Source of the DNA: an uncultured Roseburia sp.
Lineage (GTDB): Bacteria; Bacillota; Clostridia; Lachnospirales; Lachnospiraceae
Direction: 5' to 3'
NCBI GenBank assembly: GCA_947246475.1
Contig: CAMXSH010000021.1
Coordinates: 1-37,906 of the forward strand
DNA length: 37,906 nt
Below are positions 1 through 37,906 of the stretch, piece after piece. The translations under genes and the position numbers were made by a program. Position 1 is the stretch's first letter; every line of letters begins with the position of its first letter. Under the pieces are notes generated by a model. That model had not been told where the DNA came from. It made no database searches and saw only the letters and a program-made list of their open reading frames with translations.

Positions 1-1
1 A

Positions 2-274
2 TGGAATAACCGCTACCGTTCCATCGTGGGAGGGGCTATGTACATTGGAAGCAACTATATCAACCGGGGACAGAATACCGGGTATCTGCAGAAATTTAAC
101 GTGACATCCAACAATACCTATAATCATCAATACATGACGAATGTGGAGGCGGCGAATTCGGAAGCGCTGAAGACGAAGAACGCCTACAATGGTATGCTGG
201 ATTCGGTACCATTGGTATTTTCGATTCCTGTCTATGAAAATATGCCGGCGTCAAACTGTCCGGTACCACAATAA
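2..274 (+). CDS. C-terminal end of a cell-wall N-acetylglucosaminidase (5' truncated by window edge)
   Basis: The frame is open from base 2 and ends at 274, so only the last 90 residues are present. The piece reads GGAMYIGSNYINRGQNTGYLQKFNV followed by a YNHQYMTNV-like segment, which I recognise as the C-terminal part of the glucosaminidase domain of secreted peptidoglycan N-acetylglucosaminidases common in Lachnospiraceae. Such enzymes cut the glycan strand of peptidoglycan outside the cell. The catalytic glutamate and any signal peptide lie upstream of the window and cannot be checked. The next gene starts 18 bases downstream on the same strand, so the two are probably cotranscribed. Family call is from pattern memory only. 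Confidence 0.65.
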   Translation, partial: WNNRYRSIVGGAMYIGSNYINRGQNTGYLQKFNVTSNNTYNHQYMTNVEAANSEALKTKNAYNGMLDSVPLVFSIPVYENMPASNCPVPQ

Positions 275-292
275 AAAAGTATGAGGTAATCT

Positions 293-1588
293 ATGAAAAG
301 AAGAATTGTATTCGGGGTTATGCTGTTTGTGTTTTTTATGGGGCTTTTTCTGATACCCGGTGAGGCACAGGCGGCGAGTGCCATGGTGGAATTTACTGCC
401 AGCACTTCCGGGATTTCAGCTGGAAGTGAATTTACGGTAGTATGTCGTGTAACTTCCTCCGAGGTTTTCAGCGATGTAGACATGAAGGTGCTTTATGATG
501 CTTCCATCATGGAGTTTGTCAGCGGAGGCAGCAAGGTAAGCGGGGAGAATGGCATTCTTCAGATCTCGTCCACTGGAAATGAGGATGAGGTTAAAAAGCG
601 TACCTATTCACTGCGCTTTAAGGCATTAAAGGCGGGAGTAGGGGCTATAGAGATGGGAAAGAGAATGACAGTAAAAAATCTGGAGGGTGATCCTTTTTCT
701 GTCTCGTCGAACCGTGTCACAGTGACAGTGGCAGAGCCTGAGACCAGTGAAGAAACACCGGATCCAGCTGCAGTGACACCGGCGCCGGTGCCTGCTGGGA
801 TGCCTTCCCTGAGTACAAATAATAAGTTAAAGTCCCTGCGTTTTGACTGTCTTTCCATGACGCCGAAATTTGATACGAATGTGCTGGAATACACCGTAAA
901 GGTTGACTGTGACACGAATTTATTGTATTTTAATTATGTTGCGGCGCATAACAAAGCCGCCGTCAGGATAAAAAATAATGAAGAACTGCTGCTGGGTGAG
1001 AATGATGTAAGGATCGTAGTGACAGCAGAATCCGGTGATAAGAGGGTGTACAAGCTCAAAGTGATCAAGGAGAGTGAATCCGAGACACGGGTCCGGGAGC
1101 AGCAGGAAAAGGGGAAATCCGATATTACTTTTTCCGTGTATGAAAAAGAGGGATCGATCTTTATCCAGAACCAGTACCAGTTTCAGGTGGTGGATGTGAA
1201 GGATGATTCCATCCTTCCTTCCGGTTATGTAAAAACCTCAGTGGATCTCGAGGGGAAAAATGTCACCGCTTATACGATGGAAAATGACCTGGATAATAAT
1301 TATCTTTTAATGTATCTGAAGGGGACGGATACAGAACCAGTGCTTTACCAGTATGACCGGATGGAACGGACGGTTCAGCGTTATACTGGGACGATGACCC
1401 AGAAGGTCAATAAGGGAGGCAATGTTGCCCAGGAAAAGGAATTAATACCGAAGACAGGAGCCTGGCTTTATGCGGCGCTGGTCAGTATGGCAGTGATCAT
1501 ACTTATACTGCTGATCGTGATCCTGAATATGGTTTTGAGAAGAAAGCTTGGCAGGGGAAAAAGAGAATTGGATGATATGGATTTCTGA
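293..1588 (+). CDS. Membrane-anchored surface protein with cohesin-like and cadherin-like beta-sandwich domains
   Basis: 431 residues. An N-terminal signal peptide (about 1-27, ending AQA) is followed by a region of about 30-145 that looks like a cohesin-type beta domain (VEFTAS...VSAGSEFTVV-like strands, YDASIMEFVSG). A Pro/Thr-rich linker at about 148-170 leads to a cadherin-like beta-sandwich domain at about 178-262 (LKSLRF, FDTNVLEYTVKV, YKLKVIKE). A single membrane helix at about 392-415 precedes a short basic tail, so the bulk is outside the cell. RBS GAGGT sits 6 bases before the ATG. It follows the glucosaminidase by 18 bases, suggesting a joint role at the cell wall. No enzyme motif is visible; it is probably a binding or scaffolding protein. 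The exact cohesin assignment is uncertain. Confidence 0.75.
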   Translation: MKRRIVFGVMLFVFFMGLFLIPGEAQAASAMVEFTASTSGISAGSEFTVVCRVTSSEVFSDVDMKVLYDASIMEFVSGGSKVSGENGILQISSTGNEDEVKKRTYSLRFKALKAGVGAIEMGKRMTVKNLEGDPFSVSSNRVTVTVAEPETSEETPDPAAVTPAPVPAGMPSLSTNNKLKSLRFDCLSMTPKFDTNVLEYTVKVDCDTNLLYFNYVAAHNKAAVRIKNNEELLLGENDVRIVVTAESGDKRVYKLKVIKESESETRVREQQEKGKSDITFSVYEKEGSIFIQNQYQFQVVDVKDDSILPSGYVKTSVDLEGKNVTAYTMENDLDNNYLLMYLKGTDTEPVLYQYDRMERTVQRYTGTMTQKVNKGGNVAQEKELIPKTGAWLYAALVSMAVIILILLIVILNMVLRRKLGRGKRELDDMDF

Positions 1589-1612
1589 TAAAAGAAATGG
1601 AGAGTAGAGACA

Positions 1613-4072
1613 GTGAAGAGAGATTTTACAGCAAGTGCAGAAAGAGCCCTGACGAAAGCAGGAGAGATTGCGGCAAAACTAGGGACTACCGCCATTGGAA
1701 CGGAACATCTTCTCTATGGCCTGAGCGCGGTGAGCGGCACGGCATCCAGAATATTAAAGGAAAATGGAGTGATACGGCAGGATATTGAGATGATCCTGGA
1801 AGATATGGCCGGCGGCGCTGCAGTGGAAAAGGTAAAGCGCAAGGACTGCGATGTCACGCCCCGGTTTGAAGAGATTATTCTGTCTGCTGAGCAGATTGCA
1901 GAGAGAAACGAGGACTCCAGTATCGGCACCGAGCATATTTTTCTGGCGATACTAAAGACCAGGGATACCGGCGGCCTCATGGTATTAAGGACTTTGGAAG
2001 CAAATCTCCAGAAAATGTTTGTAGATGTGGTCCTGACGATGGGAGCAGACCTGAATGCAGCTAAGGCTGAGCTCTCTGGGAACCGGAATACAGGAAAAAA
2101 GGGAAAATCAGAGACGCCAATGCTGGACCAGTATTCCAGGGATCTGGTGGAATATGCCAGAGAGGGGCGTCTGGATCCTGTGTTTAACCGGGATGAGGAG
2201 ATCGCAAGTGTGATCGAGATCCTGAGCCGGCGGACAAAGAATAATCCTTGTATGGTGGGAGAGCCGGGAGTGGGTAAGACTGCCATTGCCGAGGGACTGG
2301 CGATCCGTATCGCCGAGAACTCTGTGCCGGAGACCATGGCAGGAAAACGTATTCTTTCCCTGGATCTGTCGGGAATGGTGGCAGGCTCCAAATACCGGGG
2401 CGAATTTGAGGACAGGATCAAGCGTGCTGTAAAGGAAGCTGTCTCTACAGGAAATATTATATTATTTATCGATGAACTTCACACCGTGATCGGAGCTGGA
2501 GGAGCAGAGGGCGCCATCGACGCCTCCAATATACTGAAACCGGCGCTTTCCAGAGGAGAGATCCAGGTGATCGGCGCCACAACCAGAGAGGAATACCGCA
2601 AAAGGGTGGAAAAAGATGCGGCACTGGAGCGAAGGTTCCAGCCAGTGGTTATCGAAGAGCCGACGGTAGTACAGACCATCAGTATGCTTCGGGGGCTCAG
2701 AGGACGTTATGAAAGCTTCCACCGGATCAAGATCAGTGATGAGGCGCTGGAAGCAGCAGCCAAATTATCCGACCGTTACATCAACGATCGCTATCTGCCG
2801 GATAAAGCCATAGATCTGATGGATGAAGCGGCGGCAAAACTCCGGCTGGCACAAGCTGTGAAAAAGGGGCGGGCTTCAGCGGAGCTGGAGGAAAAGCTCA
2901 AAGAACTGGAGCATTCCAAGGAAAAAGCTTTGATAAAGGGTGATATGGAGCTGGTGCTGCAGATCCATGCCGAAGAAAAGGACACCAGGGAAGAGCTGGA
3001 TAAAGAAATAAAGAAATGGCAGAAAAAGCAGAAGAAAGATCAGGTGCTTTCAGCACAGCAGATTGCCGAGGTCGTATCAGCATGGACGAAGATCCCGGTG
3101 AGCCGGCTGGCAAAGGACGAGACAAAGCGTCTCCAGAAGATGGAAACTATCCTGCATGAACGTGTGGTAGGGCAAAATGAGGCGGTAGAGGCAGTTTCCC
3201 GTGCTGTGCGCCGGGGACGGGTTGGTCTGAAAGATCCAAAACGGCCTATCGGCAGCTTTTTGTTTCTTGGTCCTACAGGAGTGGGAAAAACAGAACTTTC
3301 CAAGGCGCTGGCGGAGGCGGTATTTGGCTCGGAAAAAGACATGATACGCATCGATATGTCAGAATATATGGAAAAGCAGAGCGTCTCCAAAATGGTAGGT
3401 TCCCCCCCGGGATATGTGGGTTATGAAGAAGGGGGGCAGCTCAGTGAAAAGGTGCGTCAGAAGCCTTATTCTGTGCTGCTGTTTGATGAGATCGAGAAAG
3501 CCCATCCGGATGTGTTCAATATGCTGCTGCAGATCTTAGAGGACGGACATCTGACAGATTCCCAGGGACGCCGGGTGGATTTTAAGAATACGATCATCAT
3601 TATGACCTCGAATGCTGGGGCGAACCGGATCATTTCTCCCAAAACCCTCGGTTTTCTTTCCAGCGAAGATGCAGAACAGGATCACAAGCGGATGAAAGAG
3701 GGAGTTATGGAAGAGGTGAAACATCTCTTCAAACCAGAGTTTATCAACCGTATTGATGAGATCATCGTATTTCATGCCCTTACCAGAGACAATATATCCG
3801 ATATTGCTTCCCATATGCTGGAGAGTTTCCGTCTCCGGGCAAAAGAACAGATGGATCTCACGGTCCGTTATGGCAAGGCCGTTGTAGAATTTGTAGCTGA
3901 GAAAGGTTTTGATAAAGACTACGGAGCGAGACCCCTGCGCCGTGCCATCCAGAACCAGATCGAGGATGCCTTGGCTCAGGAGCTTGTCAACGGGGCGGTT
4001 AAGATTGGGGATACCGTAAAGATCGCCGTGAGATCGGGAAAAATTTATGTACAAAACTTCATAAAAAAATGA
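1613..4072 (+). CDS. clpC: ClpC-type AAA+ unfoldase (ATP-dependent Clp protease ATP-binding subunit)
   Basis: 819 residues, the usual length for ClpC. Two Clp N-terminal repeats occupy about 1-140. The first AAA+ module has Walker A GEPGVGKT at about 216-223 and Walker B LFIDELHT; the second has GPTGVGKT at about 552 and [12 protein letters not shown]. Between them is a coiled region (about 420-470) resembling the UVR-type middle domain that distinguishes ClpC from ClpB. A LGF tripeptide near residue 677 is placed where the ClpP-binding loop is expected. The enzyme unfolds proteins and feeds them to ClpP in the cytoplasm. Start is GTG with a GGAGAG upstream. ctsR, mcsA and mcsB, which flank clpC in Bacillus, are absent here; radA two genes downstream preserves part of that synteny. 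Confidence 0.93.
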
Positions 4073-4173
4073 TGGCATTGGCATGTGTTTTTTGATATAA
4101 TTGAAGTAGAGATCAACTGCCTGTAAGAGGGTCAGGAGGATATAATCAGCAAGAAACTAAGGAGGATAATGGT

Positions 4174-4587
4174 ATGGGTGTAGTTGAGGAAATGATCCGC
4201 AAGGAGGACGATGGTTCTCTCAGTTTTGGAAACTATCTTCTGGATTCAAAGACAAAGAAATCGGATTTTGAATATCAGGGAGATATGTATAAGGTGAAGA
4301 CCTTTCGGGAGATCACAAAGCTGGAGAAAAATGGTCTGTTTGTGTATGAGTCAGTCCCAGGAAGCGCCGTGACAAATTATGTGGACGATGGAAACGATGT
4401 ATCTTTTGTGGTGGAAGCAGCGGAGGACATTAGTTTTACCCTGGAGCTTGAGCCATCACAGGAGTACAAAGTAATGCTTGACGGAAATGAACTGGGAACG
4501 ATGAAGACCAATCTGGGAGGAAAGCTCAATGTAAGCATTGAACTTGATGAAGGAAAACAGGCAGATATCAAGGTAAGTAAATGTTAG
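4174..4587 (+). CDS. Conserved small protein of unknown function between clpC and radA
   Basis: 137 residues, no signal peptide or membrane helix. The sequence is acidic and rich in alternating beta-strand patterns (for example SFVVEAAEDISFTLEL and KVMLDGNELGTMKTNLGGKLNVSIEL), suggesting an all-beta fold. I have the impression that similar short proteins are widespread in Lachnospiraceae, sometimes under unreliable enzyme names; no catalytic motif supports such a name. AGGAGG lies 9 bases before the ATG. A TATAAT at 4096-4101 in the preceding 100-base gap could be a -10 box, though its -35 (TGGCAT) is poor. A hairpin at 4635-4664 follows the gene, so it may form a unit of its own. Confidence 0.6.
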   Translation: MGVVEEMIRKEDDGSLSFGNYLLDSKTKKSDFEYQGDMYKVKTFREITKLEKNGLFVYESVPGSAVTNYVDDGNDVSFVVEAAEDISFTLELEPSQEYKVMLDGNELGTMKTNLGGKLNVSIELDEGKQADIKVSKC

Positions 4588-4634
4588 TATTTGTTTTACT
4601 GGAAAAACAATGATAGTTACCATGAACTGGGAAC

Positions 4635-4668
4635 GGCGCCAATCTGGTGATTCAGATTGGCGCCATTG
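4635..4668 (+). terminator. Hairpin terminator after the 137-aa gene
   Basis: A perfect 12-bp stem (arms GGCGCCAATCTG at 4635-4646 and its complement at 4653-4664) with a 6-base loop, followed by ATTGTT. The stem is strong but the T tract is weak, so termination may be partial and radA may receive read-through. Confidence 0.5.
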
Positions 4669-4714
4669 TTAGCTCAATACGCGATTGAACTATGCCCGAT
4701 AATGAAAGGAAATT

Positions 4715-6109
4715 ATGGCAAAGGCAAAGAACATATTTTACTGCAAAGAATGCGGTACAGAGACCGGAAAATGGCAGGGGCAGTGTCCCGGCTGCGGAGA
4801 GTGGAACACATTGGTTGAGGCGCCGGATACCGGCGCCCCGGGGAGAAAGACCGGGACAGGTGCAGCCAGAGCCGGACAGGCAGAGCCCGCGAAGCTGAAG
4901 GACATAACCATCGAAAATGAGCATCGGATGATGACGGGTATCGGGGAACTGGACCGGGTTCTGGGAGGCGGCATCGTGGCTGGCTCCCTGGTATTGGTGG
5001 GGGGAGATCCAGGGATTGGCAAATCAACCCTTTTGTTACAGATGTGCAAAATGCTCTCGGACCAGGGTGAAAAGATCCTCTATGTGTCGGGGGAGGAGTC
5101 ACTCAAGCAGATCAAGCTGAGAGGGGACCGGATCGGAGAATTTTCTGATTCCATCTATCTGTTGTCAGAGACAAACATCTCTGCCATCGATCATGCCATT
5201 GGGAAAATCCAGCCGGTAGTAGTTATCGTAGATTCCATCCAGACGATGTATGATGAACGCATCGATGCGGCGCCGGGCAGTATCAGCCAGGTGCGCGAGA
5301 TCACCTCTATCCTTCTGCGCATCGCTAAGAGCAGGGGGATCAGCATTTTCATCGTGGGACATGTGACAAAGGAAGGAAATGTGGCAGGCCCCCGTATGCT
5401 GGAACATATGGTGGACACAGTGCTTTATTTTGAAGGGGATTCAGCGGCAGCTTACCGAATCCTGCGGGGAGTAAAAAACCGTTTTGGCTCCACCAATGAG
5501 ATCGGCGTATTTGAAATGAAAGGAAAAGGACTGGTGGAGGTGCCGAATCCATCTGAGTATATGATGCAGGGAAAGCCGGTGGGTGAGTCCGGATCTGTGG
5601 TGGCATGTGCAGTGGAGGGAACGAGATCTTTTATGATCGAGGTGCAGGCGCTGGTTTGCCACACCTATTTTAATATGCCCCGGAGAACGGCGGCGGGGAC
5701 AGATTATAACCGCATCAACCTCCTGATTGCAGTATTGGAGAAACGTCTGGGAATCCGCCTCTCAGACAGCGATGCTTACGTCAATGTGGCAGGCGGTATG
5801 AGGATCACGGAGCCAGCGCTGGATCTTGCCATTATTACTGCCATCATGTCCAGTCACAGCGGAAGAGCCATGGACGACCGCACTGTGATTTTTGGCGAGG
5901 TAGGACTGGTGGGCGAGGTAAGGGCAGTTCCCCAGGCAGAAAAACGGGTGGCGGAGGCAATGAAGACCGGATATCAGACCTGCATTCTGCCGGAGGCAAA
6001 CAAAAAAATGATGGAAAAGGGCGGGGGGCTTGACCTGTCCGGCATCCGCCTGGTGGGAATCCGCAATATTCGGGAACTGGCAGATCAAATCTGCATGAAT
6101 ATAACATAA
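4715..6109 (+). CDS. radA: DNA repair protein RadA (Sms)
   Basis: 464 residues, full family length. N-terminal zinc finger with C10, C13, C24, C27 (CKECG...CPGCGEW). RecA-like ATPase core with Walker A GGDPGIGKST at about 96-104 and the diagnostic KNRFG motif at about 253. The last third resembles the Lon protease fold (VNVAGGMRITEPALDLAI), which serves a structural role in RadA. RadA promotes branch migration and processing of recombination intermediates in the cytoplasm. ATG is preceded by AAGGAAA. Location downstream of clpC matches the clpC-radA order of other Bacillota, but disA does not follow. Confidence 0.96.
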   Translation: MAKAKNIFYCKECGTETGKWQGQCPGCGEWNTLVEAPDTGAPGRKTGTGAARAGQAEPAKLKDITIENEHRMMTGIGELDRVLGGGIVAGSLVLVGGDPGIGKSTLLLQMCKMLSDQGEKILYVSGEESLKQIKLRGDRIGEFSDSIYLLSETNISAIDHAIGKIQPVVVIVDSIQTMYDERIDAAPGSISQVREITSILLRIAKSRGISIFIVGHVTKEGNVAGPRMLEHMVDTVLYFEGDSAAAYRILRGVKNRFGSTNEIGVFEMKGKGLVEVPNPSEYMMQGKPVGESGSVVACAVEGTRSFMIEVQALVCHTYFNMPRRTAAGTDYNRINLLIAVLEKRLGIRLSDSDAYVNVAGGMRITEPALDLAIITAIMSSHSGRAMDDRTVIFGEVGLVGEVRAVPQAEKRVAEAMKTGYQTCILPEANKKMMEKGGGLDLSGIRLVGIRNIRELADQICMNIT

Positions 6110-6140
6110 GGACACAATGTGAAGTGAAGGGAGAACAGAT

Positions 6141-6602
6141 ATGTACGAAAAGATAGAAAAAATGACCACGGCGGGATTTCGGCTTTTGACCGCTCTGGTA
6201 TTGTTTGTGGCGGGGCTTATATGGCAGATCGCCTCCGGAAAGGTTCTCGACATGTACGCTTTTTACATTATGTCGGCGGCGATGCTTTCCCTTTCCAGCG
6301 TAATCCTGGCAAAGTTTTGTGCCGCCGGCAATCATTTTATTCCCTATGTTATTTTCAACATGGTGGTTCTGGTCGCGGGTGTTGTGCTGACCAGTTCAGG
6401 AGGATTTACCGGGGTAGTGCTGTACAGTATATGGGGGATCTGTGGAATCGTAGGATGGGTGGTCAATGCTGTTCTTTTGCAGTGCGAGGATATTCTAAAA
6501 CGGGTTGTTATGGGATTTGTGGCAGTAGTTTTGAATCTTATTTTTGCAGCCATCGTTTTTATGATTCCTGTTTTGCTTCAGGCAAACGTATTGAAGGACT
6601 GA
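6141..6602 (+). CDS. Unknown polytopic membrane protein
   Basis: 153 residues with about five hydrophobic helices (roughly 12-31, 40-58, 67-85, 90-112, 120-146) and almost no soluble part. AAGGGAG stands 9 bases before the ATG. I recognise no family. It starts 31 bases after radA and its stop is 16 bases before the ATG of the next membrane-protein gene, so radA and these two genes may be one transcript. The pair of unrelated-looking small membrane proteins may act together, but nothing in the sequence says how. Confidence 0.65.
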   Translation: MYEKIEKMTTAGFRLLTALVLFVAGLIWQIASGKVLDMYAFYIMSAAMLSLSSVILAKFCAAGNHFIPYVIFNMVVLVAGVVLTSSGGFTGVVLYSIWGICGIVGWVVNAVLLQCEDILKRVVMGFVAVVLNLIFAAIVFMIPVLLQANVLKD

Positions 6603-6618
6603 TATGGAGGGAAAGAAA

Positions 6619-7266
6619 ATGAAAGAACGATTTAAAAAGATTTCAGCAGGACTTCTTATCATCCTGTTCTCTTTGGTGGGATTATGGGAGTACATGCAGC
6701 TGTATCTGTATTTTGATATACCTCAGGCGGTGGTGATTCTGCCGGCAGCCGGGGCACTTTCTGCAGTTTTCCTGAAAAAACTGGGTTGGGTGGTTCCGGG
6801 TGCTGTTATCCTGATCTGTATTGTGTATCAGCTGGTGGAAAAAAGATCCAGTTCAGTAGGCATTGTGGAGACATCCAAACTAAAAGTGCTGCTTTCTATT
6901 TTACCTGTGGTGATCCTTCTTATGGTTCTTGGTATAATCGGGGGCGTTCTGGTGCGGGTGCTGGTTCAGGGAAAAAGACCGCTGGCTGTAGGGATTCTAT
7001 GCTGTCTGCTGGGAGTGTTTCTTACGTTTGGAGGCAGTGTGGTGATGTTCGGAAATCCTCTGTATCCATTTATGGCAAAGGCTTCTGTCAATCAATATGC
7101 GAAAAAATTTGAAAGTTCCAGTTATAAGATCAGTGAAGTTTCTGTATACTACAGTTTAGAGGACCTGCAGTATCAGGGACGCGTGGTGATGAGTGATGGC
7201 ATCGTTTATGCGCTGTATCACCACCGTGGGTCAGGAGAGGTGACAGAAAGCAGTGTGGATGAATAA
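6619..7266 (+). CDS. Unknown membrane protein with a short extracytoplasmic or cytoplasmic tail
   Basis: The open frame begins at an ATG at 6604, but GGAGGG at 6606-6611 sits 7 bases before the ATG at 6619, so I take 6619 (215 residues). Five hydrophobic stretches are seen (about 9-27, 34-50, 54-70, 85-110, 118-138), then a soluble tail of about 65 residues (YAKKFESSSYKISEVSVYYS and on). No known motif. The gene is tightly linked to the preceding membrane protein. A weak hairpin at 7279-7306 follows. Confidence 0.6.
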   Translation: MKERFKKISAGLLIILFSLVGLWEYMQLYLYFDIPQAVVILPAAGALSAVFLKKLGWVVPGAVILICIVYQLVEKRSSSVGIVETSKLKVLLSILPVVILLMVLGIIGGVLVRVLVQGKRPLAVGILCCLLGVFLTFGGSVVMFGNPLYPFMAKASVNQYAKKFESSSYKISEVSVYYSLEDLQYQGRVVMSDGIVYALYHHRGSGEVTESSVDE

Positions 7267-7278
7267 GTTTGCATGAGC

Positions 7279-7320
7279 CAGGCAGTTTTACGAAGCAAAA
7301 TGCCTGTATTTGATAAAAAA
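7279..7320 (+). terminator. Weak hairpin after the membrane-protein pair
   Basis: Arms CAGGCAGTTTT (7279-7289) and AAAATGCCTG (7297-7306) pair with one bulged base; TATTTGATAAAAAAA follows. Poor T run, so this may be a partial terminator. Confidence 0.3.
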
Positions 7321-7348
7321 AATGTAAAAAAAGGAAAATAGTTGCAAA

Positions 7349-7377
7349 TTGACATAATTGTAACATTTTTGTAAAAT
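7349..7377 (+). promoter_or_regulatory. Sigma-A-type promoter of the cysDNC-ASST operon
   Basis: TTGACA (7349-7354), a 17-base spacer, then TAAAAT (7372-7377). Transcription would start near 7384, leaving a leader of about 135 bases before the cysD start. The leader holds a hairpin with arms CAAGTTGC (7453-7460) and GCAGCTTG (7464-7471). I see no known riboswitch. Confidence 0.7.
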
Positions 7378-7518
7378 ATAACATTAGTATGACAACAGGA
7401 TCAAAAAATTTTGCCCAAGACATTATATAATAAGTTCTGAGGGACTTGTTAGCAAGTTGCTTTGCAGCTTGGCATGGGTAAAAATTATGATAAAATAATA
7501 AAAATTGGAGGAAACGCT

Positions 7519-8400
7519 GTGGACCATTTGGATATGTTGGAGTATAAGAGCGTTCATATTTTGCGGGAGGCATACAGTGAACTGGGAAACCTGTGTATGC
7601 TCTGGTCGATCGGAAAGGATAGTACAGTTCTTCTCTGGCTTGCCAGAAAGGCTTTTTTTGGACATGTTCCGATTCCCCTCGTACATGTGGACACCCATTT
7701 TAAGATCAAAGAGATGATTGAATACAGAGACCGTCTGGCGGCAGAGTGGAATCTGGATATGATTTACGGAGAGAACACTGAGGCGCTGGAGAAAAAAGCT
7801 ACGTTCCCGGATGGAAATGCCACCCATCTGGAGTGCTGCAAATCGCTGAAAACAGAAGCTTTGACCAATACTCTCAATGCCAGCTGGCCCCGTTACCGCT
7901 TTAATCACGGGAAGGGAGTTTACGAAAAGGACGTCAACATTGAGCCGTATACTGGTGTGATCGTCGGCGTCCGGGCGGACGAGGAAGGAAGCAGATCCAA
8001 AGAACGCTATTTCTCGCCGAGAGATAAAAATAATGACTGGGATGTGGGAGACCAGCCTCCGGAATTCTGGAACCAGTATAAGACTGATTTTGCACCGGGC
8101 ACCCACGTGCGCGTGCATCCTTTGCTGGACTGGACGGAGCTGGATATCTGGGAGTATATCGAAAGAGAAAATATTCCTGTTGTCCCATTGTATTTTGACC
8201 AGGGAAATGGAAAGCGTTACCGCTCGCTGGGGTGTGCACCCTGCACTGGTACGGTAGATTCCACAGCAAAAAATGTAAGAGAGATCATAGAAGAATTAAA
8301 AACCGGAAAATTTGCCAATATCGCTGAGAGATCCGGGCGCGCCCAGGATAAAGAAGGTGGCGGCGGTCTGGAAGAACTGCGCAAAGAAGGATACATGTGA
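7519..8400 (+). CDS. cysD: Sulfate adenylyltransferase subunit 2 (CysD)
   Basis: 293 residues from the GTG at 7519, chosen because GGAGG (7507-7511) stands 7 bases upstream and the protein then begins [19 protein letters not shown], as CysD proteins do; the longer frame from 7462 adds a non-homologous 19 residues. The PP-loop motif SIGKDS lies near residue 36 in the ATP-pyrophosphatase fold. With CysN it makes adenosine 5'-phosphosulfate (APS) from sulfate and ATP. First gene of the operon with cysN, cysC and a sulfotransferase. The last codons lie inside one arm of an inverted repeat that fills the gap to cysN. Confidence 0.95.
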
Positions 8401-8520
8401 CAAAGTCTGTCATGCGGCCGGAGCAAATTTATTTGCGACCGGACATATGACGGACGTACATCATGAGCGAAGGGCGAAGCCCGGAGCGAATGTGTTGTGC
8501 GCAGCACAGGTCACATGTAT
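8391..8520. repeat. Palindromic intergenic element with 11-bp terminal inverted repeats between cysD and cysN
   Basis: ATACATGTGAC at 8391-8401 is repeated as its exact complement at 8510-8520. Between lie three hairpins: a long one at 8405-8455 (GTCTGTCAT/ATGACGGAC, CCGG/CCGG, GCAAAT/ATTTGC), GGGC-GAA-GCCC at 8472-8482, and TGTGTTG-TGCG-CAGCACA at 8491-8508. The TGA stop of cysD is part of the left arm. No protein-coding capacity. This resembles a small nonautonomous mobile or REP/BOX-like element inserted within the operon; it could also act as an RNA stabilising or attenuating structure. Confidence 0.65.
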
Positions 8521-8558
8521 GGTAAGATTGTCAAGAAAAGGATTGGAGCAATTGCGAT

Positions 8559-10352
8559 ATGAATAAAAAAGAAGACATGAATATAGTCATTGTCGGTCAT
8601 GTGGATCACGGTAAGAGCACCCTTATGGGACGCCTGCTGGCAGATACCGGTTCCCTTCCCGAAGGAAAGTTAGAGCAGGTAAAAGAGACCTGCCGCCGAA
8701 ACTCAAAGCCGTTTGAGTATGCCTTTTTGCTGGATGCCCTAAAGGACGAGCAGTCCCAGGGAATCACGATTGACACGGCGAGATGTTTTTTTAAGACGGA
8801 AAAGAGAGATTACATCATATTAGATGCGCCTGGGCATATCGAATTTTTGAAGAATATGATTACAGGAGCTTCCCGCGCCCAGGCAGCACTACTTATGATC
8901 GATGCCAAAGAAGGTGTTCAGGAAAACTCCAGGCGGCATGCCTATATGCTTTCCATGCTGGGAATCCAACAGATCGCCGTAGTCATCAATAAGATGGATC
9001 TGGTGGATTACAGTCAGGAAGTATATGAGAAGGTAAAAAAAGAGTATCTTGAATTTTTAAAACAGATTAATATTACTCCGAAGTTTGTTCTTCCTGTTAG
9101 TTCCTTCCAGGGAGACAATATCGTAAAGCAGAGCGATAAAATGCCATGGTACGACGGGATGTGTATTCTGGAGGTGCTGGATGCCTTTGAATGTGAGGAA
9201 GAGCACGACAAGCAGCCGTTCCGTATGCCAGTACAGGATGTATACAAATTTACGAGAAATGGGGATGACCGGAGAATTGTGGCGGGTACCATCGAGACTG
9301 GTACGATCCGCGCCGGACAGGAGGTTATTTTCTATCCTTCTGGCAAAAAGAGCCATATTAATAAAATAGAGTCATTTAATACCGATCCCATCAAAGAGGG
9401 CAAGCCGGGCATGGCGATCGGATTTACCATGAAAGAGCAGATTTATATAACCCGTGGAGAGATGATGGCCATCGCTGGCGAACCACAGCCCAAGACAGCA
9501 TCGCGGATTTCAGCTAACATTTTCTGGCTTGGAAAGAAAGATTTTGTTCCAGGAAGATTATACTATCTGAAGATTGGCGGCGAAAAAGTCAGGGTAGAGG
9601 TGGAAGAGGTCAAGGGAGTCATCGATTCCTCCAACCTTTCTTCCACAGACACGAAGCAGGCGGTAGAGAAGCATGAGGTGGCAGAAGTTATCCTAAAGAC
9701 GGATAAACCCATTGCTTTTGATACGGTAAAGGAGAGCGCCGGCACAAGTAGATTTGTTATTGTGGACAATTATGAGATCGCTGGAGGCGGAATCATAACC
9801 GAAGCGTTGGAAGATGAAGAAAGCGAAATCAGAAGCAGTGCCATGCTCCGCAATTATAAATGGGAGACTGGGGAGATCAGCCTGGAATCCAGAATCGAAC
9901 ATTATGCCCAGAGACCGGAGCTCATCGTGCTGACCGGGGAAAAGAATACCGGTAAGAAAGATCTGGCAAAGGCATTGGAAAAAAGTCTTCTGGATAGTGG
10001 CAGATATGTGTACTACATGGGGATCGTATCCTATCTTTATGGCGTAGGTGCTGATACGAAGTCTGGTGGCGATGAGGATCACAAGGAGCAGATACGGCGT
10101 TTTGCAGAAGTGGCAAATCTCATGCTGGATGCAGGAATGATCTTGATCATTACAGCGACCAGACTGACGGAGAGTGACCGCAAGATCATGAAGGCAGTGA
10201 TCCAGAAAGATATGGATATTTTCTGGATCGGTGATGAGGTAAGTACAGATATTAAAATGGATATGAAGCTGAAGGACAGCGAATATGATTATGAAAAAAA
10301 TATCAGAAAGATCCGGACGCTTCTTAAAGATAAAGGAATCCTGTTCCGTTGA
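8559..10352 (+). CDS. cysN: Sulfate adenylyltransferase subunit 1 (CysN) with a degenerate APS-kinase-like C-terminal domain
   Basis: 597 residues, longer than a plain CysN. GTPase motifs: G1 GHVDHGKST near residue 13, G3 DAPGH near 88, G4 NKMD near 143; then EF-Tu-like beta barrels to about residue 420. Residues from about 450 ([22 protein letters not shown]) align with the P-loop start of APS kinase, but the P-loop reads GEKNTGKK in place of GLSGSGKS and the DGDN motif is replaced by MGIV, so kinase activity is unlikely. The GTPase drives APS synthesis by CysD. An intact cysC follows, its ATG overlapping the TGA by one base. GGAG is 10 bases from the ATG. Confidence 0.93.
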
Positions 10353-10972
10353 TGGATCGGGAGATGGAGAAAAGGATGGCTTCAGACAATAAAAACGAAA
10401 ATATTATCTGGCATGATGGAAAAGTATCCTATGAAGACCGATGCCGGGTTCTGGACCAGAAAGGAATCGTAGTATGGTTTACCGGGCTCTCAGGATCTGG
10501 CAAGTCCACGGTGGCAGTGGAGTTAGAACACATGCTCAACGAAGCCGGAAGGGCGGTATACCGTCTGGACGGGGACAATATCCGATGTGGTATCAATTCA
10601 GATCTGGGGTTCAGTGACGATGACCGCAACGAAAATATCCGCCGTATCAGTGAGATCGCAGCGCTGTTTCAGGATGCAGGAGTGATCACACTGGTGTCCT
10701 TTATCTCTCCTTTCCGGGCGATGCGTCAGTTCGCCAGAGAGAGAGCGGGCGAGGGAAACTTTATAGAGGTCTACGTGAATACGGATTTTGAGACCTGCAG
10801 GCAGCGGGATCCGAAGGGATTGTATAAAAAGCAGATCCAGCAGTTTACCGGGAAGGACTCTGTCTATGAGGAACCGCTGGATCCAGAGATCGTACTGGAT
10901 ACGGTAGATCATACTCCTTATGAATGTGCAATGCAGATTTATGAGAGAATATGGGGAGAGAGGCATGGGTAG
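10352..10972 (+). CDS. cysC: Adenylylsulfate kinase (CysC)
   Basis: 206 residues from the ATG that overlaps the cysN stop (TGATG). An ATG at 10376 with GGAGA five bases upstream is a good alternative start and would remove eight residues. P-loop GLSGSGKS at about 45-52, DGDNIR at about 73-78, and the family signatures LGFSDDDRNENIRR, SFISPF and DPKGLYKK are all intact. It phosphorylates APS to PAPS using ATP in the cytoplasm. It is translationally coupled to cysN before it and to the sulfotransferase gene after it, whose ATG lies 8 bases inside cysC. Confidence 0.95.
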   Translation: MDREMEKRMASDNKNENIIWHDGKVSYEDRCRVLDQKGIVVWFTGLSGSGKSTVAVELEHMLNEAGRAVYRLDGDNIRCGINSDLGFSDDDRNENIRRISEIAALFQDAGVITLVSFISPFRAMRQFARERAGEGNFIEVYVNTDFETCRQRDPKGLYKKQIQQFTGKDSVYEEPLDPEIVLDTVDHTPYECAMQIYERIWGERHG

Positions 10973-12980
10973 TTTAGTCAAAAAGCTCAAACGGGAGATA
11001 AAGCGCAGGAAACGGGAATTTGAAAATGCCAGGGACGCCAGGGTGAAAAAAACCTATCGCAGCAATGGCGGGACGATCACAGTCCGGCCAGAGGCATGGG
11101 TGATCCGGGGATCGGAAGCCTATGAAGAGGTTTTCCGGCGGGAACAGGCTGATTCCTTTAAGACCAATATTAAGACGAAGAAAATGTATTCTCTCGTTTC
11201 TCAGGCAAAAGACTGGTTTTTGGAATTACAGCTGCGAAGTGAAAAATATACCTTTAACAATATGCTGGCAGTGGTAAATCCCTTCGGGGAGGCGCCATTG
11301 ACAGCTCTTGTGTTGTTTACCACACTTATGGATTATGGCGTGCGTGTGACCGTGGAAGGAGATACAGAGGATACCAGCTTCATATCGGAATATCCACCTG
11401 CCAAACGTCATCGTATTCCTATTCTGGGACTGTATCCGGGCCGGAGCACCGACGTGGTCATTGAACTATTGGATGAAAACGGCCAGGTGTGTGACAACCG
11501 CAGATTTCCCCTTATTACAGAGTCTCTTCCAGAAGACTTGAAAGACATCATAACAGTAAAAAAGAAAAATGACCAGGCGGCATTTAAAAATATCCTGATT
11601 GCAGGGGGCATAGACATCAAGCCCTGTGTGTTTGATAAAGAGGGGCAGATTCGTTATTATCTGCGGAGAAAGCCAAAAGGGTATGGTATATTTCCGTTGT
11701 CAAAGGGGCGTTTTCTGTTTATGGAACGGGAAATTTCAGCCCCATCTTTCACCAATCCCCATTCTGTCCAAATGTATGACATGGATTATCTTGGCAGGGT
11801 TGGAAAAACTTATCTTGTGAAGAATGGAGCCCATCACACCGTGGAGGAGAAGACGCCAGGAGGCAATATCCTGACAGCGGGAAACAGCCTGGAAGAACAT
11901 TCTGAGGATCTGATCCTGGAGCTGAACCGGGAAAATGGAGAGATTGTGCACCAGATCAAGCTGGGTGATCTATTTGATGAAACATATCAGGATATGATGG
12001 ATTGGGCGCACATTAATTCAGCATCCTACGATGAAGAGCAGGATTCTATGCTGGTATCTATGAGAAATATTCATTCTGTGGCATCCTTTGACTGGAACCT
12101 GGACGAGATCCGGTGGCTTTTTGCCGATCCCCGGTTCTGGGAGGGCACAAAAATGGCAGATAAGCTGTTAAAACCTGTGGGTGAAGTGCCGTGGTTCTAC
12201 CAGCAGCACGCTGTTTTTGAGGTGGAGCTGGAGGAAAAGAGGCAGGATATCAAACACATCATGGTCTTTGACAACCACTGGCACAAGCGGCGGAAAGTAA
12301 AATTTTTTGATAAAGATAAGTTAAGTTATATCAGTTTTTATGAGATCAACGAAAAAGAAAAGACGGTAAAATTGTATAAGCGTTTTTCATGTCCCAAATC
12401 GAAAATCCGTTCCAACGCAATTTTCGATAAAGACACCAGACATCTATATGCCATGGCTGGTTCTCTGGTACCAGAGATCGAGGGCAGCCTGGGGCTGGTC
12501 CGCGAATATGATTTTGATTCCATGGAAGTGCTCAGTGAGTATTATGTAAAGCCGGGCTTTTTCCGGGCACATGAATTTTTGCCGGATATGGTGTCTCTGT
12601 CAAAGACACTGGTAAAAAATACAGACTACCTGGGTGGAGACCTAAAACGTCCGCAGCGGTTGGCAGAGGACGAAGCAGAAGGTCTGGATTTCCAAGATGC
12701 TCCAGGTGTAAAGGATTCCTCCGTATTTTACCGGATGCAGGAAGACCTTCTCTATATCCATGAAATGGACCATGCTATCGGGGCGGTTTATCTCCGGGGG
12801 AATGAAGGGGTCTGGAAGGTGGATTTTTCAGATACCTGGCAGACCATGAAGACCTTTGAGGAGGCGGATTACCGGATCGCCATGTGGCTGGACCAGCTGC
12901 CCCTGGATCAGTATGAGTTGTATATCCTGCTCCATGGTGAATTACAGAATACAGGTAAAAAGCTCACGAAGCAGAAATAG
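10965..12980 (+). CDS. Arylsulfotransferase (ASST family), apparently cytoplasmic
   Basis: 671 residues from the ATG at 10965 (GGGGAGAG upstream), overlapping cysC by 8 bases. After an N-terminal basic helix and a beta domain (about 90-185) comes a beta-propeller-like region with the ASST pattern: AHHTV (H290/H291), DWAHINS (H349, N351), SMRN (R367), QQHAV (H415). In the characterised uropathogenic E. coli enzyme, as I recall, H252, H356, N358, R374 and H436 form the active site; the H-x-N spacing and the 18-residue step to Arg are the same here. ASSTs move sulfonate groups between phenolic molecules. No signal peptide is visible, unlike the periplasmic enzyme. Placement after cysDNC suggests PAPS or a PAPS-derived aryl sulfate as donor; this is inference. 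Confidence 0.88.
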   Translation: MGSLVKKLKREIKRRKREFENARDARVKKTYRSNGGTITVRPEAWVIRGSEAYEEVFRREQADSFKTNIKTKKMYSLVSQAKDWFLELQLRSEKYTFNNMLAVVNPFGEAPLTALVLFTTLMDYGVRVTVEGDTEDTSFISEYPPAKRHRIPILGLYPGRSTDVVIELLDENGQVCDNRRFPLITESLPEDLKDIITVKKKNDQAAFKNILIAGGIDIKPCVFDKEGQIRYYLRRKPKGYGIFPLSKGRFLFMEREISAPSFTNPHSVQMYDMDYLGRVGKTYLVKNGAHHTVEEKTPGGNILTAGNSLEEHSEDLILELNRENGEIVHQIKLGDLFDETYQDMMDWAHINSASYDEEQDSMLVSMRNIHSVASFDWNLDEIRWLFADPRFWEGTKMADKLLKPVGEVPWFYQQHAVFEVELEEKRQDIKHIMVFDNHWHKRRKVKFFDKDKLSYISFYEINEKEKTVKLYKRFSCPKSKIRSNAIFDKDTRHLYAMAGSLVPEIEGSLGLVREYDFDSMEVLSEYYVKPGFFRAHEFLPDMVSLSKTLVKNTDYLGGDLKRPQRLAEDEAEGLDFQDAPGVKDSSVFYRMQEDLLYIHEMDHAIGAVYLRGNEGVWKVDFSDTWQTMKTFEEADYRIAMWLDQLPLDQYELYILLHGELQNTGKKLTKQK

Positions 12981-13763
12981 ATTTTTGGAGATAATACCCT
13001 TTAGCTGCCATCGTGGAACCGGTGTTTTCAGGAAACCGGTTTCGATGGTAACAGAGGGTATTCTTTTTTCATAGACGCACCAGTCTCCAAAGCCTCCGGC
13101 GGGCCGGGTGTCTTTCGTGTTTTCGACAAGACGGTATCCCGTCACCCTGTGGGCGACAGCTGCCATGGTGGTGATCTGGCTTTTCAGGGAGCCATGGACA
13201 TCATAGTCATAGAAGATGAGGTTGCCACGGGAGTGATAGTGTATGATGCCCAATGGATTTGTGAGCCCGTTTACGAATTCCATAAGACAGCGGGTCTCCT
13301 GCTGGTCACCGGCGCTAACCCCAGGATTTCTTTTTGCCCGGTCGGGAGACTTGCCAAAACCACTGGGGAAATTTCGGTTCAGGTCCACGCCCCGTCCATT
13401 TTCTTTCCAGGTTTTTGCTTCTGTGGACATGGAGATACAAACACCATCCGGATTTGTCATCGGCAGAAAGATCACGCAGATCTCTTTCCAGAGCTCCCGG
13501 TAGCAGCCTTCGTAATGTTCCAGATAATATTCCATTATCTGCAGGAGAAGAGTGGTGTTAATGTATTCCCTGCCGTGGATTGAGGCGGTTAAGACAAATT
13601 GGCCAGGCGCCTCGGAGGATCCCAGGCTGCAGGCGTAAAGCTGGCGTTTGCCGTGGGTAATACCCAGTGAATTTACCCTAAAATATTCCGGTGGATACTG
13701 TTTTTCCAGCTCCCGGATACGTTTTTCCATTGTCGTATAAGTATAGAGAGAATTTTTTTTCAT
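12942..13763 (-). CDS. M14-family zinc carboxypeptidase
   Basis: 273 residues. Zinc ligands are visible as H63-x-x-E66 in SIHGREY and a third His in IIHYHSRG (about 178); the substrate-binding segment DLNRNFP and the catalytic Glu in VTIETGF (near residue 247) are present, so the enzyme should be active. Members cut C-terminal amino acids or, as in gamma-D-glutamyl-diaminopimelate peptidases, cell-wall peptides. No signal peptide is seen, so it may work on imported peptides. AGGTAATTC precedes the ATG. Its last 39 bases overlap the 3' end of the convergent sulfotransferase gene, and that operon's terminator lies in its coding sequence. Confidence 0.9.
   Translation of the reverse strand: MKKNSLYTYTTMEKRIRELEKQYPPEYFRVNSLGITHGKRQLYACSLGSSEAPGQFVLTASIHGREYINTTLLLQIMEYYLEHYEGCYRELWKEICVIFLPMTNPDGVCISMSTEAKTWKENGRGVDLNRNFPSGFGKSPDRAKRNPGVSAGDQQETRCLMEFVNGLTNPLGIIHYHSRGNLIFYDYDVHGSLKSQITTMAAVAHRVTGYRLVENTKDTRPAGGFGDWCVYEKRIPSVTIETGFLKTPVPRWQLKGIISKNLFLLRELFTCIL
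12993..13069 (+). terminator. Intrinsic terminator of the cysDNC-ASST operon, inside the convergent M14 gene
   Basis: Nested complementary arms AATACCCT (12993-13000)/AGGGTATT (13055-13062), CCATCG (13008-13013)/CGATGG (13043-13048) and GGAACCGGT (13015-13023)/ACCGGTTTC (13035-13043, one mismatch) form a long stem, followed by CTTTTTT. It begins 12 bases after the sulfotransferase stop. Confidence 0.7.
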
Positions 13764-13864
13764 GAATTACCTCACTTCTGCGCTGGTTTTTGTGCATAAC
13801 GCAATCCGCAGCATCCCTTGGGGGGAAATCACCTTTTGACCCCAGCATTATATGATAGAATATT

Positions 13865-15121
13865 TTATGCCAGAGTTTTGTGATTTATGAGCTGTGCTGT
13901 GAGGTGGGAGAAAAGGCAGACAATACAAAGAGGAAGCAAGTTTCCGTAACAGCAGGTGAATTCGCATATGAGAAATACCCCGGTGACGGGGGCACCGAGA
14001 GCAGCGGTAAAAAAACCGGACATGCCGCCCAGAAGAAAGCAGGCGGGAGAAAAGCCGATCCCAGGAAATAGAGAGCAAAGAGCCAGTCCATAGAGCTGAC
14101 CGATACAGGCGCCCACTGTCAGCAGAGGAAATATGGTTCCGCCGGGCAGTCCCGAACCAGAGGAGATCATCGAGAAGAGATATTTTCCAAAGAGAAGCAG
14201 CAAAAGGGTGGTATATGGAACGGCTGGCGTCTTGAGAACAGCGAGCATATTATTTCCGGATCCTGTGATGGCGGGGAAAAAATAACACACAACACCGGTC
14301 ATCAGAAAGAGGAGGCTCCACAACAGACCATGGATATGCTTATTGTACTTTGAAAGCAGTTTTGCATATCGTATCAGGGAGAAGGCATAATATTTTCCAG
14401 TGATACCTAACAGGATACCCAGCAGGGCAAGTGCAGGGTAATAGTAATACTGCTGCAGAGGGATGATCGTATCCAGAATGGGAGCAGTTCCGAAGATTAA
14501 ATGGCTCACCAAAAAAGCAGATAGAGAGCCAACAGCGATGGTCAGTACAGATATCGCCCTTGTTGCCGGAAATTTTTCCAGGGTAAATGCCAGACCGGAT
14601 ACCGGGGCACAAAAAAGTGCAGACAGCCCCGCCCCGGCGCCGGTACAATAGTATTCTGAGGGAGTGAGGTGCAGCTGACGGTGTCTGCGGATGGACTGCA
14701 GAAAACGGCAGACACCTTTTCCAGACATAGTTCCGATCTCTACGGCAGATCCAGTTTTTCCCAGAGAAAAACCTGCCAGGATACACAGAGGGGCGGAGGT
14801 CAGTTTCACAAGAAGAACGGACCACCATCTGGCATCCGTGACGCCCCTGGCTTCTTCAATAAAATGAGAAACGCCGCCTCCCTCTGCCTTTGGTTCCAGG
14901 CAGATGCTCCAGTAAACAAAACGGGACAAGAGTAATAACCCTGCCCCCCAGGCGGCGTGATAGAGAAAACTGCCACTGTGAAGAGCCGGAATGATCACAT
15001 GATTAAGGGTATTATCACAGAAGTTCATGAATAAACGGAACAGACATATGATCAGTCCGGAGAAAATTCCCGTGACAAGCCCTGCGGATATTCTTAAAAT
15101 TATGTATTTCTTTTGTTTCAT
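13865..15121 (-). CDS. CLC-family chloride channel/transporter-like membrane protein lacking the gating glutamate
   Basis: 418 residues with 10 or more hydrophobic segments. CLC landmarks can be aligned: AEGGGVSHF (about 79-87) for GSGIPEV, GKTGSAVEIG (121-130) for GREGPTVQIG, CAPVSGLAFTLEKF (171-184) for NAPLAGILFIIEEM, and SGLPGGTIFP for GxFxP. At the position of E. coli ClC E148 the residue is Thr123, and at E203 it is Lys183. Those two glutamates gate chloride and carry protons in exchangers, so this protein may be an uncoupled conductance or have another substrate. GGAG precedes the ATG. The next gene on the strand is the M14 peptidase 101 bases on; the divergent neighbour is tmcAL with overlapping promoters. 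Confidence 0.85.
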   Translation of the reverse strand: MKQKKYIILRISAGLVTGIFSGLIICLFRLFMNFCDNTLNHVIIPALHSGSFLYHAAWGAGLLLLSRFVYWSICLEPKAEGGGVSHFIEEARGVTDARWWSVLLVKLTSAPLCILAGFSLGKTGSAVEIGTMSGKGVCRFLQSIRRHRQLHLTPSEYYCTGAGAGLSALFCAPVSGLAFTLEKFPATRAISVLTIAVGSLSAFLVSHLIFGTAPILDTIIPLQQYYYYPALALLGILLGITGKYYAFSLIRYAKLLSKYNKHIHGLLWSLLFLMTGVVCYFFPAITGSGNNMLAVLKTPAVPYTTLLLLLFGKYLFSMISSGSGLPGGTIFPLLTVGACIGQLYGLALCSLFPGIGFSPACFLLGGMSGFFTAALGAPVTGVFLICEFTCCYGNLLPLCIVCLFSHLTAQLINHKTLA

Positions 15122-15135
15122 ATAAACTCCAAGTG

Positions 15136-15164
15136 TTGCTTATTTTTTATTGTAATGATATCAT
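15136..15164 (+). promoter_or_regulatory. Promoter of tmcAL
   Basis: TTGCTT (15136-15141), 17 bases, TATCAT (15159-15164). It shares the palindrome ATGATATCAT (15155-15164) with the divergent minus-strand promoter. Confidence 0.45.
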
Positions 15165-15183
15165 AAAGTCACTAGAATGTAAA
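15155..15183 (-). promoter_or_regulatory. Promoter of the CLC gene
   Basis: On the minus strand TTTACA (15178-15183), 17 bases, TATCAT (15155-15160). Its -10 box overlaps the plus-strand -10 of tmcAL by two bases, so the two should not be occupied at once. Confidence 0.45.
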
Positions 15184-15205
15184 TATTGGGAAAGGATGGT
15201 ATATT

Positions 15206-16408
15206 ATGTCAGCCGCCGGAATTATATGTGAGTACAATCCCTTTCATAAGGGACATCAGTTTCATATAGAGCAGGTACGTGAAAAAACCGGGGCAGATAC
15301 CGTGGTGGCATTAATGAATGGTGACTTTGTCCAACGGGGGGAGCCAGCCATCGTGGACAAATACATCCGTACCCGGATGGCTCTGGAAGGAGGCGCAGAT
15401 ATGGTGTTTGAACTTCCAGTGCGCTATGGTTTGTCCAGTGCGGAAGATTTTGCCAGAGGAGGAATTCTAGCTCTGGGGTCCCTGTCCTTTATAGATTTTT
15501 ACTGTTTTGGCAGTGAAGGGACCGTCCAGGAGAAACTGGAACAGGCGGGGCGCTATCTGGCGGAGGAACCAGAACATTATAAAAAACAGCTTGGCCACTA
15601 TCTCCGTGGAGGATATTCTTTTCCAGCGGCGAGGGAACGGGCATATTCCGATTGTATGGAATTGACAGAAGAAGAGAGAAGGCAGCTGTTTATGCCAAAT
15701 AACACGCTGGGCATCGAATACATCAAGGCAGCCCTCCGGCTGGGATCTTCCATGAAGCCTGTGGTGATAAGGAGACAGGGGATGGGTTATCATGAAGAAT
15801 TGACTGGGCAGCAGGAGAAACAGGGCTTTTTGTCAGCGACAGCAGTGCGCAGCCAGATATGGAAGGGAAATTTTATTGGTCTGACAGAAGAAGCGGTGGA
15901 TCTACTAAAGAAAGCGCCTTGTTTTCTCCGTTCTGAGGATTTTTGGCAGATGTGTTCTTTTGCCATCCGGGACAGATGGGACAGGCTGGAAGATATGAAA
16001 GATCTGTCTGATGAATTGGCGAATTCCTTTCATAAAAACTGGTATGAGGCAGTGTCGCTGGATGATTTTGTAAACCGCTGCAAGACGAAAAATATGACAA
16101 TGGCGAGAGTCAAACGCTGCGTGTTCCAGACACTTCTTGGAATAGAAAAGGCATCTGACAGAGAGGACAGCCTTCCCTATATACGTCTGCTGGGAATGCG
16201 ACGAAGAGCAGCAGGAAATCTTAAATATGTAAAGAATACGAAGGTGCTTGGCAGGCTTGCCAGAGATATGGAGGAGCTGGATGACAGAGGGCGGGAGAAG
16301 CTGAAGCAGGACATCAAGGCGGCGGACCTGTACCGCACTGTGGCGATGGCAGTAAGTGGACGGAGGCTGCCGGAAGAATTTCGCCGGCAGGTGATCCTTG
16401 TAGATTAG
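15206..16408 (+). CDS. tmcAL: tRNA(Met) cytidine acetate ligase TmcAL (YlbM/DUF795 nucleotidyltransferase)
   Basis: 400 residues, the usual family length. The N-terminus GIICEYNPFHKGH carries the nucleotidyltransferase HxGH motif (H14, H17), followed by MNGDFVQRGEPAIVDK and GADMVFELP, the family signatures. In Bacillus the enzyme uses acetate and ATP to form N4-acetylcytidine at the wobble position of elongator tRNA-Met. AAAGGA stands 9 bases before the ATG. It is followed about 100 bases later by a small membrane protein; a hairpin (arms GGCGACAC at 16427-16434 and GTGTCGCC at 16446-16453) lies between, without a T run. Confidence 0.93.
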   Translation: MSAAGIICEYNPFHKGHQFHIEQVREKTGADTVVALMNGDFVQRGEPAIVDKYIRTRMALEGGADMVFELPVRYGLSSAEDFARGGILALGSLSFIDFYCFGSEGTVQEKLEQAGRYLAEEPEHYKKQLGHYLRGGYSFPAARERAYSDCMELTEEERRQLFMPNNTLGIEYIKAALRLGSSMKPVVIRRQGMGYHEELTGQQEKQGFLSATAVRSQIWKGNFIGLTEEAVDLLKKAPCFLRSEDFWQMCSFAIRDRWDRLEDMKDLSDELANSFHKNWYEAVSLDDFVNRCKTKNMTMARVKRCVFQTLLGIEKASDREDSLPYIRLLGMRRRAAGNLKYVKNTKVLGRLARDMEELDDRGREKLKQDIKAADLYRTVAMAVSGRRLPEEFRRQVILVD

Positions 16409-16514
16409 GTGATTATCAATTTGACAGGCGACACTACAGGACGGTGTGTCGCCGGAATGGCACAATAAAACAGGGTATCAAATTCATGCCATTGAGCCAG
16501 AAGGAGGAAACAGC

Positions 16515-16841
16515 ATGGAAAAGCGACTAAAAAAGTATTTAGAATTTTACCGGAGTGTGGCAGAGGGAGAGCAGGAAATCGGGGAAAGGGAGTCCTTTCG
16601 CCGGGAGATGCTGGTCCAGATACAGTTTTTCCAGCATGAGAGGCTGATACATCTGATCGTGACGGTGCTTTTTGCGCTGCTGGCGGTCATTACGATTCTG
16701 GCAAGCCTGATCATACAGGAGCCGGCAGTGCTTCTTCTGTGCCTGATGTTTTTTGTGCTTCTGATCCCCTACATACGGCATTATTATATTTTGGAAAATG
16801 GGGTGCAGATGCTGTATGAGTATTATGACAGGATCGAATGA
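16515..16841 (+). CDS. Small two-helix membrane protein of unknown function
   Basis: Start set at the ATG at 16515 because AGGAGG lies 8 bases upstream; the frame is open further up but without an RBS. 108 residues: a charged N-terminal segment of about 40 (KRLKKYLEFYRSVAEGEQEIGERESFRREM), two adjacent hydrophobic helices (about 45-66 and 70-87) and a short tail. No family recognised. It is the last intact gene before a zone of gene remnants. Confidence 0.6.
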   Translation: MEKRLKKYLEFYRSVAEGEQEIGERESFRREMLVQIQFFQHERLIHLIVTVLFALLAVITILASLIIQEPAVLLLCLMFFVLLIPYIRHYYILENGVQMLYEYYDRIE

Positions 16842-16902
16842 AAAGAGACTTACATTACAGCATGAGGCGATGACACAGCTCCGTGTTCTGTCATATCTTT
16901 CC

Positions 16903-17004
16903 ATGGTGGCGAGAATGCCAGTGTATTCTTCCAAGGCAACAGGCACAGATATCATCAAAGGTTATGGAAACCCAGCGGCTATTGTATGCCTGGATGAAGA
17001 GTGA
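16903..17004 (+). pseudogene. Possible fragment of the N-terminus of a PhzF-like isomerase
   Basis: A short frame ends in KGYGNPAAIVCLDEE and a stop at 17002-17004. KGNPAAVxLL is the N-terminal signature of PhzF-family epimerases, and the preceding residues could be a diverged first strand. Nothing of the remaining 270 or so residues follows. The match covers about 12 residues, so this may be chance. Confidence 0.25.
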
Positions 17005-17020
17005 TGAAACCAGAAAATAA

Positions 17021-17651
17021 CACCAGGATCCGATTGAAGATGATTGGTGGCTCCGGTCGCCAGGCAGCAGTAGTTTTTTCGCTTCCGACGTGTATGACTA
17101 TGGGTTTGTCGATACGACTGGCGACTATGTCAGCCACAATAGTACTGCCGCTCGCCCAGCTTTGCATTTGAATCTATCATCTGCCTCCAGCTGGTCATAC
17201 GCCGATACCGTAACCTCGGATGGTAAAGTGGAAGAGCCAGGAGTAGCTACTCCGTCACCGACACCAGAAACCTCAGGAGACAGTGGCACCGGGAAAGACA
17301 GCCCAGCCCGATAACACGGAAAAGCCGGGAGCATCCGTGTCGCCTGTTTCGTCTGATCCGGGAAAAGCCACGATTGGAAAAGTATCCGCCCTGAAACTTA
17401 AACAGAAAAAGCACACTGTGACAGTCTCCTGGAAAAAACTCACCGGAGCGAAAGGCTACCAGATTTGTTACAGTACTTCAAAGAAGTGGAAGGGCAAAAA
17501 ACAGAAGCTGGTATCAAAAAATAAGGCCGTCATTAAGAAGCTGAAAAAGGAAAAAACCTACTATTTCCGCGTCCAGGCATATCGTCTGGAGGGGAAAAAG
17601 AAAGTCTATGGGGCATGGAGCAACATGAAAAAGATTAAGATTAAGAAATAG
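17021..17651 (+). pseudogene. Remnant of a DUF6273 surface protein with C-terminal FN3 domain, 5' deleted and frameshifted
   Basis: From 17021 one frame reads DDWWLRSPG, then YGFVDTTGDYVSHNSTAARPALHLNL, the C-terminal signature of DUF6273 proteins of Lachnospiraceae, and a Pro/Thr linker, and stops at 17314. From about 17283 another frame continues the linker (DNTEKPGASVSP) into a fibronectin type III domain (VTVSWKKLTGAKGYQICYSTS, YYFRVQAYR) that ends at 17651. A frameshift near 17280-17300 separates the two, and a TAA at 17018 cuts off the N-terminal part. No start or RBS is credible. I take it as a decayed fragment of a secreted protein. Confidence 0.7.
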
Positions 17652-17804
17652 TGGGAAAATGAATTTCATGGGAATATAAATATGGAAGAAAAAACCATCC
17701 CTTACTGCACACCCAATTATGAAAAACGTGCTGTGACAGAGGAGATGGTTTTTGCCATCTGTAGTTCCATATAACAAAAAATTGATCAAAACTAAACAAT
17801 CCGG

Positions 17805-17833
17805 TTGACAAAACCATACCTGTATGTTATGGT
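17805..17833 (+). promoter_or_regulatory. Promoter upstream of the Rpn-family gene
   Basis: TTGACA (17805-17810), 17-base spacer, TATGGT (17828-17833). It lies about 100 bases before the likely start of the nuclease gene. The rest of the gap 17652-17804 holds complementary arms AAAACCATC (17691-17699) and GATGGTTTT (17744-17752), a possible weak terminator, and nothing else I can name. Confidence 0.5.
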
Positions 17834-17935
17834 AATAAAAAGCATTACTATTCTTTATATCTGAAAATCTTTCATTCTCAAAGAACGTCAATGTTTGATT
17901 CCCCAAAATCAAAAAAGCAGAGAGGTTGTTTGAAA

Positions 17936-18850
17936 ATGAGAAAAAACGGTCCTCTGTGGAACGGAGGGCAGATGAAAAAAAGAAAAGAAATACCGGAAGA
18001 TCCGAATCCGGGAATGCTGGCACAGAGAAACTACAGAGACACCGTATTCCGGCTGTTGTACCGGGACAAGTCAGAACTCCTGGAGCTGTACAACGCGGTA
18101 AATGATACACAATACACAAATCCGGAAGAGCTGGAGGCGGCGGGGCTGGAAAACGCTGTGTACATGTCCATGAAAAATGATGTATCCTGCGTGGTGGACC
18201 TGCGGCTGAACCTGTATGAGCACCAGTCCACGGTAAATCCTAACATGCCGCTGCGCGACCTGTTCTACATAGCAAAGCTATATGAAAAAATGATCCAGAA
18301 AGAAAAAAGAGACCTGTATTCGGGAAAAAGAATCCAGATTCCGTCACCGCGTTTTGTTGTATTTTACAACGGGACAGAAGAACAGCCGGAGAGGAAGATC
18401 CTGCGCCTGTCGGAATCCTTTTACCAGCAGACGGAAGAAGCCGGCCTGGAACTGACAGTACTCCAGCTGAACATCAATCCAGGAAACAATGAGGAACTAT
18501 TAGGAAAATGCCGTTCCTTGCATGACTACATGAAGTACGTGGAGCGGGTCTGGAGCTACAGCTGGGAGATGGATTTCCAGGAAGCAGTGGAGAGGGCAGT
18601 ATCAGAATGCATAGAAGAAGGAATCCTGGAAGAATTTCTGAGAGCCAACCGGGCGGAGGTGATTCAGATGAGCATATTTGAATATGATGAAGAACTACAT
18701 ATGGCGACAGTGAGGGAAGAGGGCAGGGAGGAAGGAGCTGCATGGGGGCGTAATCTTTTGGCAGGCATGCTGGAGAGAGGTCTGTCGCCGGAAAAGATCA
18801 GTGAGTTGACCGGGGAGCCAGTGGAGACCATACGGCAGGCAGTGTTCTGA
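17936..18850 (+). CDS. Rpn-family recombination-promoting nuclease / PD-(D/E)XK transposase-like protein
   Basis: 304 residues from the ATG at 17936 (AGAGG 10 bases upstream); ATGs at 17891 and 17972 are alternatives. The core runs NYRDTVFRLLYRDKSELLELYNAVNDT, then VDLRLNLYEHQSTVNPNMPLRDLFYIAKLY with the D...EHQS pattern of the PD-(D/E)XK nuclease fold, and FVVFYNGTEE. The C-terminus GAAWGRNLL...GLSPEKISELTGEPVETIR is the short repeat-like tail typical of the family. Such proteins are often called transposases but are thought to promote recombination through DNA cleavage. No insertion-sequence ends are seen. It sits beside gene remnants, as expected for a plastic locus. Confidence 0.85.
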   Translation: MRKNGPLWNGGQMKKRKEIPEDPNPGMLAQRNYRDTVFRLLYRDKSELLELYNAVNDTQYTNPEELEAAGLENAVYMSMKNDVSCVVDLRLNLYEHQSTVNPNMPLRDLFYIAKLYEKMIQKEKRDLYSGKRIQIPSPRFVVFYNGTEEQPERKILRLSESFYQQTEEAGLELTVLQLNINPGNNEELLGKCRSLHDYMKYVERVWSYSWEMDFQEAVERAVSECIEEGILEEFLRANRAEVIQMSIFEYDEELHMATVREEGREEGAAWGRNLLAGMLERGLSPEKISELTGEPVETIRQAVF

Positions 18851-18963
18851 CCTGATTATACTTATGTGCATAAGTAAATTCCAAATTTCCATTTTAGAGA
18901 TAACTCAAACCTTTTTAGTTTTCTTTCCATAGAAATGAAAAGTGGCGTGAAGAAGCTCAAGAT

Positions 18964-18991
18964 GAAAAAATAGCAGGAAGAATCCCTGCTA
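18964..18991 (-). terminator. Intrinsic terminator of pdp
   Basis: On the minus strand TAGCAGG, a 7-base loop, CCTGCTA, then TTTTTTC (18964-18970). The stop codon of pdp (TAG, 18989-18991) is the first part of the stem, an unusually tight arrangement. Confidence 0.75.
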
Positions 18992-20293
18992 CACCACAAC
19001 ATCTCCGATCAGTCGTATTGCCTCCCCAGGACTCTCCCCAAACTGATAGCAGCCCTCCAGCTTTTCAGCGGCAGCCTGGGCGAGTTCCAGTGAGGAAGTG
19101 TGGAGACAGGCAAGAGTGTCTCCTTCGGTCACATGGTCATTGACTTTGTGGCAGAGGACAATGCCGGCGGAAACGTCGATGTTGTCCTCTTTTCTGCTTC
19201 GCCCGGCTCCAAGGATCCCGGCGACAGTGCCAAAGCCTTCGGTATCCATGGCAGTGATATAGCCGGAGCGGGCAGCTTTGTATTCGTAGATAACAGCAGC
19301 CTGTGGCAGACGTTCCGGGTGTTCCATATAGGAAATATCACCACCCTGTTCTTGGACCATAGCGAGGAAGGTATTCCATGCACGTCCACTGTGTATGGCA
19401 TCTTCTGCCAGCATTCTGGCTTCTTCCACAGAAATCTCTTTTCCCAGGGAGATCATGTGGGAGGCGAGACAATAGCATACATCCATCAGGTCCTTGGGAC
19501 CATCTCCATGAAGAGCATGGATGGCTTCTTTTACTTCCAGGTTGTTGCCAATGGCAAAGCCAAGGGGTTCGTCCATGGAGGTCAGCTGTGCTACTGTGTT
19601 TTTTCCTGCCTTTGTACCGATGGTCACCATTTTGTGGGCAAGTTCCAGAGACTGCTGATAATCTTTGATAAAGGCGCCATTTCCTGTGGTTACGTCCAGC
19701 AGGATCTTATCACTGCCCGCCGCCAGTTTTTTGCTCATGATAGAGGCGGCGATCAGGGGGATGCTGTCAACGGTGGCAGTCACGTCCCGCAGGGCATAGA
19801 TCATCTTGTCGGCGGGCGCCAGTTCTCCGGTCTGGCCGTTCAGGCAGATCCCGGTATGCTGTACGGCATGGAAAAAATCCTCTGTGGAAAGATCTGTCCG
19901 GAAGCCGGGGATGGATTCCAGCTTGTCGATGGTGCCGCCGGTGAAGCCCAATCCCCGGCCGCTCATTTTCGCGATGGGGATGCCACATGCCGCGGCGATG
20001 GGACCGATGATCAGCGTCGTTTTGTCGCCGACACCGCCAGTACTGTGCTTATCGACCTTAATCCCAGGGATGGAAGAGAGGTCGTTGATCTGACCAGAGT
20101 CTCTCATTGCCAGTGTCAGTGTGGTTAGTTCCCGGTCGGAAAGACCATTAAAGCAGATCGCCATAAGCATGGCGGACATCTGGTAGTCTGGAATACTGCC
20201 GTCACAGTAGCCGCGTACCATATTCTTTATATCCGTATCGGATAGTTCTCTTCCTGTTTTTTTATTGTGTATAAGATCAACAAATCGCTCCAT
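18989..20293 (-). CDS. pdp: Pyrimidine-nucleoside phosphorylase (thymidine phosphorylase family)
   Basis: 434 residues. The family signature SGRGLGFTGGTIDKLESIPG is present near residue 110, with the phosphate-binding KVDKHSTGGVGDKT near residue 80 and the three-domain layout (alpha, alpha/beta, C-terminal PYNP domain near 345-434). It cleaves uridine, deoxyuridine or thymidine with phosphate to give the base and (deoxy)ribose 1-phosphate for salvage. AGGAGG precedes the ATG. No other nucleoside salvage gene is adjacent. A structured leader of about 145 bases precedes it and a terminator overlaps the stop codon. Confidence 0.94.
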   Translation of the reverse strand: MERFVDLIHNKKTGRELSDTDIKNMVRGYCDGSIPDYQMSAMLMAICFNGLSDRELTTLTLAMRDSGQINDLSSIPGIKVDKHSTGGVGDKTTLIIGPIAAACGIPIAKMSGRGLGFTGGTIDKLESIPGFRTDLSTEDFFHAVQHTGICLNGQTGELAPADKMIYALRDVTATVDSIPLIAASIMSKKLAAGSDKILLDVTTGNGAFIKDYQQSLELAHKMVTIGTKAGKNTVAQLTSMDEPLGFAIGNNLEVKEAIHALHGDGPKDLMDVCYCLASHMISLGKEISVEEARMLAEDAIHSGRAWNTFLAMVQEQGGDISYMEHPERLPQAAVIYEYKAARSGYITAMDTEGFGTVAGILGAGRSRKEDNIDVSAGIVLCHKVNDHVTEGDTLACLHTSSLELAQAAAEKLEGCYQFGESPGEAIRLIGDVVV

Positions 20294-20371
20294 ACGATGA
20301 AAACCTCCTTTTCTTCAAACATCCGAAATCCGCTGATTTACTGCGTAAATCGCTACTTTCTCATGCTAGGC

Positions 20372-20431
20372 GGGGCTCAATGTCAAATGCCTTATCATGC
20401 AAGCATGAAGGACATTTTGACCTTGAGACCC
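20372..20431 (-). promoter_or_regulatory. Long imperfect hairpin in the pdp leader
   Basis: Outer arms around CTCAATGTCAAATGCCT (20376-20392) and AGGACATTTTGACCTTGAG (20409-20427) enclose a perfect inner stem TCATGC-AA-GCATGA (20395-20408); pairing continues outward through GGG/CCC. A minus-strand extended -10 (TGC TATACT, 20447-20455) would place this in the pdp 5' leader. A second small stem, GATTTAC-TGC-GTAAATC, lies at 20334-20350. The structure could be a regulatory RNA or a small palindromic repeat. It may equally affect putP on the other strand. Confidence 0.5.
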
Positions 20432-20645
20432 TGGTATCATAAAGTTAGTATAGCATAAAATCTCCGGATATGGTAGAATATCCATAGTTGTTTATTTTAT
20501 TGGTAAACAGTGAAATACATATGTATGGAGGATCAGTGTGAAAAATAAACCAGTCAGCATATTTTTCACACAGCATTTTGTGTCTGCGCGCTGCTTGGCA
20601 CAAAGTTGCTTTATGAACAAGAAGCGGCGCAGAAAAGAGGAAATT

Positions 20646-22199
20646 ATGTCAACAGATTCTATTATTGTACTGTCTGCTTTTGCAGCATATTTGCTTTTGA
20701 TGGTCGGGATCGGTATTTATTCCATGAAAAAGACCAACAGTACAGAAGATTACTTTCTTGGCGGCCGCGGGCTCAATGGATGGGTGGCGGCACTTTCTGC
20801 CCAGGCGTCGGATATGAGCGGATGGCTGCTCATGGGACTTCCGGGTTCCATTTATGCCATGGGAACCGGGCAGGCGTGGATCGCCATCGGTTTGTTTCTG
20901 GGAACGGTGGCAAACTGGCTGTTCATCTCCAAACCCCTCAGAAGATATACCATTGTGGCAGGGAATTCCCTGACACTTCCGGAATTCCTGGAAAATCGGT
21001 ATCATGATGAGAAGAAGGTGCTTCTCAGCATATCTTCTCTGGTGATCGTCGTCTTTTTCCTGGTGTACACGGCCTCTGCGCTGGCTTCCGGAGGAAAGCT
21101 GTTTAATACGGTATTTGGTGTGGATTATCATGTTTCCCTCGCTATTGGTGCGGCGGTGATCCTGGTCTATACCTTTATGGGAGGCTTCCTGGCGGTATGC
21201 ACCACCGATTTTATCCAGGGTATGCTTATGCTGGTGGGGCTTCTTGTGGTTCCCATCGTGGCATATGGATTTGTCAGCAGTGATTTTGTACAGAGTATCC
21301 AGTCAACGGGCGTGGTGAACTATGACCATTATATGAGTCTTTTTTACAATGGGGCCACGGATCAGCCATATTCATTTGTGGAGATTCTGTCCCAGCTGGC
21401 ATGGGGGCTTGGGTATTGTGGAATGCCCCATATCCTTGTCCGGTTCATGGCGGTAAAAAGTGAAAAAGAACTGAAGAAATCCAGTGTGATCGCTATTATC
21501 TGGGTATTTATTTCCCTGGTTTTCGCCTGTGTGATCGGCGTGGTGGGCCGGGCTTTCCTGGCTCCTGCGGTATTGGGACTCGATGGAAAGACATCATCGG
21601 AAAGTGTATTTATAGATATGATCAATAAGGTATTCAATGAAAATCTGGCACTGCCCTTTATCGGAGGAATCTTCCTCTGCGGTATTCTTGCGGCGATCAT
21701 GTCTACAGCGGACTCCCAGCTCTTGGTCTGTGCGTCTTCTGTGTCAAAGGATATTTACAAAACTGTGGTAAAGCCGGATGCTTCGGACAAGACCGTTCTT
21801 AAGGTCAGCCGGATCACGGTAATGATCGTGGCAGTTCTTGCCTTTCTGATTGCATGGGATCCGGACAGCAGCATTATGGGGCTGGTGTCGGATGCCTGGG
21901 CGGGACTTGGTTCCGCTTTTGGTCCCATAGTGGTCTGTTCGCTGTTCTGGAAAAGGACAAACTTTGCCGGGGCGGTTGCAGGGATTCTTTCTGGAGGACT
22001 TACAGTGATCCTTTGGGATTACATTCCGCTGATCCATGGGGAGAAGCTTTGTAATGTGACAGGAATCTACTCTCTTCTTGTAGGATTTGCGGTAAGCCTT
22101 GTGTATATTGTTGTTTTCAGCCTGGGTACCAAAGCTCCGTCTCAGGAAATATTAGCAGAGTTTGATAAAGTAAAAACAGGATCCCCGGAGTTTGAGTAA
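20646..22199 (+). CDS. putP: Sodium/proline symporter (PutP, SSS family)
   Basis: 517 residues from ATG 20646, which has AGAGG five bases upstream and gives the usual short N-terminus before the first helix (SIIVLSAFAAYLLLMVGIGIYS). About 13 membrane helices. Family landmarks are EDYFLGGR near residue 36, the ASDMSGWLLMGLPG segment near 55, and YTFMGGFLAVCTTDFIQG near 180. It takes up proline with sodium. A GTG at 20538 in the same frame has its own GGAGG and would add 36 residues rich in basic residues and cysteines; this could be a second start. No proline catabolic gene is near. A terminator follows at 22269. Confidence 0.92.
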   Translation: MSTDSIIVLSAFAAYLLLMVGIGIYSMKKTNSTEDYFLGGRGLNGWVAALSAQASDMSGWLLMGLPGSIYAMGTGQAWIAIGLFLGTVANWLFISKPLRRYTIVAGNSLTLPEFLENRYHDEKKVLLSISSLVIVVFFLVYTASALASGGKLFNTVFGVDYHVSLAIGAAVILVYTFMGGFLAVCTTDFIQGMLMLVGLLVVPIVAYGFVSSDFVQSIQSTGVVNYDHYMSLFYNGATDQPYSFVEILSQLAWGLGYCGMPHILVRFMAVKSEKELKKSSVIAIIWVFISLVFACVIGVVGRAFLAPAVLGLDGKTSSESVFIDMINKVFNENLALPFIGGIFLCGILAAIMSTADSQLLVCASSVSKDIYKTVVKPDASDKTVLKVSRITVMIVAVLAFLIAWDPDSSIMGLVSDAWAGLGSAFGPIVVCSLFWKRTNFAGAVAGILSGGLTVILWDYIPLIHGEKLCNVTGIYSLLVGFAVSLVYIVVFSLGTKAPSQEILAEFDKVKTGSPEFE

Positions 22200-22268
22200 A
22201 GAATGGGATTGACTTAACATAATTAAGTTTTTTCTTGAAAAGAATATTAAAAGAAAAGTTAAATAAAT

Positions 22269-22305
22269 AGAATTGGTTTTCTTTAGAAAATCAATTCTAT
22301 TTTTG
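22269..22305 (+). terminator. Intrinsic terminator after putP
   Basis: Arms AGAATTGGTTTTC (22269-22281) and GAAAATCAATTCT (22286-22298) pair with a single G-T wobble around a TTTA loop; ATTTTTG follows. Confidence 0.8.
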
Positions 22306-22366
22306 TATTGATTTTTGGTGAAAAGGGGTATAAAATGGGTTTGGTTTAAAATAAGGAGGAAGAAAT

Positions 22367-23575
22367 ATGGAAGAATATGGGTATTTGTTATTTATTGCAC
22401 TTGTACTGATCAGTACAAAATGTCTTGGTCTTGTGACTAAAAAATTCCACATGCCCCAGGTGGTGGGAGCTCTTGTGGCTGGACTCATCATCGGTCCTGC
22501 CTGTTTGAATCTCTCCTCGGTTTTTTTGGCAGGGGCACAGTCCCAGAGCATGATCGAGAGTCTATCGGAAGTCGGTGTCATCGTTCTTATGTTTTCAGCA
22601 GGGCTTGAAACCGATATCCAGAAGCTGAAAAAGAGCGGTCTGGCTTCTCTGGTCATCGCCCTGATGGGTGTGGTCGTTCCCTGCCTGGGAGGATATCTGG
22701 TGGCGTACTTTTTCACGGATGGCGGTGGTGCAGCAGCCGATCTGGTGATGTATCGCAATATCTTTATCGGAGTGATCCTCACAGCTACTTCCGTGAGCAT
22801 AACGGTAGAGACGCTGCGGGAGATGGGTAAACTGAATACCGACGCAGGAAATGCAATACTGGGTGCTGCCGTGATCGATGATGTGTTAGGTATCATTGCC
22901 CTGACCATCATAACGACTCTTGGTACTGGCGGCGAAGGCGGCCAGGGAGGTCCTAGTATCTGGATGGTGCTTCTGAAAATAGTATTGTTCTTCATCTTTG
23001 CCTTTGTGGTAGCCTTTGGGGGAGGAAAGCTTTATTACAAATGGACAAATGTCGAACACGAGCCATACCGCCGTTACGGAATTATTGCATTTGCTTTTTG
23101 CCTGCTGTTTGCTTTTTGTTCCGAGTATTTTTTCAATGTAGCTGATATTACTGGAGCTTATGTGGCAGGACTTGCCATCTCTGTCAGTCCGAAGATTCAG
23201 TACATAAGCAAGAGGTTTGAGACAGTTTCCTACATGTTTTTGTCTCCAATCTTTTTTGCCAGTATCGGTCTGGAAGTAGTGCTTCCTGAGATGTCTGGAA
23301 AGATCGTTATATTTGCCGTTTTGCTCTGTCTTGTGGCGGTGGCAAGTAAGATCATCGGCTGTGGTCTGGGGGCAAAAGCTATGAAGTATTCTAACCGAGA
23401 ATGCCTTCAGATCGGAGTGGGAATGGTTTCCCGTGGAGAGGTGGCGCTGATCGTTGCTAGTAAAGGAATGGCTGTCGGGCTGATGACGCAGGAGCTGTAT
23501 GGACCGATTATCATTACGGTGGTCATTACTACTGTTGTAACACCAATTCTGCTGAAAGTGGCTTTTCGTAAATAA
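22367..23575 (+). CDS. Cation:proton antiporter, CPA2 / Na+/H+ exchanger family
   Basis: 402 residues with about 12-13 membrane helices, a size without the C-terminal TrkA-N domain of KefB/KefC. Landmarks include MPQVVGALVAGLIIGP near residue 28, ETDIQKLKKS near 85, GAAVIDDVLGIIAL near 165 (the DD pair expected of electrogenic CPA2 antiporters such as NapA), and VSRGEVALIVASKG near 360. Sodium or potassium for proton exchange in the cell membrane is likely; the ion cannot be told from sequence. AAGGAGGAAG precedes the ATG. Single-gene unit between two terminators. Confidence 0.9.
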   Translation: MEEYGYLLFIALVLISTKCLGLVTKKFHMPQVVGALVAGLIIGPACLNLSSVFLAGAQSQSMIESLSEVGVIVLMFSAGLETDIQKLKKSGLASLVIALMGVVVPCLGGYLVAYFFTDGGGAAADLVMYRNIFIGVILTATSVSITVETLREMGKLNTDAGNAILGAAVIDDVLGIIALTIITTLGTGGEGGQGGPSIWMVLLKIVLFFIFAFVVAFGGGKLYYKWTNVEHEPYRRYGIIAFAFCLLFAFCSEYFFNVADITGAYVAGLAISVSPKIQYISKRFETVSYMFLSPIFFASIGLEVVLPEMSGKIVIFAVLLCLVAVASKIIGCGLGAKAMKYSNRECLQIGVGMVSRGEVALIVASKGMAVGLMTQELYGPIIITVVITTVVTPILLKVAFRK

Positions 23576-23577
23576 AA

Positions 23578-23625
23578 AAACAGCATCTCACAAGTTTTAT
23601 AGCATAACTTTGTGAGATGCTGTTT
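23578..23625. terminator. Bidirectional terminator between the antiporter and the convergent minus-strand gene
   Basis: Arms AAACAGCATCTCACAAGTT (23578-23596) and its near-complement (23606-23625) with one bulge, flanked by AAAAAA on the left and TTT on the right, so it can serve both strands. Confidence 0.8.
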
Positions 23626-23629
23626 CAAA

Positions 23630-23743
23630 TTTAAGCGAAAGTGAAAATACCAGCAAGCTTGCTCAAAGATATTAGAGTGCGCCTGCCAGCCCGAGAGCTC
23701 TGGCAAAGAGTGACGGCCGTGGCTGCCAGAAAAAACTTACCAG
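23630..23743. other. Intergenic block built of short palindromes
   Basis: Contains AGCAAGCTTGCT (23652-23663), TGCCAG/CTGGCA arms (23684-23689 and 23700-23705) and ACGGCCGT, with no open reading frame of interest. It looks like a small repeat element or a structured 3' untranslated region of the minus-strand gene that ends at 23744. No known RNA recognised. Confidence 0.3.
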
Positions 23744-24199
23744 TCACATTTTATTTAATGCCTTAAGCTTCGCTCTCTGGAAAAAGCCTAATTTCTCCTG
23801 AGGATTTAAAAGATTATTCCGGGATCCCTTTACATCCATAATGTAGATGCCGCTGATCACCACTTTAAGTTCTTTCTTTACAGGTAAAAGAGGGAAAATC
23901 TTCTCGTCACACATCAGGGACATGATCTTTGGACCAATTTTTGCTTTGACGATGGGGACCTTGGAGCGCTGCAGGTATTTTGGTGTATTTTCCAGGATGA
24001 CCTTTGGCAGTCCCGCCTCTTTTAGTTTCATTCGTTTTTTATCTATGACCAGAATGGACGCTGTCTGAGCAGCAGCTTCCATCTGGGACTGGGATGCTTC
24101 CTGCTTTTTCTGAAGTTTTTTTCCAATGATAGATAATACAATAAATACAATGATAAGTACAGCCAGGATGATGCCTAGTACGATCAAAAATGTTTTCAT
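23744..24199 (-). CDS. Conserved hypothetical protein with one N-terminal membrane helix
   Basis: 151 residues. Helix at about 3-26 (FLIVLGIILAVLIIVFIVLSII), a Lys/Gln-rich stretch with coiled-coil character (about 28-45), then a basic soluble domain (ILVIDKKRMKLKEAGLPKVIL..., VPIVKAKIGPKIMSLMCDEKIFPLLPVKKELKVVISGIYI). The soluble part is probably cytoplasmic. No motif or family name recognised. Its ATG overlaps the TGA of a short upstream frame (ATGA). It is the last gene of the minus-strand run that includes plsC and the M15 peptidase and ends at a strong terminator. Confidence 0.65.
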   Translation of the reverse strand: MKTFLIVLGIILAVLIIVFIVLSIIGKKLQKKQEASQSQMEAAAQTASILVIDKKRMKLKEAGLPKVILENTPKYLQRSKVPIVKAKIGPKIMSLMCDEKIFPLLPVKKELKVVISGIYIMDVKGSRNNLLNPQEKLGFFQRAKLKALNKM

Positions 24200-24330
24200 G
24201 GATTATCGTGCCTCTCTTTCTCAATATTTTCGCTGTCTGCAAGCAACGTCTGCATGGCATAAGCACTCATGTCGAAACCTTCGGTTTCTCCGTGTTCGTT
24301 AAACTCACATAGACGTTCTACCACATACAT
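24196..24330 (-). CDS. Putative 44-residue small protein or gene remnant within a tandem repeat
   Basis: The frame starts MYVVERLCEFNEHGETEGF, passes AYAMQTLLADSE and ends in a TGA that overlaps the ATG of the next gene by three bases, an arrangement typical of coupled translation. The composition looks protein-like. However no ribosome binding site precedes the ATG, and the upstream copy of the 98-bp repeat encodes nearly the same peptide in a different frame with an early stop. It may be the surviving 3' part of a longer gene broken by tandem duplication. Function unknown. Confidence 0.4.
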   Translation of the reverse strand: MYVVERLCEFNEHGETEGFDMSAYAMQTLLADSENIEKERHDNP

Positions 24331-24429
24331 TTGTCTGCAATTAACGTCTGCATGGCATAAGCACTCATGTCGAAACCTTCGGTTTCTCCGTGTTCGTTAA
24401 ACTCACATAGACGTTCTACCACATACATT
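24234..24429. repeat. Tandem direct repeat, two copies of a 98-bp unit, with a partial third
   Basis: Unit 1 is 24234-24331 and unit 2 is 24332-24429; both begin TGTCTGCAA and differ only at a couple of bases (GCAACG against TTAACG). A third TGTCTGCAAGC begins at 24430 and then diverges into a GTCTGC-AA-GCAGAC palindrome. Each unit holds inner stem GAAACC-TTC-GGTTTC and outer arms AACGTCT/AGACGTT. The period is not a multiple of three. Confidence 0.9.
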
Positions 24430-24540
24430 TGTCTGCAAGCAGACATGTATGCGGCAAAACGTCTGCGTTCGTGCTTATGCGTTCATTTTAACATGTTTTC
24501 CTAGAAATGAAAAGTTATTTTTGTACGGAATTCCGATTTA

Positions 24541-25278
24541 TCATGCTGCCGGATAAGGTTTGTCATACATTTCCTGGATGATATTCTGTACATAGGCGCC
24601 AATATGTTTTTTCTCTTCTTTATCCAGCTGCTCTGGATAAACCGGTTCGCCATATTCGATGTAAATATCTCCGCTCCTGACCCAGGGAATATTGTTTTCC
24701 AGGATATTTTCTGTGTTCTTAATGCACACAGGAATAATAGGGGCATTGGTTTTTGTGGCGATCTTCATACTGCCCTCTTTGAAAGGAAGGAGATGGTCTG
24801 TGGCGTTGCGGGTGCCTTCTGGTGCGATATAGATCGAATATCCTTCTTTGATCAGGGAAATGGCATTTAAGATCACTCCCATATTCTGTTTCATATCCCC
24901 CCGGTCCATAAAGAGACAGTTCAGAAAATACATCCACTGGGCGATCATGGGGAATTTCTTGATCTCAATCTTTGAAATAAATGCTACCTGTACATGATGG
25001 GCGGCAATGGATGAATATGCCAGGATAATATCATAAAAGCTCCGGTGGTTTGCCGCAAACATTACGGGTCTGTCCGTTGGGATGCGTTCGGTACCGCAGA
25101 TGTGCTTTTTACAGCCGGATAAGAACATCGTCGTATTGAATACGATTCGTACGACCCGTATGGCAAAGGCTGCCGCAACTTTACTATTTATTTTCCGTAC
25201 AATACATTCCACCAGAAGAAGGGGAATGCTTATGATGCAGACAAGCAGGTAAAGAAGTATTAACAGTATCGTTCTCAT
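24541..25278 (-). CDS. plsC: 1-acyl-sn-glycerol-3-phosphate acyltransferase (PlsC family)
   Basis: 245 residues. N-terminal hydrophobic segment (about 2-24) anchors it to the membrane. The catalytic HX4D motif is NHRSFYD at about 77-83, and the substrate motif APEGTRN lies near residue 155; IPVCIKNTE is the usual fourth block. It acylates lysophosphatidic acid in phospholipid synthesis. AAAGGA precedes the ATG. It starts 17 bases after the M15 peptidase gene on the same strand, suggesting cotranscription. Confidence 0.92.
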   Translation of the reverse strand: MRTILLILLYLLVCIISIPLLLVECIVRKINSKVAAAFAIRVVRIVFNTTMFLSGCKKHICGTERIPTDRPVMFAANHRSFYDIILAYSSIAAHHVQVAFISKIEIKKFPMIAQWMYFLNCLFMDRGDMKQNMGVILNAISLIKEGYSIYIAPEGTRNATDHLLPFKEGSMKIATKTNAPIIPVCIKNTENILENNIPWVRSGDIYIEYGEPVYPEQLDKEEKKHIGAYVQNIIQEMYDKPYPAA

Positions 25279-25295
25279 GTGTTGAAATCCTTTCT

Positions 25296-26417
25296 CTATT
25301 GTGAGGTATTATGATCTTGAACTGTGGGCGCCGCCGACTCGGCGGCTGGTGGCTCGGTAGGCACCGCGGTGGGAACCGGTGTTGGGACCGGTGTCGCTGC
25401 TGGTGGAGCCGTGGGGCTGTCGGTGGCTGGAGTTTTGGTCTGTATCGGTTTTTTTGTCTTTTTTGGTTTATCGTTTGTCTTTTTGGGACGCTCCGGTTTT
25501 TTGGTTGGTTTTGGAGAAGCGCTTGCCTTTGGTTTAACTGTTGGTCTTGGTGTCGCATATTTTACAGAATCCGGATCTTCTACGTCTACACGGGGCTTTG
25601 ATTCATTTTTGGCAGCATCTTCTTTTACTGCATCTTCGACACCATAATATTCTTCTAAAGTAAGTTCATTTTCATACAGATAGGTGGCGACGGCTTTTCC
25701 TACAAAACGGATATGCCAGGGTTCATAGCTGTATCCGGTGATTTCAGACTTTCCGTATGGATAACGGATAATAAATCCATAGAGGTGGGCGTTTTCTGCC
25801 AGCCATCGTCCCTCTGTGGTGTCACCGAAACTTTGATCCAGCCGGAAATTCACACTTCGTGCAGATACGTCGATGGTCAGTCCGGTCTGGTGTTCGCTGC
25901 TGCCGGGTTTGGCAGACACAGCGTCGGTAGCCGCCTGTCCCCTGGTGGCGATATTTTTATCATAAATCTGTTTCTGTCGGGCATAGGAACGGTATCCAGA
26001 AACACCGTACAATTCAACGTGATCTTTTTCCCCTGCCTGGAACAGTCTTTCCAGGGCATCTGCTGCCACTTTGCGTAGTTTTCGCTTATCCGAAGAATAA
26101 GTAAAACTAAATTTGACATTTGGCACTACGAGATTTGGCGGAATGTAATCCGATGGCAGAAGATAGACACGGTTTACCAGTACGGTTTTACTGCCTGGTA
26201 TCGTATCCAGTGGTACCGTCCGGCTGTTTGAAAGTATAGAACTCAGATCTTCGGGCAAGAGAGAGTCCTCCTCGTCGTCTTCATTTTCATTATAATAATA
26301 TTCGTAGGCTCCTGGTTTGTTATTGCTGGAATTATGCTGTGGTTTTGTCGGTTTAAATATTACAATTCCGGACAGCACAAAAAAAAGTATAATGCCAGTT
26401 AGGATATATCTCTTCAT
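25296..26417 (-). CDS. M15-family D-alanyl-D-alanine carboxypeptidase (VanY-like) with long Pro/Thr tail
   Basis: Start at ATG 26417 (GGAGG five bases upstream), 373 residues. A membrane anchor at about 4-21 is followed by an extracytoplasmic domain: GYRSYARQKQIY near 145, the zinc motif SEHQTGLTID near 175, and EPWHIRFVG near 233 with the third zinc ligand. It trims the terminal D-Ala of peptidoglycan stem peptides. Residues beyond about 285 form a disordered tail of Pro, Thr, Lys and Ala with repeats of PTKKP and TPVPT type, likely a wall-spanning linker. It precedes plsC by 17 bases. Confidence 0.92.
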   Translation of the reverse strand: MKRYILTGIILFFVLSGIVIFKPTKPQHNSSNNKPGAYEYYYNENEDDEEDSLLPEDLSSILSNSRTVPLDTIPGSKTVLVNRVYLLPSDYIPPNLVVPNVKFSFTYSSDKRKLRKVAADALERLFQAGEKDHVELYGVSGYRSYARQKQIYDKNIATRGQAATDAVSAKPGSSEHQTGLTIDVSARSVNFRLDQSFGDTTEGRWLAENAHLYGFIIRYPYGKSEITGYSYEPWHIRFVGKAVATYLYENELTLEEYYGVEDAVKEDAAKNESKPRVDVEDPDSVKYATPRPTVKPKASASPKPTKKPERPKKTNDKPKKTKKPIQTKTPATDSPTAPPAATPVPTPVPTAVPTEPPAAESAAPTVQDHNTSQ

Positions 26418-26469
26418 GCGTACCTCCAAAAGTTCTAACAAGCATTATACTCTTAGGTTATATAAAAAG

Positions 26470-26961
26470 TCAATTGGCTTTGAATATATTTTTCTTTATT
26501 TGTTTGAGGGAGCGCAATAACAGCATTCCCATAAGCCCGCAGGAGATCAGTTCACCAGCGCCCACTGTAGCCATCAGGTAGGGAATCGCATCCGGTATAT
26601 CGTAGGCAAACCGGAGAACCCAGGGAACGATAAGGGTATTGGCGAGGATCGGGGGCAGCGGCGTCAGCCACTCAAAACGGCGCAGTGCGTAGGTACCCAG
26701 AGCGCCGATCAGTGTCGCCAGAGTTCCAAAAAGGATATCCAGTGGAGCACAGCCGGTAAGGATATTACTCAGAAGACAGCCGACGGTAAGTCCCGGAATC
26801 GCAGCAGGGGTAAAAAATGGGAGGATCGTTAGAGCCTCAGAAAACCTCACCTGGATGGCGTAGTTTGCCAGTCCCAGGGCATTTGCCAGAAGTGTCAGCA
26901 CGACATAGAGGGCAGCGATCATGGCTGCCTGGGTTAGATACATGATTTGTTTGCTTTTCAT
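26470..26961 (-). CDS. queT: QueT family queuosine-precursor ECF transporter S component
   Basis: 163 residues from ATG 26961, preceded by AAGGAG 7 bases upstream. Six hydrophobic helices; the segment QVRFSEALTILPFFTPAAIPGLTVGCLLSN and PLDILFGTLATLIGALGTY are characteristic of QueT (DUF988). It is expected to bind a queuosine precursor such as preQ1 outside the cell and to import it with a shared ECF module encoded elsewhere. A preQ1-I riboswitch-like structure directly precedes it and contains the ribosome binding site, which independently supports the substrate. Confidence 0.93.
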   Translation of the reverse strand: MKSKQIMYLTQAAMIAALYVVLTLLANALGLANYAIQVRFSEALTILPFFTPAAIPGLTVGCLLSNILTGCAPLDILFGTLATLIGALGTYALRRFEWLTPLPPILANTLIVPWVLRFAYDIPDAIPYLMATVGAGELISCGLMGMLLLRSLKQIKKNIFKAN

Positions 26962-26968
26962 TTTTATT

Positions 26969-27010
26969 CTCCTTAGTTTTGTTTTACGTGTGGATGGTTT
27001 CGAACACACG
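26969..27010 (-). promoter_or_regulatory. preQ1-I riboswitch controlling queT
   Basis: Read on the minus strand: stem CGTGTG (27005-27010), 12-base loop TTCGAAACCATC, stem CACACG (26987-26992), then the A-rich tail TAAAACAAAACTAAGGAG (26969-26986). Loop length and its TTC start, the ACCA in the loop and the tail AAACTAAGG all fit the preQ1-I class as in the B. subtilis queC leader. The loop CC can pair with the GG of the tail, which is also the Shine-Dalgarno, so ligand would block translation. Confidence 0.8.
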
Positions 27011-27042
27011 GACTATAAAATTAGAGGTTGTTATGCCTCTGA

Positions 27043-27303
27043 TCAGTTGGCAGCGCACTCTGCCTGTGCTGCGAGCACCGCTTTTGAAAGCTGGTCAGCA
27101 CATGAAGTATTTTTAAAACCGCACTGGATGCCAGAACATTTTTTTACGATCTGATCCACGGTGAGCCCATCTACGAGAATGGGGATTGCTTTAAGGTTTC
27201 CGTCACATCCGCCGTAAAATTTTACATTGGTAATTACATCATCGTTGATCTCCAGATCGATCTGCTGTGAGCAGGTTCCTTTTGTCCGGTATGAATATTT
27301 CAT
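27043..27303 (-). CDS. TIGR03905-type TSCPD domain protein
   Basis: 86 residues from ATG 27303 with AGGAGG eight bases upstream. Begins MKYSYRTKGTCSQQIDLEI and contains YGGCDGNLKAI and IQCGFKNTSCADQLSKAV, the pattern of the short Cys-rich TSCPD family (related to the C-terminal domain of class II ribonucleotide reductases). Four conserved cysteines suggest metal or redox binding; the role is not known. The gene has its own strong promoter and is followed by queT, with a small hairpin (AGAGG/CCTCT at 27017-27033) between. Confidence 0.88.
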   Translation of the reverse strand: MKYSYRTKGTCSQQIDLEINDDVITNVKFYGGCDGNLKAIPILVDGLTVDQIVKKCSGIQCGFKNTSCADQLSKAVLAAQAECAAN

Positions 27304-27328
27304 CTGTTTCACCTCCTTGTCTGTAATC

Positions 27329-27350
27329 AGCCCGATGGTGCCATCGGGCT
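27329..27350. other. Perfect inverted repeat in the leader of the TSCPD gene
   Basis: AGCCCGATGG and CCATCGGGCT separated by TG. It lies between the minus-strand promoter and the ribosome binding site (27312-27318) of the TSCPD gene. It might be an RNA hairpin of the leader or an operator. On the plus strand only TTTG follows, so a terminator is unlikely. Confidence 0.5.
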
Positions 27351-27388
27351 TTGTACCCCGCCGCTAAACAAAGCTGCGGATGAAAAAT

Positions 27389-27417
27389 ATTTTATATAAA
27401 ATATGGAATCTTGTCAA
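27389..27417 (-). promoter_or_regulatory. Promoter of the TSCPD-queT unit
   Basis: On the minus strand TTGACA (27412-27417), 17-base spacer, TAAAAT (27389-27394). Close to consensus. Confidence 0.75.
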
Positions 27418-27426
27418 CATCTAAAC

Positions 27427-27455
27427 TTGAACTGGTAAAAATGATATGTTATGAT
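27427..27455 (+). promoter_or_regulatory. Promoter of the DUF1292 gene
   Basis: TTGAAC (27427-27432), 17-base spacer, TATGAT (27450-27455) with an upstream TG (extended -10). It stands back to back with the minus-strand promoter, 9 bases between the -35 boxes. Confidence 0.75.
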
Positions 27456-27489
27456 AAGATAAATGATAAAATTTAAGGAGGTTTCATCC

Positions 27490-27843
27490 ATGGCGGAATT
27501 TAATTTGGAAGATATAGAAGAAATGAAGGTAGATCTGCAGCTGGAGGACGGAAGTACGCTGGAGTGTGAGGTTATTTATATATTTGAATGGGGTGGTGAT
27601 GATTATGCCGCTCTTACTCCGGTAGATGAAAGCATTGAGGAAATCTACTTTTTTGGAATTGAGATCGAAGACAAGGGAGGAGAGCCGGAGATCACACTTC
27701 TTCAGATCGATGATGAGGAAGCGCTGGAAGCACTGGCGGATGCCTTTGATGAAATGCTGGATGAAGAAGAATTTGACGAAGATGAGGACGAGGCAGAAGA
27801 CGACGGCAAATGGGACGAGTTTATCAACAAAAAGCTGGACTAG
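27490..27843 (+). CDS. DUF1292 domain protein (YrzB-like)
   Basis: 117 residues from ATG 27490 (AAGGAGG 9 bases upstream; the longer frame from 27463 has no RBS). The domain spans about 12-80 (VDLQLEDGSTLECEVIYIFEWGGDDYAALTP, EIYFFGIEIED), followed by a very acidic tail of Asp and Glu (about 78-108). Small cytoplasmic protein; function unknown, often near alaS or ruvX in Bacillota but here alone. Single-gene unit with its own promoter and a strong terminator. Confidence 0.85.
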   Translation: MAEFNLEDIEEMKVDLQLEDGSTLECEVIYIFEWGGDDYAALTPVDESIEEIYFFGIEIEDKGGEPEITLLQIDDEEALEALADAFDEMLDEEEFDEDEDEAEDDGKWDEFINKKLD

Positions 27844-27883
27844 CCCAATGGCGCTGATGTGAACCCTGTCCACCTGACATCGG

Positions 27884-27930
27884 ATTACAAAAGTACCCCC
27901 TTCCTTAATGGAAGGGGGTACTTTTGTAAT
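27884..27930. terminator. Strong bidirectional terminator between DUF1292 gene and the sugar transferase gene
   Basis: A perfect 21-bp stem (27884-27904 with 27910-27930) around loop TTAAT, containing ATTACAAAAGTACCCCC. The stem ends in A/T-rich runs that give T tracts on both strands, serving both convergent genes. Confidence 0.85.
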
Positions 27931-27948
27931 TGAAAATATTTTTTGGCA

Positions 27949-29379
27949 TCAATAGGCATTTTTATTGATAAAGCCTTTTATTACTGTCAGCAGAAGTATT
28001 TTGATATCCAGCATCACAGACCAGTTCTCGATATAATACAGGTCACAGTCGATGCGGAGGCGGATGGAGGTATCACCCCGGTAGCCATTTATCTGTGCCC
28101 AGCCAGTGATACCTGGACGGACTTGATGCTTGATCATATAACGGGGGATCTCTTCTTTAAATTTATCAACGAAAAAAGGCCGTTCTGGTCTTGGACCGAC
28201 AAGGCTCATGTCTCCCTTGAGTACATTGAAAAACTGGGGAAGCTCGTCCAGACTTGTCTTACGGATGAATTTTCCGATGGGGGTAACCCTCGGATCGTCG
28301 GGAGTTGTCCAGGCTTTTTTCTCATCCGATGCCTTCTGGACCGCCATGGAGCGGAATTTGTACATCATAAAGGGTTTGCCGTGGAGCCCAATCCGCTCCT
28401 GCTTGAAGATCAGTTCACCCTCAGAGGTGGTCTTTACGATGATAGAAACTACCAGCATTGGCAGTGAAAACAGCACAATGAGAACGAGCGCACCAGCGAT
28501 ATCCATCGTTCGTTTTACAAATTTATTGAAAGAATTGGTAAGCGGTACATTTCGTACATGGATGACTGGAAGCCCATCCAGATCTTCGGTATAAGGCTTG
28601 GTGGGGATGATATTGTTATAATCTGGGATAAACTTGGTATGCACACCAGATTTTTCCGTGATGGCGACAATTCCCTCCAGGCGCTCATACTGGTCGATGC
28701 CAAGGGTGATGGCGATCTCGTCGTAGGAATTATCAGCGAGAACAGTCTCCAGATCATCGATATCACCGATGACATGAACATCCCGATAGGATTTTCCATT
28801 GCGCTTGCTGTCGTCGAGGATGCCGTGGACGACGTAGCCCCATTCCGGATGGGAACAGATACGGTCGATATAACCCTCGGCGGAACGTCCGTAGCCGATG
28901 AGGAGGATATGCTTGAGATTGTGGCCTTTCCTGCGGAAACGGCGGAGGATCGTCGTGATAAGCAGCCGGAAAATAAGTTCAAGAATAAAATTGATCCCTA
29001 CAAATATAATGATAAAAAGGCGGGCGTAGTTTCCGCTGCGGATAAAATAAAGACCTGCGGTACAGTAAAGGATTCCGACAATATTTGCCCTGAAAATATT
29101 GTACATCTGGGATTTGCGGCTTGTCACCCGCTTTGGATCATATAGATGGAAAAAATAGTAGGAAAATAAATAACAGGGAACCAGAAGAAGCAGCAGCTGC
29201 ATGTATTCTTCCAGAGTTCCATAGAATCCCAGAGGCTCCTTTATAAACCCATATCGGATCAGAATACTGAATTCCTCATCAAAACGAAGTTTGTATGCCA
29301 GTACAAAAGAAAATATCAGTATAAGTACGTCAATGATAAAACGAATGACATTAAGTAATTTTTGGTTTCCCTTTATCAA
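27949..29379 (-). CDS. Polyprenyl-phosphate glycosyl-1-phosphate transferase (exopolysaccharide initiating enzyme)
   Basis: 476 residues from a TTG start with GGAAGGA six bases upstream. Four to five N-terminal helices (about 8-125), a Rossmann-like CoA-binding domain (HILLIGYGRSAEGYIDRI, about 150-240), a helix near 295-320 and the C-terminal phosphoglycosyltransferase domain (IFKQERIGLHGKPFMMYKFRSM, RKTSLDELPQFFNVLKGDMSLVGPRP, GITGWAQINGYRGDT). It transfers a sugar 1-phosphate from a UDP-sugar to undecaprenyl phosphate, the first step of capsule or exopolysaccharide assembly. It resembles WcaJ/WbaP types; the sugar is not predictable. No other glycan genes are adjacent. Confidence 0.93.
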   Translation of the reverse strand: MIKGNQKLLNVIRFIIDVLILIFSFVLAYKLRFDEEFSILIRYGFIKEPLGFYGTLEEYMQLLLLLVPCYLFSYYFFHLYDPKRVTSRKSQMYNIFRANIVGILYCTAGLYFIRSGNYARLFIIIFVGINFILELIFRLLITTILRRFRRKGHNLKHILLIGYGRSAEGYIDRICSHPEWGYVVHGILDDSKRNGKSYRDVHVIGDIDDLETVLADNSYDEIAITLGIDQYERLEGIVAITEKSGVHTKFIPDYNNIIPTKPYTEDLDGLPVIHVRNVPLTNSFNKFVKRTMDIAGALVLIVLFSLPMLVVSIIVKTTSEGELIFKQERIGLHGKPFMMYKFRSMAVQKASDEKKAWTTPDDPRVTPIGKFIRKTSLDELPQFFNVLKGDMSLVGPRPERPFFVDKFKEEIPRYMIKHQVRPGITGWAQINGYRGDTSIRLRIDCDLYYIENWSVMLDIKILLLTVIKGFINKNAY

Positions 29380-29718
29380 TTTGAATCCTTCCTTTCGTTT
29401 TTCATGTTTTGTGACGGTTCTTTTCTATACTGTCATGTCGCTTTCAGCGGCATTACCATATATAAAAGCTGACTGTTTCGTGCTTTGCACTTTTACAGAA
29501 AAATATAGTACATCAGGTAATATTTTCAAATCATATACTTATTAGATTATAAATTATTTTGTGCAATTTCACAATATAAAATTAATATATTCACAAACTA
29601 AACACATTTGATGGGTATAATGCAACTTGTGATGGGGAAAAAATACATCAAGTCAGATAATTGAACCGGGCGCAGACCACAGGCAGCAGACAGTCCGGCG
29701 GGAAAGGACGGGATTTTC
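29380..29718. other. AT-rich divergent intergenic region with structured leader of the sugar transferase
   Basis: 339 bases between the divergent sugar transferase and htrA genes. Minus strand: TTGAAA (29524-29529), 16 bases, TATATT (29502-29507) would start a leader with two hairpins: CTGT..GTGC-TTT-GCAC..ACAG (29473-29498) and ATGTCGCT-TTC-AGCGGCAT (29435-29453). Plus strand: a good -10 TATAAT at 29616-29621 for htrA but no convincing -35. No open frame of interest. Confidence 0.45.
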
Positions 29719-31233
29719 ATGAATGAAGAAAATTGGAATCAGGCAGATGATCAGGGTGGATCGGAATTTTCACAGAATAGAAATTATGAAGGGACGGAAC
29801 AGAGTCAGGAGCCGGTAAAAGACAGCACCATCTGGCAGGCAGGCTCTGTGGACGAGGGACCGCAGCCTATGCCGTCTTCGGATAATATGTACCGCTTCCA
29901 GAATGTCAGACCGGAGGAGACTGCGGAGAAAAAAAACAGAGAAAAGAAGTCCGGTGGAATGAAGAAAACGATCGTGGCGGCAGTGGTCTTTGGTGTTGTG
30001 GCGGCGCTTTGCTTTTTTGCACTGGTAAAGATCACCGGTGTGTGGGGACCCCAGAATTCCGGAGGATCCATCGGGACTGTGGAGCCTTTTGAGGCAGATA
30101 ATGGGCTGACAGTAGTATCCGGCGGAGCAGCAGGTCCAGGAGATGTTTCTTCTATCGTTGAAGCAGTTATGCCTTCCATCGTTTCTATCACAGAGACCAG
30201 TACAGCAACGCCCTATTTTGGACAGAGTTATCCCACAGAAGGGGCAGGCTCCGGATTTATCGTAAAAGAAGATAACAGTGAACTGCTGATTGTTACCAAC
30301 AATCACGTGGTGGCAGGGGCAGACAGCATCACTGTTACATTTATTGATAATACCACGGCAAAAGCTACTGTGAAGGGGACAGATCCCACGGCAGACCTGG
30401 CAGTCATATCGGTTAAGGTGGGTGACTTGAAAAAGGAGACCAAAGGTCACATCAAAGTGGCAAGTCTGGGACATTCCGAAGATGTCAAGGTGGGACAGAT
30501 GGCGATCGCCATTGGAAATGCACTGGGATATGGCCAATCGGTGACCGTAGGATATATCAGTGCCAAAGACAGACAGGTAGAGGTAGGAGACGGAAATTCC
30601 TCTGGTTCCAATACTATGGTTCTTCTTCAGACAGATGCGGCGATCAATCCAGGAAACAGTGGCGGAGCCCTGCTGGATGTAAACGGAAACGTCATCGGTA
30701 TCAATTCTGTCAAGTATGCCGATACGAAGGTAGAGGGAATCGGGTATGCCATTCCTATGAGTAATGCGATTCCGATTATCAATGAACTGATGAACCGTGA
30801 AGTACTGAAAGATGAAGAAAAAGGATATCTTGGAATCACTGGCCGTACGATCGGCGAGGAAGTCAGCAAGGCGTATGGATTTCCAATTGGAGTTTATATT
30901 TCAGAGGTTTCAGAGAGCGGAGCGGCAAAAAGCGCAGGGATCAAACAGGGTGATATCATCACGAAGATCAACGGAAATAAAATAACCTCAATCGAGCAGG
31001 TACAGAATAAAGTAAATAATATAAAGGCAGGAACGGAGATTACGGTGACCATCGCCAGAAGCCAGGAGGGAGAATATAAGGAGCAGGATTTAAAGGTAGT
31101 CCTTAAGAGTTCTGAAACACTGGAAGAACTGGATGACGATGATCAGGACAACGATGCTGCTAGAAACAATGGCGGCAATCCTTTCGGATATGGTAACGAT
31201 TCCTATGGCGGAGACCAGATTGTCCCATGGTAA
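29719..31233 (+). CDS. htrA: HtrA/DegP-like membrane-anchored serine protease with PDZ domain
   Basis: 504 residues. An acidic, Gln-rich cytoplasmic segment (1-80) precedes one membrane helix (about 83-104); the rest is outside the cell. Trypsin-like domain with triad H196 (TNNHVVAG), D226 (TADLAVI) and S314 (NPGNSGGALL). One PDZ domain at about 370-465 (GVYISEVSESGAAKSAGIKQGDIITKING), then an Asp/Asn/Gly-rich tail. It degrades or refolds misfolded exported proteins. Single gene; the next promoter begins 20 bases after its stop. Confidence 0.95.
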   Translation: MNEENWNQADDQGGSEFSQNRNYEGTEQSQEPVKDSTIWQAGSVDEGPQPMPSSDNMYRFQNVRPEETAEKKNREKKSGGMKKTIVAAVVFGVVAALCFFALVKITGVWGPQNSGGSIGTVEPFEADNGLTVVSGGAAGPGDVSSIVEAVMPSIVSITETSTATPYFGQSYPTEGAGSGFIVKEDNSELLIVTNNHVVAGADSITVTFIDNTTAKATVKGTDPTADLAVISVKVGDLKKETKGHIKVASLGHSEDVKVGQMAIAIGNALGYGQSVTVGYISAKDRQVEVGDGNSSGSNTMVLLQTDAAINPGNSGGALLDVNGNVIGINSVKYADTKVEGIGYAIPMSNAIPIINELMNREVLKDEEKGYLGITGRTIGEEVSKAYGFPIGVYISEVSESGAAKSAGIKQGDIITKINGNKITSIEQVQNKVNNIKAGTEITVTIARSQEGEYKEQDLKVVLKSSETLEELDDDDQDNDAARNNGGNPFGYGNDSYGGDQIVPW

Positions 31234-31252
31234 ATATTTTTAAAGAGTGGCT

Positions 31253-31281
31253 TTGACGAATACACTAAAATATAGTATGAT
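31253..31281 (+). promoter_or_regulatory. Promoter of clpX
   Basis: TTGACG (31253-31258), 17-base spacer, TATGAT (31276-31281). It lies just after the htrA stop and about 110 bases before the clpX start. Confidence 0.65.
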
Positions 31282-31282
31282 T

Positions 31283-31358
31283 GGTTTTGGGAAAGGTTTC
31301 CCTTAACCCTGGATTCAGATGAATGGAACTGTTATCTTTTGGGATAGCAGTTCCTTTT
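31283..31358 (+). promoter_or_regulatory. Two hairpins in the clpX leader, the second terminator-like
   Basis: First: GGTTTTGGGAAA (31283-31294) with TTTCCCTTAACC (31297-31308), two mismatches. Second: GGAACTGTTATC (31325-31336) with GATAGCAGTTCC (31343-31354), one wobble, followed by TTTT. The second could end htrA read-through or attenuate clpX transcription, because the clpX promoter lies upstream of it. Confidence 0.5.
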
Positions 31359-31389
31359 GAACTTCAACTATCGAGAACGGAGGTTTATT

Positions 31390-32826
31390 TTGAGCGAAGA
31401 TATTACAAAAACAGATCATACAGATCATACAAACGACCGGGATGGTTATAACCGGGTATGTTATCTCTGCCACAGAACAGAAGATAAAGTGGAGAAAATG
31501 ATCACTATTCCAAATAATATATGTATTTGTTCCGATTGTATGCAGAAGACCTTTGATCAGATTGGCATTCAGGGAATGCCGAATCTGAATGGGATGCCAA
31601 ATGTACCAGGAGTAGAATTTATCAATTTCGCCGGTCCTTTTGCCGGGATGCCGGAGGAGATGCAGGCAAAACATTCCGTGAAACCGAAAAAAAAGAAAGC
31701 AAGGGCGAATGAGCCGGTGCTGGATATACACCGCCTTCCGGCGCCGCATGTCATTAAGGGAAATCTGGATGAGTATGTGATGGGGCAGGAACAGGCAAAA
31801 AAAGTGATATCTGTAGGAGTATATAACCATTACAAGCGCATTATAGCCATGAAAGAGGTAGAGAAGGCGGAGCTGGAGGGTGATGACCACGTGCTGGCCA
31901 GTGATGTAGAGATTGAAAAATCCAATATGCTCATGCTGGGACCTACCGGCAGCGGCAAGACCTATCTGGTGAAAACGCTGGCGAAGCTTCTTCATGTGCC
32001 GCTGGCGATCACAGATGCCACGGCATTGACAGAAGCAGGATATATTGGAGATGATGTGGAAAGTGTGATCTCAAAGCTGCTTGCCAATGCAGATAATGAC
32101 GTGGAACGGGCGGAGTGCGGCATCGTCTATATTGATGAGATTGATAAACTTGCCAAGAAGGAAAATGCCAACCAGAGGGACGTCAGCGGCGAATCCGTAC
32201 AGCAGGCACTGCTGAAGCTGTTAGAAGGAGCCGATGTGGAAGTTCCCGTGGGGGCGACCAATAAAAATGCTATGGTTCCGATGACCACTGTGAATACGAG
32301 CCATATTTTATTTATCTGTGGCGGCGCTTTTCCAGGATTAGAAGAGATTATCAAAAAGAGGCTGACAAAGCATGGAAGCATGGGGTTTGGTTCGGATCTG
32401 AAAGACCGCTTTGATGAAGACAGGGATATCTTTTCACATGTGGAAACGGAAGACATCCGTGCCTATGGCCTGATTCCTGAGTTTATCGGAAGGCTTCCTA
32501 TCATATATTCACTGGAAGAGATGGATGAACGGCTTTTGGTGAAGGTTTTGACGGAGCCTAAAAATGCTGTGATCAAGCAGTACCAGAAGCTCCTTGCCAT
32601 GGATGAGGTAAAGCTGGAATTTGAGGATCCGGCGATACTTGCCATCGCCGCCAAGGCGATGAAAAAGAAGACGGGAGCCAGGGCGCTGCGCTCTATTATC
32701 GAGGATCTTATGCTGGACATTATGTACGAGATACCAAAGGATGACATGATTGGCAGAGTAACCATCACAAAAGAGTATATAGAAGGAACTGGAGCTCCGA
32801 AGATCCAGATGCGGGGCAACGGATAA
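31390..32826 (+). CDS. clpX: ClpX-type AAA+ unfoldase (ATP-dependent Clp protease ATP-binding subunit)
   Basis: Start set at TTG 31390 (GGAGG six bases upstream), 478 residues; the frame from 31357 would begin inside a leader hairpin. N-terminal zinc-binding domain with C24, C27, C47, C50; a longer than usual linker rich in Pro/Gly/Met (about 58-90); Walker A GPTGSGKT near 187; pore loop AGYIGDD; Walker B IVYIDEIDKL; MGFG at the ClpP-binding IGF loop; sensor-2 GARALRSI. It unfolds tagged proteins for ClpP. No clpP is adjacent, unlike the usual tig-clpP-clpX order, so a second clpX may exist elsewhere. Confidence 0.93.
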   Translation: MSEDITKTDHTDHTNDRDGYNRVCYLCHRTEDKVEKMITIPNNICICSDCMQKTFDQIGIQGMPNLNGMPNVPGVEFINFAGPFAGMPEEMQAKHSVKPKKKKARANEPVLDIHRLPAPHVIKGNLDEYVMGQEQAKKVISVGVYNHYKRIIAMKEVEKAELEGDDHVLASDVEIEKSNMLMLGPTGSGKTYLVKTLAKLLHVPLAITDATALTEAGYIGDDVESVISKLLANADNDVERAECGIVYIDEIDKLAKKENANQRDVSGESVQQALLKLLEGADVEVPVGATNKNAMVPMTTVNTSHILFICGGAFPGLEEIIKKRLTKHGSMGFGSDLKDRFDEDRDIFSHVETEDIRAYGLIPEFIGRLPIIYSLEEMDERLLVKVLTEPKNAVIKQYQKLLAMDEVKLEFEDPAILAIAAKAMKKKTGARALRSIIEDLMLDIMYEIPKDDMIGRVTITKEYIEGTGAPKIQMRGNG

Positions 32827-32879
32827 TTTGCGAAAACCGGCATATCATATAGTAATTGTGGATTTTCAGGAGATTCTTT

Positions 32880-34535
32880 ATGACATGCAAGGAGGCAATT
32901 TATTCGGATAATGTGCTGGACTACATTCTGAGTTATTATCGGGAAACTGAATTTATCCAGCGGCGGTATGACCCCATTTGTATTACTCAGATAGATAATT
33001 ATAGAGCGGTTATCTATAAGGAAGAAGAAAAAATAAATAGTGAGAGTATAGGCAGATTTGGTTATGGAGCGATACCCCATGTGTATGGACTGATGTCAGA
33101 AGAGGCGCTGGAGGCTGCGGGGGTGCTGAAGATTCGCAGACAGCCTTATCTGGATCTGTACGGTCAGAATTTCCTTGTTGGCATTGTGGACACTGGCATT
33201 GATTTTACCCATGAGGTATTTATCAATGCGGACAATACAACAAGGATTTATTCTATTTGGGATCAGACGATCTGGGATGGAAATACTCCGGCAGATTTTG
33301 ATTACGGCAGAGAGTATACCGAAGAGGAGATCAATGCCGCCCTGGCGGACGAGGAACCGCTGTCAAGGCTCCCCTCCCGGGATGATAACGGACATGGTAC
33401 CTTTCTGGCTGGACTGGCTGCGGGAAATGAGGTGCCAGAAAAACAGTTTTCCGGTGTGGCGCCCCTCTCCCAGCTTGTGGTAGTCAAATGCAAGGAAGCT
33501 AAGAGCAGTTACCGTGAATTTTACCGGGTTCCTGGCAATGCGCCCTGTTATCAGGAAAATGATATCATGTGTGGGATCTCTTATATCCTGCGTAAAGCAA
33601 GAGATCTTGGCAAACAGGCGGTGATCTGTATTGGGATGGGCACAAATCTGGGAAATCATGATGGGGAGACACCGCTCTGCAATATGATCGATTATCTGAA
33701 CATGCTGCCGGGGGTGAGCATCGTTACCTGTGCCGGAAATGAGGGGAATGCCGGTCATCATTACCTGATCACCCAGGAATACGAAGAGATTTCTATCAAT
33801 GTGGAAAAGTCATCCCTGGGCTTTATAACAGAACTCTGGTGGAGAACGCCAGGTACCCTTCAGTTTGACGTGGTGGCTCCGGGGGGGAATACTCTTGGCA
33901 TTACCCGGGCGGCGGCTTATATCCGTGAAAGACACCGGTTTGTCGTGGAGAATACCACACTGGAGGTGATCGGAGGGGAGATACAGCAGCAGGCAAGAGA
34001 CCAGGTGGTCATGTTCCGGTTTGAAAACAGTAAGGCTGGGGTGTGGAAGATCCGGGTATATACTACTGAGCCCAATATACGTTATCATATGTGGCTGCCT
34101 ATCACCCAGTTTCTTGAGGGGGAGACTTATTTTGTAAAGCCGGATCCAGACGTAACGATCTGTGAACCGGGAAACAGCCGGCGCTCCATCTGTATGACCG
34201 CGTACAATCCTGTAGACGAAGCCTTTTTTATCCAGGCGAGCCGGGGATTTACCCCTAATGGGACCATTAAGCCGGATGTGACTGCGCCGGGTGTAAATAT
34301 CTATGGCCCCTTTCCAAAGAACAACTATGGAACCATGACGGGAACCAGCGTGGCTGCAGCGATCACCACAGGGATTGCCGCGCTGTTCATGCAGGAATAT
34401 TCTGAGTATGGCATCAGTGGGAACTCAGTCAGGGAGCTTTTGATCCGGGGAGCTGAAAGGCGGGGAGAGGAATTCCCAAGCCGGGAATGGGGATATGGTA
34501 CGGTGGACGCCTTTGAAAGTATTAATTTTGAATAG
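32880..34535 (+). CDS. S8-family subtilisin-like protease (Csp-like)
   Basis: 551 residues from ATG 32880 with AGGAG seven bases upstream. Catalytic triad D104 (GIVDTGID), H172 (NGHGTFLAG) and S490 (GTSVAAAI) intact; oxyanion Asn in VTCAGNEGN. The long domain inserted between His and Ser (about 300-430, beta-rich) and the absence of a signal peptide resemble the clostridial Csp germination proteases and their cytosolic relatives. It may process spore or cytoplasmic proteins. It follows clpX by 53 bases and could be read with it; the two proteolysis genes and htrA are neighbours. Confidence 0.9.
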   Translation: MTCKEAIYSDNVLDYILSYYRETEFIQRRYDPICITQIDNYRAVIYKEEEKINSESIGRFGYGAIPHVYGLMSEEALEAAGVLKIRRQPYLDLYGQNFLVGIVDTGIDFTHEVFINADNTTRIYSIWDQTIWDGNTPADFDYGREYTEEEINAALADEEPLSRLPSRDDNGHGTFLAGLAAGNEVPEKQFSGVAPLSQLVVVKCKEAKSSYREFYRVPGNAPCYQENDIMCGISYILRKARDLGKQAVICIGMGTNLGNHDGETPLCNMIDYLNMLPGVSIVTCAGNEGNAGHHYLITQEYEEISINVEKSSLGFITELWWRTPGTLQFDVVAPGGNTLGITRAAAYIRERHRFVVENTTLEVIGGEIQQQARDQVVMFRFENSKAGVWKIRVYTTEPNIRYHMWLPITQFLEGETYFVKPDPDVTICEPGNSRRSICMTAYNPVDEAFFIQASRGFTPNGTIKPDVTAPGVNIYGPFPKNNYGTMTGTSVAAAITTGIAALFMQEYSEYGISGNSVRELLIRGAERRGEEFPSREWGYGTVDAFESINFE

Positions 34536-34569
34536 TCTGCGGGGTAAATATTTAAATGTCTCTGAGTTC

Positions 34570-34598
34570 TTGCACCTTTTGGGGAAAATGATTATAAT
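34570..34598 (+). promoter_or_regulatory. Promoter of the aminotransferase pair
   Basis: TTGCAC (34570-34575), 17-base spacer, TATAAT (34593-34598). The aminotransferase ATG follows 33 bases later. Confidence 0.75.
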
Positions 34599-34631
34599 GG
34601 TAGACAGGATGTCCAGAAGGAGGAGACAGAG

Positions 34632-35816
34632 ATGATTTCAAAACAGATGGAAAAACTGGTACATGGGAGTTCCGTGATCCGAGCTATGTTTGAAGAGGGA
34701 AAAAAGATGGCGGAGAAGTACGGCGCAGAAAATGTTTATGATTTCAGCCTGGGGAATCCCAGTGTGGAACCGCCAGAGGAAGTAAAGCAGGCGATGCTGG
34801 ATGTGATCCGGGAAGAAGATCCAGGTACGCTGCACGGCTATATGAGCAATTCTGGATTTGAGGATGTGAGGGACCGGATCGCCGTTCACCTGAACCAGAA
34901 CTTTGATACCCATTTTACTAGGGATCATATTATCATGACCGTGGGGGCGGCAGGTGGATTAAATGTGATACTGAGAACCCTTCTCGATCCTGATGACGAG
35001 GTCATTGTCTTCGCCCCGTTTTTTGGAGAATATAACAACTATGTGGCAAATGCAGGCGGCAGGGTGGTGGTGGTTCCCCCGGATACCAGCACTTTTATGC
35101 CGAATCTGGAAGAGCTGGGAAAACGGATCAGCCCGAGAACCAGAGCTGTCCTGATCAATACCCCGAATAATCCGACAGGGGTTGTGTATTCCGAACAGAC
35201 TCTGAAGGATCTGGCGGCGGTCCTGGAAAAGAAGCAGGGGGAGTTTGGCACGGACATCTACTTAATCTCGGATGAGCCCTACCGGGAGCTGGTTTACGGA
35301 GACGTAGAAGTGCCTTATGTGACAAAATATTACAATAATACCATTGTAGGATACTCATACAGCAAGTCGCTGTCCCTTCCGGGAGAGCGTATTGGTTATC
35401 TTGTTATACCGGAAGAAGTGGCAGACCATGAACAGGTGGCTGCTGCTGCCAATGTCGCCACCCGGATCCTCGGTTTTGTGAATGCCCCTTCCTTTCAGCA
35501 GAAGGTCATTGCCCGCTGTGTGGATGCCAGGGTGGATGTGGAAGTATATGACAAAAACCGCAGGCTGCTGGTGGATAAGCTGAGAGAATATGGTTACGAG
35601 TGCGCCAGCCCTGACGGAGCCTTTTATCTCTTTGTCAAGTCTCTGGAGCCGGATGACAGCTCCTTTGTGGCAAAAGCAAAGGAATTTAACCTCCTGCTGG
35701 TGCCGGGAAGTTCTTTTGCCTGTCCTGGTTATGTAAGGATCGCTTACTGTGTGGATCATGAAATGATTCTCCGCGCCCTGCCAGCTTTTGAAAAACTGGC
35801 AGAGGTTTACAGATGA
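34632..35816 (+). CDS. PLP-dependent class I/II aminotransferase
   Basis: 394 residues. Fold type I landmarks: SLGNPSVEPPEEV near 38, GAAGGLNVILRTLLDPDDEV near 100, NTPNNPTGVVYS near 176, LISDEPYRELVY near 217 and the PLP-binding lysine in YSYSKSLSLPGERIGY near 244. It most resembles aspartate/aromatic aminotransferase (AspB) types, but the substrate is not clear. GGAGGAG precedes the ATG. The hisC-like gene begins 15 bases after the stop, with its ribosome binding site in between, so the two are cotranscribed. Confidence 0.9.
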   Translation: MISKQMEKLVHGSSVIRAMFEEGKKMAEKYGAENVYDFSLGNPSVEPPEEVKQAMLDVIREEDPGTLHGYMSNSGFEDVRDRIAVHLNQNFDTHFTRDHIIMTVGAAGGLNVILRTLLDPDDEVIVFAPFFGEYNNYVANAGGRVVVVPPDTSTFMPNLEELGKRISPRTRAVLINTPNNPTGVVYSEQTLKDLAAVLEKKQGEFGTDIYLISDEPYRELVYGDVEVPYVTKYYNNTIVGYSYSKSLSLPGERIGYLVIPEEVADHEQVAAAANVATRILGFVNAPSFQQKVIARCVDARVDVEVYDKNRRLLVDKLREYGYECASPDGAFYLFVKSLEPDDSSFVAKAKEFNLLLVPGSSFACPGYVRIAYCVDHEMILRALPAFEKLAEVYR

Positions 35817-35831
35817 TTGGAGGAAAAAAAT

Positions 35832-36896
35832 TTGCTTAGTACAAAAAAATGGGCTGCCAATGTCCGGAAAGTGACACCTTATATTCCAGGTGAGCAGCCT
35901 CAGGAAAAAAATATTATTAAACTGAATACCAATGAGAATCCATATCCGCCTTCGCCCAAAGTATTTGAGGCCCACCAGAAGATGGATGTAAGCTGTTTTG
36001 CACTGTATCCGGAGCTTTCTGCCGCCTCCCTTACAGCTGCATTGGCAGAGTACCACGGTATTTCAGACAAAGAAGTTTTTGTGGGAGTCGGTTCGGATGA
36101 CGTGCTGTCCCTGGCATTCCTCACATTCTTTAATTCCGGGAAGCCGGTGCTGTTTCCTGACATTACCTATTCTTTTTACCCCGTGTGGGCTGAGGTTTAC
36201 CGGATTCCATATGAGTGCCCCGCCCTCAGAGAGGATTTTACCATTGATCCGGAAGATTACAAACAGAAAAACGGCGGTGTGGTGATCGCTAATCCCAATG
36301 CCCCCACATCGATATCCATGGCAGCTTCCCAGGTAGAGGAGATTATTCAGGCAAATCCGGAGGTTGTGGTGATTATAGATGAGGCATATGTGGATTTTGG
36401 CGGCGAGACAGTACTTCCCCTGATCCACAGATACGATAATCTGCTGGTGGTACGGACCTACTCAAAATCCCGTTCCATGGCAGGTATGCGTATTGGCTAT
36501 GCCATGGGAAATAAAGCACTGATCCAGGCACTGAATGACGTAAAGGAATCCATCAATTCTTATACCATGAATACAGAGTCCATCCGTATCGGGGCGGCAG
36601 CTCTTGAGGATGAAGAATATTTTCAGAAAAATCTCAAAAAGGTCATGATGACCAGAGAGCATACGAAAGAAGCGCTGGAGAACATGGGATTTGATGTAAA
36701 AGAATCCTGCACCAATTTTTTGTTTGCCGCCCATGAATCGGTTCCGGCAAAGAAGATATTTGAAGCACTGAAACGCCAGGGAATCTACGTGAGGTATTTT
36801 AATAAAGAAAAAATCAACAATTATCTCCGCATCACCATCGGGACGGAGGAACAGATGGAATTGTTTCTCCAGGCAGTGGAGGCAGTCTTACATTAA
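35832..36896 (+). CDS. hisC: Histidinol-phosphate aminotransferase-like protein (HisC family)
   Basis: 354 residues from TTG 35832, which has GGAGG eight bases upstream; the TTG at 35817 would overlap that site. Family features: KLNTNENPYPPSP near 31, GVGSDDVLSLAFLTFF near 85, IIDEAYVDFGG near 188 and the PLP lysine in RTYSKSRSMAGMRIGYAMG near 215. It converts imidazole acetol phosphate to histidinol phosphate with glutamate; broader aromatic specificity is also known in the family. No other his genes are near, and the partner gene is another aminotransferase. Confidence 0.88.
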   Translation: MLSTKKWAANVRKVTPYIPGEQPQEKNIIKLNTNENPYPPSPKVFEAHQKMDVSCFALYPELSAASLTAALAEYHGISDKEVFVGVGSDDVLSLAFLTFFNSGKPVLFPDITYSFYPVWAEVYRIPYECPALREDFTIDPEDYKQKNGGVVIANPNAPTSISMAASQVEEIIQANPEVVVIIDEAYVDFGGETVLPLIHRYDNLLVVRTYSKSRSMAGMRIGYAMGNKALIQALNDVKESINSYTMNTESIRIGAAALEDEEYFQKNLKKVMMTREHTKEALENMGFDVKESCTNFLFAAHESVPAKKIFEALKRQGIYVRYFNKEKINNYLRITIGTEEQMELFLQAVEAVLH

Positions 36897-36904
36897 TACA
36901 TCAG

Positions 36905-36930
36905 GAGCGTTTTTCGGAACGCTCTTTTTT
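36905..36930 (+). terminator. Intrinsic terminator of the aminotransferase operon
   Basis: GAGCGTT (36905-36911), loop TTTCGG, AACGCTC (36918-36924), then TTTTTTC. Confidence 0.85.
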
Positions 36931-36976
36931 CTTTTCCATATAATAGTGTTAAAATAAACTGCGGGGAAAAACTGCG

Positions 36977-37621
36977 ATGCGGGAGAGAAGAGAGATCGAA
37001 GGAATTGATGTGAGCCACTGGGAGGGAGATATTGACTTTCGGGAAGTAAAACGGGACGGCATACGATTTGTCTATATTAAGTCCAGCGAGGGAGATACCT
37101 ATATCGATCCGGATTTTGAGCGCAACTACCGGGAGGCGCGAAAGGCGAGGCTAAAGATTGGTTTTTATCACTACGTGACGGCGCGGACGGTAGAGGCGGC
37201 GAGAAATGAGGCGAGGCACTTTGCGGATGTAATCCAGGGGAAGAGATACCAGGGGCGGCCGGTTATGGATTTTGAATCCTTCGGCAGTCTTTCAAAGGAG
37301 CAGATCAATGAGATCTCTCTTGCTTTTCTGCAGGAGGTGAGGGAGGCGACGGGGAAACCGGTGGCGGTCTACAGCGATGCGAACAATGCCAAAAATACTT
37401 TTGATGTAAGACTATCGGTGTATCCGCTCTGGATCGCCCAGTACGGAACCTCCCATCCTGAAATGCAGAACCACTGGAGACAGTGGAGTGGCTGGCAGTA
37501 TACGGACAGGGGGCGCGTCCGGGGCATCAGCGGCACGGTGGACCGTAACGTATTCACAGAGGAAATGCTGGTGTTCCGGGGGGCTGTGATGAAAGATAAA
37601 AACGAAGAAGACTGCGATTAA
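36977..37621 (+). CDS. GH25-family lysozyme (muramidase)
   Basis: 214 residues. The GH25 pattern is clear: GIDVSHWEGDIDF at about 8-20, FVYIKSSEGDTYIDPDF near 31, KIGFYHYV near 60, VMDFESF near 96 with the catalytic Asp and Glu, and PLWIAQYG near 154. It hydrolyses the MurNAc-GlcNAc bond of peptidoglycan. No signal peptide or cell-wall binding repeats are present, so export would be non-classical or phage-like; no holin or phage gene is adjacent. GGGGA stands about 10 bases before the ATG. A bidirectional terminator follows. Confidence 0.9.
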   Translation: MRERREIEGIDVSHWEGDIDFREVKRDGIRFVYIKSSEGDTYIDPDFERNYREARKARLKIGFYHYVTARTVEAARNEARHFADVIQGKRYQGRPVMDFESFGSLSKEQINEISLAFLQEVREATGKPVAVYSDANNAKNTFDVRLSVYPLWIAQYGTSHPEMQNHWRQWSGWQYTDRGRVRGISGTVDRNVFTEEMLVFRGAVMKDKNEEDCD

Positions 37622-37656
37622 ATAAATAAGGCTGAAAATCTGCCCAGGGTGCAAAT

Positions 37657-37710
37657 AAAAAAGAGCAGGATCATCTGTTGTGTAATCACAAAGATAATCC
37701 CGCTCTTTTT
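37657..37710. terminator. Bidirectional terminator between the lysozyme and the tRNA genes
   Basis: AAAAAAGAGCAGGATCATCT (37657-37676) and AGATAATCCCGCTCTTTTT (37692-37710) pair with a few mismatches; T runs arise on both strands, ending the lysozyme transcript and the minus-strand tRNAs. Confidence 0.75.
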
Positions 37711-37730
37711 ATTCTGTGTAATAAGCCATA

Positions 37731-37802
37731 CTGGGCTAGCTGGATTTGAACCAGCGAATGTAGGAGTCAAAGTCCTATGCCTTACCCCTTGGCGATAGCC
37801 CA
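37731..37802 (-). tRNA. tRNA-Gln (anticodon TTG)
   Basis: On the minus strand the 7-bp acceptor stem TGGGCTA/TAGCCCA, anticodon arm AGGAC-TTTGA-CTCCT region with TTG in the loop, and the T arm GCTGGTTCAAATCCAGC are all present. The discriminator is G; CCA is not encoded. Confidence 0.93.
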
Positions 37803-37826
37803 ACATCCTACATTAAGATAGGAAAG

Positions 37827-37901
37827 GGTGGGTAATGGGATTCGAACCCACGGCCTTCAGAGCCACAATCTGACGCGCTAACCAACTGCGCTATACCCAC
37901 C
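37827..37901 (-). tRNA. tRNA-His (anticodon GTG)
   Basis: Minus strand: acceptor GGTGGGTA with TACCCACC, giving the extra G(-1):C73 pair diagnostic of tRNA-His; anticodon arm CAGATTGTGGCTCTG with GTG; T arm GTGGGTTCGAATCCCAT. CCA is not encoded. It is transcribed just before tRNA-Gln. Confidence 0.93.
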
Positions 37902-37906
37902 ATATA

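Follow-up and report, generated by a model that had tools for sequence, protein, structure and literature searches.

Bacterial arylsulfate sulfotransferases (ASSTs) have been described as PAPS-independent, and the bacterial enzymes covered in PMC13426309 take aryl sulfates as donors. The same text states that the arylsulfate sulfotransferase of Eubacterium A-44, which by description resembles the ASST studied here in being a gut bacterial activity, does not use PAPS. AssT of E. coli CFT073 (PDB 3elq, 3ets; PF05935) is presented there as a periplasmic, disulfide-bonded protein encoded with DsbL/DsbI. In the caprazamycin-type relay, as given in two reports, the PAPS-dependent sulfotransferase Cpz8 loads a triketide pyrone, from which the ASST Cpz4 transfers the sulfate (PMC4257720, PMC6731281). 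In the gut bacterium Bacteroides thetaiotaomicron, the BT_0411-0416 genes (cholesterol sulfation) place putative PAPS-synthesis genes beside the sulfotransferase BT_0416, which was assayed with PAPS (PMC9417993). The adp cassette of Streptomyces davaonensis is one operon with dedicated PAPS genes, the PAPS-dependent sulfotransferase AdpST, and a PKS making the acceptor (PMC12135136).

The locus analysed here lies in a stretch of 37,906 nucleotides, referred to in full as the window. It resembles the latter two systems in that PAPS genes and a gene in the sulfotransferase position appear to form one operon. In contrast to BT_0416, its terminal gene is an ASST known from sequence, and the PAPS-dependent sulfotransferase and the acceptor-making PKS are features of adp. 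A cysDNC-ASST operon was not evident in the literature searched (open-licence papers).

Operon organization

The initial annotation had proposed a unit cysD-cysN-cysC-ASST with one promoter, overlapping frames, and one terminator. Profile matches established the gene identities, and the order was confirmed, giving an apparent operon with the following features:

7349..7377, + strand: sigma-70-like promoter, TTGACA-17-TAAAAT, 11/12 matches to consensus in the scan
7519..8400, + strand: cysD, sulfate adenylyltransferase small subunit, 293 aa; GTG at 7519 most likely the start, GGAGG upstream
8401..8558, + strand: cysD-cysN spacer, variable, palindromic and repeat-like by eye
8559..10352, + strand: cysN, sulfate adenylyltransferase GTPase subunit, 597 aa
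10352..10972, + strand: cysC, stand-alone APS kinase, 206 aa
10965..12980, + strand: ASST, predicted cytoplasmic arylsulfotransferase, 671 aa
12993..13069, + strand: terminator-like hairpin and T6 (stem-loop 12993-13062, by fold energy)

The claim of overlapping frames was correct for cysN/cysC (1 base; TGATG at 10350, read in the DNA) and for cysC/ASST (8 bases; the ASST ATG at 10965 lies inside cysC, whose stop is at 10970-10972), but cysD and cysN are 158 bases apart, so the frames overlap only from cysN onward. The length of this spacer varies even among close relatives (96, 275, 220, and 57 bases in L003, L005, L006, and L008, respectively). In 5 of the 12 relatives examined (L003, L005, L006, L008, and L009), a promoter with identical hexamers and an identical spacing precedes cysD; the count of promoter-like sites was by itself not above that in shuffles (17 vs. 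13.2 +/- 3.9). The terminator was also recovered, though within the 3' coding end of an M14 gene (12942-13763) that runs convergently and shares 39 bases with the end of ASST. The hairpin was absent from the pattern-scan list and was recognised by folding: 100-base folds of this region gave -38.8 kcal/mol in the window and -36.1, -30.9, and -39.1 kcal/mol in L003, L008, and L009, respectively.

Properties of the encoded proteins

CysD matched NF003587 with 356 bits (NCBIfam cut-off 195), while TIGR02039 stayed under its own cut-off, and CysD identity was 88-99.7% in the 10 relatives having cysD beside cysN. CysN matched TIGR02034 (374 bits vs. a cut-off of 336; two narrower models stayed under theirs) and consists of a GTPase part (residues 1-425) and an APS-kinase-like domain (residues 432-590, positions 9852-10328; PF01583 match at residues 454-557). 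This domain carries no kinase motifs, GEKNTGKKD replacing the P-loop and DGDN being absent. All 14 window-clade members aligned share the motif-less domain and have a separate CysC alongside it. CysC itself (TIGR00455, 232 bits vs. a cut-off of 139; match to 3uie, 9.1e-53) has an intact P-loop motif, GLSGSGKST. Among 36 CysN aligned, 20 had kinase motifs, the 14 of the window clade were motif-less, and the only two without an APS-kinase-like domain were the two adjoining AprBA (L077, L079).

The ASST matched PF05935 (1.5e-48; 166 bits vs. a Pfam gathering score of 24.2) and PF17425; its Pfam matches were ASST families alone, the sulfotransferase domains PF00685 and PF13469 not being among them, and no NCBIfam model matched. 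Its modelled structure shows an Ig-like domain and a beta-propeller in a fold resembling AssT and Cpz4, which were the first and second proteins, respectively, among the fold matches. Profile alignment to 3elq located four catalytic residues, and a further N-terminal feature was recognised:

10968..11042, + strand: N-terminal basic amphipathic helix, ASST residues 2-26, candidate membrane contact
11835..11837, + strand: H291, corresponding to AssT H252
12009..12011, + strand: H349, corresponding to AssT H356
12063..12065, + strand: R367, corresponding to AssT R374
12207..12209, + strand: H415, corresponding to AssT H436, which is transiently sulfated in AssT

All four residues were intact in the window ASST and in 10 of the 11 relatives in alignment A1, which omits L004, L005, and L014. 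H415 was kept in 10 of 11 aligned relatives (the exception being L013) and in 10/10 exported or trx-linked rows. On a simple hydropathy scale, used in place of SignalP, no export signal was recognised in the ASST, the top N-terminal 13-residue value being 0.50 vs. 2.05-3.32 in ten exported rows, which supports a cytoplasmic location. The window ASST thus differs from AssT in having no signal peptide and no two-cysteine insertion (a gap in the profile alignment), in sitting with PAPS genes and, in the model, in additional elements at both ends, a basic helix at the N-terminus and strands at the C-terminus. The first 30 residues have a net charge of +9 and a hydrophobic moment exceeding that of the internal stretches compared; the helix was modelled with a pLDDT of 64-75. 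A clade comparison for a PAPS-pocket signature returned a few weak basic positions (82, 150, 179, and 442) and nothing more.

Conservation in relatives and distribution in the family

Conservation of ASST next to cysDNC had been set beforehand as a test of the unit, and ASST indeed adjoined cysDNC in most relatives: the full order was present in 10 of 14, and two others, cut by contig ends, were consistent with it. The order also occurs in G108, of the same genus. One relative, L011, is the named strain Eubacterium xylanophilum ATCC 35991, with 67% identity to the window ASST. This recurrence, together with an ASST dN/dS of 0.04-0.05, indicative of purifying selection, argues at the sequence level that the unit is more than a chance arrangement. 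In one of the remaining relatives (L010), cysC-ASST alone is left and cysDN is gone from the site; no cysD was found in the genome except one belonging to the other type, and the cysN there runs off the end of a contig and may therefore carry its own APS kinase. In the other (L013, genome G300), a decayed ASST that has lost H349, R367, and H415 has no adjoining cys genes; this genome has its cysDNC next to another ASST paralog (68% to G000:C44), after which come genes of a sulfate importer.

Among the 299 genomes sampled, cysN was present in 55 (best match of at least 186 bits, a cut set by us), and ASST stood beside cysDN in seven of these; the best four ASST candidates per genome were scored, so that copy counts are to be read as at least the number given. 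The linked ASSTs had no signal peptide (L014 judged in part only). In two of the seven genomes (G192, G286), the homologs have lost H291, H349, and N351 and still adjoin cysDN-cysQ. The presence of cysQ there was dropped as proof of PAP release because these ASSTs lack catalytic residues and both genomes carry fam15-type proteins. Of 24 cysN loci read, seven had been chosen via ASST. The other 17, free of that bias (two of them from one genome, G029), had a sulfotransferase-like neighbour in eight cases and AprBA in two, and none had an ASST within five genes; ASST is therefore a minority partner in the family. Conversely, the surroundings of the seven ASST-linked cysN, read to a distance of five genes, contained none of the three sulfotransferase-like gene families.

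In a 35-row ASST tree (near copies L004-L007, the split L014 ASST, L074 and L075 of >800 aa, and 455-aa proteins omitted), all 16 linked rows fell inside one 25-row set (98/98), with 0/10 linked rows outside it; "linked" here includes L010, which has cysC alone, L063, with cysN four genes away, and L071, in divergent arrangement. The label needs seven changes on this tree, at least four of them forced. cysN was present in 8 of 9 sampled genomes with the window ASST clade vs. 47 of 290 others (p 6.5e-6, relatedness ignored), and in 9/13 genomes with a best ASST E <1e-60 vs. 46/286 (p 5.3e-5). For all ASST genomes the association was not significant (11/39 vs. 44/260, p 0.074). A rule that lack of a signal peptide entails a PAPS cassette was rejected, as eight genomes with another ASST type, judged by eye from its N-termini to lack a signal peptide, have no cysN. 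Class-wide, ASST was detected at E 1e-10 in 8 of 391 genomes, three of them in the family, and the five stretches from outside it (L118-L122) had no cysDN match.

Sulfate-related genes elsewhere in the genome

The assembly that holds the window is 93% complete, and the following absences are therefore provisional. PF01507 matched only CysD and a DUF3440 protein, and CysH was thus not found. The best AprA-like match reached 42.8 bits vs. 820-1293 in four genomes having AprA, the query being the AprA-like protein of G029 (NCBIfam name adenylyl-sulfate reductase alpha); a PF12139 search was uninformative because no control genome matched. The earlier statement that reductases are missing thus extended to the whole genome for CysH and AprA but, for sulfite reductase, to the window only, since a lone NirA/sulfite-reductase-family (sulfite/nitrite) ORF occurs on contig C6. 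A reductase regulated together with the operon had been named as evidence against the sulfation reading, and none is present in the unit, where neither CysH nor AprBA accompanies cysDN. Sulfotransferases of the three types searched (PF00685, PF13469, fam15-type) were not found in the genome, nor were PF13469 and fam15-type proteins in G108, G082, G248, and G270. No match to a sulfate-binding protein was obtained in the window's genome.

Proposed function and alternatives

PAPS genes and a family thought to be PAPS-independent in one operon suggest a dedicated sulfate-transfer machine. We propose, with a probability of roughly 55%, that the operon is a cassette dedicated to sulfation, with a cytoplasmic ASST standing in for the sulfotransferase, a reading that starts from the gene set, its recurring order, the lack of a signal peptide, the catalytic residues, and the missing CysH, AprA, and searched sulfotransferases. 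CysD-CysN would convert sulfate and ATP to APS, and CysC would convert APS to PAPS. The sulfuryl group would then pass to H415, as a sulfo-histidine in a ping-pong reaction as in AssT, and on to the acceptor. Because the partner of PAPS-forming cysDN is sulfotransferase-like in sister loci and an ASST here, PAPS is the likeliest donor, and we infer that it is the direct one. The basic amphipathic helix suggests that the enzyme acts at the inner face of the membrane, where the acceptor may be a phenol that partitions into the membrane or a precursor, either lipid-linked or of a surface polymer. The cytoplasmic small-molecule sulfonation put forward in the initial annotation is accordingly retained for its location, given the hydropathy, but a small molecule is no more plausible as the acceptor than one bound to the membrane.

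Somewhat short of even odds, in our estimate, is the broader reading that a cytoplasmic, membrane-hugging ASST clade of Lachnospiraceae uses PAPS and would represent a second, unrelated fold for PAPS-dependent sulfation, linked to PAPS-forming genes on more than one occasion. The fold concerned is a beta-propeller with a covalent sulfo-histidine and ping-pong transfer, in a role held by sulfotransferases in sister loci. A PAPS-tied ASST clade in a genome with no conventional sulfotransferase found tests the PAPS-independent definition of ASSTs. If the reading is true, an enzyme linking PAPS and cheap aryl sulfates is on offer, and some gut Lachnospiraceae synthesise sulfate esters starting from free sulfate, as one study reports for Bacteroides (PMC9417993).

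The main rival to direct PAPS use, which we consider unlikely, is an aryl-sulfate carrier relay in which an unrecognized PAPS-dependent enzyme sulfates a cytoplasmic phenol and the ASST shifts the sulfate to the real acceptor. Cpz8 and Cpz4 are an exact precedent, and Cpz4 ranks high among the modelled fold matches; in that system, however, a PAPS-dependent sulfotransferase loads the aryl carrier, whereas here no loader of the three searched types was found in the window's genome, nor of the types searched in the four others or beside ASST-linked cysN, which leans toward direct PAPS use.

Aryl sulfates are present in gut contents. An ASST that needs no PAPS, uses scavenged aryl sulfates (or charges PAP from them), and shares the operon only through sulfate metabolism would agree with the donors of the published bacterial enzymes. 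We regard this as distinctly improbable given the predicted cytoplasmic location, the linkage of ASST to PAPS-forming cysDN and not to the two APS-reductase-linked ones, and the retention of cysC-ASST where cysDN is gone from the site.

A role of cysDNC in cysteine synthesis, with reductases encoded elsewhere in the genome and an incidental ASST, is very improbable, even with the NirA-family ORF on C6. The two reductive clusters read in the family (L077, L079) use an APS-kinase-less cysN beside aprBA, and in G286 the AprA-like genes lie on a different contig from the ASST-linked cysDN, which has an APS kinase. With no CysH or AprA found, reductive sulfate assimilation was rejected as the purpose of the operon, and the earlier view that PAPS more likely feeds sulfo-transfer than cysteine formation is upheld. 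A regulator or scaffold in place of an enzyme, which the residue-less homologs of G192 and G286 beside cysDN-cysQ might recall, is scarcely credible when the four residues are retained in the window ASST and in all but one of 11 relatives, and that one, L013, which lost three, has no adjoining cys genes.

A further ASST of the genome (C7) is exported and lipoprotein-like, so that, on the broader reading of a PAPS-using clade, aryl sulfates made inside the cell could even carry the sulfuryl group for sulfation outside.

Operon layout and conservation

The assembly of this genome (2.66 Mb, 98 contigs, 93% complete) includes the entire window as contig C21 (37,906 bases). The four operon genes were placed by DNA reading and family searches.

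Features of the operon and its 3' flank
7519-8400: cysD
8401-8558: cysD-cysN spacer, 158 bases
8559-10352: cysN
9852-10328: APS-kinase-like C-terminal domain of CysN (residues 432-590), motif-less in 14/14 clade members aligned
10352-10972: cysC
10965-12980: ASST (arylsulfotransferase)
12942-13763, (-): M14 carboxypeptidase gene
13865-15121, (-): CLC-type channel gene

The gene overlaps of 1 and 8 bases reported in the initial annotation were both present in the DNA. The spacer contains repeat-like elements and changes length among close relatives, and the promoter hexamers with their spacing were found again in five of 12 relatives examined. The terminator-like hairpin sits within the convergent M14 gene, which overlaps the end of ASST by 39 bases. 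The M14 and CLC-type genes again lie 3' of ASST in several relatives. Values of dN/dS against close relatives were 0.00 (cysD), 0.02 (cysN), 0.05-0.06 (cysC), and 0.04-0.05 (ASST). Elsewhere in the window, a Clostridiales-1 small RNA was detected at 20272-20439 (-) with 69 bits.

The proposed unit cysD-cysN-cysC-ASST recurred in complete order in 10 of 14 relatives, including one (locus L014) with ASST divided over two frames. Two further loci (L004, L007) are truncated by contig ends, with the surviving genes in the same order. Locus L010 has cysC-ASST alone; cysD and cysN of that genome are of another type, its cysN being interrupted by a contig end. At L013, ASST stands without adjoining cys genes and has lost three of four catalytic residues. 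The cysDNC genes of that genome (G300) lie at another site, where they are linked with another ASST paralog and with Sbp-CysT-CysW-CysA-like genes, the CysW-like gene scoring below the cut-off of equivalog TIGR02140 and above that of subfamily TIGR00969.

Partners of cysDN in the family

Among 299 Lachnospiraceae genomes, 39 had an ASST and 55 a clear cysN, by a cut-off chosen here on the cysN match list. Only a minority of cysDN loci in the family have ASST as a partner, which lies near cysDN in 7/55 cysN genomes: G000 (the window's own), G108, G082, G192, G248, G270, and G286. The linked homolog of G248 is divergent; those of G192 and G286 (two of the seven) are catalytically altered. These two altered homologs, adjoining cysD-cysN-cysQ at L064:7746-9671 and L069:9521-11440, have lost H291, H349, and N351 and are apparent pseudo-ASSTs.

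Forty stretches were fetched for comparison, 17 of them for cysN. Within five genes of cysN at these 17 loci, three of which end close to cysN, a sulfotransferase-like gene was found at eight, AprBA at two, ASST at none, and none of the three at seven. One neighbour family (fam15) is presumably sulfotransferase-like by a motif; the one protein tested gave no Pfam match. Tested members of two others (fam68, fam74) matched PF13469 or PF00685. In the ASST tree (35 rows), one 25-row set with support 98/98 contained all 16 linked rows; the linkage label needed seven changes, at least four forced by well-supported branches.

Sulfur genes of the own genome

The initial annotation listed no PAPS, APS, or sulfite reductase. 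The first two absences extended to the 93% complete assembly: PF01507 matched only CysD and one DUF3440 protein, and the best AprA-like match reached just 42.8 bits. The DUF3440 gene adjoins a ParB-like gene, a pair which we take to be IbrA/IbrB. The third did not hold for the genome, where contig C6 carries one NirA/sulfite-reductase-family ORF (L057:7219-8814), standing amid ribosomal protein genes. Proteins of the PF00685, PF13469, and fam15 types had no match in this 93% complete genome, nor did a sulfate-binding protein, found above cut-off in 7 of 10 genomes searched.

Proposed mechanism

Sulfate would be activated to APS and then PAPS, and ASST would move the sulfuryl group, most likely via H415. 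Retention of the cysC-ASST pair at L010, the swapped ASST partner in G300, and the sulfotransferase-like partners at sister loci point to PAPS as what is supplied to ASST, with PAPS binding by ASST putative. Direct use is weakened by the description of published arylsulfotransferases as PAPS-independent in excerpts of PMC13426309 and PMC11576661. The best-documented alternative is a caprazamycin-type relay through an aryl carrier (excerpts of PMC4257720; PMC6731281). A PAPS cassette is also made less secure by the altered homologs of G192 and G286, other ASSTs without signal peptide or cysN, the minority status of ASST beside cysDN, and the draft state of several genomes. Dedicated PAPS genes adjoining PAPS-using sulfotransferases are already known (excerpts of PMC12135136; PMC9417993); ASST as their partner was not evident in the literature searched.

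Among 36 aligned CysN proteins, 20 carry a fused, motif-bearing APS kinase, two (both AprBA-linked) have none, and 14, the window clade, combine a motif-less kinase-like domain with a separate CysC. This domain is under purifying selection (dN/dS 0.03-0.07) and is reminiscent of the APS-kinase domain of filamentous-fungal ATP sulfurylase, which binds the allosteric inhibitor PAPS (excerpt of PMC3779200); on these grounds it may be a feedback sensor.

Other ASST homologs

The genome encodes three further ASST paralogs (L053:8859-10808, L054:6837-8837, L055:7403-9370), of which one looks like a lipoprotein and is apparently exported and the other two have no signal peptide. ASST-like proteins of about 455 aa, encoded upstream of cysDNC on the opposite strand (L012:522-1889, L016:647-2032, L058:5438-6802), appear to lack the catalytic half. 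At L063:6620-15242, cysD-cysN-chrA-response regulator-histidine kinase-ASST lie on one strand (ChrA named by Pfam, the two regulators by eye); this unit may include an importer and a sensor for sulfate. In other Clostridia (L120:7900-10094, L121:8467-10670), ASST without signal peptide directly adjoins a thioredoxin-like gene, named by eye.
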